This document shows, piece by piece, positions 1 through 60,341 of a DNA stretch of 60,341 nucleotides; the first letter of the stretch is position 1; the number at the start of each line of letters is the position of its first letter. This stretch comes from Ignavibacteriales bacterium (GTDB lineage: Bacteria > Bacteroidota > Ignavibacteria > Ignavibacteriales > Melioribacteraceae). The position numbers were made by a program, and so were the translations under genes. The notes beneath the pieces were generated by a model. That model was not told where the DNA came from. It did no database searches and saw only the letters and a list, made by a program, of their open reading frames with translations. The stretch spans positions 1-60,341 of the forward strand of contig JAIOYW010000022.1 in assembly GCA_021740915.1 (NCBI GenBank). Direction: 5' to 3'.

Positions 1-476
1 GGAGACGGTCCCTGCCCCGGTTTATACTGGTCAATACAAATTTCAGCAGATGCCTTGTGTGACAAATAAGCGCGTAATTCGCTTGTTCTGATCAAAGGAA
101 TACCATTAAAATGGAATAGTTTTAATGCGGTATATTTTCTGTCAGGTGTGAAAATATTTCTTTTTACTAAAGAATCTGCATATTGAGACCCGTAGGAATA
201 AAATTCATTATCAGCGAAAGTATATAAAAGATAGTAGGCAGAATCTTTCCTCATATCCAAGAGAAAATAACCGGAGCCGCATAAACTATCTCCCACCTCC
301 CGGTAAACCAGACGAAAACCGTATTTGTCATTTGCCTGGATTATCTGGAACGGCTTCAGATCATTGATGTGGAAACGATGTAATTCATACCAGTATTCGC
401 ATCTCTCTTTCTCCTGCCCGCAAGCGAGATTAAGAGTGAAATTGAAAAGAAAAAATAACAGTAGAAAATATCTCAT
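1..476 (-). CDS. Signal-peptide protein of unknown function, 3' end cut by the window edge
   Basis: On the minus strand an open frame starts at ATG 476 and runs off the left edge without a stop (about 158 codons visible). The N-terminus MRYFLLLFFLFNFTLNLACG is a clear signal peptide. It has a Cys in an imperfect lipobox (NLAC rather than LxGC), so it is either a lipoprotein or an ordinary secreted protein. The rest is a mix of aromatic and charged residues, with several Tyr/Phe-rich strands and three more Cys, and resembles no family I recognise. The next gene (stop at 616) lies on the same strand about 140 bases upstream. No function is assigned. Confidence 0.6.
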   Translation of the reverse strand, partial: MRYFLLLFFLFNFTLNLACGQEKERCEYWYELHRFHINDLKPFQIIQANDKYGFRLVYREVGDSLCGSGYFLLDMRKDSAYYLLYTFADNEFYSYGSQYADSLVKRNIFTPDRKYTALKLFHFNGIPLIRTSELRAYLSHKASAEICIDQYKPGQGPS

Positions 477-615
477 ACTTGCCAAAGGTTTTAATGAATA
501 ATAAAGGATAAAAGTTAAAAAAAAATCTTTGTAAGGGTCATTTCTAAAAATTCAAGATCAATCTGGAAAAATGCGGGGCTGCGCTCTGCCGCCCCGCTTG
601 TAAATTTATGGCGAA

Positions 616-2703
616 TTACTTCAAAAGCAGCATCTTCCTTACTTCTCTGAAATTCGCTTTACCTGTTGATGACTGCGCTTCCAATGCATAAAAGTAAACT
701 CCGCTTGCAAAACCTGAAGCATCAAAAACAGCCTCATGATAGCCCAAAGATTGTTCGATGTTCACAAGTTCCGCTACTTTTTCTCCAAGCATATTGAAGA
801 CGGACAATTTTACCCAGGTGTTCTCAGGCAGAGAATATTGGATTTTTGTCGCCGGGTTAAATGGGTTAGGATAGTTTTGAGCCAATGAGAAAGAGTTGAG
901 TGTTTTATATGGCTTTGGAATACCGGAAATTAGACTTTGATTTAAAACAACATTGTCATATTTGGTATATCCACGATCTGAAGTAATTAGTAATATTTTT
1001 TGATAATATTCAGAAGTAAAATCCAGCATTACTTCCGAATAATCCTGAGTGCTATGTATTAATTCATAACCATTACCTTTATCCCACTCAAAAGATAACA
1101 AGCCATTTAAGTTGCTGATCCTGAAGGAATACTTATTATCAGGAACATATTGATATGCAAAAATCAAATTAAAAATATCCCCATTTGTAGTTGCATAACT
1201 CAATTCCCAGTATGAACCCGCATTAAAATATCCAATACCTGCAATTGGCGTTTTAATATCTGTTTTCCAATCTTGCCAATTGTGCAATTCGCTCATAAAT
1301 ACATCTATGGAAAAATCTTTAACAATTGGATATGTCCTCTGTGAAATAACCCCGTAGAATCCATTATTATCATTACTTGCACCCCTATGAATGATTAATG
1401 TGTCATTCACTACCAGATCAATACCCGGTTCATGAAAAGAAGTGTTGTCAAATATTTTCCACAAATAATTGTCAAGCAAAGAACCATCGAAATTTTCAAT
1501 AAAATAATTCACGGGATAACTTTCACTTTGCTTAACTTCAAAATCATCATAATATGCATAGCCATAAGCTGCCAAGCCTAAATATGTATCTCCGTTAAAA
1601 ACCGAATCAATAAATGTCGTAGCTTCAATATCATTTACAAGTACTCTTATTGAACTCCCATTTTTCTGGATTGTGAATTTATTATAGTCACCAATGTTTG
1701 TATTAAAAAATGACACACTGTCCACAAATGCAATATTCTTATAGGTTTCACCATTTTTTCGATAGTGCGGAATTACCATATTATTTATTCCGGTCGTATA
1801 ATCAGTATGAAAACTTATGAGTATCTGATTATTTGCGGAATTTCGAAGAACAAATCTCTCGCCGCCTTCCCAATAACCATTTCTTACTTTTACCCTTACT
1901 GTGGCAGAATAATGATTTCTGTCATACAGTGAAGTATCAAGCATGATGACACCCTGATCAGTCTGTGCTGAACTTTGAGACCAATATCCTTTAAGTTCTC
2001 CCTCGATTATGCCCCAAGTACCTGAAACAATCGTCCATGCTGAATTTATCTGAGATCCCCCAAATTCATCAAAAAAAATCGACTCTGCAATAAATTTCTC
2101 AACCTTAAACTCATCATAATATGCGTACCCATAAGTAGCTAATCCGAGATAAGTGTCGCCTCCAAAAACTGAATCTATAAATGTAGTTGCTTCAATATCA
2201 TTGACAAATACCCTTACTGTACTCCCACTCTTTTGGATTGTAAACTTATTATAGTCTCCAATGTTAGTATTAAAAAATGACACACTGTCCGCTACGGCAA
2301 TATTCTTATAGGTTTCACCATTTTTTCGATAGTGAGGAATAACCATATTATTAATTCCATTCGTGAAATCCGTGTGAAAACTAATCAGTATCTGATTATT
2401 TGCCGAATTTCGAAGCACAAATCGTTCACCCCCTTCCCAATATCCATCTCTTACTTTTACTCGAACAGAAGCAGTAAAATAATTCCGGTTATAGAGAGAT
2501 GTATCTAACATTATTACTCCCTGATCAGTCTGAGCTGCACTTTGAGACCAATATCCTTTTAATTCCCCTTCAATAATGTTCCATGCACCTGAAATTGTGG
2601 TGAAAGCTGAACCAATTTCAGAACCGGAGAAATCTTCATAGAATTGTAACTCTTGAGAATAAATGCATGAAGTAATAATTATAGCAAGTAATATTTTTTT
2701 CAT
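616..2703 (-). CDS. T9SS-sorted secreted protein with two near-identical tandem domains
   Basis: 695 aa. A signal peptide (MKKILLAIIITSCIYSQE) is followed by two tandem copies of a roughly 185-residue domain (about 22-205 and 206-395). They are almost identical over long stretches, for example GELKGYWSQS, GERFVLRNSANNQILISFHT and NDIEATTFIDSVF. The pattern is beta-rich with Gly/Trp, like LamG/DUF1080-type jelly-roll domains. A third, diverged domain covers about 396-595 (FIENFDGSLLDNYLWKIF). The C-terminal 85 residues are a T9SS sorting domain (QNYPNPFNPATKI, then FASGVYFYALEA and a KKMLLLK end). The protein is expected to be exported by type IX secretion, possibly as a carbohydrate-binding or adhesion protein; ligand binding is inference. 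It is divergent from the NtrB-like kinase gene, with a shared 216-base promoter region. Confidence 0.85.
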   Translation of the reverse strand: MKKILLAIIITSCIYSQELQFYEDFSGSEIGSAFTTISGAWNIIEGELKGYWSQSAAQTDQGVIMLDTSLYNRNYFTASVRVKVRDGYWEGGERFVLRNSANNQILISFHTDFTNGINNMVIPHYRKNGETYKNIAVADSVSFFNTNIGDYNKFTIQKSGSTVRVFVNDIEATTFIDSVFGGDTYLGLATYGYAYYDEFKVEKFIAESIFFDEFGGSQINSAWTIVSGTWGIIEGELKGYWSQSSAQTDQGVIMLDTSLYDRNHYSATVRVKVRNGYWEGGERFVLRNSANNQILISFHTDYTTGINNMVIPHYRKNGETYKNIAFVDSVSFFNTNIGDYNKFTIQKNGSSIRVLVNDIEATTFIDSVFNGDTYLGLAAYGYAYYDDFEVKQSESYPVNYFIENFDGSLLDNYLWKIFDNTSFHEPGIDLVVNDTLIIHRGASNDNNGFYGVISQRTYPIVKDFSIDVFMSELHNWQDWKTDIKTPIAGIGYFNAGSYWELSYATTNGDIFNLIFAYQYVPDNKYSFRISNLNGLLSFEWDKGNGYELIHSTQDYSEVMLDFTSEYYQKILLITSDRGYTKYDNVVLNQSLISGIPKPYKTLNSFSLAQNYPNPFNPATKIQYSLPENTWVKLSVFNMLGEKVAELVNIEQSLGYHEAVFDASGFASGVYFYALEAQSSTGKANFREVRKMLLLK

Positions 2704-2836
2704 TTTTTCCCCATTTTTGTGATATTCATACTATCACCAATAATAATGCCAAATGGCGATGTTTATTAATAATGCGTTTATATATCATACCCTCCCCCCT
2801 CAACGTTACATTTCTGCAACATGCCCCACTCATTTT

Positions 2837-2855
2837 TGTTGTAAAAAATACAACA
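2837..2855. promoter_or_regulatory. Perfect 19-bp palindrome TGTTGTA-AAAAA-TACAACA, putative regulator site
   Basis: Seven-base arms are separated by five As. It lies 134 bp upstream of the T9SS gene start (2703) and 65 bp upstream of the kinase start. An 18-of-19 copy lies just after the operon at 6723-6741. Spacing and symmetry fit an enhancer-type site for the NtrC-like regulator encoded next door; that is inference. Confidence 0.45.
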
Positions 2856-2919
2856 GGCTCGAATTATTGACTCTTATCATTTTTAAACATATTTTCAGGA
2901 AAACTATTATTGATTGAAA

Positions 2920-5346
2920 ATGAAAAGAAGACATCTTTTTATCGGTATAACTTCTTTGTTAATAACTGTTATTATTGTTTTTCTTGTCAGAACTTATACT
3001 TACAAATATGATGTAATAATAAAATCGGAGATAAGAAACGATTCTGAGGTTATGCTTTATCACGATCTGAAGCATGACGGCAATTACTCTCAGTTCAGGT
3101 TATATAACTGCGACAGGCTTGGGGGCCATACAATAGTTATTTTCGAAGGACTCACTACAATAATCCGCGAGCAGCTCATTTTTAACTACCTGATCCACCC
3201 GGAAGATGTTATTTTCAGAGACTGGACAGAAGATGGAATAGATGACCTTATTGTTTTCAGCCATTCTGAAGAAGGTACCCACCTCACTGTTTATGATATC
3301 GCCCGGGAGCATCTTGTCTTTAATGAAAAGTTTTTCTATGATATTGCAGACTGCGCTAATCGCAAACCCTGGGTGCCAGGAGAATTTTTTGATCTTCAGT
3401 TTTTTACTGATCCCGATGACGGAAAAAGAAAATGTCTCGTTCAGATCAACGGAGGTTTTAATTTCCGGTGCCGTTCTCTGCTTGTTCTTGACATAAATAC
3501 TCTTGAAACACAATACGAATTCAGCAATACAGCCGGTTTTTATAAATTATTCGTAATTAATGATAATGATGGCAGATTTAAGAAAATTATTTCTATCGCA
3601 ACACCCCATGGAAATGACGGTGAAAAATACCCATACAGTGATTATTATGCATGGGTGTTTATACTCAATAATAAATTAGAACTGATCCGGGAACCTTATA
3701 ATCTTGCGAGATACACCGGAGGAATAACTGCTGTTTTTAATGAAAACGATTCTTTTATTATTGGAACACATCGTAATGATTCGTTTTCTACCGAAACAAA
3801 AATATTTTCTTTGATGCCAGATAATTCGCTTCGGGTAATGTTTTCGGATAGTATCTTTTTTGACTCTGGTTTTATTAAACTGCAAACCGAAGGCAGACCG
3901 CATTATTTATTTGCAGGTGAAAATAAGATCATAGTATTAGACAGTGCTTATCGAACCGTTACGAAAGATTCTTCACTGCAATTTGCTTCACTTTGGTCAT
4001 TAACCGATAATATTGGATTTTTATTAAATGACCCCGAAATAATATTTATTGATGGGAATGCCGAAGTTATTGCGAAAATTTCGGATAAGCGTATTGATAA
4101 ATTGCATACACCCGAAAACCGGTATAATACTAGCAAATCGTCATCCGATGAATTCCCTTACTTTCACTTCTATAATAATCGAAACCTGATTACTCTTTCA
4201 CTTTCCACAAACTATTTTTACTCATATATATTTTTGATTGCTCCTGCATTTTTTCTTGTTCTAAATTTGGGGATTCGCGGCAGCTTTTATTTATTTATCC
4301 GTTTTTTCCTCGATTACAGAACCAAACAACGCCTAATAAATTCAAACGCCAACGGAATACTGCTCCTCGATGAAAAACTTCGCGTCAAGTATCTCAACGA
4401 TAATTTTATTGATACTCTCCGCTTTGAAAAGAATTCTTACCACAGAAAAAAATATGACGAATTACTGGATCGGTTCTCTCCGGTTTGTATGATAATTAAA
4501 AATAGCATTGGGTCAGAAAGCGTCATTTCGGATAATATTTCCTGGATCAAAAACGAAAAGGAATTCAGCGGAAGGATAATAATAACTCCCTTCAGATTTT
4601 ACTCCGATTATATTATCGGCTATCTGATTGAACTGATAAACTTTACAGAACCGGTCTCCGCCGAGAGGATTAAAGCCTGGTCGAAAACCTCGCAGAAAAT
4701 AGCACATGATATTAAAACGCCGCTTTCCACAATACAGTTGAATGTGAGCGCACTCCAGCAAAGGATTGAAAATTCAGATCTGGAAAATAAATTTGAATAC
4801 CTGGACGATCTTTATTATATCTCAAAGGAAACCCGCAGAATATCGAATCTTACAAGGAATTTCCTCCAGCTTTCGAATCTGAACAAACCTGTAAAAAAAC
4901 TTATCGCTGTTGAAGAGCTGATACAATTCTCTCTGCAGCGTTTCCAGAGTTATTTCAAAAGCGGCATTTCACTGAATTTGCAGCTTGAATCCCCGGAAGA
5001 AGTGCTTTTCTGCGATCCGACACAGATGGAGCAGGTACTTGAAGCGCTGATAGAAAATGCAATTGAAGCTCTGGGCAGTAAAGGCGGCGAAATAAAAATT
5101 GAATCGGGCAAGGCTGATGGTAAATATTGGATCAGAGTTGCCGATACTGGACCAGGTATAAAACATGAGAATCTGGAAAAGATATTCGAACCATATTTTT
5201 CCACAAAATCCGAAGGCACAGGACTTGGCTTAATAATTGCTAAGAATATTATTGTGGAACACAACGGAACAATTTCCGTCGAATCTTCCGGAGGCAATGG
5301 CACTTCGTTTAAGATTTCCTTACCAAGAATGGAGAAGAATGAATAG
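2920..5346 (+). CDS. Membrane sensor histidine kinase, NtrB-like
   Basis: About 808 aa. One membrane helix near residues 8-26 is followed by a large extracytoplasmic sensor region (about 30-430) of repeated beta-strand character. A second membrane segment lies near 430-460 (YIFLIAPAFFLVLNLGI). Next come a PAS-like region (GILLLDEKLRVKYLND), a HisKA domain with the phosphoacceptor His at about 596 in AHDIKTPLSTIQ, and a HATPase domain with N box LIENAIEAL, G1 DTGPGI and G2 EGTGLGL. It should autophosphorylate and pass phosphate to the overlapping response regulator. I chose ATG 2920; an in-frame TTG lies two codons upstream at 2914 and neither has a well-placed ribosome site. The 3' end overlaps the regulator gene by 8 bases, so the two are translationally coupled. 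Confidence 0.85.
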   Translation: MKRRHLFIGITSLLITVIIVFLVRTYTYKYDVIIKSEIRNDSEVMLYHDLKHDGNYSQFRLYNCDRLGGHTIVIFEGLTTIIREQLIFNYLIHPEDVIFRDWTEDGIDDLIVFSHSEEGTHLTVYDIAREHLVFNEKFFYDIADCANRKPWVPGEFFDLQFFTDPDDGKRKCLVQINGGFNFRCRSLLVLDINTLETQYEFSNTAGFYKLFVINDNDGRFKKIISIATPHGNDGEKYPYSDYYAWVFILNNKLELIREPYNLARYTGGITAVFNENDSFIIGTHRNDSFSTETKIFSLMPDNSLRVMFSDSIFFDSGFIKLQTEGRPHYLFAGENKIIVLDSAYRTVTKDSSLQFASLWSLTDNIGFLLNDPEIIFIDGNAEVIAKISDKRIDKLHTPENRYNTSKSSSDEFPYFHFYNNRNLITLSLSTNYFYSYIFLIAPAFFLVLNLGIRGSFYLFIRFFLDYRTKQRLINSNANGILLLDEKLRVKYLNDNFIDTLRFEKNSYHRKKYDELLDRFSPVCMIIKNSIGSESVISDNISWIKNEKEFSGRIIITPFRFYSDYIIGYLIELINFTEPVSAERIKAWSKTSQKIAHDIKTPLSTIQLNVSALQQRIENSDLENKFEYLDDLYYISKETRRISNLTRNFLQLSNLNKPVKKLIAVEELIQFSLQRFQSYFKSGISLNLQLESPEEVLFCDPTQMEQVLEALIENAIEALGSKGGEIKIESGKADGKYWIRVADTGPGIKHENLEKIFEPYFSTKSEGTGLGLIIAKNIIVEHNGTISVESSGGNGTSFKISLPRMEKNE

Positions 5347-6700
5347 CCCGGCGAAAATACTTGCTGTTGATGACGAGCCTGAATATCTTCATGCCCTCTT
5401 AAAGGTGCTCAAACTCAAAAAATACTGCGTTGATATTGAATCTGACCCTGTAAACGTCCTGAATCTTACCGAGAAAAAGAATTATGATATTTTTCTTCTC
5501 GATGTGAATATGCCCCGCCTTAATGGAACAGCTCTTTTTGAGATAATTAAGAACAAGTTTCCGGACTCTCCTGTGATAATGATCTCAGGTGAAAGTACGA
5601 TCGGCACTGCAGTCGAGATGATAAAAAAAGGCGCTTACGATTTTATTGAAAAACCTGTTGAACCCGAAAGACTTTATATCACAATTGAAAAAGCTCTTGA
5701 AAAAAGCCGGATTTTTGAAGAAATGCAGAATCTCAGGGGCAAACCTTCGACAATACAAAAAATAATCGGCGAAAGCGGAGTAATTAAAAAGCTGCATACC
5801 GATATCAAACAGCTTGCCCCTACAAACGCGAAAGTGCTGATAACAGGCGAAAGTGGAACCGGTAAAGAACTTGTGGCTGCGGCTATCCACTATCACAGCA
5901 AAAGAACTCATAAACCATATATCACGATCAATTGCTCCGCTATTCCGGGCGAGTTGCTCGAATCTGAACTTTTCGGGCATAAAAAGGGCTCGTTCACCGG
6001 AGCTACAAGCGATAAAAAGGGCAAATTCCTTGCAGCCGATGGAGGAAGCATATTTCTCGATGAAATTGGTGATATGGATCCGCGCCTTCAGGCTAAGATG
6101 CTGCGTGTGCTTGAAGAAAACGAAATTGAGGTTATCGGCGAAAATAAATCTGTTAAAGTTGATGTCAGGATAATCTCAGCAACAAATAAAAACCTTGCTG
6201 AAATGGTGCAGGAAGGTACTTTCAGAGAAGATCTTTTCCACAGACTGAATACAATACAGTTAAGACTTCCTGCGCTCAGGGAAAGAAAAGAGGATATCAT
6301 AACACTTGCTAAATACTTCCTCGAAAAATTTTCAGTTGAATATAAAAAAGATAATCTTGAGTTTGATATCGGCGCAGAATTACTTCTTTGCGATTATGAC
6401 TACCCGGGAAATGTTCGGGAATTAAAAAACCTTATAGAAAGGGTCGTGATTTTTGCCGATTGTCGATTAATTACGCAGATTGATGTTGAACGAGCTTACG
6501 GAAAGAATAATTTCAAAGCCATCCTGGATATTGCTCCGGATGAACATAATCTGAAAAACGCCAAAGCTGAGTTTGAAAAGATTTTTATTGAACGTGCTCT
6601 TAAGAAAAATGAGTGGAACTTGCAAAACACTGCGAATGAACTAGGGCTCGACAGATCGAACCTGTTCAAAAAGATGAAACAATTCGGGCTGAATAAATGA
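5339..6700 (+). CDS. NtrC-family sigma-54-dependent response regulator
   Basis: 453 aa. Receiver domain with acidic residues D11/D12, phosphoacceptor D55 (LLDVNMP) and the conserved Lys in EKPVEP. The AAA+ domain has Walker A GESGTGKE (about 170-177), a sigma-54 contact loop GSFTGA (217-222, with Ser replacing the usual Ala), Walker [12 protein letters not shown] and the arginine segment [10 protein letters not shown]. The C-terminal Fis-type helix-turn-helix covers the last 30 residues ([18 protein letters not shown]). ATG 5339 is chosen because it overlaps the kinase stop, has GGAGAAG just upstream and starts the receiver fold correctly; longer in-frame starts lie inside the kinase gene. 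It activates sigma-54 promoters after phosphorylation by the kinase. Targets are unknown; the flanking palindromes are candidates. Confidence 0.92.
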
Positions 6701-6722
6701 GTATTTTTTCAATAAACTTATC

Positions 6723-6741
6723 TGTTGTAAAAAATACCACA
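6723..6741. promoter_or_regulatory. Second copy of the 19-bp palindrome, TGTTGTA-AAAAA-TACCACA
   Basis: It matches the 2837-2855 site at 18 of 19 positions, including the central five As. It lies 22 bases after the regulator stop codon and about 160 bases upstream of the next kinase gene. The two copies bracket the whole kinase/regulator operon. Confidence 0.4.
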
Positions 6742-6831
6742 TATTTACTGTGTCTCAGCAAATAGGCTCACTGTCAGAAATTCACAATTTCCCCTCAGAA
6801 CAATATTTTTCATTCGATTTATTTTAATATT

Positions 6832-6875
6832 TAACCAATTATTCTTTTCACCCGAAAGAATAATTGGTTATTTTG
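6832..6875 (+). terminator. Intrinsic terminator of the NtrB/NtrC-like operon
   Basis: A perfect 16-bp stem (6832-6847 with 6855-6870) has a 7-base loop and is followed by TTTTG. It swallows the upstream TTG codon at 6864, which argues against starting the next gene there. Confidence 0.75.
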
Positions 6876-6899
6876 TATTCTGCTAAAGGGAACAATTTC

Positions 6900-8942
6900 T
6901 TGGAAACTGTGAATTTGAAAAAAAATGCAGTCTTTAAAATCCCGTATATGTTCAGCTATATCCAGCCTTTGCGGGTGTTAATATTGTTTTTGATCCCCAT
7001 TATCTCTGCGTATGGACAGAAAACAGGGCTGGAACTTATAGATTCTCTCAAATCAGCCTGTGCAGAGGCTCCCGGCGACACAGACCGCGTTAAAATACTT
7101 GGTAAAATATCCTTCAACTACTACAATTTTGATACAGATTCCGGTATCTTTTATGGAAGAAAGGCGTTAGATCTTTCCGAAAAATCAGGCTGGGATAAAG
7201 GCATTGCCCTCTCGAATAATTATATTGGTATTAATTATGGAGTTAAGGGCGACTTCCCAAAATCGCTTGATTATTTCCGAAAGTCCCTTAACTCATATAT
7301 CATGGTTGGAGATAAACAGGGGGAAGCATACGCCTGTAATAATATCGGAAATCTTTATAGAATAATGAAGAATTATGAAAAGTCAATCGAATATTTAGAC
7401 CGGGCAGTTGACTTAAATATTGAGTTAGGAAATAAACTTGATCAAATGAAAAGTTACAGTAATTTGGGGATCACATACACATTGCTTCAAAACAATGACA
7501 AAGCGGTTGAGAATCTCAATAAAACAATGGCATTAGCAAAAGAATTAAATCTTAAAGAAATTATTGCGAATACACTTCTGAACCTCTCAGATATTAAAAT
7601 TAATAATAAAGATTATTGCTCCGGGCTAAAATTTGCATTTCAAGCGCTCGAAATAGCCGGAAAACTCGATAACATATATCTTCTTTCAAGTCTTCTCGCC
7701 GATATTGGAAAGATTTTTCTTTCTGCTTCAGAAGATCAGTTTTTTGAAGGAAATAAATGTGAATTATATCCTTCAGATAAGCGGACTGCCCTCTTAATGG
7801 CTGAAAACTACTTTCTCCGTTCCAATGAGAAATTAAAACCTATTAATGACCTTCCAATGATATCCCAAAATATGTTAAGTCTCTCCAGAGTATATGAAAA
7901 TCTTGGTGATTATAAAAGCGCCATTTTGTATCTTAAAAAATACGATGAAATTCAAGATTCAATAATCTCATTGGATAAAGCGCTTAAAATTTCCGAAGTC
8001 GAAAAAAAACTTGAAGTTGAATTAAGGGATAAACAGATAGAGATAAAAAATGTTCAGATAAGAGAAAAACAAAACCAAATAAACCTGCTTATAATAATTT
8101 TCATTTTGTTAATAATTGTTGTCGTACTTGGAATCTACCTGGTTAATAAAAGAAAGGAGATAAAGCTACGAATTAAAACTGATCATGAAAGACAGAGAAT
8201 GATTGAGGAACTGACCGAAGCAAAAGAAAAGGCGGAATCTGCCAGTATTCTGAAAGATTCGTTCATTAATAATATCTCCCATGAAATACGAACGCCATTA
8301 AATGGAATACTTGGGTACACAAACCTTATAAAGGAAACTTACTTCGACAGGATTGATGAAGAAGACAGAGGGATGTTCAGTGGAATTGAAGAATCCTCTG
8401 AAAGAATTGTCCGTACTTTTGACCTCATTCTCGATTATTCGCGAATCCGTAGTGGTGATTTCATCCTTGAAAAAGAAAATATTGATCTCGAGAATTTATG
8501 CAGGGAATGTTTATCCAGATTTACGATGCTTGCAAAATTGAAGAAGATTGGATTATCTTTCAGAAATGATTTTGGTCCGGTTATTCTATCTGCCGATAAC
8601 TATTTATTAAGACAGACACTTATTCATCTTCTTGATAATGCAATAAAATACACAAATAAAGGAAAAGTAGAATTGATTATGACAGAGGGTGAAAATCATT
8701 CCATGCAGATAAAAGTAGTTGATTCGGGTGTTGGGATCAGAGCCGACCTGCTGCCTCATGTTTTTGCACCTTACAATCAGGAAGAAATGGGCTACGGAAG
8801 GAAATATGAAGGTGTGGGACTGGGTTTATCACTTGCCAAAGAATTTTCCGAAATGAATGATGCTTCACTTAGCGTCCAAAGCCAAAAAGGACTGGGAACA
8901 ACATTTACTATTGAATTTAATTTAACCAAAAGAAGTAATTGA
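6900..8942 (+). CDS. TPR-repeat sensor histidine kinase
   Basis: About 680 aa from the TTG at 6900, which has AAAGGG nine bases upstream. ATG 6948 is the alternative and gives a compact signal sequence MFSYIQPLRVLILFLIPIIS. An earlier TTG at 6864 sits in a terminator stem and is rejected. After the signal sequence come tetratricopeptide repeats (about 60-350; GEAYACNNIGNLYRIMKNYE type units) in the periplasm. A coiled coil and one membrane helix (INLLIIIFILLIIVVVLGIY) lead to HisKA with His at about 461 (NISHEIRTPLNG) and a HATPase domain (LLDNAIKYT, DSGVGI, GVGLGL). It likely phosphorylates the single-domain receiver encoded 4 bases downstream. The sensed signal is unknown. Confidence 0.85.
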   Translation: METVNLKKNAVFKIPYMFSYIQPLRVLILFLIPIISAYGQKTGLELIDSLKSACAEAPGDTDRVKILGKISFNYYNFDTDSGIFYGRKALDLSEKSGWDKGIALSNNYIGINYGVKGDFPKSLDYFRKSLNSYIMVGDKQGEAYACNNIGNLYRIMKNYEKSIEYLDRAVDLNIELGNKLDQMKSYSNLGITYTLLQNNDKAVENLNKTMALAKELNLKEIIANTLLNLSDIKINNKDYCSGLKFAFQALEIAGKLDNIYLLSSLLADIGKIFLSASEDQFFEGNKCELYPSDKRTALLMAENYFLRSNEKLKPINDLPMISQNMLSLSRVYENLGDYKSAILYLKKYDEIQDSIISLDKALKISEVEKKLEVELRDKQIEIKNVQIREKQNQINLLIIIFILLIIVVVLGIYLVNKRKEIKLRIKTDHERQRMIEELTEAKEKAESASILKDSFINNISHEIRTPLNGILGYTNLIKETYFDRIDEEDRGMFSGIEESSERIVRTFDLILDYSRIRSGDFILEKENIDLENLCRECLSRFTMLAKLKKIGLSFRNDFGPVILSADNYLLRQTLIHLLDNAIKYTNKGKVELIMTEGENHSMQIKVVDSGVGIRADLLPHVFAPYNQEEMGYGRKYEGVGLGLSLAKEFSEMNDASLSVQSQKGLGTTFTIEFNLTKRSN

Positions 8943-8946
8943 CTTT

Positions 8947-9351
8947 ATGGATAAAGTGGAAAATTTAGAGGGCATGAATGACTTGAAAACGGTCCTGATT
9001 GTTGAGGATGACAAATTCAACCTGGATCTTATTAACAGGTCACTTCGAAAAAAATATAAAACTGCTTTTGCGGATTCTGAAGATACCGTCTATGCCGCCC
9101 TGGAAAGTGTTGATATCGATCTGATATTGATGGATATTTCAATTTTGGGTCATAAAAACGGGCTTCAGTTGACGAGTGAATTAAAAGCATCGGAAAAGTA
9201 TTCGCATATTCCTGTGATTGCAGTGACAGCCCATGCATATCCAAAAGACAGGCAGAATGCTGCCAGTGCAGGCTGTGATGATTTTCTTGCAAAACCATTC
9301 CAGTTCAGCGAGCTTCACGAAAAAATTCTGCGTTTTTTTCAGGTAGCTTGA
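8947..9351 (+). CDS. Single-domain (CheY-like) response regulator
   Basis: 134 aa, essentially only a receiver domain. Acidic pair E20/D21-D22, phosphoacceptor D63 in LILMDISI, Thr in AVTAHAY and Lys in FLAKPFQ. There is no output domain, so it acts by protein contact or as a phosphorelay intermediate. It begins 4 bases after the TPR kinase stop, so the pair is an operon. A second in-frame ATG ten residues in (MNDLKTVLIVEDD) could be the true start. Confidence 0.85.
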   Translation: MDKVENLEGMNDLKTVLIVEDDKFNLDLINRSLRKKYKTAFADSEDTVYAALESVDIDLILMDISILGHKNGLQLTSELKASEKYSHIPVIAVTAHAYPKDRQNAASAGCDDFLAKPFQFSELHEKILRFFQVA

Positions 9352-9415
9352 TTTCAGTCTGAATTGCTTCACCGCGCCAATCTGCTGTTTTATTGACCTC
9401 TCGGACACTGTAAAA

Positions 9416-10354
9416 TCAATTCAGAAAAGTGAGAATAAAAAGCCCGAGAGAAATCGTAGCAGCAGCCCCAATTGTAGTAAGCACGATAACATTTCCGGCA
9501 AGTTTAATATCGCCGCCTAAAGCTTCCGCCATAACATAACTGGCAATTGCTGTGGGGCAACCGAAAAATATAAGCAGCAAAGAAAGATCGCTCCCCCGGA
9601 AACCGGCAAGATATCCTGCTCCCGTAAAAACAGCCGGAATAACAATAATCTTTATTACAGTTGAATTGAACGCCATCGACGATGCTCTGCGGGCAGCCGT
9701 AAAATCGAGCGAGCCCCCGATTCCTATCAAGGCAAGCGGCAAAGTGAGTGCAGCAAGGTATTCTCCGGATTTCGTGATAACTTTTGGTACAGGAACATTT
9801 GTAATATTTAAAATAACTGCTGCAAGCACCGCCAGGATAAGTGGATTTGCCGCAAGTTCTTTTAAAAACCCGGTAACACTTCTGCCGCTGCTCTCTTTAT
9901 TATAGGCAAGAAGTACTATTACGGATAAAATGTTGTAGATAGGAAGGATAAATGTCAGAAGAAAAGCGCCCTTCGTAAGAGCGTTTTTATCGAGAACACT
10001 CGCTATTACTGCCAGACCGACTATCGCAAAATTTCCCCGGAAGGCTCCCTGCACAAAGGTTCCTTTGCTTTTGGATGGCATATCTGAAAAATGGACAAAT
10101 AACCATGTACCTGCAAATGAAAGTACCGAGCCAATTACCGCAAAAGCCATAAAAGCCAGATCAAAAAATTCGCTGAAATCAATAATTATGACTTTCATAA
10201 AAAGAAAAGCCGGGAGTGATACGTTAAAAACTAATCGTGATGCCACAGCATTGAAATGCTCATCGATTAGTTTGATTTTCCTCAGAAAAATACCCAGAAA
10301 AATAATTGAAAAAACAGGCAGAGTAAGGTTTAGAATAAAAAGAAGGTTTTGCAT
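9416..10354 (-). CDS. AEC-family (auxin efflux carrier-type) permease
   Basis: 312 aa, hydrophobic throughout, with about ten predicted membrane helices in two halves. Family-like features include the opening helix LPVFSIIFLGIFLRKIKLID, the mid segment SLPAFLFMKVI, and helix-break motifs GNFAIVGLAV and FGCPTAIASYVMAEALGGD near the C-terminus. Members export or import small organic anions such as malonate or malate; the substrate here cannot be read from sequence. It converges with the receiver gene (64 bases apart). Its start has GGGAAAA upstream. Confidence 0.85.
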   Translation of the reverse strand: MQNLLFILNLTLPVFSIIFLGIFLRKIKLIDEHFNAVASRLVFNVSLPAFLFMKVIIIDFSEFFDLAFMAFAVIGSVLSFAGTWLFVHFSDMPSKSKGTFVQGAFRGNFAIVGLAVIASVLDKNALTKGAFLLTFILPIYNILSVIVLLAYNKESSGRSVTGFLKELAANPLILAVLAAVILNITNVPVPKVITKSGEYLAALTLPLALIGIGGSLDFTAARRASSMAFNSTVIKIIVIPAVFTGAGYLAGFRGSDLSLLLIFFGCPTAIASYVMAEALGGDIKLAGNVIVLTTIGAAATISLGLFILTFLN

Positions 10355-10665
10355 GAAAAATATTTTCCCGGCTCAATAAGGTAACCCTCAAATATAAGCA
10401 GGAAACTGATTCAATTGATAATTATTATGAAGAATAGTTAATAAAAACGATTTCGGCAGGAAATCCTGACGTCTTATATTATAATCAGATTGAGCAGGCA
10501 GGCATAAAAAAACATCTGATGAATTAAGAGATTTTCCGGGAAGATGCTGCCTCATTTAAACTAAATAAGGTATTCGCATATCCCGGAATCTTCACCAGAT
10601 GTATAATAAAGAATAATCTGCCGATTCATTTTCTGAGAATGAAGTCAGCCGCAAATTCAAATATT
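10355..10665. other. Intergenic region between the AEC permease and typA
   Basis: 311 bases without a gene. It holds the promoter side of the permease gene and, at 10505-10602, the long imperfect hairpin that follows typA. Nothing else was recognised. Confidence 0.6.
10505..10602 (-). terminator. Long imperfect hairpin followed by seven Ts, downstream of typA
   Basis: Outer arms 10512-10523 and 10591-10602 pair at 11 of 12 positions. Inner arms 10529-10541 and 10581-10591 pair with a two-base bulge. On the minus strand the structure ends in seven Ts (10506-10512). It is probably the typA terminator, but the roughly 39-base loop and two-part stem are longer than usual. Confidence 0.5.
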
Positions 10666-12486
10666 TTAATTTTCTTTGGAAGCTATTTTTCCCAGATTGA
10701 ATCGCTTTCTCTCGTGAGGATCGAGGTAAAGTTTGCGGAGACGGATTGATTTCGGGGTCACCTCAACCATTTCGTCATCCCCAATGTATTCAAGGGCTTC
10801 TTCAAGGCTGAATTTCACTGCTGGCGCTATTTTAATTGCCTTATCAGAACCTGAAGCGCGCATATTTGTGAGTTTTTTACCCCTCTGGATATTTACTTCC
10901 ATCTCAATATCCTTATTACTTTCTCCAACGATCTGACCTTTATAAACCACTTCGCCGGGATCGACAAAAAATCTGCCCCTGTCTTGAAGTCCATCCAGGG
11001 CATAGCCGGTAACCGGTCCATCTTCCATTGAAATAAGAGCGCCATTTTTTGTTTTGCCAATCGCACCTTTAAAGAATTCATACTGATAAAATCTGTGATG
11101 CATCACAGCTTCACCGGAGGTGGCTGTCAGCAGTTTTGTCCTGAGCCCCATAATTCCCCTTGAAGGAATATGAAACTCAATTGCAGTAATTGATCCTTTA
11201 CTTTCCATTTTCTGCATTTCACCGCGGCGCTGTCCAACAAGTTCAATCACTTTACCGGCAAGTTCACCCGGAACATCAACTGTAAGAATTTCAATCGGTT
11301 CGGCTTTTTTGCTGTCTATCTCCTTGTAAATTACCTTTGGTTCACGGATCTGTAATTCATAACCCTCCCGACGCATATTTTCAATAAGAATCGAAAGATG
11401 AAGAATACCTCTCCCGGAAACCTTTAGTGAATCCGGAGAGCCCGTTTCCTGAATTCTCAGAGCTACGTTATGTTCCAGCTCTTTCATAAGCCTGTCGCGG
11501 ATATGACGTGATGTAACATACTTCCCTTCCTTACCATAAAAGGGAGAATTGTTAACAGTAAAGGTCATTGATATTGTGGGTTCATCAATTGCAATAATAG
11601 GCAGTGGATCTGGAAATTCAGAATCGGCAATTGTATCTCCAATATCAATATCTTCAATGCCTACGAGCGCACAAATATCGCCGCATGCGACATAATCGGT
11701 CTCCACTCTGCTCACCCCTTCAAAACAGAATATCTGTCTTGGAGTTACTTCATGTACTGTTCCGTTACGTTTAATGACTGAAAGTTTTGTCGTTTTAAGA
11801 AGATTGCCCCTGAAAACACGCCCGATTCCAATCCTGCCAAGATAATCGCTGTAATCCAGACTTGTAATCTGAAGCTGCACTCCCCCTTCAATCAGCGGCG
11901 GTGCGGGAATATATCCGACTATCGCATCGAGAAGAGGTGTTAAATTTGTTTTTTCATCCCCAATTTCATTAACAGCCCATCCTTCCCTTCCGCTTGCATA
12001 AAGTACCGGAAATTCAAGCTGTTCTTCATTGGCATCGAGTTCAATAAACAGATCATAGATTTCGTTAAGAACTTCCTGGGGTCTGTTATCAGGTCTGTCA
12101 ATTTTATTCACTACAACAATCGGCTTAAGGTGGAGATTAAGGGCTTTCTGCAGAACAAATCTGGTTTGCGGCATCGGGCCTTCGAAGGAGTCAACTAGTA
12201 GAAGAACACCATCAGCCATCTTCAGTACACGTTCAACTTCGCCTCCGAAGTCAGCATGTCCGGGAGTATCAATCAGGTTTATTTTAAGATGTTTATAAGG
12301 TACGCTTATATTTTTTGCCAGGATCGTAATTCCCCGTTCCCTTTCAAGGTCATTCGAGTCCAGAAATCTCTCTCTAACAACCTGGTTTTTTCTAAATACT
12401 TCACATTGATTCAAAATCTGGTCAACAAGGGTGGTCTTTCCATGGTCAACGTGAGCAATTATTGCTATGTTTCTGATATCCGTCAC
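10666..12486 (-). CDS. typA: Translational GTPase TypA/BipA
   Basis: 606 aa, the usual family length. G1 AHVDHGKTT (11-19), switch region with [10 protein letters not shown]3 [17 protein letters not shown]4 VVNKIDRPD, then domains II, III and V and the TypA C-terminal domain ([20 protein letters not shown]). It is a ribosome-associated GTPase involved in stress and low-temperature ribosome assembly. The start codon is GTG at 12486 with AGGAGAAA just upstream. It lies alone between two terminators, so it is probably monocistronic. Confidence 0.97.
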
Positions 12487-12532
12487 ACTTTCTCCTGATT
12501 GCCGCTCTCAGAGCAGCATTTATCACTTATAA

Positions 12533-12572
12533 CAAAAAACAAACCGGGCACCCTCAAAAGAGTGTCCGGTTT
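12533..12572 (-). terminator. Intrinsic terminator of the S9 peptidase gene
   Basis: Stem 12541-12551 with 12562-12572 (one wobble pair). On the minus strand it is followed by GTTTTTTGTT. Confidence 0.75.
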
Positions 12573-12679
12573 GGTACTGCAAAAATAAGGAATTTTTAGC
12601 CGAAAAAGTTCACGGAACTATAAATCATTAAAAAATAACTATTTATGCTTACAGCTAATAGGCATATAATATTTGAAAA

Positions 12680-14818
12680 TTATTCAAATATCCCCATACG
12701 GCTGAGGATAAACGCATATTCGAATGCTATTTCTTTCAATTGTCCGAATCTGCCGGTGGCACCTCCATGCCCGGAGTCCATATTAATCTTTAATAATGTT
12801 ATGTTGTCATCCGTTTTCATAGCTCTTAACTTTGCAACCCATTTCGATGGTTCATGATAACCGACCTGTGAATCATTCAATCCGCCGGTTGCAAGAATAT
12901 CCGGATAGTTTTTCGCCTGAATATTATCATATGGAGAATAGGATAAAATATACCTGTAAGCATCTTCTTCATTCGGATTGCCCCACTGTTCGTATTCCTG
13001 AGTGGTAAGAGGCAGAGATTCATCAAGCATAGTATTAATTACATCAACAAATGGAACACCGGCAATAATTACCTTATAGAGATCAGGTCTGAAATTTGCA
13101 ATCGCGCCCATAAGAAGACCGCCTGCGCTGGCGCCATAAACAGCAAGTTTTTCGCTGCTTGTGTATTTTTCCTTTATAAGCTTCTCGGAACAGGCAATAA
13201 AATCGGTAAATGAATTCATTTTATTAAAAAGTTTACCATCATCATACCATTTTTCCCCAAGTTCACTTCCGCCGCGTACTTGCGCAATTCCATAAACAAA
13301 TCCCCTGTCGAGCAGACTAATGACTGAAGAATTAAAGTACGCCTCAGTAGTAGCTCCGTATGAACCATAGGCATAGAGAAAAGCAGGGTTCTCTCCATTT
13401 TTCTTCAAATCCTTTTTATAAACGATAGCCATCGGAACCTTTTTTCCATCGGGGGCATCTGCCCAGAGTCTTTCAACTGCATAATCCGATGAATTAAATC
13501 CGCCCGGAACTTCCTGTTCCTTAAGCAGAATACTTAAACCAGTTTCAGTATCATAATCATATGTGCTTGCAGGGCGGTTGAGAGACATATAGGTATATCT
13601 GACTTTAGCTGAATTGAATTCGGGAGTGAAAGATAATCCCATTGTATAAACAGGTTCAGGAAATTTGACAGGTGTTTCTTTCATACCCGCAAATTCAATC
13701 AGTTTTAATTCCCGCAAACCATTTGATCTGGTCTGCATTACAAAAAACTTATCAAAAATTTCGACTCTTTCTATTTTAATATCAGCGTTGTGTGGGACAA
13801 TTTCCTTCCATCCTGCCATATTACCAGGATTATCCAATCCAGCTAAATAAATTTTTGAATTGTAATTTTCCTTGTCTTTATATGTGACTAAGAAAAAGTC
13901 TTTATGAGGATCAATAGAATACTCAATATCTTTGGCTCTCGGCATAAAAACTGTGAATTGCTCTCCAGGATTATCAGCTTTTATGAAACGGATTTCTGAG
14001 GATGTGAAACTCTCAGAAATTGAGAACAGATAATCTCCGGTTTTACTTCTGCCCACTGCGAGATTAAAAAGATCATCTTTCTCTTCGAAAATTTCTATAG
14101 CGGGCTCAGAAGAACCAATTTCGTATCTGAATAATTTATGAGGTCTCAGCGCTTCATTACCAATAACATAGAAAATGGTTTTACTGTCATTCGCCCAGGC
14201 AAAACTCTGCACTCCTGTTATTTCACCATTGATATCTTCTCCGGTTGCAAGTATGCGAAATTTCAAAGTGAAATCCGCATAAGAGCCAGTTGTATTGCTC
14301 ATATAAGCAGCGATCTTATTATCAGGACTCATTTCGAAATCAGCAAAAATAAATGCCGGAAATCCTTCAGCCATCTTATTAACATCAAAAACAATTTCTT
14401 CCGCTGCATCAAGATTACTCTGTTTCCTGCAATAAACCCTGTACTGCTGATCTTTTATCGTTCTCGAGTAGTAGTAATATCCGTTCATCAGGTATGGTAC
14501 CGACGTATCTTCTTCCTTAATGCGGGATTTCAATTCCGAATACAATTTATCCTGAAGATCTTTTGTTTCCTTCATCACTGTTTCAGCATATTCATTTTCG
14601 GCATTGAGGTAAGCAATAACTTCGGGGTTTTCTTTTTCTCTAAGCCAGAAATAATTATCAGTCCTTGTATGACCAAATTCTTCAAAAGTAACTGTTTTTA
14701 TTGCTGCAACCGGAGGAGCCGGAAAATCTTTCTGATTTTTAACCTTTTTATCCTGTGCGAGGAATTGCAGACTACCAATAAAAAGCACAAATATTAATAA
14801 TGATAAAACTTTTTTCAT
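12680..14818 (-). CDS. Exported oligopeptidase B-like S9 serine peptidase
   Basis: 712 aa. A signal peptide (MKKVLSLLIFVLFIGSLQFLAQ) is followed by an N-terminal seven-bladed propeller region (about 30-430) and an alpha/beta-hydrolase domain. The catalytic triad is readable: Ser564 in YGASAGG, Asp649 in GGLNDSQVGY and His684 in DSGHGG. The segment TTQEYEQWGNPNEEDAYRYI is typical of oligopeptidase B/PtrB. It should cleave short peptides after basic residues in the periplasm. Specificity is inferred from family likeness. Upstream AGGTGAAAAA supports the start. The gene stands alone between typA and the carboxylase genes. Confidence 0.92.
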   Translation of the reverse strand: MKKVLSLLIFVLFIGSLQFLAQDKKVKNQKDFPAPPVAAIKTVTFEEFGHTRTDNYFWLREKENPEVIAYLNAENEYAETVMKETKDLQDKLYSELKSRIKEEDTSVPYLMNGYYYYSRTIKDQQYRVYCRKQSNLDAAEEIVFDVNKMAEGFPAFIFADFEMSPDNKIAAYMSNTTGSYADFTLKFRILATGEDINGEITGVQSFAWANDSKTIFYVIGNEALRPHKLFRYEIGSSEPAIEIFEEKDDLFNLAVGRSKTGDYLFSISESFTSSEIRFIKADNPGEQFTVFMPRAKDIEYSIDPHKDFFLVTYKDKENYNSKIYLAGLDNPGNMAGWKEIVPHNADIKIERVEIFDKFFVMQTRSNGLRELKLIEFAGMKETPVKFPEPVYTMGLSFTPEFNSAKVRYTYMSLNRPASTYDYDTETGLSILLKEQEVPGGFNSSDYAVERLWADAPDGKKVPMAIVYKKDLKKNGENPAFLYAYGSYGATTEAYFNSSVISLLDRGFVYGIAQVRGGSELGEKWYDDGKLFNKMNSFTDFIACSEKLIKEKYTSSEKLAVYGASAGGLLMGAIANFRPDLYKVIIAGVPFVDVINTMLDESLPLTTQEYEQWGNPNEEDAYRYILSYSPYDNIQAKNYPDILATGGLNDSQVGYHEPSKWVAKLRAMKTDDNITLLKINMDSGHGGATGRFGQLKEIAFEYAFILSRMGIFE

Positions 14819-15032
14819 TTTTTCACCTGAATAATAATTCGATCAAATTTTAATAAACAAGATGTAAACATAATCACTTTCAATAAAAAAAGTACATGTC
14901 TCTGCTGAGTTGATAATATGAGCACCTCAGCTTTATCCAACCAGGCAATCTGATTGATATAATTTCATTTATAAAAGTAAAACGGCTATATTTTGGCTCA
15001 GAATATTTTTTATTAGGTAATAATATATCAGC

Positions 15033-16577
15033 ATGTCATTCGCGAAGAAATTAATTGATTTTTTTACACGGAAAGAAAGCGCTCAGGTGGGAGGCGGTGT
15101 TAAAGCCATCGAAAAGCAGGCTGCGATGGGAAAACTTACCGCCAGAGAAAGAATTACCACACTGCTTGACAGAGATTCTTTCCATGAATATGATCTGTTT
15201 GTGGAGCATAAATGCCAGGATTTCAACATGGACAAAAAGAAGCTCCCGGCAGACGGCGTTATTACTGGCACAGGCACTGTCTATGGTTACCCCGTAGGTA
15301 TCTTCGCTCAGGATTTTACTGTTGCCGGTGGATCACTCGGTCTTGCACATGCAAGAAAAATCACTAAAATTATGGATCACTCCGTCAAACTTGGAATTCC
15401 GCTAATTGGAATCAACGATTCAGGAGGGGCAAGGATTCAGGAAGGTGTGAATTCACTCGCTGGTTACGGCGAAATATTCTACAGAAACACTCTTGCTTCC
15501 GGAGTTATCCCTCAGATTTCCGTTATTCTGGGACCCTGTGCAGGGGGAGCTGTTTATTCGCCCGCGTTAACAGATTTTGTCTTCGTGGTTGAAAATATCT
15601 CTAAAATGTTCATTACCGGACCGGAAGTTATCAAAACAGTGCTTGGCGAAGAAATCAGTATGGAAGATCTTGGCGGTGCCAGAGTTCAGACTGAAATTTC
15701 GGGTAATGCTCATTTTTATGCCAAAAGTGAACTTGAATGTTTTGATCAGATAAAAAAACTGATAACTTTTATTCCATGGAACAACACAAAAAAGGCGAAA
15801 CCATTCCCTCCAAAATTGCCGAGACCGGTAATCAGGATCGAAAATATCATTCCGGTTGAGCCTTATAAACCGTATGATGTAAGGGATGTGATCAAAGCAG
15901 TGTGCGATGATTCAGATTTTTTTGAGATTCAGGATAGATGGGCTTCGAATATCGTAATAGGATTTGCCCGGATTAATGGTGAAACAGTCGGGCTGGTTGC
16001 CAATCAGCCGTTGGTGCTTGCCGGAGTTCTGGATGTTGATTCATCTGATAAAGCCGCAAGGTTTATCCGTTTCTGTGATGCATTCCATATTCCGCTGATA
16101 ACTCTGGTCGATCTTCCCGGCTACCTTCCGGGAGTTGATCAGGAACATGCGGGCGTTATTCGTCACGGAGCAAAACTTCTCTATGCATACAGTGAAGCCA
16201 CAGTACCAAAAATCACAGTTATTCTCCGTAAAGCATACGGTGGTGGCTATATTGCAATGTGCTCTCGCCACCTTGGCGCCGATTTTGTTTTTGCATGGCC
16301 AACCGCCGAAATTGCCGTGATGGGACCTGAAGGAGCCGCTAATATAATATTTAAAGCTGAAATTCAATCAGCAGAAAATCCCGACGAAATGCGAAAACTT
16401 AAAGTCCAGGAATACACTGAAAAATTCGCTAATCCATACATCGCAGCCGCAAATGGTCATGTTGATGCGGTAATTAACCCCGAAGAGACGAGAAATTATC
16501 TGATTCATGCAATTAAAATCTCAGAAAACAAATCGGAAACAAGAGTAAAGAAAAAACACGGTATCCCGCCTTTTTAA
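15033..16577 (+). CDS. Acyl-CoA carboxylase carboxyltransferase subunit (PccB/MmdA family)
   Basis: 514 aa, standard length. It shows the two crotonase-like halves of biotin-dependent carboxyltransferases: N-half oxyanion stretches GINDSGGARIQEG and LGPCAGGAVYSPALTD, C-half DLPGYLPGVDQE and RKAYGGGYIAMCSRHLGAD. The family moves CO2 between biotin and propionyl-, acetyl- or methylmalonyl-CoA. The biotin carrier gene follows 2 bases downstream. No biotin carboxylase, decarboxylase membrane subunit or epimerase lies nearby, so propionyl-CoA carboxylase and methylmalonyl-CoA decarboxylase cannot be told apart here. Confidence 0.93.
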   Translation: MSFAKKLIDFFTRKESAQVGGGVKAIEKQAAMGKLTARERITTLLDRDSFHEYDLFVEHKCQDFNMDKKKLPADGVITGTGTVYGYPVGIFAQDFTVAGGSLGLAHARKITKIMDHSVKLGIPLIGINDSGGARIQEGVNSLAGYGEIFYRNTLASGVIPQISVILGPCAGGAVYSPALTDFVFVVENISKMFITGPEVIKTVLGEEISMEDLGGARVQTEISGNAHFYAKSELECFDQIKKLITFIPWNNTKKAKPFPPKLPRPVIRIENIIPVEPYKPYDVRDVIKAVCDDSDFFEIQDRWASNIVIGFARINGETVGLVANQPLVLAGVLDVDSSDKAARFIRFCDAFHIPLITLVDLPGYLPGVDQEHAGVIRHGAKLLYAYSEATVPKITVILRKAYGGGYIAMCSRHLGADFVFAWPTAEIAVMGPEGAANIIFKAEIQSAENPDEMRKLKVQEYTEKFANPYIAAANGHVDAVINPEETRNYLIHAIKISENKSETRVKKKHGIPPF

Positions 16578-16579
16578 TT

Positions 16580-16900
16580 ATGCAGAACGAAGACAGAAAT
16601 ATTAAACTCGAAGTTGACGATACTCGATATGAAACCAGAGCAACGACCAAATTTTTAAAACGAGAAAGATATAAAGTGAAAGACCCTGGAAAAATTACTG
16701 CAATTATTCCAGGGCTTATTTTGAAACTTCTTGTAAAAAAAGATCAGATAGTGACTGAAGGTCAACCTCTTCTGATCCTGGAAGCTATGAAAATGCAAAA
16801 TACTGTAAATTCTCCCCTCAGCGGAAAGATTTCAGCAATTCATGTATCCGAAGGACAGAAAGTACTCAAGAATCATCTTTTGCTTGAGATAGTCAGATAA
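16580..16900 (+). CDS. Biotin carboxyl carrier protein
   Basis: 106 aa. A short linker of about 35 residues is followed by a biotinyl/lipoyl fold (about 36-106) with the biotinylation motif EAMKMQN, Lys71. It carries carboxybiotin to the carboxyltransferase encoded immediately upstream (2-base gap, no separate ribosome site, so probably coupled). It ends one base from the stop of the convergent ligase gene, leaving no room for a terminator between them. Confidence 0.93.
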   Translation: MQNEDRNIKLEVDDTRYETRATTKFLKRERYKVKDPGKITAIIPGLILKLLVKKDQIVTEGQPLLILEAMKMQNTVNSPLSGKISAIHVSEGQKVLKNHLLLEIVR

Positions 16901-16901
16901 C

Positions 16902-19364
16902 TCAGTTAACCTCAGAGGAAAGTTCTTTAAAAACCTGATCTGAAAGCAAGTCATAGGTTTTATCTTCCGGATAGACAGGTTTATGAAATTTCACCTGGAT
17001 CTTTTTCCATGGTCTTGGAAAAAGACTTCCCTTGGGCAATGCGTCAATCGCTCCTTTTATTGAAACTGGTACGATCGGAACATTTAATTCTTTGCTGAGT
17101 ATTGCGAAAAATTTCTTAAACTCACCAACAGCACCAGTCGTGGACCGTGTACCCTCAGGGAAAATAATAATATTTTTGCCTTTTTTGAGTACTTCCGCCA
17201 ATTTCTGAAGTGAAAGTTTAAGATCTTTATTCAAATCCATAACTATCACATTGTTCCTGTTCGCAAATGCCCTTACAATAGGATTCCTTACGTGTTTTTC
17301 CTTCGCATAAAAATAGGTGTTCTTGAATATTTTATCCTTCAGAAATACGGACACGAATAATCCGTCAAAAAAACTCTGATGGTTCGGAGTAAGTATAAAT
17401 GGAGATTTTGGAATATTTTCTGTACCCTCTCCTTTAAGCCGGAAATACATTTTAAAAGCAATTCTTGAGGAATTCTTAAAAAGATTTTGGGTAAACCAAC
17501 TTTTGGGAAGGCGCAAATCGGTCTTTTCTTTTAATATTTCACTCCAGCGAACAGCTTCAACTGTGAATTTATTTTTCTTTTCTTTCATATAAGCCGAAAG
17601 TTTTTCAACGGTCGGGTTATGAATGAAAACTTCTTCTTTTAAATTTAGTCCAAATGTCGATTCAAGAAAAACTAACAGGTTTACCTTATCGAGCGAATCC
17701 AGACCAAGATCGATCTCAAGATGGGAATCAGGCAGGATATCGCCTTTTTTCTGATCTTTAAGGAAGTCCCTGATTACTGTATATTCCTCATATTCAGGTT
17801 CCTTTTGATTCTTTCTTGTACTGATTTTTCCTGAAACCATATCCTGCAGCTTAAACCGCTGAATCTTTCCAAGTCTTGTTTTTGGCAATTCTTCCTTGCT
17901 CAGATAAAATTTCGTTATCTTTTTATAGGGCGAAGTTTCCTTATTGTATTTATCAATAACATCCCACCGGAATATCTCCTCATAATTTCCAATTCCTTTT
18001 TCATGCAGCACTTTGAAATCGGGACAGATCACAGCATTTAGCATATCTTCATTGGCGAATACAGCCACCTCCGAAATGATGTCACTTGTATTTTTTAATT
18101 TAATTTCAATTTCTTCGGGATTAATATTCTTTCCGTTAGAAAGAACAATAATTTCCTTTGAGCGTCCCGTAATATGAATAAAACCCTGTTTATCAAAATA
18201 TCCGAGATCCCCTGTATGCAGCCAGCCATCCTTAATCACTTTTGCAGTATCTTCTGGTTTATTGTAATAACCCTGCATAATATTTCTTCCGCGGGCAATT
18301 ATTTCACCATCTCTGGAAGTGACTTCGAGCGTATGCATTTTCTCTCCCGCCGATCCTATTTTCCACCTTCCGGGACGTGTAAAAGTGATCATCGGTGCGG
18401 CTTCTGTCATTCCAAAGCCTTCCAGCATTTCGAATCCGAGAGTTTTATAATCTTTGGCAACAGCTTCATTTAATTTTGCGCCGCCGCAAACCATATACTG
18501 AACATTACCACCAAAACCTGCATGAACCTTCCCGAATATCTTCTTCGAAAAAGATCTTGAATTAACAAGCTTTGCCACTTTGAAAAGAGCCTTTGCAACA
18601 CTGTTTTTGTTTATTTTGTCCATCACCCCTTTTCGGATAGCTTCATACAACCTGGGAACCCCGATAATAATAGCAACCTTATTATTCTGAAGAGTACTTA
18701 TAATGTCCTGCGACACCATCGAAGGAGAAAAAGCCAGCAAAGCCCCTACGGATAGTGGAGCAATAAGAGTACCGAGCAGCGGGAAAATATGATGCAGCGG
18801 GAGTAGAACCAATACATTTCGCTCCGCTGTGAATATCGGGATAACATCTGCAACCGCTTCGATATTTGCAAGAAGGTTGTCAAATGAAAGCATCACACCT
18901 TTCGGCGAACCTGTGGTTCCGGAAGTATAAATGATGACAGCAGTTTTTTCCGGATCAGGAACATCAATTTCACGTATCTCATTAGAAGTTTCGGGAACCA
19001 GTTCCGGTGAAATTTTAATTGACTTTATTTTGTGCTCAGTTTTTTCAAGCGCCTTTTGCAGCGTTGATTCGGTTTCATCAGAATAAAAAATGACTCCCGG
19101 TTTGCAATCATTCAAAATATAAGCCACTTCATCAGAAGTCGCCATAAAATCGATAGGAACCGATATAGCTTCATGTTTCCAGGCACTAAAAAAAGCATAT
19201 ACCCATCCGGGTGAATTGGCTGCAAAAACTGCCACTTTATCTTGTTTTTCATACAATGAGGAATAGAAAGATATTCTTTCGAGTAATTCATTGTAGGATA
19301 TTCTTTCATCTTTATAAACAATCGCGGTATTTCCGCTGCCTTTTATGATCGTTTTATTCTGCAT
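16902..19364 (-). CDS. Acyl-activating enzyme, acyl carrier and 1-acylglycerol-phosphate acyltransferase fusion
   Basis: 820 aa with three parts. An AMP-binding ligase (about 1-515) has ATP loop YTSGTTGSPKGV (146-157), GFGMTE, HTGDLG and a candidate catalytic Lys500 in TRLGKIQR. An acyl carrier domain (about 525-595) carries Ser557 in DLGLDSLDK, the phosphopantetheine site. A PlsC-type acyltransferase (about 615-815) has NHQSFFDG (661-668) and FPEGTR (735-740). The enzyme probably activates a fatty acid, loads it on its own carrier and transfers it to a lysophospholipid. E. coli Aas does the related job with the domains in the opposite order and without an internal carrier. No membrane helices were obvious except a short amphipathic stretch before the acyltransferase. 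Confidence 0.88.
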   Translation of the reverse strand: MQNKTIIKGSGNTAIVYKDERISYNELLERISFYSSLYEKQDKVAVFAANSPGWVYAFFSAWKHEAISVPIDFMATSDEVAYILNDCKPGVIFYSDETESTLQKALEKTEHKIKSIKISPELVPETSNEIREIDVPDPEKTAVIIYTSGTTGSPKGVMLSFDNLLANIEAVADVIPIFTAERNVLVLLPLHHIFPLLGTLIAPLSVGALLAFSPSMVSQDIISTLQNNKVAIIIGVPRLYEAIRKGVMDKINKNSVAKALFKVAKLVNSRSFSKKIFGKVHAGFGGNVQYMVCGGAKLNEAVAKDYKTLGFEMLEGFGMTEAAPMITFTRPGRWKIGSAGEKMHTLEVTSRDGEIIARGRNIMQGYYNKPEDTAKVIKDGWLHTGDLGYFDKQGFIHITGRSKEIIVLSNGKNINPEEIEIKLKNTSDIISEVAVFANEDMLNAVICPDFKVLHEKGIGNYEEIFRWDVIDKYNKETSPYKKITKFYLSKEELPKTRLGKIQRFKLQDMVSGKISTRKNQKEPEYEEYTVIRDFLKDQKKGDILPDSHLEIDLGLDSLDKVNLLVFLESTFGLNLKEEVFIHNPTVEKLSAYMKEKKNKFTVEAVRWSEILKEKTDLRLPKSWFTQNLFKNSSRIAFKMYFRLKGEGTENIPKSPFILTPNHQSFFDGLFVSVFLKDKIFKNTYFYAKEKHVRNPIVRAFANRNNVIVMDLNKDLKLSLQKLAEVLKKGKNIIIFPEGTRSTTGAVGEFKKFFAILSKELNVPIVPVSIKGAIDALPKGSLFPRPWKKIQVKFHKPVYPEDKTYDLLSDQVFKELSSEVN

Positions 19365-19494
19365 ATCTTTTTACCTTGAGTGGTTTACTTTTAATACGAG
19401 GATAAGTAAATATATGAATTTCCAATTAAGTTACTTCAAAAGGAATAATACAAATTGCACATTCTCCATGATACCCCAATAAGTATGAACACTG

Positions 19495-21909
19495 TCAGAA
19501 TTCTTGTCCACCCATATCCATTCCATCACCACCCTGTTCCCGGCGGTCATTTTTATAATTGTTGAAATTGAATCTGAGATTTAACATTACAACAGGTGAT
19601 TCCCTCTGTGAAAGCCCATAATTATAGAGTTCGGGAGTCTGATATGTAGATTCTCTTTTGGCAGTACCAAAAATATCATTCACCTGAAGAGTTGCAGTCA
19701 GAAAATCTTTCATGAGTTCATGCTTAACAGCAAAATTTACAAAAGCCGAAGCTTCAACTGTTCCCTGAGATGAAACCGAAGCGCTGTTATATATAGAATT
19801 AAGCTGCAATTGTGTTGTCTCACCGATCTTAAGATCGTTGTTGAATCTCAAATTCCAGTTAAAACTTTTTCTGTCGAAACTATTACCGAGCATACTTCCG
19901 CTCACACGGTAATCATATATGTTCGCCATCAGGTTAACGTTCCAGGAATTTACCGGGTCAAAATTATAAAACAATTCAATCCCTGTAGAATAATCCTCTC
20001 CTACGTTTTCCGAGGTCATTAGTGTAATATTATCCGAATATACCGATCTCACATGCTCAATTTTGTTTATTGTAAAACGGTGATATCCTTCGACTGAGAA
20101 AATGCTCTTTCCAAACAACATTTGGTATCCAAGTTCATAAGAATCGATGTACTCCGGAAGAAGATCAGGATTTCCGGAACGAACATTGTAAGCATCAACC
20201 GGAGTAATAAACGGCTCAAGTTCCCATCCCCGGGGACGATTGATCCGCCTTGTATAGCTCGTCATTATCTGATTCCCGCCTTCAAATTTCATCGAAAAAT
20301 GGGCGCTCGGGAAGTAATCCCATCTGCTTATAGAAAATGACTGATTTGTCCTGACAAGATCAATTTGTCTTCCAGTGTATTCTGTCCGGAAACCAAACTG
20401 ATAACCAAAGTCGCTAATACTACCTGCGTATAGGGAATATATTGCATGAGTTGTTTTCTTATATTGAGCCTGATTACTGAAAAGTATGTCCTCGACATAA
20501 TTTCCGGTCGCTGAATTGTAATTAAATAACCCTGTCCCCTCATCGCTGAATTCCGATTCACCGTTATAGCCGGCTTCAAATTTGGATTTCTCACCCAATG
20601 GCAGCACATAATCCAACTTGGCTCCGAATTCAGTCCCCGGACCAAATTCATGGGATCTCTGCCCGCTGACAATACTGCCATTCTTAATCAGCTCATTCGT
20701 TGTTAATTCATCTCCGTCATCTGATTCAAAATCAATCTCTGCTGAGATTTCATGACCCGGAATCTCAAATTTATGCGTGAAATTTGTGAAAATTTCGTAT
20801 CCGTATCCTCCGCGCGATCTTTCAGATATGCTATTACTTGTTTCCGAAGGGATGGCGAGATTATTCCATTGTGTGAATATCTGATTAGTTGATCCGTTGT
20901 GTTCACGATCACGATACCTGCCGCCAAATGTCATACTTCCTGTATTATATGGCTCAAATGCAAAAGACGCTCTCCCGCTATATGAGTTCCTTCCCCAGTT
21001 TGAGTTTCCATCAGAGTTTCTATATGTCCGGATACCATTACTTTCAGTCCAATTTTTTTCTGTGTTGGTCATCCGGAAAATGCGATCATTATAATCAAGG
21101 CCGAGAGTTGCATGAAAATCCTCAGTTTTATAATCGCCAAGCAGCTCAGCTCCATACTTCTCGCCAAGTCCCCCATTTAGTGCAACAACACCGCTCATAC
21201 CTTTTCGTTTGGCTTTTTTTAACACTATGTTTATTATGCCCGCAGTCCCTTCCGGGTTGAATTTGGCAGATGGATTGGTAATTATTTCAATATTTTCAAT
21301 TGAACTCGCAGGAATTTGCTGAAGTGCTTCGCTCGCATCGAGAATCGTCGGGCGGCCGTCAATCAGAACCCTGAAATTACCGCTGCCTCTAAGACTAACG
21401 TTCCCCTCAATGTCAACTGTAACAGATGGTACGTTCTGAAGGATGTCAATAGCTGTCCCTGAAGCTGCTGCAAGCTGTCCATCAACGTTTATTACTTTTT
21501 TGTCTATTTCGTAAGAAACAGGAGCCCTTTCGGTTGAAACAATAACATCCTCAACACCATATGCAACCGGCACCAGAAAGATATTGCCAACGTCCATGCT
21601 CTTATTCTTACCGGCAATTATCCCTTTAATTAAATTATCTTCATAACCGATAAAACTGATTTTGAGAGAGTAGCGCCCTTCATTAATATCCTGAAGTAAA
21701 AAATTACCTTCTCTATCGGATACAGTGCCGAGTTCCTGCATATTATCTTTTTCACGAAGCAGGATAATGTTCGCAAATTCAAGTGCAATTCCGGTTGAAA
21801 GATCCAGTACTCTTCCTTTTAAATAAAAATTTTCGGATTTACCTTGCGGATAAAAACTACCGCTAAAAAAAAGTGCAACCGTTAAAAACTTTAATAATCT
21901 TTGATGCAT
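19495..21909 (-). CDS. TonB-dependent outer-membrane receptor (PF14905-type barrel)
   Basis: 804 aa. After a signal peptide (TVALFFSGSFYPQG) comes a carboxypeptidase-like regulatory domain (about 28-112; LKGRVLDLSTGIALEFANI). A plug domain follows (about 115-225; VISTERAPV-like start, NVPSVTVDIEGNVSLRGSG, GTAGIINIVLKK). The rest is a beta-barrel with alternating aromatic strands. The final strand NLRFNFNNYKN is followed by a Gly/Met/Asp-rich tail (GGDGMDMGGQEF), common in this subfamily. No transported substrate can be assigned and no SusD-like partner is adjacent. AGGAAA upstream of ATG 21909 supports the start. Confidence 0.88.
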   Translation of the reverse strand: MHQRLLKFLTVALFFSGSFYPQGKSENFYLKGRVLDLSTGIALEFANIILLREKDNMQELGTVSDREGNFLLQDINEGRYSLKISFIGYEDNLIKGIIAGKNKSMDVGNIFLVPVAYGVEDVIVSTERAPVSYEIDKKVINVDGQLAAASGTAIDILQNVPSVTVDIEGNVSLRGSGNFRVLIDGRPTILDASEALQQIPASSIENIEIITNPSAKFNPEGTAGIINIVLKKAKRKGMSGVVALNGGLGEKYGAELLGDYKTEDFHATLGLDYNDRIFRMTNTEKNWTESNGIRTYRNSDGNSNWGRNSYSGRASFAFEPYNTGSMTFGGRYRDREHNGSTNQIFTQWNNLAIPSETSNSISERSRGGYGYEIFTNFTHKFEIPGHEISAEIDFESDDGDELTTNELIKNGSIVSGQRSHEFGPGTEFGAKLDYVLPLGEKSKFEAGYNGESEFSDEGTGLFNYNSATGNYVEDILFSNQAQYKKTTHAIYSLYAGSISDFGYQFGFRTEYTGRQIDLVRTNQSFSISRWDYFPSAHFSMKFEGGNQIMTSYTRRINRPRGWELEPFITPVDAYNVRSGNPDLLPEYIDSYELGYQMLFGKSIFSVEGYHRFTINKIEHVRSVYSDNITLMTSENVGEDYSTGIELFYNFDPVNSWNVNLMANIYDYRVSGSMLGNSFDRKSFNWNLRFNNDLKIGETTQLQLNSIYNSASVSSQGTVEASAFVNFAVKHELMKDFLTATLQVNDIFGTAKRESTYQTPELYNYGLSQRESPVVMLNLRFNFNNYKNDRREQGGDGMDMGGQEF

Positions 21910-22147
21910 TCGGTTCGATTTCCTTTCTCATTCACTCTAATCTATTAGAACAAAGTTTTATACAAAAAGTTTAATTTTTACCAGAATATTAATTTAATGA
22001 TAACCTTTGATTAATCAATCATTTAAATGTCAGGTTATAAGAATCATAAATGTGGAATTTTCGTCAGATTGAATGCATGAGGGGGAGGATAGATATTAAA
22101 TTGTGGCTTTTGAACTATAAATAAAAATAGTACAGGTCAAATGTATG

Positions 22148-22178
22148 TAAAACCAATGATGCGCCAAAAGGCGCATCA
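22148..22178 (-). terminator. Intrinsic terminator after the FmdB-type gene
   Basis: A perfect 9-bp stem (22157-22165 with 22170-22178) with an AAAA loop as read on the plus strand. On the minus strand it is followed by TTGGTTTTAC. Confidence 0.65.
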
Positions 22179-22188
22179 TCAAAAAATA

Positions 22189-22434
22189 TTAGTTCAAACC
22201 GCACAAACCTGATGCACAGCCGCCGGTGGGTGCAGGAACAGAGCAGGAACCATCGGAACATCCCCCCGAATAGGAGTAACCACTGCTAACCGATGCACTA
22301 AAAGAGGAAAGCAACTTTTTATTATTTGTTGAGTTACACTTCGGGCAGTTTACATCATCAATTTTCACTGAGGATTTATGTAAATAGTCGAACTTTGTAT
22401 CACAGTCTGAACATTTATATTCAAAAACTGGCAT
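22189..22434 (-). CDS. FmdB-family zinc ribbon protein
   Basis: 81 aa from the ATG at 22434, which has GGAG upstream. The open frame extends 25 codons further, but that part is uncharacteristic and overlaps a terminator stem. The sequence starts MPVFEYKCSDCDTKFDYLHK, the classic FmdB opening. It has a CxxC...CPKC zinc ribbon (about 8-42) and a Gly/Ser/Cys-rich tail with four further Cys (GGCSDGSCSVP, GGCASGLCGLN). The family is small and poorly characterised, often described as putative regulatory or amide-metabolism-linked proteins. The role here is unknown. Confidence 0.88.
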   Translation of the reverse strand: MPVFEYKCSDCDTKFDYLHKSSVKIDDVNCPKCNSTNNKKLLSSFSASVSSGYSYSGGCSDGSCSVPAPTGGCASGLCGLN

Positions 22435-22473
22435 TATATTCTCCGGATTTTTGAAGGTTAGATGCAGCGAGAT

Positions 22474-22538
22474 TAAAAAGGATTCCATTCTTCTCTTTTG
22501 ATTTTTCACAGGATGAAAGATCAGGAATGGAATCCTTT
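22474..22538 (-). terminator. Terminator-like inverted repeat downstream of the BNR T9SS gene
   Basis: A perfect 14-bp inverted repeat (22477-22490 with 22525-22538) with a 34-base loop. On the minus strand it ends in TTTTTAATC. It lies between the BNR gene stop (22602) and the FmdB start (22434), so it separates their transcription. Confidence 0.55.
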
Positions 22539-22601
22539 AATAAATTAACTTCAAACGATCTGAAATTCAAAGGTATTTGACTTAGCAAACTAATCACATG
22601 G

Positions 22602-24794
22602 TTATCTGATCAATATCATTTTTTTTGTCAGTGAACCTTTACTGTTCTGCAGCCTGTAAAAATAAACTCCGCTTGGAAGACCATCAGCATTAAACCTAAT
22701 ACTGTAATTTCCGGCAGGTTTCCATGATTTTTCAAGAACAGTTATTTCATTCCCAAGTAAATCGTAGATTCTCAGGTCAACGAGAGAATTATGATCCAAT
22801 TGATAATTAATAATAGTCTCCGGATTAAAAGGATTGGGATAATTCTGCTCAAGATTAAGAGAATACGGCTTGCGGACTGTTTCTTCCCCTCCGGGAAGAT
22901 CAGTAACATAGACTCTATCGTATTTATAGAGTTTCCTTCCGCCTCCAATCCATGAAAGATAATCACTTCTGGTATCAATACACGATCCATAGAAATTGTT
23001 AAAAACATAAGAATTCCTAAACCAGGTATATCCTGTTACAGACTGCCAGTAATATGAACCGACTGCATGACCTTTCCCATTACTGTCAAAATCAATATCA
23101 GCTATCCCGGCGCCATTGAGTGATTGAACTTTCGTCCAGTTATTCCCTCCGTCCGAAGTACGGTATATCACTTCAGGTCCGGTACCACCCACAGCGTACC
23201 CGATCTGCTCATCCCTGAAAATAATGTCGTAAATGTAATCTGAAGCATCTATGGTTGAAATTGTATCCCAGACAACTCCACCGTCCGATGTAGCGAAAAT
23301 CAGACCGCTGTTCCCTGCAGACCAGCCTTTCTGTGAATTAATAAAAAAGACTGCGTTCTGCTGAGTACCCGCGGAAGATGCCGAAACAGCCCAACTATCT
23401 CCTCCGTCAGTTGTCCTGCAGTAAACATTCGAAAAATAATAATTTGTCGGAGTGATATAAACCCAGCTCCCACCCACAGCCCATCCGTGATCGCGATCGA
23501 TAAAATGTATTGCCCTCAGGTCAACGGGAGTATTTGCGCTCGCATCAGCCCAGGTATTTCCTCTGTCGGTTGTCTTTAATACATATCCTTCCGATCCGCA
23601 GGCCCATCCGGTGGAATCATCGACAAAAAAGATTTTGTGCATATTTTTATTTGCAAGTGATGAATCGATTATTGACCAGTTTTCTCCACCATCGGAAGAT
23701 AATAGCAGCGATTTATGGTTCCCAGTCATAAAACCGAGGTTATCATCAAGAAAATCAATATCGTTAATGTTAAAATCATCCCATGGCAAGTCTTTTCCAT
23801 CCCATGTAACACCATTATCAGTTGTTTTTATTATTCCATTCTTTATGGCAAAAAATGTTTCACCGCTTATATGAGATATCGACTTGATTGATTCGGTTGA
23901 AACAGGAACTGATAAGAGTTCCCAGTTGCCAAGAAAACTTAGCGGAGCTTTTAAGATATAACCTGAACCGGCACCATCATAAAAATAGCCCCCGATAAAT
24001 AGTTCTGAACCCACTGCAATAGTTGAACAGTATCCGTTTATGTTACTGGCAATTGTAAGTTCGTCCCATGTATCTCCGCGATTTTGTGATCTGTAAACCA
24101 CTGGTTTGCCATTTCTGTCCCCGGCTGCATAAATAAGCGTTGAACTCTGACTAACCCAAAGCGCCCTGATATTTTCATATACAAGCGGTTTACCTTTTTT
24201 CACTGTCCAATTGAGTCCGCCATCCTCAGTAAGGTAAACTGCCCCATAAGAGGTTGCTACAAAGCCAATCTGGTCATCCATAAATTTGATGTCGCTGAAA
24301 TATTCGTACTGGGGAAGTCCATTCATTCTGATTTCCCAAACATCCTCGAAACTGTGATTATATGCTACAACAGTCCCGCTGACCCAGATATGATATCCGG
24401 TTGAGGAAGAATAATTAGTTGTAATTGCCTCAAGTTCTCCGTTCTGCACAAAATTTTCATGTTTCCACTTTTTGCCCCCATCTGCCGATGAAAAAATTAC
24501 GCATTTGCCAAGATAGCTTGAACCTACTGCATATGCATGTCCGGCTCCATAAGTAAGGGTTATTGCATTGAGATCACCCTCCACAGGCAGTGCCGCCGAA
24601 AACCAGGAGTCACCGGCATCGGTTGTATAAGCCAGATAATTCTCCCCGCAGGCAACGCCTCTTGACGGACTATCGAATTGAATATCCAAAGGTTTACCCT
24701 TTACATTAACCCACCCATACTGTGCAAATATTTGCAGCGGATTACAGGATATTATTATCGCAAATAGTATTAAAGCATAGTTTTTTTGTCTCAT
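22602..24794 (-). CDS. T9SS-sorted BNR/Ycf48-like propeller protein
   Basis: 730 aa. A signal peptide (residues 1-24, ending IFAQYG) is followed by about a dozen repeats of the type TxDGGxxW (YTTDAGDSWFS, LTEDGGLNWTV, LSSDGGENWSI, RTSDGGNNWTK). These are BNR/Asp-box blades of a six- or seven-bladed propeller like Ycf48/sortilin, repeated to form probably two propellers. The last 80 residues are a T9SS sorting domain (QNYPNPFNPETII, LPSGVYFYRLQ, KKMILIR). It is a secreted or surface protein; glycan or protein binding is possible but not shown. Confidence 0.88.
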   Translation of the reverse strand: MRQKNYALILFAIIISCNPLQIFAQYGWVNVKGKPLDIQFDSPSRGVACGENYLAYTTDAGDSWFSAALPVEGDLNAITLTYGAGHAYAVGSSYLGKCVIFSSADGGKKWKHENFVQNGELEAITTNYSSSTGYHIWVSGTVVAYNHSFEDVWEIRMNGLPQYEYFSDIKFMDDQIGFVATSYGAVYLTEDGGLNWTVKKGKPLVYENIRALWVSQSSTLIYAAGDRNGKPVVYRSQNRGDTWDELTIASNINGYCSTIAVGSELFIGGYFYDGAGSGYILKAPLSFLGNWELLSVPVSTESIKSISHISGETFFAIKNGIIKTTDNGVTWDGKDLPWDDFNINDIDFLDDNLGFMTGNHKSLLLSSDGGENWSIIDSSLANKNMHKIFFVDDSTGWACGSEGYVLKTTDRGNTWADASANTPVDLRAIHFIDRDHGWAVGGSWVYITPTNYYFSNVYCRTTDGGDSWAVSASSAGTQQNAVFFINSQKGWSAGNSGLIFATSDGGVVWDTISTIDASDYIYDIIFRDEQIGYAVGGTGPEVIYRTSDGGNNWTKVQSLNGAGIADIDFDSNGKGHAVGSYYWQSVTGYTWFRNSYVFNNFYGSCIDTRSDYLSWIGGGRKLYKYDRVYVTDLPGGEETVRKPYSLNLEQNYPNPFNPETIINYQLDHNSLVDLRIYDLLGNEITVLEKSWKPAGNYSIRFNADGLPSGVYFYRLQNSKGSLTKKMILIR

Positions 24795-25107
24795 ATAACC
24801 CTCAAAAAATGACCCGGCAATAATTAACCGGAGTATGAAAAATATGAATCTAACCTGATTTAGGTGAGAATCAAGGAAAAATAAAAATAATGGAATTAGT
24901 TAATATTGTGCAAGTGATGTAAATCGCACGATGTCAGGCTATTTCCTGCATTAGAAAATCATTTGTTAATGGAAAAAATTTTGGGAAAAAATTCGCTCAT
25001 TTGCAGAGCAGCCATTTATCATCCATTTTTTCAATTTACCTTTGCTGCATCATTAATGTTTTATAGTTTCATGTAATTAATATTTATCTTTTACAGGATT
25101 ATCGAAT
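24795..25107. other. Divergent promoter region between the BNR protein and the MFS transporter
   Basis: 313 bases, AT-rich. It includes a weak symmetric element TTGTGC...GCACGA near 24907-24931. No small gene and no strong hairpin was seen. Confidence 0.5.
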
Positions 25108-26523
25108 TTGAATATTTCAAAACATACTGGCGCCGGAAGTCCGTCTCTGGCTCTATTTGTTACTTCTGCTTCTTCATTTATGACTGCTTTTATGGGATCA
25201 TCACTGAACATTGCGATCCCGGTGATTTCACTGGATTTCGGCATAACGGCTTATGCTGCAAGCTGGATCTCAAGTATTTATTTACTTGCTACCGCGGTTT
25301 TCCTGATCCCTGTTGGAAGACTTTCAGACCGGTACGGAAGAGTTGTTTTTTTCCGCATTGGCATTATTCTTTTTTCAGCAGCCTCACTTCTCTCTGTATT
25401 TTCGAGTTCTCTTCTGTCCTTATTAATTTTCCGCATATTTCAGGGAATCGGATCTGCTTTTCTTTTCAGCACTGCGGCTGCTATAGTTGTCTCAATATAT
25501 CCGCCTGAAAAGAGGGGAAAAGCGCTGGGAATAATTACCGCATCTGTTTATACCGGCCTATCCTCAGGTCCTTTTCTCGGCGGAATAATAACGCACCGGG
25601 CCGAATGGGAAAGTATTTTCTTAATAACAGCGCTTATTGGCTTTGTTGTCCTCCTGCCGCTCGCCTTTTATTTAACCCGGGAAAATGTTGATAAAAAATT
25701 TGCTCACTTCAGGTTTCGCAGTTTTTTCCTTCTGAGCATTTCAATTCTCTTTGTACTTTTCGGATTTTCAGCAGCGCCAAGATTAATCGGATTTGTTTTT
25801 CTCGCTGCTGGAATACTCGGCTGGGCCCTTTTCTATTTTGATCAAAAAAACAGCAATGTTCAGTTAATTAATTTCAATCTGATATCCCGCAATAAAACAT
25901 TCAGAAATTCAAATCTTGCAGCATTAATTAATTATAGTGCGACTTTTGCGGTTGGTTTTCTACTGAGTTTTTACTTTCAGACAGTTAAGGGCCTGACTCC
26001 TGAGAGTGCTGGTATAATACTCATAATTCAGCCTGTACTCCAGGCATTATTTTCGCCTCTTGCAGGAAGATTAAGTGACAGAATTGAACCAGGGGTGGTT
26101 GCTTCAATAGGCATGGCTGTTATTGCAGCCGGCTTGACAGGGTTGATTTTTATTGGTCCGGAAACTCCAAATATAATTTTAATGCTAATTCTTTCAATAT
26201 TGGGATTTGGATTTGCTATGTTCTCATCGCCCAATGCGAACGCCATTATGAGTTCTGTTGAAAAACGTGATTATGGACTCGCATCGGCAGTCATGGCTGA
26301 AATGCGACTGATCGGTCAGGCTTTCAGTATGGGATTAGTTATGATAATCTTTACAATTTTTATCGGCGAGAGCAAAGTCGATCCATCTGCTGCCGATAGT
26401 TTTCTGCTAAGTTCACGCATTGCTTTCAGCCTGTTTGCTGTGCTCTGTTTACCAGGGATATACTTATCAGTTAGAAGGGGAAGTTTGCACGAAAAACGTG
26501 AGATTCAGACAGAAGATAAGTGA
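25108..26523 (+). CDS. MFS transporter, DHA2-like drug exporter
   Basis: 471 aa with about 14 hydrophobic helices. MFS motif A is at 70-80 (GRLSDRYGRVV), a second copy at GRLSDRIEPG, and an antiporter-type motif C (GPFLGGIIT) lies in helix 5. The pattern fits the 14-helix DHA2 group, so a proton-driven exporter of drugs or metabolites is likely; the substrate is unknown. The TTG start at 25108 has AGGA ten bases upstream and is needed because the next in-frame ATG falls inside helix 1. No regulator gene is adjacent. Confidence 0.87.
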   Translation: MNISKHTGAGSPSLALFVTSASSFMTAFMGSSLNIAIPVISLDFGITAYAASWISSIYLLATAVFLIPVGRLSDRYGRVVFFRIGIILFSAASLLSVFSSSLLSLLIFRIFQGIGSAFLFSTAAAIVVSIYPPEKRGKALGIITASVYTGLSSGPFLGGIITHRAEWESIFLITALIGFVVLLPLAFYLTRENVDKKFAHFRFRSFFLLSISILFVLFGFSAAPRLIGFVFLAAGILGWALFYFDQKNSNVQLINFNLISRNKTFRNSNLAALINYSATFAVGFLLSFYFQTVKGLTPESAGIILIIQPVLQALFSPLAGRLSDRIEPGVVASIGMAVIAAGLTGLIFIGPETPNIILMLILSILGFGFAMFSSPNANAIMSSVEKRDYGLASAVMAEMRLIGQAFSMGLVMIIFTIFIGESKVDPSAADSFLLSSRIAFSLFAVLCLPGIYLSVRRGSLHEKREIQTEDK

Positions 26524-26643
26524 AATTTGCTTAATGGAGTCTTTTCTCCGGGTAGCTTAATAGTATTGTATTTGAAGTGTTTGAAACAAAATCAAAGGAC
26601 CATGTGATTAGAAATTATGTTTTTTTATTTTAATTAATTTTGT

Positions 26644-28977
26644 ATGTTGCTATTATTAACAGATCGTTTAATAAAAGTGATCAGGAACCAGATAAATTTA
26701 TTTTCGATAATTATTTTATTAATTGCGTTTTCGGCATCAGGTCAGACTATTGACAGTTTGAAAGCCGAATTCAATCGTTCTGAAGGAATAGAAAAATCCA
26801 GGATTCTGATTCAGCTTTCTGATTTAGTTGTTGATACAACCCCCGATTCCGCTCTCGGCTATTCATTGCAGGCTCTGAAAATTGCTCAAAAATTCAACTC
26901 GGTTTATCACATCGGCGATGCTTATCGTGCCAAAGGCTGGGCTGAGTACCGTTTACGACGCGTGAAATCATCGGAACAATCGTTATTAAGAGCATTGCGC
27001 GAATTTTCAAAGATTGATGATTCGGTCAAAATTGCCACATTATACGATAATATTGGTGATCTTTATACTTTCAGCGGAAGACTTGATGAATCAATCTCCG
27101 CTTCAAAAATAGCTCTTGGTATTTTCGCAAGAAACGGCAATGAAAAAATGGAAGCGCTCCAGTATTCTTCCATCGGGCTGTTATACTGGCGTAAAGGACA
27201 ATACCTTGAAGCTCTGCAGTATCATTACAGAGCATTAACAATTCGCGAAAAGCTTAATATCCCCTACAGCATTGCAATGTCTGCAAATAACATCGGAGTT
27301 ATATACTGGCGCATCGGAGATTATGAAAAAGCTCTTAAGTTTTATAGCAAATCTCATAGTCTTAGAGAGGAAATCAAAGATTCTGTAGGTGTTATTGTCG
27401 CTTCTAATAATATCGGTCTTATTTACCTTAAATTGAAATTTTATGACAGGGCAGATTCTACTTTCAACACCTCGCTCGAACAGTCTTTCAGGCTTAAATA
27501 TAACTTTGGCAAAGCCTACTCTAACCTTTGCCTTAGCATGTATTATAATGAAATAGGTAAATATGACAAAGCTATTGAAACCGGGAAAAAATCGGCAGAG
27601 TATTATTCAAATCAGGGCGAATTAAATTCGGTTGCAACTGCACTCAATTATGTCGGCAGAGCATATGCAGGTAAGAAGGATTATGAAATGGCTGAGCAAA
27701 TTTATAGCGAAGCCCTCGATTCTGCAAAAAAGGTCAACGATCTTTATTCTATTACCGATACCTATCAAAATTTTGCAAACCTGAATATCGTAAAGCAGGA
27801 CTACGATGAAGCTGACAGGTATCTTGAAATGGCGTGGGCTATTTCTACTAAAGAAAAATTTGTCGAACTTCAGGCAGAGTATTATCAACTTAAAACAACT
27901 CTCGAAAAAAAACGCGGAAACTTTGAGCAAGCTCTCAAAAATTTCGAAAGATTTACAGAACTTAACAACAGTAATCAAATTAAAAAACTCAGCGGCGATG
28001 TTGCTGACTGGGTAGTTGAATATAATTCGCGTGAAAAAGAAAAGGAGAATATCGCACTCAGGAAAGCTAATGAACTGCAAGATCTGCAGATGAAACAGAA
28101 CAGATTTTTTCTATATGGAATGGTTGGAATTTCAATAATCCTTCTGGCAGCTTTCGTTCTTGTTTTCAGATTCTATCGATTCAGAAATAAAACCTCCAAA
28201 CAATTAATGGATCAGAAAAATGAACTTGAGAGGTTAAACAGAATTTTGGAAAGCAGGAATGTGGAACTTGCTGAGAGCAATCTTTACAAAGACAGACTAT
28301 TATCAATCGTTGCACATGATCTTAAAAATCCCTTTCAGGCGCTTCTCGGTTATTCTGAGGTTCTTATGGATGAGTATGATTCTCTTACAAAGCAGGAGGT
28401 TGTTGAATATTCGAGAGCGATTTATAACTCAGCAAAAAATCTTCTTTCCATAACTCAGAATCTGCTGAACTGGTCAAGAATACAATTTAATCAGTTTAAT
28501 ATCAGCAGACAGGATATCCAGATTTTGGATTTGTTCAATAATACTATCTTATTTCAAAAAGAGATTGCGAAACAGAAAGAAATTGAGTTTGAGATCGAAT
28601 TAACAGATTCATTTTCGTTGAATACCGATCCCGAAATGCTTGAGACCGTCTTGAGAAATCTGACATCAAATGCTATAAAATACAGTTACCCGGGCAGCAA
28701 AATAGTCCTTACTGCTAAAGAATCCAACGAAACCGCACAGATTATTGTTGAGGATTCAGGAATAGGTATTCCATCTGAAAAATTACAGTTCCTGTTTACA
28801 AACAAAAATATTATCTCCTCTCCTGGCACCAAGAATGAAAGAGGCACCGGGCTCGGACTTACTATTTGCAAAGACTTTATCAATAGCCTTGGCGGAAAAA
28901 TAGAGGTTGAGAGCAAAGAAGGCGTCGGGACAAGATTCATTATTATCCTGCCGGTAGCAACCAAAGTACTTGTCTGA
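26644..28977 (+). CDS. TPR-repeat sensor histidine kinase, orphan
   Basis: 777 aa. An N-terminal membrane/signal segment (about 18-33, INLFSIIILLIAFSAS) is followed by at least seven tetratricopeptide repeats (about 60-430), a coiled coil and one membrane helix (FFLYGMVGISIILLAAFVLV). After it come HisKA with His558 in VAHDLKNPFQAL and HATPase (LTSNAIKYS, EDSGIGI, GTGLGLTICKDF). The architecture equals that of the TPR kinase at 6900-8942, but no receiver gene is adjacent, so its partner must lie elsewhere. The signal is unknown. Confidence 0.87.
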   Translation: MLLLLTDRLIKVIRNQINLFSIIILLIAFSASGQTIDSLKAEFNRSEGIEKSRILIQLSDLVVDTTPDSALGYSLQALKIAQKFNSVYHIGDAYRAKGWAEYRLRRVKSSEQSLLRALREFSKIDDSVKIATLYDNIGDLYTFSGRLDESISASKIALGIFARNGNEKMEALQYSSIGLLYWRKGQYLEALQYHYRALTIREKLNIPYSIAMSANNIGVIYWRIGDYEKALKFYSKSHSLREEIKDSVGVIVASNNIGLIYLKLKFYDRADSTFNTSLEQSFRLKYNFGKAYSNLCLSMYYNEIGKYDKAIETGKKSAEYYSNQGELNSVATALNYVGRAYAGKKDYEMAEQIYSEALDSAKKVNDLYSITDTYQNFANLNIVKQDYDEADRYLEMAWAISTKEKFVELQAEYYQLKTTLEKKRGNFEQALKNFERFTELNNSNQIKKLSGDVADWVVEYNSREKEKENIALRKANELQDLQMKQNRFFLYGMVGISIILLAAFVLVFRFYRFRNKTSKQLMDQKNELERLNRILESRNVELAESNLYKDRLLSIVAHDLKNPFQALLGYSEVLMDEYDSLTKQEVVEYSRAIYNSAKNLLSITQNLLNWSRIQFNQFNISRQDIQILDLFNNTILFQKEIAKQKEIEFEIELTDSFSLNTDPEMLETVLRNLTSNAIKYSYPGSKIVLTAKESNETAQIIVEDSGIGIPSEKLQFLFTNKNIISSPGTKNERGTGLGLTICKDFINSLGGKIEVESKEGVGTRFIIILPVATKVLV

Positions 28978-29148
28978 TTTTCATTCATTAATTCGTTATA
29001 TTTTCCTGAAAATAATTGCTCCTCCACACAGAACTTCAATAATTTAATGTATTCAGATTAAATAAATCATCCTCAATTTTAGAAATATCCTTAATTTAAC
29101 AGACATTTTCAGAATTTACTGTTGTTCATTCATTTGGGAGGAACGTTG

Positions 29149-30342
29149 ATGGAATGGATTTTCCTGATTCTCTGGCTTTTAATAATTAATGGCGGACTTG
29201 GCGGGCAATATATACTCAACTGGATGGGAAACCAGCCACGTTTTATTGGTGAAAAGACTGTTGGAGTTTCTCCTGGAGTGATGACCTGGTGGAGAGAAGT
29301 TTCAAAACTTGCCTGGGCTACAATTGCAGTAATTATTGAGATTGCCCGTGGACGTAAACTCAAATACTTCTGGCCCGGAACAATCTCAATGGTCACGATT
29401 GTGATCTGTGCTTTTACAGGTGTAATAGAGAATATTGGATTCTTCTATCTCCCGCGATATTATTCTCCTCATATTTTTGCTCCTTACGTTTCAGTTTATC
29501 TCGCGTTCCTTCCTTTTTTCGGAAAGTTCTTATTCAATGCTCCTATCCGGCGTGAACATTGGATCGGAATATCTTTAGTTATTCTTGGCCTTGCAGTACC
29601 GCATATTCCATGGATGATCGGAGCTGCGGTTGATGCCAGTAATTCACTCGACCTTAATGGTATTATCTGGATAATTATTATTAACTGCTGCCTATGCTCA
29701 CAGCAGATATTGAACAATAAGACTGTGCAGACTGCTTTAAAAGGCGTCGGACCCAATGCACTGGTGTTCTGGCGCGAAATATGGAAAATGCTCTTTATTT
29801 CTTCAGCACTTTTCATTTTTCCGCTTATTGCTCACTGGTCACAAGTCAATCTGCCCGAAACAATAACCACGATTGAATATCAAACACGCATAGAAAAAAC
29901 TATGGAAGCTGATGAATTAATTACCTTTAATTCATCCTATTTCCAAACCGATGATGGATATAAATTAAAACCGGGCTTAAACGAAGAACAACTGGCTAAG
30001 GTTGAAGCCGTGATATCAAGTTCGAGTTATCACAGATTTTTCTCGCTTTTCGATGGCAGTATTATTCCGGATAACTGGATTCCAATTTTATTTGTAATTG
30101 CTGCAGGTTTAACGGGTTATATATACAGCTTCGGATTTTTCAATCTTTCACGTTTTTCAGCACATTTGTGGGTTCCCTACACAAATGTATATCTTGCTCT
30201 GCTCCCATTTATTATGCTTTTATTCGGCAAAGATGTGACCGGCTGGCAGGTTGGCGGCGCTGTTGTTGTGACTGCGGGACTAATGGTCGGTGTGATGGAT
30301 TATAGTAAGAATAAAGTTGAAGAAATAGAGAAAAAGAATTGA
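29149..30342 (+). CDS. DMT/EamA-like ten-helix membrane protein
   Basis: 397 aa from ATG 29149, which has GGGAGGAA upstream; a TTG nine codons earlier is less likely. The two halves repeat each other: GVSPGVMTWWREVSKL matches GVGPNALVFWREIWKM, and FAPYVSVYLAFLPFF matches WVPYTNVYLALLPFI. Each half has about five helices, as in drug/metabolite transporters. The halves are separated by a hydrophilic loop of about 70 residues. Substrate and direction are unknown. The conserved WRE in both halves is a candidate functional motif. The ABC-F gene follows 45 bases downstream. Confidence 0.65.
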   Translation: MEWIFLILWLLIINGGLGGQYILNWMGNQPRFIGEKTVGVSPGVMTWWREVSKLAWATIAVIIEIARGRKLKYFWPGTISMVTIVICAFTGVIENIGFFYLPRYYSPHIFAPYVSVYLAFLPFFGKFLFNAPIRREHWIGISLVILGLAVPHIPWMIGAAVDASNSLDLNGIIWIIIINCCLCSQQILNNKTVQTALKGVGPNALVFWREIWKMLFISSALFIFPLIAHWSQVNLPETITTIEYQTRIEKTMEADELITFNSSYFQTDDGYKLKPGLNEEQLAKVEAVISSSSYHRFFSLFDGSIIPDNWIPILFVIAAGLTGYIYSFGFFNLSRFSAHLWVPYTNVYLALLPFIMLLFGKDVTGWQVGGAVVVTAGLMVGVMDYSKNKVEEIEKKN

Positions 30343-30387
30343 CATTTTTTTCCTTTAATTCATCGAAATAACGACTTGAATCCGCAA

Positions 30388-32262
30388 ATGGTTATCCTCA
30401 CCGCCATGGAACTTGAAGTCCATTTCGGTGAGCAGGTAATTCTTGATAAGGCTTCCCTGAGTGTGCACGAGGGGGACAGGATTGGCTTGGTCGGGCGTAA
30501 TGGTGCAGGAAAATCAACATTCCTTAAAATCATTTCCGGATTGATGCCGCCCGATAGCGGTGAGGTCACACGCCGCAGGGAGCTTGTGACAGGGTACCTT
30601 CCACAGAATTTCACCCTGGACGAAGCTGGCACAGTTTATGAAAATATTGCCTCTGGCACTGCTTCAGAAATTGATCTGCTTATTCAGTACGAGAAATTAC
30701 CCTTTGACTCCATCGAAAGGCACAAAATTGAAGAAAAATTAAACAAAAACGATTCGTGGGCGCTTGATAAAAGAATCGGCGTGATTATGCACTCACTCAA
30801 TGCCCCGGATAAAGACAGGATCGTTGGGACGCTTTCCGGCGGAGAAAAACGCCGGACAGCACTCTGTCGAGCGCTTATTTCAAATCCGGAATTGCTCATA
30901 TTAGATGAGCCCACAAATCATCTCGATACAGACTCAATTGAATGGCTGGAAAATTTCCTCAGCCAGTATTCCGGCACCTGCATTTTTGTTACTCACGACA
31001 GATATTTTCTTGATCGAATTGCCAACAGGATAGTTGAGCTTTCCGATGGAACATTTTACTCACATTCAGGGAATTATACCGATTATCTTATCAATAAGGC
31101 TGAACGCCAGGTGGTCATGGAAACTGAGGAACGGAAACGCCAGATGTTTCTGCGCCGGGAACTCGAATGGGTAAGAACAGGTCCCCGCGCCCGAAGAACT
31201 AAATCCAAAAGCAGACTTGATAATTATTATGAGCTTGTCTCACAGGAATACAAGGAAAATGATCTTGATGTGGACTTGATAATTCCGGCACCGGATCGCC
31301 TTGGAAATAAGGTGCTTGAATTAAAAAACCTCGGATATTCAATTTCGGGACGGACTCTTTTCCAGAATTTCAATTTCCGGTTTGAAAGCGGCAGGAAAGT
31401 TGGTATTGTCGGGAGCAACGGTGTTGGGAAGACTACATTATTACGGATCATTCTGGGAGAAGTTTTTCCGACCGATGGGATGACTGATATAGGAGAAACA
31501 ACTCAGTTTAACTATGTGGATCAGTCGAGATTGCTGTTGAAAGATAATGAAACAGTTATCCAGGCGATCGGCGGAGGAAATGATTTTGTCAGGTTCGGCA
31601 GGCAGCAGCTCACTATCTGGAGTTATCTCAGGCGCTTCCTTTTCACAGATGACAGAATAAATACGATTGTCGGAAGACTTTCCGGAGGAGAAAAAAGCAG
31701 GCTGACACTTGCAAAAATTTTGTGCAATGGCGGAAATTTTCTTTTGCTTGATGAACCGACAAATGACCTCGATCTGCCGACGCTTAGAATTCTGGAAGAA
31801 GCCCTGATCGGTTTCGATGGTTGCCTTGCAGTTATCAGCCATGACCGTTATTTTCTGAATCGTGTCTGCAACGGAATCCTGGCATTTGAAGAAGGCGGAG
31901 AGATCTATTTTAGCGAAGGCGGTTATGATTATTATATTGAAAAGAAGGAGAAACGGAAAAGACTACTGATTCCGGAACAGACAACGAAGCCGAGGGAGGA
32001 AAAGCCCAAAATTAAGGGTAAGGCTAAGAAACTTAGTTTTAACGAGGTCAAAGAATTAAAGGAGATTGAGATGAACATCGCTGCCGCTGAAAAAGAAGTT
32101 AAAAGAATCGAACAGATTTTTTCTGATCCGGAATTCTTTTCTAAAAATGCCGAGAAAACTCCTGAATTTCTTGCTCAACTCAATTCCGCAAAGGAATTAC
32201 TTGAAAGATTATATTCCCGATGGGAAGAGTTGGAAGCGCTCAGGGAATCTTATATAGAATAA
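30388..32262 (+). CDS. ABC-F family ATPase, Uup-like
   Basis: About 624 aa with two ABC domains and no membrane helices. Walker A GRNGAGKST and GSNGVGKTT; signature LSGGEKRRTAL and LSGGEKSRLTLAK; Walker B LLILDEPTNHLD and FLLLDEPTNDLD. The inter-domain linker is basic and helical (about 225-275). The C-terminal coiled coil (about 555-620; KELKEIEMNIAAAEKEVKR) is the Uup/DNA- or ribosome-binding extension. Such proteins act on stalled ribosomes or branched DNA. ATG 30388 gives the usual Uup-like opening MVILTAMELEVHFGEQ; an in-frame TTG at 30376 adds four residues. Confidence 0.92.
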   Translation: MVILTAMELEVHFGEQVILDKASLSVHEGDRIGLVGRNGAGKSTFLKIISGLMPPDSGEVTRRRELVTGYLPQNFTLDEAGTVYENIASGTASEIDLLIQYEKLPFDSIERHKIEEKLNKNDSWALDKRIGVIMHSLNAPDKDRIVGTLSGGEKRRTALCRALISNPELLILDEPTNHLDTDSIEWLENFLSQYSGTCIFVTHDRYFLDRIANRIVELSDGTFYSHSGNYTDYLINKAERQVVMETEERKRQMFLRRELEWVRTGPRARRTKSKSRLDNYYELVSQEYKENDLDVDLIIPAPDRLGNKVLELKNLGYSISGRTLFQNFNFRFESGRKVGIVGSNGVGKTTLLRIILGEVFPTDGMTDIGETTQFNYVDQSRLLLKDNETVIQAIGGGNDFVRFGRQQLTIWSYLRRFLFTDDRINTIVGRLSGGEKSRLTLAKILCNGGNFLLLDEPTNDLDLPTLRILEEALIGFDGCLAVISHDRYFLNRVCNGILAFEEGGEIYFSEGGYDYYIEKKEKRKRLLIPEQTTKPREEKPKIKGKAKKLSFNEVKELKEIEMNIAAAEKEVKRIEQIFSDPEFFSKNAEKTPEFLAQLNSAKELLERLYSRWEELEALRESYIE

Positions 32263-32604
32263 TTATGTTTAATATTTTGGATGTTTATCAATTTCATTAT
32301 CCGCTGCAATAAATAATTGATAGGATGCAGGCTAATTCGGAAATCAGATGGCGCCGGGTATTCCGGGAAGGGTCAGCTAAATTGCCCGATTTTAAGAACA
32401 GTTCAAAAAGTACTGCCCTTAAATGAAACATTTTGATCATAGCCGAACTTAACTTATTTTTAAATATATCTTTCAATTTAATAATTCACCCCAATTCCCC
32501 TCTATCTCATTTTTCCGGATTATGATTTTAGGATATTATGTCTTATTATTGCAGTATTACATCTGTATTATTTTAACTTTCCTCAGCTTTTAAGGGAATT
32601 AACG
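32263..32604. other. 342-base intergenic region
   Basis: It lies between the ABC-F gene and the Cys-rich enzyme gene, with both reading rightward. There is no gene-sized frame and no clear terminator. AAGGGAATTAACG before 32605 is the ribosome site of the next gene. Confidence 0.5.
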
Positions 32605-34395
32605 ATGCACACTTTTCACATCCCGGTTATGGGACTAAGCTACACTATTGATACCCCAATAAAAGTAGCGCCTTATGGAATATCTTCTGTAATTTCGATT
32701 GTGGATGATAGTCTTATCGAAAAAATGCGTGAGCATTACAGCCAGAAATTTGGCCTGACTTATAATGCCATCACAGAGAAAATGAAAGATTTCCGAGCAG
32801 AAAGGATTCGCAATTATCTCGATCTCGTTGAACATATTGTAACCGAAAAATTTGAATCCCTAAAGAATTCCATTCACGATAAAGGTGAGGAAATTCACAA
32901 ATACATTGAGATGCTTCCTGAAAGATCAGAACTTAAAGCAAAATTCCAGTCACTGCTGGATTCAGGCAATGCTTTGGGAGATGAGATCAATGACTGGATA
33001 CTTACTAACCTGAACCCCGGCAGTATTGATGTTAATATCATGACAAAGCTGGATAAAGACAATTACGATAAGGACGAAAAACTTCCCGTAGAGTTCAACG
33101 ATGCACACGCAGCCCTTAGAGGATTTGCCACCAGCAAACTTAAATCTTCAATAGTGTTCTCTGCCGGAATGAATCCGCGGCTCTATTCGTATATGGAAAA
33201 TTTTGAAGATTTTTATCCTGATAAAAATTCCAATCTGATAAAAAAAATAATTCTCAAAGTCAGTGATTACAGATCAGCCTTAATCCAGGGAAAATTTCTT
33301 GCGAAAAAAGGACTATGGGTCTCGGAATACAGAGTTGAATCCGGCTTAAATTGCGGTGGTCATGCTTTCGCATCGGACGGTTACCTTCTCGGTCCTATTC
33401 TTGAGGAATTCAGACAAAAGCGCAGTGAACTAACACAAACCCTTTTTGAAATTTACTCACATGCACTAAAGCTGAAAGCACGATTTTCTCCTGAAAAGCC
33501 GCTGCCTATTAAACTGACTGCACAAGGCGGAGTTGGAACATCCGATGAACATAACTTTCTCCTTGATCATTATAACCTCGATTCTGTTGGATGGGGTTCG
33601 CCTTTTCTTCTCGTTCCAGAAGCTGTCAGCATTGATGACGGAACAATGGAAGCCGTCAGAAAAGCAAAAGAAGACGATCTTTACCTCAGCGGAATATCGC
33701 CCTTAGGAGTTCCTTTTAACAGCCTGCGTAATAACACCCAGGATATTGATAAACTCGAATTGATTAACAAAGGAAGGCCCGGAAGTTCCTGCCCTAAGAA
33801 ATACTTACAGTTTAATACTGAATTTACTGACAGACCAATATGTACAGCTTCGCGGCAATATCAGCATCTTAAGATAAATGAACTTGAAGAGTCGGGGAAT
33901 TCAGAGAGCACCTTCAAAGATAATTTCGATAAAATAACTGAAAAAGCCTGTATTTGTGTTGGACTCAGTAATGCATCACTGCTGGCAAACGATCTTGAAA
34001 TTAAAGGGAAAAGTAAAGGCGTTTCGGTTTGCCCGGGTCCTAATATTGCTTATTTCGATAAGATTCTGACTCTCAAAGAAATGATTTCACATATTTATGG
34101 CAGAATTAATGTTGTTGACATAAATCTTCGCCCGAATTTATTCATTAAAGAAATGAGTCTTTATATTAATTATCTGAGATCACAGATTGTTGATGCAGGA
34201 AATGAAGTGAGTGATAAGCAGAAAAAATATTTTGAAATTTTCAGGCAGAACCTTATTGAAGGTATGGATTATTATCACAAACTATTTGCTGATTATAAGG
34301 ATAAATACTCCCATTTCAAGGATGATTTCGGAACAGAGGTTGAAAAACTCCGTGGTGAACTGCTTTCTCTTTTCAGGAAAAGCAGCGCTGCGTGA
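32605..34395 (+). CDS. Cys-rich protein, putative TIM-barrel flavoenzyme
   Basis: 596 aa, no signal peptide. I do not recognise the exact family. The centre has GLNCGGHAFASDG (about 248-260) and LTAQGGVGTSDEHNFLLDHY with GWGSPFLLVPEA. These resemble the GGH and the GG...G..GTxFL...E phosphate-binding motifs of nitronate monooxygenase/FMN TIM-barrel enzymes. The C-terminal third has Cys in SSCPKKYL, PICTASRQY, ACICVGLSN and VSVCPGPN, suggesting a metal or Fe-S site. A charged helical insert (about 35-125) precedes the barrel-like part. The enzyme assignment is inference; the gene could also be unrelated. It stands alone, convergent with the next gene. Confidence 0.55.
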   Translation: MHTFHIPVMGLSYTIDTPIKVAPYGISSVISIVDDSLIEKMREHYSQKFGLTYNAITEKMKDFRAERIRNYLDLVEHIVTEKFESLKNSIHDKGEEIHKYIEMLPERSELKAKFQSLLDSGNALGDEINDWILTNLNPGSIDVNIMTKLDKDNYDKDEKLPVEFNDAHAALRGFATSKLKSSIVFSAGMNPRLYSYMENFEDFYPDKNSNLIKKIILKVSDYRSALIQGKFLAKKGLWVSEYRVESGLNCGGHAFASDGYLLGPILEEFRQKRSELTQTLFEIYSHALKLKARFSPEKPLPIKLTAQGGVGTSDEHNFLLDHYNLDSVGWGSPFLLVPEAVSIDDGTMEAVRKAKEDDLYLSGISPLGVPFNSLRNNTQDIDKLELINKGRPGSSCPKKYLQFNTEFTDRPICTASRQYQHLKINELEESGNSESTFKDNFDKITEKACICVGLSNASLLANDLEIKGKSKGVSVCPGPNIAYFDKILTLKEMISHIYGRINVVDINLRPNLFIKEMSLYINYLRSQIVDAGNEVSDKQKKYFEIFRQNLIEGMDYYHKLFADYKDKYSHFKDDFGTEVEKLRGELLSLFRKSSAA

Positions 34396-34519
34396 ATTAT
34401 TTCCGGCAGCAGAAATTTTTATGAAAAATTGAAAATTCCTCTTTATGAGTTTGATGATGGTTAAATTTCCACTGCGGATACTTTCTTGGTTTCCATAGTT
34501 TTTATTAAACCGTTAAGGT

Positions 34520-35548
34520 TTAGAAAACAAAATTAAACGACAAACTGTAGCTTATCCCCCTCAGATTTTTATTATAGGTGAACGGGACAAAATAGCTGAC
34601 TTTTGAATCAAGAAGAATATATTTATTCTTGTACAATTCAAGTCCTATTGTTGGAGAGATAAAAAACAAATCATCGTATGACCCGCTGTTGGTTATGTAT
34701 GCATAACCAATTACATATCCGGAATACAAATTAAATAATCCCTGTTCTCCACCTCCGAGATATCTTGAATAAAAATCCTGCCCGAATCCCACTATAAATA
34801 ATTCACTCCATTGTGCAGTATCAGTAACCTGTGGAATACTTTTATAAGCTCCCAGTAAAGCAAAGGATTTCCCCCTCGTAAAAAGATATTTAAGGAAAAT
34901 ACCGTTGTAATCTGTGGAGGATATTCCTGATTTCGGATTTTCGATTTTAAGATAGGAAAATTCCAGCCCTGGCATATTGACAAAGTCGATATCGGTTGTT
35001 TCTGGTGATGTGACTTCGTCCTCAATCCGGATGTTCGCCATAGATAAATTCTCCCTTTGAAGCAGAAGATTAAATTCTTTTTCCTTTTCAAATATTTTCT
35101 CATCAATTGTCCGGGTTTCTGACCAGATAGCCGCATATTTTTCAGACTGAACATCTAATCTTGCAATCATTGCTTCATATTCAGCTTTTGTGTTTTTGAG
35201 ATAGGATATTTCATCCCTTAATGCAGTAATTTTTTCCTCATTATTAATAGTCGATAATCTTCTTGCCGCCACCATTCCAAGGGTTTCACAAAATTCCTCG
35301 ATCTCTCTGGTAGAATTACCTGTGAATAGGAGCGTAACCTCCATACTCCTGCGATTGTCGTTTCTGCCAATAATAACAGCATTTTTTTCGATAAAATATT
35401 TCTCCAATTTTTCGACGCTCCCGGAAAAATCTATCGAAAGAATTGTAATATTCAATTCTGTGGAGAATCCGCTCATAGTTTTCTGTTCGATACTCTGAGG
35501 AAAAATTATACCGCATAACAAAAAAGCCATAATGACAATTTTATACAT
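34520..35548 (-). CDS. DUF4349-like periplasmic domain with coiled coil and barrel-like C-terminus
   Basis: 342 aa. A signal peptide (MYKIVIMAFLLCGIIFPQS) is followed by a region like DUF4349 (about 25-165; ANI/MEVTLLFTGNSTREIEEF...LGMVAARRL, then a long charged coiled coil KITALRDEISYLKNTKAEYEAMIARL). The C-terminal half (about 190-342) is a series of aromatic beta-strands, ending SYSLSFNFVF with a terminal Phe as in outer-membrane barrels. The gene may encode a small outer-membrane anchored protein. The usual DUF4349 protein ends in a membrane helix, so this arrangement is unusual. GGAG upstream supports the start. Confidence 0.6.
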   Translation of the reverse strand: MYKIVIMAFLLCGIIFPQSIEQKTMSGFSTELNITILSIDFSGSVEKLEKYFIEKNAVIIGRNDNRRSMEVTLLFTGNSTREIEEFCETLGMVAARRLSTINNEEKITALRDEISYLKNTKAEYEAMIARLDVQSEKYAAIWSETRTIDEKIFEKEKEFNLLLQRENLSMANIRIEDEVTSPETTDIDFVNMPGLEFSYLKIENPKSGISSTDYNGIFLKYLFTRGKSFALLGAYKSIPQVTDTAQWSELFIVGFGQDFYSRYLGGGEQGLFNLYSGYVIGYAYITNSGSYDDLFFISPTIGLELYKNKYILLDSKVSYFVPFTYNKNLRGISYSLSFNFVF

Positions 35549-35721
35549 AATATAATCTCCAATTGTTTTTTAGAAAACTACAAATATTTTTAATAGGAAA
35601 GATGTCTATAGGAATAATATTTAATGCCAGACTTTAAAAGCTGATTCTGAATAACCGGACAATATAGCGCATTCTGTCAGATTGAGAGTTTTTTAGGCTG
35701 GCATTATCTGTGCGTTATGAA

Positions 35722-35750
35722 AATAAAAAGGCTGTCTTTCGAGACAGCCT
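35722..35750 (-). terminator. Intrinsic terminator with AGGCTGTCT stem
   Basis: Nine-bp stem (35729-35737 with 35742-35750) and a TTCG loop. On the minus strand it is followed by CTTTTTATTTTC. It ends the small tail-anchored gene at 35779. Confidence 0.85.
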
Positions 35751-35778
35751 CACTCAGCAATACTTGCTTAATAATTTA

Positions 35779-36165
35779 TTAGAATCGGGAAAAGACAGAG
35801 GCAGCAATTGAAGAAAAAAGCCAGATAATAAGCCCTCCAACGACAATACCGCCTATAAAAAGAAGCCTTTCGAATTTTTGTTTTAGTTCTTTACCGTCAT
35901 AAGGTTCAAGATTGCTTCTATGCAATGGGACATAATCACCAAATTTTTGCGCCGTATCGAATGACTCTGCTGCGGATTGGTTTTCCTGCAAATTTCCGGA
36001 AAGCGGGAGCGGCTTGAAAGCAGGTTTTGGAAGCCTTGAATCGTAAGTTGTTTTGCTGTACCACCAATTTTCAGGTAAGGTAATGCTTATTAATTCTTTT
36101 TTTATGTTGTTTTCAACATCAATAATTTCCGGTTCTTTCTTAACCGGTGATATTTCGTGAATCAT
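35779..36165 (-). CDS. Small protein with a C-terminal membrane anchor
   Basis: 128 aa from ATG 36165 (MIHEISPVKKEPEIID). The frame is open up to 36219, but that earlier ATG lies in the loop of the terminator of the upstream gene, so it is rejected. The first 95 residues are polar, with several Pro and Trp. Residues about 103-125 form one membrane helix (FIGGIVVGGLIIWLFSSIA). No family was recognised. It lies between two terminators and so has its own promoter. Confidence 0.6.
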   Translation of the reverse strand: MIHEISPVKKEPEIIDVENNIKKELISITLPENWWYSKTTYDSRLPKPAFKPLPLSGNLQENQSAAESFDTAQKFGDYVPLHRSNLEPYDGKELKQKFERLLFIGGIVVGGLIIWLFSSIAASVFSRF

Positions 36166-36200
36166 ATTTTTCCAAACGAGAAAATGCTGAATGAAATAAG

Positions 36201-36237
36201 AAAAAGTAAAGGGTTTCAATATAATGAAACCCTTTAC
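36201..36237 (-). terminator. Intrinsic terminator of the FN3 T9SS gene
   Basis: Perfect 13-bp stem (36206-36218 with 36225-36237), six-base loop. On the minus strand it is followed by TTTTTCTTATTTC. Confidence 0.9.
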
Positions 36238-36250
36238 AATAAATCAAACT

Positions 36251-39200
36251 CTATTTAATGAGCATCATTTTTTTAATTGCGCTGTAATTGCCAGCTTTCA
36301 ATTCATATATATAAATACCGCTCTGCAAATTCGATGCATCAAAAACAAATTCATGTGAACCAGCCTGCATCCGTTGATTAACCAATTCTGCCACCTTTTC
36401 ACCGATAATATTAAATACATTCAGCCTGACATCAGCTTCCTGTGGAATGTTAACGGTAATCCTTGTAGAAGGATTGAACGGGTTCGGATAATTCTGAAGC
36501 AGGGCAAATTCCGTTGGGATTGATTCTTCTAATGAGACTGTAACCACATCCGAGTATTCAAAAGCGCCATCGGTATCAATCTGTTTCAGACGATACTGAA
36601 TATTTCCCGCGCCCGGATTTTCATCTGTGAATGAATAGTATTTTGGTGAATTCGAATTCCCGTATCCAGGTATAAATGCAATTGATTTCCAATTTGCAGC
36701 ATTGTTATTTCCGGAGCTTGCCGAAGGTGAAACAACTCTTTCGACTTCAAACCCGTAATTATTCACCTCTGTGGCAGTCTGCCAGTTTAGGGTGACTGTA
36801 TTTCCTGAAACCGCTCCGTTAAATGACGTTAATTCAACAGGAAGCGGAGCTTCTGACCAGCCTGTGGAAACACGGATTCCGTCAACAATGATATTTTGCG
36901 TAGCGCTATACTGCCTGAGAGCTACACCATCTACAGTCGCCATACCACCACCGGAATCAGTCACCAATGGTGCCCCGGCAGCGGATTCATTGGCTGGTAC
37001 ACCACTGCTGAATACCCATAAACTACACGCACCATTTGTGTTGATTTCATACTTTAACACACAAAGATAAGTGGTACCAACTGCAAAATCTGTTGTGCTG
37101 AATGTCCCAGTACTTGAATTATCCAATCCAAACCGCAGATTTCCAGAAACATCCTGGATAAAGACTCTTGCAGCAAATGTTGAAGTTCCGGTTATTAAAT
37201 GGAAAAAATAGCCATTAGAAATTGTAGTTACATTAATTAAAAATGAAGTGTATAATATCCCCGAAGTCTGCTGAGAACTTAGCGCTTTATTAATATCCTC
37301 ACCGGTATTATCAACTAAGGCGGCGTTTCCGATACTGCTATTCGGGTAACCTGCATAGGATAAACCGGTTGTTGTATTTATTGGCTGCGTTCCTGCTCCG
37401 CTGTGGGCTGTCCAGCCATTGTCCGTCAGATTTCCTGTAAAATTAAAATTTTCTTCTAATAAAAGTACTGAAGGTGGAATTGTTGTCGTTTCATTTCCAG
37501 TCGCCGGAGTTGAAGCCTTATAATTCTCAGAAGTTCCGGATCCGTTAAATTCGTAGATAGCTACATGATATGTAACACCCTGGGTCAGATTCGTAATGTC
37601 AACCGTACTTCCTGAACCTTTATAAACAACATAATTTCCTGTGCCGATCTGAGTTCCTGAGCCAAATGCTGCATTCGCAGTATATGTTGTTCCGTCAACG
37701 GGGTCGCTGTCAACAGCTCCGCCGCTTTTCATCAGCACAATTCTGTCACTTCCATTACCGCTGGTCCAGCTGAGAGTTACAGTTGTTGAAGCAACATCTG
37801 AAAAAACGGCATCTGTGGCGGAGGTAGTCGGCTCATCAGCGAGTGTATAGAATGAATACTCTGAGCCATAAGTTGTCCCAACAGAGTTTGTAGCATAAGC
37901 CCTGACAAAGTATTGTGTATTTGCAGTCAATGATGACATACTTCCGGTAATAGCACCTGTTCCTGCACCTTCTTCAGTTTTGCTGTTCGCTATGGTAGGT
38001 TCTGTCGAAGTATTCCAGCAAAGTCCTTTTTGAGTTACACTTTCTCCCCCGTCTGCGCTTACGTTTCCACCCCAGGTCGCAGTTGTGGAACTCTTTGTCG
38101 TAATACTTTCATTAGTAGTAACAGTTGGTGCAGTTTCAACAGTGGCAGTTATCGAAAGTGTATTACTCGTCAAATCACCGCCGCCGTCTAATTCAAGACC
38201 TGCAATTGTTATGCTGAAATTGCTTATATCCGAATCGAAATCAGTTCCGTCATAGTCTAAGGTCAGTGTAGCATTCGTTTCATCCACATAAGCAACCGAA
38301 AATACTGTAACTCCCGATGGCTCATTATTAAGAGTAAACGACCCATTTAGCAATGTCCCATCTTTGAAAGTATCATTAGTTAAAACAAGACTTATCTCTG
38401 CTCCGTCAAGATTTGCTTCTGTAAGACCTGCATGGCTGATAGTCAAAGTCGGATCTACCGGGGTTTCGGTTAACTGGCTGCCTGTTGCAGGGGAAGTCGT
38501 AAGATAATTTGTTGTGGCTCCTGAGCCGTTAAATTCAAAAATCGAGATATGATATGTTGTCGAATGAAGTAGTCCGGTAATACCAACTGTTGCACCGCTG
38601 CCGGAATAAACAACATAATTCCCCGTACCAATCTGATCGCCGCTTCCGAATGCTGCATTTGCAGTATATGCGCTGCCGTCAACCGGCGATGCATCAACTG
38701 CTCCGCCTTCTTTCATCAGTACTACCCTTGAAGCGCCGTCGCCCGAGGTCCAGTTGATCGTGAAGGAAGTAGTGGCGACATCAGTAAAGTTAATGGAAGA
38801 AGATTGTGTGGTTGGTTCAGAAGCAAATGAATCTGAAATATCAAATGAAAAATCGTCGATCATAAGTCTTTCAGTTGTACTGGAGGCACTAACTTTTACA
38901 ATAAACTGATTGGCTGATAAACCTGCAGAACTTGATATATTTTGGGTGAAAGTTGTCCAGTCAGATGTATTGCCAAGAGCTGCATTGTCAATAACTCCGG
39001 ATGTTCCGATTGATGTAGCAGTTGTCCAGTTCGAACCACCGTCAAAGCTATATGAGACGGTAAAAGCCGGACTTGGGCTTCCATCCCAACGTCTCGCCTT
39101 GAATCCAAATCGGGAAAACTTTTTCCCCGCTTCCAATGAGGCCGTATAAGTGCCTGTCCAGCTAATGGGAGTAGAGTTACTTAACCTCCATGAATACGTA

Positions 39201-39442
39201 CCTAAAGCTCCCGCAAAACCATCCTGTGCCGACGTTCCATTTCTCAAAGCCGGGCCACCGGTAAAAGTCATATTGCTCTCCGCATACACATGGTTATTTG
39301 CATAACTTGTTAATGCAGCGGAACCTTGAGTCCAATTTCCAGGAGTATCAAAATTGATTGTCGTAGTCGTTTGACCATGGAATTCCTGCCCCAATCCCCA
39401 GAAAAAAAGTGTTAATAAAATCACCTGTAGCGTTTTTTTCAT
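36251..39442 (-). CDS. Large T9SS-sorted secreted protein with fibronectin III-like repeats
   Basis: 1063 aa from ATG 39442 (MKKTLQVILLTLFFWGLGQ, signal peptide; GGAG nine bases upstream). Order: an N-terminal jelly-roll-like domain (about 25-205), an FN3-type domain (about 210-330), a DUF-like bacterial Ig region (about 335-440), an FN3 domain with VTTNESITTKSS, and another FN3 unit nearly repeating the first (TANAAFGSG and IGTGNYVVY in both). A LamG-like domain (about 660-870) and the PVELTSFNGAVSGNTVTLNWQT module typical of this group follow. Last comes the T9SS sorting domain (QNYPNPFNPSTRI, LQSGIYIYELK, KKMMLIK). It is a cell-surface or secreted protein of unknown ligand. Confidence 0.87.
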   Translation of the reverse strand: MKKTLQVILLTLFFWGLGQEFHGQTTTTINFDTPGNWTQGSAALTSYANNHVYAESNMTFTGGPALRNGTSAQDGFAGALGTYSWRLSNSTPISWTGTYTASLEAGKKFSRFGFKARRWDGSPSPAFTVSYSFDGGSNWTTATSIGTSGVIDNAALGNTSDWTTFTQNISSSAGLSANQFIVKVSASSTTERLMIDDFSFDISDSFASEPTTQSSSINFTDVATTSFTINWTSGDGASRVVLMKEGGAVDASPVDGSAYTANAAFGSGDQIGTGNYVVYSGSGATVGITGLLHSTTYHISIFEFNGSGATTNYLTTSPATGSQLTETPVDPTLTISHAGLTEANLDGAEISLVLTNDTFKDGTLLNGSFTLNNEPSGVTVFSVAYVDETNATLTLDYDGTDFDSDISNFSITIAGLELDGGGDLTSNTLSITATVETAPTVTTNESITTKSSTTATWGGNVSADGGESVTQKGLCWNTSTEPTIANSKTEEGAGTGAITGSMSSLTANTQYFVRAYATNSVGTTYGSEYSFYTLADEPTTSATDAVFSDVASTTVTLSWTSGNGSDRIVLMKSGGAVDSDPVDGTTYTANAAFGSGTQIGTGNYVVYKGSGSTVDITNLTQGVTYHVAIYEFNGSGTSENYKASTPATGNETTTIPPSVLLLEENFNFTGNLTDNGWTAHSGAGTQPINTTTGLSYAGYPNSSIGNAALVDNTGEDINKALSSQQTSGILYTSFLINVTTISNGYFFHLITGTSTFAARVFIQDVSGNLRFGLDNSSTGTFSTTDFAVGTTYLCVLKYEINTNGACSLWVFSSGVPANESAAGAPLVTDSGGGMATVDGVALRQYSATQNIIVDGIRVSTGWSEAPLPVELTSFNGAVSGNTVTLNWQTATEVNNYGFEVERVVSPSASSGNNNAANWKSIAFIPGYGNSNSPKYYSFTDENPGAGNIQYRLKQIDTDGAFEYSDVVTVSLEESIPTEFALLQNYPNPFNPSTRITVNIPQEADVRLNVFNIIGEKVAELVNQRMQAGSHEFVFDASNLQSGIYIYELKAGNYSAIKKMMLIK

Positions 39443-39457
39443 GTAAAAAATCTCCAA

Positions 39458-39809
39458 ATTGTTTGATGCAAATTATAATTTTACAAATTAAAAGGATGTT
39501 AACAAAAAGTTAAGATTTGCCGGAAAAAGCCACAATAATCACACCCTTTAGTGTGCCGCTTAAGTCTGTTATTTATCGCTGGTTCAATTTTTTGAGAAAT
39601 AAAAGGGATAATAAGACTTGGTATAACAACTTAAGAATTTTTATATTAAATTTAAAATGAAAATTCGAAAAATCATTGCAGGAATTGTTAAATTCAGGAA
39701 GTTAAAGCATTTTTACCTGTCATAAGTAAATTGCTCCATACCCTTTTCCCTGCTTTTTAATACTAATGTTTTTAAATCAGAATTATTGATGCCCCGGAAT
39801 TAATACCCG
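39458..39809. other. 352-base divergent intergenic region
   Basis: AT-rich spacer between the FN3 T9SS gene and the endonuclease gene. It should contain both promoters. No small gene, no repeat and no hairpin with a T-run was found. Confidence 0.5.
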
Positions 39810-39830
39810 ATGGCAGTTTATAGGATAAAT

Positions 39831-42110
39831 ATGACTAAATTATTCTTCAGGAAGCAAGTATTTTTACTGCTTGTTCTGTGGGCAGGAGTGCTTTTTGCGC
39901 AGGCAGGCACATATTATGACGGGATATCTGTTGCAAATTCGTCATTTGTCGATGACCTTAAGTCGCTGGTGCGTTCGCCATATACAAAAATTTCCTACGA
40001 TAATTTTGACGAAACAAATGTTGCAAATTTTGCCGCTTCGGATAATGGCAACGGAACCTCCTCAGTTACATGTGTTTATTCAGGATATGTTTACACATAC
40101 ACTCCCCCGTTTACATGGGTAATTTTCAGCCGCGAGCATACTTATTGCCATAGCTGGATGCCGACAAACCCTGCTGAAAGCAGAAATGAATATGCCGATC
40201 AGCATCACCTTTTCCCGACACACCAGAATAATGCTAACGTCAGAAGAAGTAATCATCCTCTTGGAATAGTTGCTAATGTTTCCTATCAATATCTTGAGGG
40301 AAAGCTTGGGACAAATACATCAGGTGAAACTGTTTATGAACCCCGCAACTCTCATAAAGGCGATGCTGCCCGTGCAATTCTTTACATGATGCTGCGCTAT
40401 GACGATATCGATGGATTTAACTGGGATTTCAACAGCCTTAATCTAAGGATCACCTCACCTACTTATAACGAAGCACCGCAAAGTCTCGATCTTTTACTTG
40501 AATGGCATAACAGCGATCCGCCTGATGTATGGGAAGTAACGAGGAACGATTATATTCAGTCAATACAAAAAAACCGCAACCCGTTTGTTGATCATCCGGA
40601 ATACACCGATTATATTGATTTTAACGATATGAGTTATATAAGCGGTTCCTCTGCTGCCACCGAAATTAATTTTAGATCTGTCACAGCAACTGTACTCGAA
40701 AATTCAGGCAGTTATAATCTCACACTCAGCATAACGAATCCCTCTGCGACTGCAGCCGCCACGGCAGATATCGTTCTGACGAGCGGCTCCGCTTCGGATA
40801 TCGGCAATTATACCACTCAGAGCATCTCATTTCCTGCTGGTTCGTCCGCTGACATAAATGTTCCGGTTACAATTAACAATGGAATTATCTCAGGTTCAGA
40901 TAAAGAATTTGTATTCGGTATCCAAAATGTAAGCGGCGGTGAAAATGCCGCGGCAGGCGCGGTATCAGGTTTTACGCTGCGGGTAACAGAAGCGGGGCAA
41001 AGCCTTTACATTTCTGAATACAGTGATGCCGCCGGAACCGGTAATTTTATATATGAATTTGTAGAAATATACAATCCTCTTGCTGTGACTTTTAATGCCG
41101 GAGGCTATAAACTCAGACAGGCAAATTCATCAATAACATATACTATTCCTTCAAACACCTACATCCCGGCAACAGGATTTCTTGTTATCGCAAGGAACTC
41201 CACGCAGGAGGCTTTCGAGACATTCTGGAATAAAACTCTTGAGGGCAATGCGGTTTATGTGAATTCAGGCGGTTCTATACCGCAGTTAAACGGAGATGAA
41301 CAGTATCTTATTGAAGATGCATCCGGCATCAGCATCGATCCTTCAACCGATGATGAATTTTCTGCAAAACAAGTCACTGCAAATAACCGCGTTTACAGGC
41401 TTAGCACTGGAAATACACTTTCGGATTGGGCGCTGACCTCGTGGACAACCGCCACACCGGGTTCTTTTGATGAAAATCAGGTCCTGCCCGTGGAACTGAC
41501 GTCTTTCGATTACGAGGTACGCGGAGATGCAGTTTGCCTGCGGTGGAAGACTGCAACAGAAGTCAATAATTACGGTTTTGAAATAGAAAGAATGCTGGTC
41601 GCCTCCAATTATAAAGGAAACCTTACAGGTTCGCAGGAGGAACAAAAATGGGAAACGATTGCATTTCTTCCTGGTTATGGAAACTCAAACTCACCAAAAA
41701 ATTATGAATACACTGATTTTTCGCCCGGTGCAGGAAGAATATTTTACAGATTGAAACAAATCGACAATGACGGGGTATCGGTATATTCAAAAGTTCTTGA
41801 ACTTACTTTTTCGAAATCTATTGAAATCAAGGGCTTTTCATTATCGCAAAATTTCCCGAACCCCTTTAATCCATCGACTACAATTAATTATGAAATTGGC
41901 GAAAATTCAGGGACAGGGCTCAAACAGAATGTGAGACTTACTGTTTTTGATATATTAGGCAAAGAAATTGCCATACTCGTTAATTCACCCCAGGAGGCAG
42001 GTCAGCATTCGGTGAGCTTTAATGCCGCCAATCTGGAGAGCGGAGTGTATTTCTATGAACTGAAGTCCGGGGATTTTACTGCAAGAAAAAAAATGGTGTT
42101 CCTGAAATAA
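39831..42110 (+). CDS. Secreted endonuclease I with lamin-tail domain, T9SS-sorted
   Basis: About 759 aa. The ATG at 39831 has AGGA six bases upstream; ATG 39810 seven codons earlier is an alternative. The signal peptide ends at VLFAQAG. The endonuclease I (EndA/Bsn, PF04231) domain covers about 20-270, with active-site pattern REHTYCHSWM, DQHHLFPTH and RRSNHPLG. A Calx-beta-like stretch (about 275-390) follows, then a lamin-tail domain (about 395-510; YISEYSDAAGTGNFIYEFVEIYN). Then come the PVELTSFDYEV module and the T9SS sorting domain (QNFPNPFNPSTTI, LESGVYFYELK, KKMVFLK). It would degrade extracellular DNA for nutrients. Confidence 0.92.
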   Translation: MTKLFFRKQVFLLLVLWAGVLFAQAGTYYDGISVANSSFVDDLKSLVRSPYTKISYDNFDETNVANFAASDNGNGTSSVTCVYSGYVYTYTPPFTWVIFSREHTYCHSWMPTNPAESRNEYADQHHLFPTHQNNANVRRSNHPLGIVANVSYQYLEGKLGTNTSGETVYEPRNSHKGDAARAILYMMLRYDDIDGFNWDFNSLNLRITSPTYNEAPQSLDLLLEWHNSDPPDVWEVTRNDYIQSIQKNRNPFVDHPEYTDYIDFNDMSYISGSSAATEINFRSVTATVLENSGSYNLTLSITNPSATAAATADIVLTSGSASDIGNYTTQSISFPAGSSADINVPVTINNGIISGSDKEFVFGIQNVSGGENAAAGAVSGFTLRVTEAGQSLYISEYSDAAGTGNFIYEFVEIYNPLAVTFNAGGYKLRQANSSITYTIPSNTYIPATGFLVIARNSTQEAFETFWNKTLEGNAVYVNSGGSIPQLNGDEQYLIEDASGISIDPSTDDEFSAKQVTANNRVYRLSTGNTLSDWALTSWTTATPGSFDENQVLPVELTSFDYEVRGDAVCLRWKTATEVNNYGFEIERMLVASNYKGNLTGSQEEQKWETIAFLPGYGNSNSPKNYEYTDFSPGAGRIFYRLKQIDNDGVSVYSKVLELTFSKSIEIKGFSLSQNFPNPFNPSTTINYEIGENSGTGLKQNVRLTVFDILGKEIAILVNSPQEAGQHSVSFNAANLESGVYFYELKSGDFTARKKMVFLK

Positions 42111-42121
42111 AAATCTTACCC

Positions 42122-42153
42122 TTATTGCCGTGGGCTTCAGCCAACGGCAATAA
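42122..42153 (+). terminator. Hairpin terminator after the endonuclease gene
   Basis: 14-bp stem with one mismatch (42122-42135 with 42140-42153), four-base loop TTCA. The T-run is weak (TATCCTT), so it may work poorly or be a repeat-derived stem. Confidence 0.5.
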
Positions 42154-42230
42154 TATCCTTATTCCTCCCAAAATTATGTCATCTTCCCGCAGGACAGGAA
42201 TTGTCGAATATATACTTGTATAACAATTTC

Positions 42231-42273
42231 ATTTGTCATCGCGAGTCCCGCAGAGCGGGACGTGGCGATCTCC
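42231..42273. repeat. Imperfect palindromic interspersed repeat
   Basis: Core stem 42245-42251 with 42255-42261 (GTCCCGC/GCGGGAC), flanked by ATCGC/GCGAT. The sequence TGTCATCGCGAGTCCCGC...GGCGATCTC resembles a short palindromic repeat scattered through many bacterial genomes. Only one copy is seen in this window. Confidence 0.5.
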
Positions 42274-42425
42274 GGCAGAGATAATGCCTTCATCCAATCC
42301 TGAATACCTGCATAACCGCTCTTAAAAATATTTTCAAATAATCTTTACATACATAAAACTTTTCCAAAATACCTGCGTCTTAATATTTGCCGATCAATTT
42401 TGGAAGGCTGTAATATATTTGTTAG

Positions 42426-42445
42426 CTTACCTACCGGTAAGTAAG
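42426..42445. promoter_or_regulatory. TetR-family operator CTTACCTACCGGTAAGTAAG
   Basis: A 20-bp palindrome with one mismatched pair and a central ACCGGT, 15 bases before the tetR start codon. The 8-base element TATATTTG at 42414-42421 directly upstream resembles a Bacteroidetes-type -7 box, so repressor binding here would block the operon's own promoter. The binding itself is inference. Confidence 0.7.
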
Positions 42446-42460
42446 TTTATTGGTAAATTA

Positions 42461-43054
42461 ATGGAAATACCCGAAACCAAGCTAAAAGTGTTAAAAATTG
42501 CAGCGGAATTAATCTCTGCAAAAGGTTTTTATAATGTATCCGTCAGGGAAATCTGCGAGGCTGCCGGCGTTACAAAACCCGTGCTTTATTATTATTTTAA
42601 GGATAAAGAGGATGTTCTGGCTGAGCTTATTAATGAAGGCTTTATTCAGATGAAAGAACTTTACGCTCAGTATATTGATCCGGGTGCGTCATTCGAAGCG
42701 AATCTTAACGGACTTCTTAAAGTTTACCAGAATTATGCAGATTCTTATCCTTATCTGATCAGAATATCGGTGCATGTTCAGATAGCGCCGCTTCCCGAAA
42801 AAATCAAACTGCTCAGCAAACGCAGGAGCGAAGAATTGATTTCAATGATCACTTCGATTTTTGCCAAAGGCATTAAGGAAAAATATTTTCCAATAGATAT
42901 CGAACTTGGAATGCTTGTCTATAGCCTAACCGCCCCTTTTGGTATATTGATTGCCGAAAGCATTCTACTAAAACAAAACACAAAACCATTAAAAGATAAT
43001 CTCAAAAAATATTTCGATTTCTGGAAAACCCAATTTCTAAAAAAAGGACTTTAA
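42461..43054 (+). CDS. TetR/AcrR-family transcriptional repressor
   Basis: 197 aa from ATG 42461; an upstream in-frame TTG at 42419 falls before the operator and is rejected. The N-terminal helix-turn-helix (about 10-55) has VREICEAAGVTKPVLYYYFKDKEDVL, the signature TetR fold. The C-terminal ligand domain is alpha-helical. It should repress the tolC-adaptor-RND genes that follow 14 bases downstream and its own gene through the palindrome at 42426-42445, and release them when a toxic compound binds. Confidence 0.92.
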   Translation: MEIPETKLKVLKIAAELISAKGFYNVSVREICEAAGVTKPVLYYYFKDKEDVLAELINEGFIQMKELYAQYIDPGASFEANLNGLLKVYQNYADSYPYLIRISVHVQIAPLPEKIKLLSKRRSEELISMITSIFAKGIKEKYFPIDIELGMLVYSLTAPFGILIAESILLKQNTKPLKDNLKKYFDFWKTQFLKKGL

Positions 43055-43068
43055 CCGGAGTTACACTT

Positions 43069-44394
43069 ATGTTCAGAAAATTCTTGATCTTATTTTTATT
43101 TACAACCTTACTCTCAGCACAATCGAGGAATGTAATCTATCTTTCCTGGAATGATGTTGTCGGAAAATCATTAAAAGATAATCTGTCTCTGAAATCCAAA
43201 CAACTCGAATTTGAATCGCAAAATCTTGAAGTTTGGAAATCATGGTCACTTTTTTCACCAACTATTAAATATCAGGCTGCCGGTGTGTATAATGTTGAAC
43301 TCCCGACAATTGTTTTTATGGGTCAGAAATTCACAATGGGCACAAAATACACATTTCAGCATTCCATTGATGCCACGCTGCCCATTTTTACCGGCGGATC
43401 GCGGTATTTTAACCTGAGTACCCAGAAATATATCAAAAAATCGCTTGCCGAGGAATTAATTGGGAAAGAAGCGGAAACAGTCCTGATGTCGCTTCAAGCT
43501 TATTATGGAATAATTCTGGCAGATGAACTTTGTGCAACCGCTAAAGAGGCTGTTGAAGTAGCGGAATCAAACCTCAAACAAGTTCAGTCTTTTTATAATG
43601 AAGGAACAGCAACCGAACTCGATTTACAGAGAGCCCGGGCACAGTATTATTCTACTCTTCCTCAGTTCGAAAGCGCTGAATCAAACAGGCTCCTCTCCTA
43701 TCAAAACCTGAAATTTCTTCTCGATATTCCTGCTGCTGATTCCATAGTTGTATCTGATTCGCTCATAGCAAAGGACTTTCTTGCAGGATTAAAAGAAGTT
43801 AGTCTCGATGAATACAAAGTTCTTTCAGTAAGAAACAGAAGTGAGCTAAAAGCTCTCGGTTATCAGCTGGAGGCATCAAATGAAGCTGAAAAGTTAGTTA
43901 TTTCCTCGGCGCTGCCTTCCATTGCTCTTACAGCAAATCTGCAATTTCAGGCGTTTTCAGATAATAATGATGTTCAGTGGAAAGATTACACCCGTGCAAA
44001 AGCAATAACTCTTGGAATGCAGTGGTCTCTTTTTGAAGGCGGGAAAAGATATCTTGATTATCAGCAGGCAAAGATAAGAACCGATCAGGTAAGTATCCTG
44101 AAAAAACAGTTGGAGAATCAGATATCCCTTGAGGCAGAGCAAAATTATTACAAGTTTTATGAATCATCAAAGAATCTTCGCAGTCTGGAAGAAGCTATGA
44201 AGCAATCCAAAGAGAGTCTGCGGCTTTCAAATCTTCTATATAGCGAAGGCATGAGTGCGCAGCTCGATGTACTGAACACTCAATTGCTGTATAACAGCAG
44301 CCGGGTTCAGTATCTTCAGGGAATATATAACTACAATTTAGTTCAGTTACAATTACTTAAATCTATTGGAAAATTAAATACTATCTGGAATTAA
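43069..44394 (+). CDS. TolC-family outer-membrane efflux channel
   Basis: 441 aa. Signal peptide (MFRKFLILFLFTTLLSAQS), then two repeated helical-hairpin/beta units of the outer membrane efflux protein family (SLQAYYGIILADELC, EGTATELDLQRARAQY, later EGMSAQLDVLNTQLLY). The family's tunnel helices are rich in Asn, Gln and Leu as expected. It forms the outer-membrane exit duct of the tripartite pump encoded by the next two genes. It starts 14 bases after tetR and ends one base before the adaptor gene. Confidence 0.92.
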   Translation: MFRKFLILFLFTTLLSAQSRNVIYLSWNDVVGKSLKDNLSLKSKQLEFESQNLEVWKSWSLFSPTIKYQAAGVYNVELPTIVFMGQKFTMGTKYTFQHSIDATLPIFTGGSRYFNLSTQKYIKKSLAEELIGKEAETVLMSLQAYYGIILADELCATAKEAVEVAESNLKQVQSFYNEGTATELDLQRARAQYYSTLPQFESAESNRLLSYQNLKFLLDIPAADSIVVSDSLIAKDFLAGLKEVSLDEYKVLSVRNRSELKALGYQLEASNEAEKLVISSALPSIALTANLQFQAFSDNNDVQWKDYTRAKAITLGMQWSLFEGGKRYLDYQQAKIRTDQVSILKKQLENQISLEAEQNYYKFYESSKNLRSLEEAMKQSKESLRLSNLLYSEGMSAQLDVLNTQLLYNSSRVQYLQGIYNYNLVQLQLLKSIGKLNTIWN

Positions 44395-44395
44395 T

Positions 44396-45511
44396 ATGAA
44401 GAACAGAATCAAATATCTTGTAATCGTATCAATATTCTCCCTTTTCGTCTTCGCCGGATGCAGCGGAGAAACTGAAGAGAAGGAAGAAATAATTGTCCCC
44501 GTAAAAATTTACAAAGTACAGCCTGAGTCGCTGACACAGTATCTTAAACTCACGGGCAATATAAGCGCAGGCAAAGATCAGGTAATTTACAGTAAAATTT
44601 CTGAAAGGATTGATGCTCTGAATGTTAAACCGGGCGACAGAGTTGTAAAAAACCAGGTCATTGCAAGGCAGTATAACACATTATTTGCTAAAGGAGTTGA
44701 TGCTGCAAAAGCGAATGCTGCAAATGCTGAAGCTCAATTAGCGCTCGCCGAACAGAATTTCAGAAGGATGGAGCGGCTCTACGCTCAGAAAGCTATCAGC
44801 TCTCAGCAATTTGATCAGTCACAGACTCAATTTAAAGCTGCGTCTGCCGGACTTGATGCCGCTAAAGCGCAGCTTCAGCAAGCTGAAGAACAACTGGATA
44901 ATTGCGAAATAAAAGCTCCATTTGCCGGAGTAGCGGCAGTTGTATATGTTGAAAACAACCAGATGCTCCCGGCAGGTCAGCCGGTTGCGCAGATAATTGA
45001 TCCTTCAATAATGAAATCCAAAATGAGGGCTGCCAGCAGGGATATATACAACATTAAGCTTGGACAGAAAATCGATGTCTCTATCCCGTCGGTACCTGCT
45101 AAAAAGTATGCAGGAAAAATTACATCAATCGATCAGGCTATTGATCCGGTTTCAAAAACTCTGGAGCTCGAAGCGCTGATAACAGATGCTGATCAATACA
45201 TTAAGTCCGGAATGTATGCTGAATTTATGATTCCGACAATATCTGTTTCGAATTCCATGATAATTCCTGAAACAGCGCTGATCAGTCAGACCGAAGCAAG
45301 TATTAACAAAAGCACAGGTTTACAGGAAACATTAAAAAAGTACTTCCTTTTCGTAGTCGATAATGAAAAAGCTGATCTGAAGGAAGTCAAAGTCGGGCTG
45401 ATAGCAGACGGACGCGCTCAGATTACAGACGGGATCAATCTGAATGAAAGTGTTATTGTAGTTGGAAATAACATTGTACGCGAAGGTCAAAAAGTAAACA
45501 TCATAGATTAA
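44396..45511 (+). CDS. RND efflux periplasmic adaptor lipoprotein (HlyD/AcrA-like)
   Basis: 371 aa. A lipoprotein signal with lipobox FAGCS (Cys21) is followed by a barrel-sandwich lipoyl half (TGNISAGKDQVIYSKISERIDAL), a coiled-coil hairpin (about 95-160, Ala/Gln-rich), the second lipoyl half (CEIKAPFAGVAAVVY) and a beta-barrel (VSIPSVPAKKYAGKITSIDQ). It joins the RND pump to the TolC channel. The start is one base after the tolC stop, so it is coupled. Confidence 0.93.
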   Translation: MKNRIKYLVIVSIFSLFVFAGCSGETEEKEEIIVPVKIYKVQPESLTQYLKLTGNISAGKDQVIYSKISERIDALNVKPGDRVVKNQVIARQYNTLFAKGVDAAKANAANAEAQLALAEQNFRRMERLYAQKAISSQQFDQSQTQFKAASAGLDAAKAQLQQAEEQLDNCEIKAPFAGVAAVVYVENNQMLPAGQPVAQIIDPSIMKSKMRAASRDIYNIKLGQKIDVSIPSVPAKKYAGKITSIDQAIDPVSKTLELEALITDADQYIKSGMYAEFMIPTISVSNSMIIPETALISQTEASINKSTGLQETLKKYFLFVVDNEKADLKEVKVGLIADGRAQITDGINLNESVIVVGNNIVREGQKVNIID

Positions 45512-45525
45512 GGAAATGCGGCATT

Positions 45526-48500
45526 ATGATTTTATCTAAGTTTTCAATTAAAAGACGCATAACACTATTGATGTTTTATGCGATTGTAATGGGTTTCAGT
45601 ATTTTTGCATTCACTCAGTTGAAAATCGATTTCTTCCCTGATATTCAGTTCCCCATCGCAGGAGTAATAATCAATTACCCGGGAGTAGGTCCGCAGGATA
45701 TTGAAACAACAATAACAAGACCCCTTGAGGAAGCAATTTCCTCAGTTAAAAATATTAAAAAAGTCAATTCGCAGTCCTTTACAGGATCATCTATTATCAC
45801 TCTGGAATTCAAGTATGGTACAGATATGAACCAGGCTGAAGTAGATATTCGAAAAAATATTGACTTCGTGAAGGACATCTTACCTAATGAGGCTTCTGAC
45901 CCGCTTGTATTCGTGTTCGACCCTTCGATGAGCCCGATAATGTTCCTGAGCCTTAGTTCACCTTATCTTGGACAGTCGGAATTACGTAATCTTTCAGTTG
46001 ACAGAATCGAACCAATGCTCGAAAGAATTCCTGGCGTTGCTTCGGTTATGACAATGGGCGGACTTGAACGGCAGATAAATGTATATATGGATCCGACTAT
46101 GCTTGCTGCTTACAACCTGTCACCTAATGATATCAGCAATGCCCTTAGAGCTGGAAGAGGAATTCAGCCGGGAGGTTCGCTGAAAACAAAGCAGAAGACA
46201 TATCAACTGACTCTTAAAAGTGAATATACCACGCTTGAACAGATCAGGAAAACTCCCGTTATCATGAGGGGCGGCAGAACTATCTATATAGGCGATATTG
46301 CAAAAGTTGAGGATGGTTTTAAGGAATCGTCAACTGAAGTGCGTGCCGATTACCGCGAAGGCATTATGATAGTATTGAATAAGCAATCTGATGCAAATAC
46401 TGTTCAAACAACCGGATATGTAAGAGAAGCTATTCCCGATATCCTCAAACGACTTCCGCAAGGTACAAATATTAACATAATTTTTGCTCAGGCAGATTTT
46501 ATCACACTATCTGTAAATAATCTTAGGAATTCAGCGCTTATAGCATTTGTTCTTGCATTTCTCATAATATACGTTTTCCTGAGAAATCTGCGCGGAAGTA
46601 TAATAATGGGCATCTCAATGCCTATTTCTGTTATTGCTACTTTTGCAGTTCTTTTTGCGAGCGATATCACTCTGAATATTATTTCTATGGCCGGGCTTGC
46701 ACTCGCTATCGGAATGTTGGTTGATAACTCGATAGTTGTGCTTGAAAATATTTTCAGACACAAAGAAATGGGTTTGAGTAAAGCTGATGCGGCAGAAGCT
46801 GGAGCATCCCAGGTCGGGATGGCAATCACTTCGTCAACATTGACAACTGTTGCAGTTTTTCTGCCCGTTCTTTTTGTGCCGAACATAACAGGTCAGTTAT
46901 TCAAAGATATGGTACTGACTATCACGTTCAGTCTTATGGTTTCACTCATTGTGGCGCTGACTCTTGTACCTTCTATGGCTTCAACCTTTATTAATGTTGA
47001 AGATCATTCGAAGAATACCTTTTTTAACAGGCTAAAACGAAGATTTGGCAAATGGATTGATGGCTTAACAATCTATTACCATAAGATTCTTATGATATCC
47101 CTGAGAAGAAAGAAAACCGTACTTGCTATTGTTGCCGGTATGCTCGTCTTTTCGATTTTCCTTGCTTCAATAGCCGGCGGTGAATTTTTACCAAAAACTG
47201 ATAACGGGTTTATTAATCTGCTTGTGGAAACGCCATCAGGAAGCCCGATTGAAAAAACAAGGATAATCACATATGAACTGGAAGATATAGTTAAGGATGT
47301 GATCAAACCCGAGGAGATAGAGAACGTATCCTTTATGTTTGGAACCAGAGAAGGCATCGGGGCATTTGGTACGACCGAAAGCACTATCGAATCCTTTATA
47401 AAATTAAAACCTGTTAAGCAAAGAAAAAGAAGTCAGTTCGAAATTAATGACCTGCTGAGAGAAAGACTCGATAAAATCCCGGGAATAACTTACACATTCC
47501 AGGAGGGAGGAGGACTCACAACAGAAAAGGCAATTGAAGTAAAAATAATAGGGTTTGACCTCGACGGAAGTCTGAAAATCGCCGATGAAATCAAACAAAA
47601 AATGCAAAAAATTGAGGGATTTGTTGATACTGGCTTAAATATAAAAGAAACTACTCCTGAGCTTCAGGTCAACCTTAATTCGAACCTCTTAAATGATCTT
47701 CATCTCTCGACTTTGATGGTTGCCTCGAATATCTCCACAGCAATTCAGGGAAGCGTTGTATCCAGACTACGCGATGAAGGTGATGAATATGATATAAGAG
47801 TGCAGTTCGCAAAACAATTCCGTGATCAGAAAGAATCTCTTGGAAGGATCCAAATTGCTCTGCCAACCGGTAAAATGATTTCTCTTAATGAGATAGCCGA
47901 TATCAGTGAAAAACAGGCAGCGCCAACGATCTTCAGGGAAAACCAGAACCGCTTCGTATCTGTCGGAGCCGGACTTTCAGGATTAGAACTTTCACTCGCA
48001 GTTGAAGAAATTAATAAGATAATAAATTCAACGCCGATACCTTCGGAATTTCAGGTAATTATTGGCGGTACAGCAGAAGATCAGCAGGAAGCTTTCTTCT
48101 ATCTCGGACTTGCCTTTATGGCGGCAATCCTCTTGGTCTATATGATCATGGCGGCTCAGTTTGAGTCTCTGGTCGATCCTTTGATTATCATGATCACCGT
48201 TCCCCTCTCTGTCATAGGCGTTTTTCCATTCCTCTTTATCACCGGCACTTCGCTGAGTGTTATGGCTCTTGTCGGTTTAGTGATGCTGGTTGGTATAGCT
48301 GTTAATAATGGTATCGTGATGGTCGATTACATAAATCAGCAGCGCCGGAGCGGAATGGAGCTCTATGAAGCTGTTGAAAAAGGCAGCGTTGCAAGAATGC
48401 GCCCGGTCCTTATGACTGCGATGACAACCGCACTTGGGATGGTTCCTCTTGCAATTGAACTGGGTTCGGGTGCGGAAACCTGGTCACCTCTTGCCCGCGC

Positions 48501-48615
48501 TGTGATTGGCGGACTTGCAGCGACAACTCCCCTGACACTAATTGTCATACCCATTATTTATATATATTTTGAGCAGGCAGGTGAAAAGGTTAATGCATTT
48601 TTTAGAAAGAAATAA
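45526..48615 (+). CDS. RND multidrug efflux pump, HAE-1 family (AcrB-like)
   Basis: 1029 aa. The first membrane helix is near 10-30, then large periplasmic pore/docking loops (PDIQFPIAGVIINYPG, RIPGVASVMTMGG). Helix 4 has GMLVDNSIVVLENIFR, where the second Asp of the AcrB proton-relay pair is replaced by Asn. Helix bundles repeat in the second half (about 540-1025; GIAVNNGIVMVDYINQ). It pumps drugs, detergents or metabolites from the periplasm with proton motive force. It ends the operon, before a strong terminator at 48663. Confidence 0.95.
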   Translation: MILSKFSIKRRITLLMFYAIVMGFSIFAFTQLKIDFFPDIQFPIAGVIINYPGVGPQDIETTITRPLEEAISSVKNIKKVNSQSFTGSSIITLEFKYGTDMNQAEVDIRKNIDFVKDILPNEASDPLVFVFDPSMSPIMFLSLSSPYLGQSELRNLSVDRIEPMLERIPGVASVMTMGGLERQINVYMDPTMLAAYNLSPNDISNALRAGRGIQPGGSLKTKQKTYQLTLKSEYTTLEQIRKTPVIMRGGRTIYIGDIAKVEDGFKESSTEVRADYREGIMIVLNKQSDANTVQTTGYVREAIPDILKRLPQGTNINIIFAQADFITLSVNNLRNSALIAFVLAFLIIYVFLRNLRGSIIMGISMPISVIATFAVLFASDITLNIISMAGLALAIGMLVDNSIVVLENIFRHKEMGLSKADAAEAGASQVGMAITSSTLTTVAVFLPVLFVPNITGQLFKDMVLTITFSLMVSLIVALTLVPSMASTFINVEDHSKNTFFNRLKRRFGKWIDGLTIYYHKILMISLRRKKTVLAIVAGMLVFSIFLASIAGGEFLPKTDNGFINLLVETPSGSPIEKTRIITYELEDIVKDVIKPEEIENVSFMFGTREGIGAFGTTESTIESFIKLKPVKQRKRSQFEINDLLRERLDKIPGITYTFQEGGGLTTEKAIEVKIIGFDLDGSLKIADEIKQKMQKIEGFVDTGLNIKETTPELQVNLNSNLLNDLHLSTLMVASNISTAIQGSVVSRLRDEGDEYDIRVQFAKQFRDQKESLGRIQIALPTGKMISLNEIADISEKQAAPTIFRENQNRFVSVGAGLSGLELSLAVEEINKIINSTPIPSEFQVIIGGTAEDQQEAFFYLGLAFMAAILLVYMIMAAQFESLVDPLIIMITVPLSVIGVFPFLFITGTSLSVMALVGLVMLVGIAVNNGIVMVDYINQQRRSGMELYEAVEKGSVARMRPVLMTAMTTALGMVPLAIELGSGAETWSPLARAVIGGLAATTPLTLIVIPIIYIYFEQAGEKVNAFFRKK

Positions 48616-48662
48616 GCATCCGGCTACCCGCGTTAAAATTGCTCATTAACTATTTTTTATTG

Positions 48663-48694
48663 AGGCTGCCTAAATTAAGGGCAGCCTTTTTTTT
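48663..48694 (+). terminator. Intrinsic terminator of the efflux operon
   Basis: 8-bp stem (48663-48670 with 48680-48687), nine-base loop, then eight Ts. The stem AGGCTGCC resembles those at 35729 and 53206. Confidence 0.92.
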
Positions 48695-48849
48695 ACCTCA
48701 GCGCTTTCGCCGGGGGATATTAAGGAGTCCAGGCAAACTTTGCAAAGAAAATCATTTATTCCAGTCGTTTCGGCGTATGGACTAATAAGGGACAATGGAG
48801 ATAAGAGCCTTAATGTGGAATTCCCCATTATCTGCCTGCTTAATTGTCT

Positions 48850-49599
48850 TCATACATCCCAGATGACCTCAGCGCTAAAAATCAGTCTTCCGGTATTTCT
48901 GCTTCTGCCCGCAAGTGTGTAAATCCCCGGTTCACTTTCATCAAGGAGCAAGGACGCGGCATCATTCGGCAGTGCTGCTTCCAGATAATTAATCTGGAGT
49001 GAGCGGATTCTGCTTTGTTTATATTTTTCTGCGGGGAATGAGTCAAAAATCCATTTTGCGTAATTTGCATTATTTACATGCTGATTAATATCTATATCGC
49101 TGTTAAGTACATTATGTTCAAATAATCCGACAAGTTTTTCGGGCAATTTTATTTTTCCGGGAATTTCTTCAATAGCCGATGGAGCGCCGGTAAATTTCAG
49201 ATTGACCGGCAAGTTTTCGAGCCGGGATGGACGGTTTTTAGTCAGATCGACAAGCAGCCAGGCGGAAGTAGCTGAGATCATTATTTCACCTGATAAGGAT
49301 ATAAGTGAGAAATCACGCATGGCAAAAAGTCCTTCGATACCTTTTGGCCAGGTTTTAAGAACTACCCGTTCTCCCCATTCCGGCAAATAACTTATTTTTA
49401 ATATAATTCGAGAAAGCATCCAGGCAAGATTTTTGCTCCTCAGATAATCAAAACCAACCCCAATCTGCTCAGCATGTTTTCCGGCGATATCCTGGAAATG
49501 ATTGAATAATGAAAAGAGTGAAAGCTTACCGGTAAAATCAGTTTCATAACTTGCCGTCTCGAAAGTTTTTTCCCGGAAGGGAAATAAATTCATTGTCAT
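48850..49599 (-). CDS. Acyl-ACP thioesterase (FatA/FatB-like)
   Basis: 249 aa. Double hot-dog fold of acyl-ACP thioesterases: N-half FETASYETDFTGKLSLFSLFNHFQDIAGKHAEQIG and VLKTWPKGIEGLFAMRDF, C-half DIDINQHVNNANYAKWIFDSFP with the catalytic Asn/His. It cleaves acyl-ACP to free fatty acid and so sets chain length. With the acyl-activating/acyltransferase fusion at 16902 it could complete a fatty-acid recycling loop; this is inference. No terminator was seen between its stop and the efflux operon terminator, with which it is convergent. Confidence 0.9.
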   Translation of the reverse strand: MTMNLFPFREKTFETASYETDFTGKLSLFSLFNHFQDIAGKHAEQIGVGFDYLRSKNLAWMLSRIILKISYLPEWGERVVLKTWPKGIEGLFAMRDFSLISLSGEIMISATSAWLLVDLTKNRPSRLENLPVNLKFTGAPSAIEEIPGKIKLPEKLVGLFEHNVLNSDIDINQHVNNANYAKWIFDSFPAEKYKQSRIRSLQINYLEAALPNDAASLLLDESEPGIYTLAGRSRNTGRLIFSAEVIWDV

Positions 49600-49935
49600 C
49601 GCATGATCTCAATATTGTATGTGTAAAAATAATAAAGACTTTCGAGAGATTTCCTTAATACTAACTATTTCCCATATTTTGAAAAAAACAGAAAGGCTGC
49701 AATTGTTGATAATTTTTTTTAATCCTTCACGATACATCAATAAGTACAAACTGTGAATTCTCGTATGTCATCAAATTTTACGTTAAGGATGTGCTGGTTT
49801 TTCTTATTTATCGTTCAGAAAACAGACTTCACGGGGTATTTGCCCGTGTTCATCGAATATTTGTGATATTAATCATTAATAATTATATGTTACAAGTGAA
49901 AGAATTTTGTAAATTTCCTATGGAGGAATAAAGCT
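49600..49935. other. 336-base divergent intergenic region
   Basis: Promoter space for the thioesterase and the LamG T9SS gene. It contains a small GC hairpin CACGGG...CCCGTG (49830-49848) and a strong GGAGGAA ribosome site before 49936. No gene. Confidence 0.55.
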
Positions 49936-52900
49936 ATGAAATCAAAATTACTTATATCGTTTTTATTAATATTAACGACAATCTTATCCGCACAAAATGA
50001 ACCGGTTCTTAGATGGAAGTTTGATGAAGCCGAGGGAGATTTTGCTACTGATATTTACAAGGGCTTAAAAGCCGAATTCAAAGGTCCGAACTGGGGAGAA
50101 GGGCTGTTTAATAGCGGTGCTGTCTCCAATGGATACTTTGACAGGATAAATGTTCCGGATAATGACATTTTGGATCTAACCACCGAAGGCACAGTGGCAA
50201 TATTTTTTAAAATCAATGAATTTCTGCCCTATGCCGGATTGATACACAAAGGTGAAAAGAAAAACTGGAAAGATGAAGCATATTCATTTCAGTTTTGGGA
50301 TACCGGGAAAAGACTTCGCGGGGCAATTTTCAGTGAAGGAAAGGAAGAGATTCTTGATGCCGATATCGACCTTGAGACTGATAAATGGTACTTCGGGATT
50401 TTTTCCTGGAACGAAAGCGTGCTGAGGATTTATCTTGACGGCGAAATGGTTGCCGAAAAGGCGAACACCATTGGCGCAGTAAGAGTAACGGATGGCGGTC
50501 TTCAGATAGCTTCGCAACTTGAACAAAAATACAATAATTCATTGCTGTATTTTGGACTTGACGGGACAGTGGACGATGTTTCAATTTTTAACGAATTTCT
50601 TGACGAAACAGAAGTTACCCAGCTAGCTCAGGCTTATGGTTTATTGCCGGTTAATGAACTTGGGCCCCAGGTACATTTCAATTTTAATGAGGGCAGCGGG
50701 ACAACAACGCAGGATTTATTGCATTCCGTCACCGGGGCCCTTACCGGCTCTGTTTCCTGGGCAAGCGGTGTAACCGGCTCTGCCCTGCTCTTCGACCCAA
50801 CCTCAAATGGTCATGTTACTGTTGACAATAATGATTTTCTGAATCCGGAAACCGAGATAACTCTTGAAGCCTGGATTAAATGGACAATTGATCCAGCTAC
50901 AGGCAGTCCATGGTCAAATATCATCAATAAAAACGGTGAGGACCAATATCAATTGCAGCACAGCAGCGATAATTCCAAGTTCGAGTTTGCTGTAAAAACA
51001 ACCGAGGGACGTAGATGGATCCAGTCGGTCAATGGTCCGCTAAAAGATATATGGTACCACGTTGCCGGCACTTACAACAGCAGCACAGGTGCAATGGCAA
51101 TTTATGTGAACGGGGCAAAAGAGAACACACGCAGCCAGAGTGGCGACATTTTAACAAGCAATGCAAAACTTATGTTCGGGAGGCACCTCAGCCCCGGCAG
51201 ATATTTCACAGGTGTTATTGATGAAGTAATAATCTATAACAAGGCACTTCCAGATGAAGAAATTAAGGAAAGATACCTAACCACCCGCCCTGAAGAAGAT
51301 GCACCTGAGGTTTTTGCATATTTTCAATTGGATGAAAAAGGCAGTTCCAATATTAAAGATGAGAAAGAACTTATCACCGGAAATCTTACAAATTCTCCGG
51401 AATGGGTGCAGGGTAAAAAAGATTATGCGCTTCAATTTAATGGACAGACTCAGTATATCGCTTTCCCCGGAACAGAAAATTTACCTTTAACCGAAAATCT
51501 GACTTTATCAGCCTGGGTTAATGCGTCAGAAAATAAGACTTCGAAAATTCTGCAAAAGGGAGACTGGGATGGACACTCGTTAGGTATGGATGTCTGGAAA
51601 GGATGGAAAACAACAGTCTCAATTGGAAGTGAAGCTCATGACCTTGAATGGGGGCATGGAAGACCAATCCTGGGCGAATGGTATCATCTTGTTGTTACGT
51701 ACAATGGAAGTGTAATTAATTTCTATGTTAATGCCGAATTGGTTGCTTCAAAAGAAATCACCGGCTCTTTGAGAATAAACGGTCGCCCGCTTTCAGTTGC
51801 AAGTGATAACGGAGCACAGAAGTTTTTCAAAGGGATGATTGATGAAATGCTGGTTGCAAATTCTGCCCTGCCATCTGAGGATATCGAAGGATATTACAAT
51901 TCATTCTTTAACGTTGAAAAAGTCTGGACTGAAATGGAAGTAACTGGGTTCGAATCTTTTCCATATTCATTCGATATTAATTCTCAGGGACATATCTTCT
52001 CCGGCAACTGGGGTGGAGCAGGCGTTTTCAGATCAACTGATAACGGGATTTCCTGGGAGAATCTGACCTCTGGTTACTGGGTTTGGACGGTTGAAATTGA
52101 TGATAATGACGATATTTTTGTCGGAACAAGTTCTCAGGGAATAATTCGATCAACTGATAACGGGAACACATGGGAATCTTTGACAGTCAGCCCTGCTTCA
52201 AGTGATTACCGTGATCTGGCGATTCATGATAATAATATCTATGCCTCAAGCTGGGGAGGGGGAATTTTTAAATCAACCGATAATGGCGATTCGTGGACAA
52301 ACATCAGTTCGACACTGAGCAGCAATGTGATTCATTCAATTACATTCGATTCACAGGGCAATCTCTGGGCTGGCGCTTACGATGGTCTCGGTGTTTTTAA
52401 GTCTTCGGATGATGGTGTTTCCTGGGATTCGATTCCTATTCCTTATGGCTTTATCTGGTCGATTGATATAAACGAACTTGACGAAATTTATGTTGGAACT
52501 TATGGCGGACCTGAAGATGACGGACTTGGGCTTTATATCTCCACCGATGGCGGCGCAAGCTGGGAAAAAGAAGAGATATTCAATGGCTTGAATATTTTCG
52601 GCGTGAAATTTATTGACTCACAAACTTTTGTTATGACGTGGGAAAATGGAATTTATGCTACCGAAAATTATCAGTCCGATGGGGTTAAAAATGTTGAAAA
52701 ATGGCTCTCATTTAACTCCGGTATCCGCAGCGGTGAGGTTACTGCGGTAATCTCGCTTCCAAATGGAAATTTACTTCTCGGCACTGTTGATTCCAAACTT
52801 TACTCAAGCAGTGGATTTGTAACTTCGCTAAAGCCTGAAAGTAAATCCGGAGAAAAACCTGAGAATCATTATCTATCACAAAATTTCCCCAATCCATTTA

Positions 52901-53124
52901 ATCCGGCGACCACAATCCGTTTGAGCATACTCCGCCAGGGAGTTTACACACTCACTGTCTATAATCTGTTAGGACAGGAAGTCAAACAAATATTTAACGG
53001 AAATTTAAACCCCGGTGAATACAGTTTCAATTTTGACGCAGGCGGATTAAGTTCGGGAGTTTATCTCTATGCCTTGAAAGGTGATGGAGTGAACATGGTT
53101 AAAAAGATGCAATTGCTGAAATAA
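49936..53124 (+). CDS. Large T9SS-sorted protein with LamG domains and a BNR propeller
   Basis: 1062 aa. Signal peptide (MKSKLLISFLLILTTILSAQ), three LamG/concanavalin-like domains (about 25-235, 240-455, 458-655; each with WYHxxG/W and IDEVxIYNxAL-type ends, e.g. GVIDEVIIYNKALPDEEI). A BNR region of five Asp-box repeats follows (about 660-955; FRSTDNGISWEN, IRSTDNGNTWES, FKSTDNGDSWTN). The T9SS sorting domain is last (QNFPNPFNPATTI, LSSGVYLYALK, KKMQLLK). The LamG part suggests glycan or protein binding outside the cell. The start has GGAGGAA ideally spaced. Confidence 0.9.
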   Translation: MKSKLLISFLLILTTILSAQNEPVLRWKFDEAEGDFATDIYKGLKAEFKGPNWGEGLFNSGAVSNGYFDRINVPDNDILDLTTEGTVAIFFKINEFLPYAGLIHKGEKKNWKDEAYSFQFWDTGKRLRGAIFSEGKEEILDADIDLETDKWYFGIFSWNESVLRIYLDGEMVAEKANTIGAVRVTDGGLQIASQLEQKYNNSLLYFGLDGTVDDVSIFNEFLDETEVTQLAQAYGLLPVNELGPQVHFNFNEGSGTTTQDLLHSVTGALTGSVSWASGVTGSALLFDPTSNGHVTVDNNDFLNPETEITLEAWIKWTIDPATGSPWSNIINKNGEDQYQLQHSSDNSKFEFAVKTTEGRRWIQSVNGPLKDIWYHVAGTYNSSTGAMAIYVNGAKENTRSQSGDILTSNAKLMFGRHLSPGRYFTGVIDEVIIYNKALPDEEIKERYLTTRPEEDAPEVFAYFQLDEKGSSNIKDEKELITGNLTNSPEWVQGKKDYALQFNGQTQYIAFPGTENLPLTENLTLSAWVNASENKTSKILQKGDWDGHSLGMDVWKGWKTTVSIGSEAHDLEWGHGRPILGEWYHLVVTYNGSVINFYVNAELVASKEITGSLRINGRPLSVASDNGAQKFFKGMIDEMLVANSALPSEDIEGYYNSFFNVEKVWTEMEVTGFESFPYSFDINSQGHIFSGNWGGAGVFRSTDNGISWENLTSGYWVWTVEIDDNDDIFVGTSSQGIIRSTDNGNTWESLTVSPASSDYRDLAIHDNNIYASSWGGGIFKSTDNGDSWTNISSTLSSNVIHSITFDSQGNLWAGAYDGLGVFKSSDDGVSWDSIPIPYGFIWSIDINELDEIYVGTYGGPEDDGLGLYISTDGGASWEKEEIFNGLNIFGVKFIDSQTFVMTWENGIYATENYQSDGVKNVEKWLSFNSGIRSGEVTAVISLPNGNLLLGTVDSKLYSSSGFVTSLKPESKSGEKPENHYLSQNFPNPFNPATTIRLSILRQGVYTLTVYNLLGQEVKQIFNGNLNPGEYSFNFDAGGLSSGVYLYALKGDGVNMVKKMQLLK

Positions 53125-53143
53125 AATATTTTTCTATAAGATT

Positions 53144-53179
53144 AAAAGCAGATATGTAGTATGCTGCATATCTGCTTTT
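53144..53179 (+). terminator. Intrinsic terminator of the LamG T9SS gene
   Basis: Perfect 13-bp stem (53144-53156 with 53167-53179), ten-base loop; the right arm ends in TTTT, and AAAA at the left makes it potentially bidirectional. Confidence 0.8.
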
Positions 53180-53205
53180 GAATAATTAACCGACATATAA
53201 CAAAT

Positions 53206-53230
53206 GAGGCTGCCCATTATGGACAGCCTC
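53206..53230 (-). terminator. Terminator hairpin after katG
   Basis: 10-bp stem (53206-53215 with 53221-53230). The one mismatch becomes a G-U wobble on the minus strand, so it works best for katG. The stem again reads GAGGCTG. T-run weak (ATTTGTTAT). Confidence 0.65.
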
Positions 53231-53266
53231 TGAAATTATCTAACAGTTTAGTTAGCTAGTTTTTAT

Positions 53267-55862
<2,596 letters not shown>

Positions 55863-56885
55863 TTAAAGTAACTGATACGTCCGATATAGCTTCTCAAGAA
55901 ATACTCTACTGTGAATGAAAAAGGAATGATAAACATATTTTCTGAAATCTTCGATATTCCGCAAATTATCAAGATTTTGCTTCGTAGCTCTGTTCTGATA
56001 ATCAAGAATTTTATCAATTGCTTCAGGAAAAACATATCTTCGTGCAATCAGCATATGAAGAAAGAGATCCCGCATTTCTGTGAGATGATCCGGATCCGTT
56101 CTCAGGTTATCTTCGTTAAGTGCATCGCGCTGGGAAAGTATAAACTCAACGTTTAATTCGTTAAATGTCCCCAGTTTAATTGTTTTTCCGCCTATTTCAC
56201 CGACGGGATAAACTATTCCTCTCGGCACAATTTCAGTAACCGTAACACATTGAAAACCGTGCGTTGACAATTCGGGCATATAATTCCTGATCTTCTCAAA
56301 CCATTCCCGATTATGATTTATCTGCCAGTCAACAACTCCTTCCAGTTTATCCTCGATAGTTGTTTTTTCCCTGATATGATAATTGATGGCATCGGAACGG
56401 TATTTGCGTTCGATTGCCGCCATAAGAACAATCGTAAGCTCTTTGACTGTTGTTTCGAAATCGAAATAGGAAAAAAGGCGGGGATATTTGCTCCGTAGAA
56501 TTTCAAAAAAGGAATCGTTAATTGAGCTGTTTCTTATCCAAGGTATAAGGTTATCGTATCCTGCAAGCTGCTTCAGTTCTTCCAGCACAGGAATTCCTGT
56601 TAACTCCCTGAGGAATGAAATTGTTTTTTCATAGTTCATCCTTGCACCATTAAGGTAATGCATTGTACCCTGCGCGCTTGGAGTATCAAGTCCGAATCCT
56701 TCAAAAACAAAACCTTCTCCGCTATATTTAAGCATTTCAGCTAGTTGTGTTTTACGCATCCGGATATGTATAGCAGGAGCAAAATCCCGGACAATCAGAT
56801 CAAATTCTTTTCCCGGAAATTTTTTTCTTAATTCAGCAAGTGCATATTTTGTAACAGTCTCTATCTGGATGTTTATATCATTCAT
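55863..56885 (-). CDS. Hypothetical protein, 340 aa
   Basis: No family recognised. The protein is soluble, mixed alpha/beta and charged, with no signal peptide or membrane segment. Conspicuous pieces are RKTQLAEMLKYSGEGFVFEG near the N-terminus, WQINHNREWFEKIRNYMP mid-way and a helical C-terminus rich in Arg, Tyr and Leu. The clean codon structure and length argue that it is real. No strong ribosome site precedes ATG 56885. It is the last chromosomal-looking gene before the mobile element. Confidence 0.65.
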   Translation of the reverse strand: MNDINIQIETVTKYALAELRKKFPGKEFDLIVRDFAPAIHIRMRKTQLAEMLKYSGEGFVFEGFGLDTPSAQGTMHYLNGARMNYEKTISFLRELTGIPVLEELKQLAGYDNLIPWIRNSSINDSFFEILRSKYPRLFSYFDFETTVKELTIVLMAAIERKYRSDAINYHIREKTTIEDKLEGVVDWQINHNREWFEKIRNYMPELSTHGFQCVTVTEIVPRGIVYPVGEIGGKTIKLGTFNELNVEFILSQRDALNEDNLRTDPDHLTEMRDLFLHMLIARRYVFPEAIDKILDYQNRATKQNLDNLRNIEDFRKYVYHSFFIHSRVFLEKLYRTYQLL

Positions 56886-57491
56886 AGCGTAAAGAAATTT
56901 TTTTGAGTAAGTAAAATTACAATTTGGAGAATAAATAAAACGTGAGCTGAACTTGTTCTATATCACGATCCCGAACAAAACTGCGGAATTGTGGCCAAAA
57001 ACATTTTTGTGCGTCCTATAATATTTGAAATCGGGACTCATGAAGTGATCATTTTAACGATTGTCTTCTGCCTGCTTAAATGCCGAAATAAAAGGCCTGC
57101 AGCTGAAGCAGATTAGAATCCCATAACCCGCCCTGAACATCGGAACAGTATCTCGAAGCACTTTGGGTGTGATTTCAAAAAACGAATCAAATCATCGGTA
57201 TCCGCACCGATATAATTGAGCAAAGATATTAACTCCAGAAATATATCGGCATTTTAGCGGGATTTATCACTTGTTCTTTTATCGTTACTTATTACACCAA
57301 TAAAAACCGCTTACACCCTTGATAATATTGATTAAACAGTCAACTCAGATAGCCCAGCATAATACTTGAAATGTTACTCAGTCGTTACCGGAACAAAGAA
57401 AAAATTTTGTTACTCGTTCATTTTTTGTTACTTGTTTTGTTACTTTTTTAGTATCTTTAAGTAAGATATTTTACATTTTAGGACGGGAAAA
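56886..57491. other. 606-base intergenic region at the left edge of the mobile element
   Basis: No intact gene. On the minus strand two overlapping short frames (about 57113-57230 and 57054-57197) look protein-like but have no ribosome site and stop in different frames. They may be a decayed gene. The right part holds the GTTAC repeats (57284-57443). No tRNA gene was found that would mark the insertion site. Confidence 0.45.
57373..57444. repeat. GTTAC direct repeats upstream of the integrase
   Basis: GTTAC occurs at 57373, 57384, 57409, 57427 and 57439 (another at 57284). The last three share TTTTGTTACT. All lie in the 120 bases before the integrase start. They are candidates for arm-type integrase sites or autoregulation sites. 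Confidence 0.45.
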
Positions 57492-58607
57492 ATGATCGGG
57501 ACTGTAACACTTCGAGATAAGCAAACCAAAAAAGGCACTTCACTTTATCTTGATATTTATCTTAATGGAAAACGTAAGTATGAATTCTTGGGGCTATATC
57601 TTACCGGGAACGAAGCGCAAGACAAAGCCACCGAGTTAACAGCCGAACAAATAAGGATTGAAAGACTTGTTGAAGTGCAAAGACTAACAAACGGACTTGA
57701 AGTCTTATCAAAGATCACCATTGAGAAAGTTATCAGCGAGCTTGCAAAAAATAAAACCAAGCGAAAAACAAAAGACAATTACCAGACACTAACAGCACAC
57801 CTTAACAACTTCGACCAGAATTTTACAGTTAAACAAATAGCGAAAACCGGACTGGATTATTTAGAACGATTCAGGGAATATTTATTAAATGCACCAAAAT
57901 TAACCGGGACGGGAAATATCAGCCGGAACACAGCAAATAACTACATAACCACTTTCAAAGCCGTCTTTAACTATGCAATACGGAAAGGATATATCCGGGA
58001 AAATCCTATGATGAGAATTGAGCCGATTAAAAAAGTTGATACTGAAAGGGGTTATCTTACGATTGATGAGTTTCAGAGACTTCAAAAATGCGATTTTATC
58101 AGCGATATTACGAACAGCCCAAACCTTAACCAGATTCACAAGGCTTTCCTATTTGGCTGTTTAACCGGCATAAGATTCTCAGATATTCGGAAATTAACGC
58201 TCCAGGACATCACAGACGGAAAGATCAAAGTTAAGATGACCAAGACAGACAGATTTATTTATGTTCCATTGAACGAAGAGGCAAGGCAAATTATCAGCGA
58301 ACTATCAGCCGGAAAAGTTAAGAATATTGACGGGAGGATTTTCAACTTGCCTAATAATAGCAACGTGAATAAAGCATTAAAAAGAATTTTAGACGCTATC
58401 GGCATTGAAAAGGAAAAAGTATCTTTCCACCTTTCCCGGCATACCTTCGCCACAGTCGCTTTAACTTTAGGGGTTGACCTGATGATAGTATCAAAGATTT
58501 TAGGACACCGGAATTTATCCACCACGCAAATTTATGCAAAGATCATTGATAAAAAGATGACCGAAGGAATGAACAAATTTAACGGAATTTTTAAGAGTAC
58601 CATATAA
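57492..58607 (+). CDS. Tyrosine site-specific recombinase (integrase)
   Basis: 371 aa. N-terminal arm-binding domain (about 1-60; TVTLRDKQTKKGTSLYLDIYLNGKRKYEFLG), SAM-like core-binding domain (about 80-190; YRLNFDQN-like helices ending FNYAIRKGYIRENPM) and catalytic domain. Catalytic residues: Arg228 in LTGIRFSDIRKL, the HLSRH set His313/Arg316, His in LGHRNLS, and nucleophile Tyr348 in TTQIYAKI. This is the type found in Bacteroidetes integrative elements and phages. It probably mediates integration and excision of this element with the HTH protein downstream. Confidence 0.94.
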   Translation: MIGTVTLRDKQTKKGTSLYLDIYLNGKRKYEFLGLYLTGNEAQDKATELTAEQIRIERLVEVQRLTNGLEVLSKITIEKVISELAKNKTKRKTKDNYQTLTAHLNNFDQNFTVKQIAKTGLDYLERFREYLLNAPKLTGTGNISRNTANNYITTFKAVFNYAIRKGYIRENPMMRIEPIKKVDTERGYLTIDEFQRLQKCDFISDITNSPNLNQIHKAFLFGCLTGIRFSDIRKLTLQDITDGKIKVKMTKTDRFIYVPLNEEARQIISELSAGKVKNIDGRIFNLPNNSNVNKALKRILDAIGIEKEKVSFHLSRHTFATVALTLGVDLMIVSKILGHRNLSTTQIYAKIIDKKMTEGMNKFNGIFKSTI

Positions 58608-58892
58608 TAATGAATATAACCAAATATAAAATAATCACTTATAAGATAATTACAAATATTTTTGCAAATAATATAAAATATCGGGGTAAATCCTAACTAT
58701 ATAATAATATACAGACTTAAGCAAAAATATTCTTTGATGATTAATGAAAATTCAAGTATATTGGACTTAATTAATTTTTAATAGTTCTGACGGGGTAAAG
58801 TTTAGCCTTGATGAAAACCTTTAGTTCACCCCGTCCGAACGATAGGCAAGTAGTCAAGGCTATTTTTTTTTAATAATCTTAAGGAATACAAA
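58608..58892. other. Spacer between integrase and HTH gene with a structured leader
   Basis: 285 bases. It contains a direct copy of CGGGGTAAA (58682-58690 and 58791-58799) and the interleaved stems described separately. The first 130 bases are very AT-rich and could hold the promoter. Confidence 0.6.
58784..58871 (+). ncRNA. Candidate pseudoknot or attenuator RNA in the HTH gene leader
   Basis: Two stems interleave. Stem 1 pairs 58784-58799 with 58825-58840 (14 of 16 positions, core GACGGGGT/ACCCCGTC). Stem 2 pairs 58803-58811 (TAGCCTTGA) with 58854-58862 (TCAAGGCTA), nine of nine, and is followed at once by nine Ts. The left arm of stem 2 lies in the loop of stem 1, so the two form either an H-type pseudoknot or a switch between an open and a terminated state. 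The HTH gene's AAGGA site and start (58893) follow 22 bases after the T-run. A 20-codon frame (58811-58873, MKTFSSPRPNDRQVV...) also spans the region but has no ribosome site. Function is inference. Confidence 0.5.
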
Positions 58893-59144
58893 ATGAAAGC
58901 CCAAGAGCTTAACACCACCGAGAAAAACCAGAATAAACCTTTGCCGGAACTTCTAACAGTCGCCGAAGTCGCCAAAGTTTTGAATGTTGCAAGACAAACG
59001 ATTTACAATAAGGTTTTTAATAAAGAGATTGAATATTACAAAGTTTTCGATACAGTTAAATTTGACCGGGAATATATTCAAGGACTGATTCAGCAAAGTA
59101 AGGTTAAAAGCAAAGATCAGATCAAACAGCAAGCCGGATATTGA
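58893..59144 (+). CDS. HTH (excisionase/MerR-type) DNA-binding protein
   Basis: 83 aa. After a polar 17-residue lead, a helix-turn-helix of the excisionase-family type covers about 20-70: LLTVAEVAKVLNVARQTIYN, then VFDTVKFDREYIQGLIQQSK. Such small proteins act as recombination directionality factors with tyrosine integrases or as replication regulators. AAGGA seven bases upstream supports ATG 58893. It follows the candidate attenuator and precedes the replication gene by 22 bases, so both genes share the leader. Confidence 0.85.
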   Translation: MKAQELNTTEKNQNKPLPELLTVAEVAKVLNVARQTIYNKVFNKEIEYYKVFDTVKFDREYIQGLIQQSKVKSKDQIKQQAGY

Positions 59145-59166
59145 AAATGATTACCAAAGGACGGAC

Positions 59167-60189
59167 ATGAACAAGGGCTTCGTAAAATTTTACAGATCGA
59201 TTTTCGATGATCCAATGATTGGCAGAGACCCCCGTTATCTTGCCGTATATGCGTACTTATTATCAAACGCAAACTATGACACAAAATCTATTGTATTGGA
59301 CGGAACGAAAATCGATATACCAAGAGGTTATTTTATCGGATCAGAAATGAAAATTGTAGAACAATTTCAGGGCAAGATACCACGCTCAACACTTAAAAGA
59401 ATTTTGAAAAATCTTAGATTGGCAGGTAAAATAACCTTATCGCCGTCAAATAAAAACACCATGTTCAAAGTTGTTGATTATGATAAATATCAAAATGATC
59501 GGACATCAAAAAACACACCGGATACCCCTGATACTATTAGCGGAAATAGGGTAATAGCTGATAAAACGGACATCAAACGGACATCAGACAGCGAAAAAAC
59601 GGACATCAAACGGACATCAAAAAACACACCGGATACCCCTGATACTATTGAGACAGATCGTTTAATTAGAAATTTCTTTAACGAGGATGGAACATCTAAA
59701 GGCGCAAAAACGGACACAACTAATAATCTTTTAAAAGAAAAAAAGAAAAAAGATTTTTTTACAAAGCAGGCTGATGAAAAGAATATCAGCCTGCACGGTG
59801 AAAAATATTTGGAACAGGAAAAAGACGCTAAGAAGCCAAAGGATCATCAGCAGCTTACAGCTTCGCTTGTTCAATATTTTGCAGATGAGTATTATAAAAC
59901 AAGGGCAATGCAATTCCCAATTAATCATGAGAGAAATAATAAAGCCGTTAATATAATCATTGAATATGTGATTCAACATTTTCAGGACAATAATGACCCT
60001 ATACAGAATAACGATGAACTTTTCACAGCTATTAGAAGATTTTTTGATGATGCGCTTGCACTTGAAGACCCTTATTATTGGTGGAAAATTAACTTAGTTT
60101 ACATATCCGACAATATACCAAAATTGCTTTTAGCTATTCACAAAATGAAAAAATCAAAACCGCAAACCTTAGTCAGTGATGCAATATGA
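59167..60189 (+). CDS. Phage-type replication initiator/replisome organiser with internal repeats
   Basis: 340 aa. The N-terminal winged-helix domain (about 1-105; GFVKFYRSIFDDPMIGRDPRYLAVYAYLLSNAN-type start) is like the phage replisome organiser N-terminal family. A low-complexity linker (about 110-190) repeats TDIKRTSDSEKTDIKRTSKN and NTPDTPDTI. An Asn/Asp-rich C-terminal domain (about 215-335) ends YWWKINLVYISDNIPKLL. It should open the element's origin and load the host helicase. DNA in the linker holds phased CGGACATCA repeats and an A-rich tract (see repeat). AAAGGA before ATG 59167 supports the start. Confidence 0.75.
   Translation: MNKGFVKFYRSIFDDPMIGRDPRYLAVYAYLLSNANYDTKSIVLDGTKIDIPRGYFIGSEMKIVEQFQGKIPRSTLKRILKNLRLAGKITLSPSNKNTMFKVVDYDKYQNDRTSKNTPDTPDTISGNRVIADKTDIKRTSDSEKTDIKRTSKNTPDTPDTIETDRLIRNFFNEDGTSKGAKTDTTNNLLKEKKKKDFFTKQADEKNISLHGEKYLEQEKDAKKPKDHQQLTASLVQYFADEYYKTRAMQFPINHERNNKAVNIIIEYVIQHFQDNNDPIQNNDELFTAIRRFFDDALALEDPYYWWKINLVYISDNIPKLLLAIHKMKKSKPQTLVSDAI
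59500..59649 (+). repeat. Iteron-like repeats inside the replication gene, candidate origin
   Basis: CGGACATCA occurs at 59500, 59567, 59578, 59600 and 59611; the last four are spaced by 11, 22 and 11 bases, i.e. by whole helical turns. A 24-bp unit (59563-59586) repeats exactly at 59596-59619, and a 39-bp unit (59500-59538) repeats exactly at 59611-59649. An A-rich tract (59727-59766) follows. The layout matches the lambda O gene, which carries its origin inside the initiator gene. Origin function is inference. Confidence 0.55.
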
Positions 60190-60341
60190 AAGAGTTCCAG
60201 GAATAAAGAAGTTTTATTATTAAGTAAATGTGTATTCTGATATACTAACTAAGTAGTATAATGTATATTATATATTAGAATAAGATTAGTACCTAAAAGA
60301 GCCGTACCCGCAAAAGATAAACCGACCTGATTTAATAGAAT
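60190..60341. other. Sequence after the replication gene, cut by the right edge
   Basis: 152 very AT-rich bases with no gene. The element continues beyond the window. Confidence 0.6.

Follow-up and report, generated by a model that had tools for sequence, protein, structure and literature searches.

The window analysed here is a stretch of 60,341 nucleotides from an Ignavibacteriales bacterium (assembly GCA_021740915.1, contig JAIOYW010000022.1) and forms the entire contig C4 of its genome. It carries a mobile element with a tyrosine integrase gene (int), a gene for an excisionase- or regulator-like HTH protein and a gene for a DnaD-like helicase loader (rep). The gap of 285 nt between int and the HTH gene contains a leader with two stems, S1 and S2, followed by a run of nine Ts (Table 1). 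S1 pairs at 14 of 16 positions (hand count) and S2 at all nine. The arms of the two stems interleave, that is, the stems cross. The original prediction had placed both stems, the T-run and their crossing at exactly these positions, which can be read directly from the letters, and its description of a T-run that resembles a terminator, placed shortly ahead of the HTH gene in a mobile element with a replication gene, is likewise borne out, with 21 nt between the T-run and the start at 58893.

Table 1. Genes and leader features of the window element (positions in the window).
Feature	Position	Strand	Match or basis
GGACGGG, directly 5' of the int start, able to pair with the apical loop over 7 bp	57481..57487	+	
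Tyrosine integrase (int)	57492..58607	+	Pfam PF00589
Promoter-like -7 box TATATTGG, 1 mismatch to TAnnTTTG, 19 nt before S1	58757..58764	+	sequence
S1 5' arm, target-like (cf. seqA of P4), GTTCTGACGGGGTAAA	58784..58799	+	
Stretch common to the C18 element (C18:182738-182827, 96%)	58793..58884	+	
S2 (terminator) 5' arm, TAGCCTTGA, then TGAA	58803..58811	+	
Inner 3-bp helix, 5' side, CCT, pairs with AGG 58844-58846	58818..58820	+	S2-state fold
S3 5' side, GTTC	58824..58827	+	S2-state fold
S1 3' arm, TTCACCCCGTCCGAAC	58825..58840	+	
Apical loop ACCCCGTCC, exposing the S1 3' arm	58828..58836	+	S2-state fold
S3 3' side, GAAC, doubling as outer end of S1	58837..58840	+	S2-state fold
Inner 3-bp helix, 3' side, AGG	58844..58846	+	S2-state fold
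S2 3' arm, TCAAGGCTA	58854..58862	+	
Nine-T run	58863..58871	+	sequence
HTH_17 protein, excisionase/regulator-like	58893..59144	+	Pfam PF12728; phrog_66
DnaD-like helicase loader (rep)	59167..60189	+	phrog_2514; Pfam match none
CGGACATCA x5 inside the replication gene, candidate origin iterons	59500..59619	+	repeat count

The fold of the S2 state contains a further inner hairpin, S3, that the original prediction did not have. Its GTTC/GAAC stem puts the 3' strand of S1 into the apical loop. Because the GAAC belongs to both helices, S3 and the full S1 are mutually exclusive in the window. S1 and S2 share no bases and could form together, so that S1 need not block termination. The nested states have energies near each other, with -24.7 kcal/mol for the S1 state and -21.6 kcal/mol for the forced S2 state.

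For the evaluation of this arrangement we used a score for two crossing helices of which the second abuts a T-run, and the window site reached 53.5. When the int-HTH gap was shuffled 1000 times with its dinucleotides preserved, this value was never attained (best 42); only 29 of the shuffles gave any candidate at all, so the T-run itself is part of the test. Six shuffles of the whole window resulted in a best score of 46. In conditional shuffles, which keep S2 and shuffle the flank and loop, the S1 score of the window was reached 3 times in 300. The plain nested fold of the leader is only mildly unusual (z -1.93; 9 of 200 shuffles were as stable) and, because nested stability lies only mildly above the shuffles, the signal is the arrangement and not a single hairpin. 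The observation of crossing stems is right and goes beyond chance.

The genome holds one further copy of the leader, at C18:182738-182827, which is 96% identical over the common stretch. S2, S3, the apical loop and the 3' arm of S1 are letter-identical to the window, and the 5' arm of S1 is altered from GTTCTGACGGGG to GTTCAGGCGGG with 10 pairs retained (alignment and hand count). The lowest nested fold of this copy is the S2/S3 terminator state (-25.6 kcal/mol), and the real score of its gap was reached in 1 of 1000 shuffles. A -7-like box, TATATTTG, lies 26 nt before its S1. The copy precedes a different HTH protein, 45% identical to that of the window, and a DnaD-like replication protein with phrog_186 as best match, compared with phrog_2514 for the window. 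The recurrence of the S1 5' sequence at 58682, noted in the original prediction, is real (CGGGGTAAA again at 58682-58690). The idea that this second copy competes for the pairing partner is weak, as the C18 leader lacks a counterpart (element searched with up to 3 mismatches).

A search of 164 genomes of the order with a model of the leader (R1) returned the C18 copy as the only relative of the window RNA by sequence. The model also matched the window site on the reverse strand, in an overlapping position (E 2.6e-5), and the remaining matches with E values of 0.02-1 were taken as noise without individual inspection. Leader patterns gave no match in the viral contigs or the genome contigs, the window leader gave none in 50,697 phage records, and searches with the HTH protein and the window DnaD-like protein gave none in the viral contigs. 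Since the genus is represented by one genome, the covariation analysis of the window's own RNA was limited to the two copies.

The elements of C4 and C18 show three short near-identical stretches between genes that are unrelated or far diverged. They comprise the leader RNA (58793-58884), a stretch around the end of the HTH gene (about 59108-59166, alignment reading) and 147 nt at and beyond the end of the replication gene (60195-60341). The pattern looks as if genes had been exchanged between fixed linkers. A tiny ORF, MITKGRT, at 59147-59170 (MNTKGRT in C18) lies inside the shared linker and overlaps the start of the window replication gene. The C18 element is situated at the 3' end of a gene read by eye as rimO, and a 48-bp direct repeat (98%) of the end of this rimO-like gene was found at C18:180615-180662 and C13:203236-203283 (L006, L007). 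The contigs C18 and C13 have 61 bp in common, and the same 61 bp also end contig C4. If C18 runs on into C13, the C18 element would measure about 4 kb, and we infer that both elements are small, satellite-like integrated elements. No tRNA or tmRNA was found in the window and in two loci.

Both replication genes hold internal repeats. The window gene contains five copies of CGGACATCA against 0.38 expected, a number reached in none of 100 shuffles, and the five repeats have the usual look of origin iterons, which makes them candidates for this role. In the C18 gene the repeats are weaker, with one 31-nt pair of 84% identity (L002 2129-2267). Between int and the leader, a perfect 11-bp inverted repeat, AATATTTTTGC/GCAAAAATATT, is present at 58655-58665 and 58721-58731 and is perhaps an integrase or excisionase site.

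The surroundings of related int, HTH and DnaD-like genes, 0.93 Mb read on both strands with many of the loci overlapping, were scanned for the same crossing layout. Scores of at least 50 were found for the window, a prophage (G043), a phage with two sites (G039) and a further phage (G149), and two such scores came up in the host control of 40 x 20 kb (1.6 Mb, both strands), each inside an ORF of at least 100 aa. Conditional shuffles reached the S1 score of the respective site in 7 of 300 cases for C18, 4 for G149, 3 each for L174 and G018, 2 each for G039 and L173 and 1 for G043; most of the sites tested in this way had been chosen by score, and the host control is the fairer test. The second G039 site (L131:11404) was dropped because 178 of 300 conditional shuffles reached its S1 score. 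We also discarded an energy-based scan for long duplexes, which was too permissive and separated host and mobile DNA poorly (strict hits per Mb: host 10.0, mobile loci 22.3 with the same place repeated, viral loci 10.3).

The crossing layout precedes the DnaD-like genes of phages in a Melioribacter roseus MAG (G039, L275) and an Ignavibacteriales MAG (G149, L307) and, among others, that of the IMG/VR locus L174. An alignment of five DnaD-like N-termini led to 80 viral loci (best 80 of 411) and 63 genomic loci. Within 400 nt upstream of the DnaD-like genes, 30 of 142 loci (one was too short) scored at least 34 in comparison to 1 hit in 143 in-gene controls, which are coding sequence with fewer terminators than leaders; three of the 30 (L215, L275, L307) are the phages that prompted the idea, some others are near-duplicates and two (L237, L269) lie inside ORFs of at least 100 aa. 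A narrower alignment added 80 loci (best 80 of 237), and 59 of the 76 with enough upstream sequence scored at least 30. In one IMG/VR phage, strong crossing stems (L173 1526-1640, score 62) are located 5' of a small gene, GIY-YIG-like by eye, that precedes the DnaD-like gene. Another HTH-like gene, with a related integrase upstream (by eye), is preceded by a hairpin and a nine-T run (L066 3580-3660, G029), perhaps a similar control. The leaders of two Vibrio phages (L419, L420) had no convincing structure.

A structural pattern search of 223 loci matched 74, which represent 42 distinct sequences and, as ten contigs had been fetched twice, 64 contigs by name. These matches are distributed over the viral (15 of 80), the genomic (1 of 63) and the narrower-alignment set (58 of 80). 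The sub-family has the order S1 5' arm (8 nt), about 24 nt, S2 5' arm, TGAA, S3 5' side (4 nt), two nt, S1 3' arm (8 nt), S3 3' side (4 nt), GGAT, S2 3' arm and T-run, with the 8-nt S1 3' arm inside the S3 loop. Our search required 8/8 pairs in S1, 4/4 in S3, at least five in S2 and the S1 3' arm in the S3 loop. Full S1 and S3 pairing is therefore given by construction, but the variety of pair types is not, and it amounts to 20 S1 codes and 18 S3 pairs. Without the pairing requirement, 25 distinct anchored sites showed S1 8/8 in 20 and S3 4/4 in 23 cases, and two of the five S1 misses (L239, L254) are 8/8 one register over. An additional stem directly 5' of S1, termed S0, closes a hairpin with the S1 5' arm in its loop. 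At least five contiguous S0 pairs were present in 41 of 42 members in contrast to 32% with the loop shuffled, the best stretch lying elsewhere in three members (L264, L274, L407).

For the alignment of the sub-family we used 41 members, excluding L336, which aligned badly. The cells of the helices were paired in 96.0% of cases compared with 68.4% in shuffles and at most 49.3% when the arms were slid. Both sides were changed in 310 cells (90.3 in shuffles), and covariation was 0.792 against 0.245 shuffled and at most 0.157 slid. A weak measure, the number of pairs that change on both sides, gave 24 of 28 with a shuffle mean of 20.8, and 9 of 500 shuffles reached 24. S0 is the weakest helix with 85.4% pairing. 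S2 and S3 were part of the lowest fold of hairpin B in all 42 members, and the S1 duplex had a median of -12.3 kcal/mol. Two loci missed by the pattern, L393 and L409, matched the sub-family model with 63 and 68 bits. As the four helices covary, the sub-family RNA can be described as two hairpins with complementary loops, the second of which is a terminator. This points to a kissing-loop or pseudoknot terminator, a structural claim that stands whatever the mechanism. Compensatory changes, which the original prediction had named as the check, are hence strong in phage leaders of the same layout, in an alignment that excludes the window.

The sub-family model (R2) gave no match with E<=0.01 in 395 genomes of the phylum, in a search without positive control. 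It also left all eleven leaders that share only the layout unmatched at E<=1 (L195, L215, L217, L221, L237, L272, L275, L278, L307, L320, L336), so that a common descent of all such leaders is unsupported by the model.

TAnnTTTG is a promoter motif of Bacteroides, which we take to act as the -7 box. It ends 8-11 nt before S1 in 40 of 42 sub-family members in comparison to 144 of 4000 random 40-nt stretches, and the RNA therefore probably starts a few nt 5' of S1. The DnaD-like gene lies downstream of the leader, after one small ORF in 11 of 14 loci inspected. Outside the model, we identified a member in the cultured Cellulophaga phage phi18:3 (47 bits, E 1.3e-7). It occupies approximately positions 3163-3078 of the record, in a gap without annotated features that separates gp008 from gp007 and precedes the DnaD-like gp006, and carries the box TACATTTG and the S1 arms CTTCTGAC/GTCAGAAG.

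The S1 code differs in 34 of 39 locus pairs (not independent of each other) with genes at least 93% identical over 300 nt, by up to 12 of 16 nt, and these differences between close relatives often come with a wholly different leader. Such a turnover is as expected if S1 serves as the specificity code of an immunity or incompatibility determinant; exchange without selection on the code could also yield it. A second copy of the code was found neither in the 36 of 71 kb of phi18:3 examined nor in the loci of the sub-family, where chance alone would give about 1.72, so an action on other genes is unsupported in these loci and in this part of phi18:3. Conserved unpaired positions of the sub-family are located around TGAA and GGAT and in a stretch after the S1 5' arm.

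The window and the sub-family are alike in the crossing of S1 and S2, the S2 3' arm adjoining the T-run, the order S1-S2-S3-S1'-S3'-S2'-T-run, the TGAA after S2 and the S3 hairpin with a loop exposing the S1 3' arm in the S2-state fold. A phrog_2514 gene follows in both, but in the window the HTH gene intervenes before rep, and the C18 gene is phrog_186-like. In contrast to the sub-family, S1 and the loops are longer in the window, and S0 is missing, since neither the window nor the C18 copy shows three or more contiguous pairs flanking the S1 5' arm. A TAnnTTTG box 8-11 nt before S1 is likewise absent, the boxes lying at 19 and 26 nt in the two copies. The sub-family model gave 14 bits on the window (E 0.22, best in 55000-60341), and host decoys reached up to 21.3 bits. 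Owing to the low model score, the missing S0 and the promoter spacing, we liken the window to the sub-family and do not file it there. Its RNA appears to work like the sub-family, while membership by sequence fails. The attenuator idea of the original prediction thus gains support from the relatives in layout and extends to a covarying phage RNA family, to which the model does not assign the window itself.

C4 antisense RNA is a small phage RNA that pairs with its own operon, and in pT181-type plasmids alternative terminator and antiterminator stems decide on expression of the replication gene. The pT181 type, put forward in the original prediction, is not the closest analogue; the stems of the window cross without sharing bases and a DnaD-like loader lies downstream. 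Nearer is the CI RNA of P4. As described in PMC4825925, it is processed from an untranslated transcript and pairs with seqA upstream and seqC downstream, which results in premature transcription termination of the replication genes. P4 CI and the window have in common that the RNA would come from the operon's own transcript and that the loop is complementary to a site upstream in the leader, and the window, too, has int and a replication gene on a small integrated element. Unlike P4, it belongs to other hosts, and its RNA, which has no Rfam match, would end in its own T-run. No clear site like seqC was found downstream; the rep start of C4 pairs 6 nt with the loop, and the sites with at least 7 pairs besides S1 all lie upstream (int start and inside int). 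For IsrK of Gifsy-1, PMC4825925 describes a single transcript that is both small RNA and messenger, a likeness that comes with different genes and host. The c4 and STAXI motifs are catalogued in PMC2864571, and C4 antisense RNA (Rfam RF01695) is found in other host groups and was not matched here. Rfam 15 gave no match to the window at gathering score and none at E<=1 to 20 loci with such leaders. Among the papers listed by literature searches, which mostly covered work outside subscription, none described an RNA of this kind upstream of DnaD-like genes.

Based on these data, we propose a model in which the HTH and DnaD-like replication genes have 58784-58871 as their leader, and this leader can adopt two alternative folds. 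If S1 forms, the S2 5' arm would be held in the S1 loop, the terminator would be delayed or kept in a pseudoknot, and transcription would continue. If S2 and S3 form, an intrinsic terminator would stop transcription at about 58871 and release a small RNA, about 100 nt long, with the S1 3' arm (ACCCCGUCC) exposed in its apical loop. On the transcript being made next, this loop could bind GACGGGG in the S1 5' arm, prevent S1 and thereby favour termination. In this way the leader would restrain the copying of the element that carries it and of every other element sharing its code, in the manner of the P4 CI RNA. We infer promoter use, termination, the choice of state and action in trans for the window leader, and consider control in trans the most likely mechanism. 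For the reading as a whole, in which the attenuator itself gives rise to the regulatory RNA in the way known from P4 CI immunity, we see the chances as evenly balanced. More tentatively, and with doubt prevailing, the leaders may form an undescribed class of self-addressed phage RNAs at the start of replication operons, two complementary-loop hairpins with the second ending in a terminator. The loop code, exchanged or changed between near-identical phages, would then decide which co-resident elements silence each other, and in the window's element the loop would in addition block the ribosome sites of int and neighbouring genes, as general repressor of a protein-poor satellite.

Several other explanations have to be weighed against this model. 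It seems rather unlikely to us that the leader is an attenuator acting in cis only, with the balance between S1 and S2 set by a protein, a ligand or the speed of transcription. The pairing demonstrated does lie within one leader, S1 covariation would also follow from cis pairing alone, the 8-nt code is without further copies in the loci and the part of phi18:3 covered, and the conserved unpaired positions could be a binding site. However, 20 S1 codes and the differences in 34 of 39 close-relative pairs are unlike an aptamer, and the S3 loop exposes the S1 3' arm in the window as well as in the sub-family, where the search demanded it. We judge it improbable that the locus encodes a plain sRNA with its own terminator between int and HTH, the C-rich loop of which silences ribosome sites of the element, with HTH and rep otherwise promoted or read through. 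The loop pairs 7 nt within the 20 nt before int in C4 and before int and orf225 in C18; 7-pair runs thus occur at three of six element gene starts computed (C18 rep start left out) and at none of 512 host ORF starts (first ATG of the ORF). The 6 nt at the C4 rep start are matched by 6 of the 512 host starts, and in the C18 element, over 3.36 kb, no sense site other than the int and orf225 starts attains 7 pairs. On the other hand, the int match was noticed before testing, 6 of 504 loop permutations (the real one included, all with CCCGTCC) do equally well, and one of the three C4 sense sites lies inside int, the others being the int start and the S1 5' arm. G-rich ribosome sites may simply be general in element genes, and a terminator 21 nt before a start codon has the look of an attenuator. 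We regard the loop pairing at the int, orf225 and rep starts as a lead only.

GRCGGG repeats could also be DNA sites bound by the integrase or the HTH protein, with the stems as by-product of inverted sites and the T-run serving only as int terminator. In C4 the int start and the leader both contain GACGGG, and in C18 the corresponding two places contain GGCGGG. GRCGGG occurs six times in 3.4 kb of C4, the two S1 arms included (mean 0.9, maximum 4 in 60 shuffles), and three times in C18 (0.9, maximum 5 in shuffles). This explanation is nevertheless very unlikely, as S2 has no GRCGGG site and the phage leaders keep the helix order with unrelated sequences and compensatory changes. Least credible of all is that an ordinary terminator merely happens to cross a repeat. 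The nested-fold energy is not extreme and two hits occurred in the host control, both in ORFs, but the shuffles of the gap and the second copy make this reading unlikely, and 30 of 142 phage leaders against one hit in the controls argue in the same direction.

The comparison suggests that such leaders may be RNA switches that time the replication of the element. If the proposed model is true, phages and small integrated elements from the Bacteroidota/Ignavibacteria side would possess an RNA-based switch for immunity and copy control. Immunity to superinfection through an RNA code would then be open to direct testing, and a compact natural kissing-loop terminator would be added to those at hand. 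Starting from one window, such leaders were seen in the 74 loci and in the cultured phage phi18:3. Finally, a GRYGGGAAAA motif that resembles the S1 5' arm is situated before the ATG of int in each of the two elements (57481-57494; L006 15858-15871) and of orf225 in C18 (L006 ~16954-16967).
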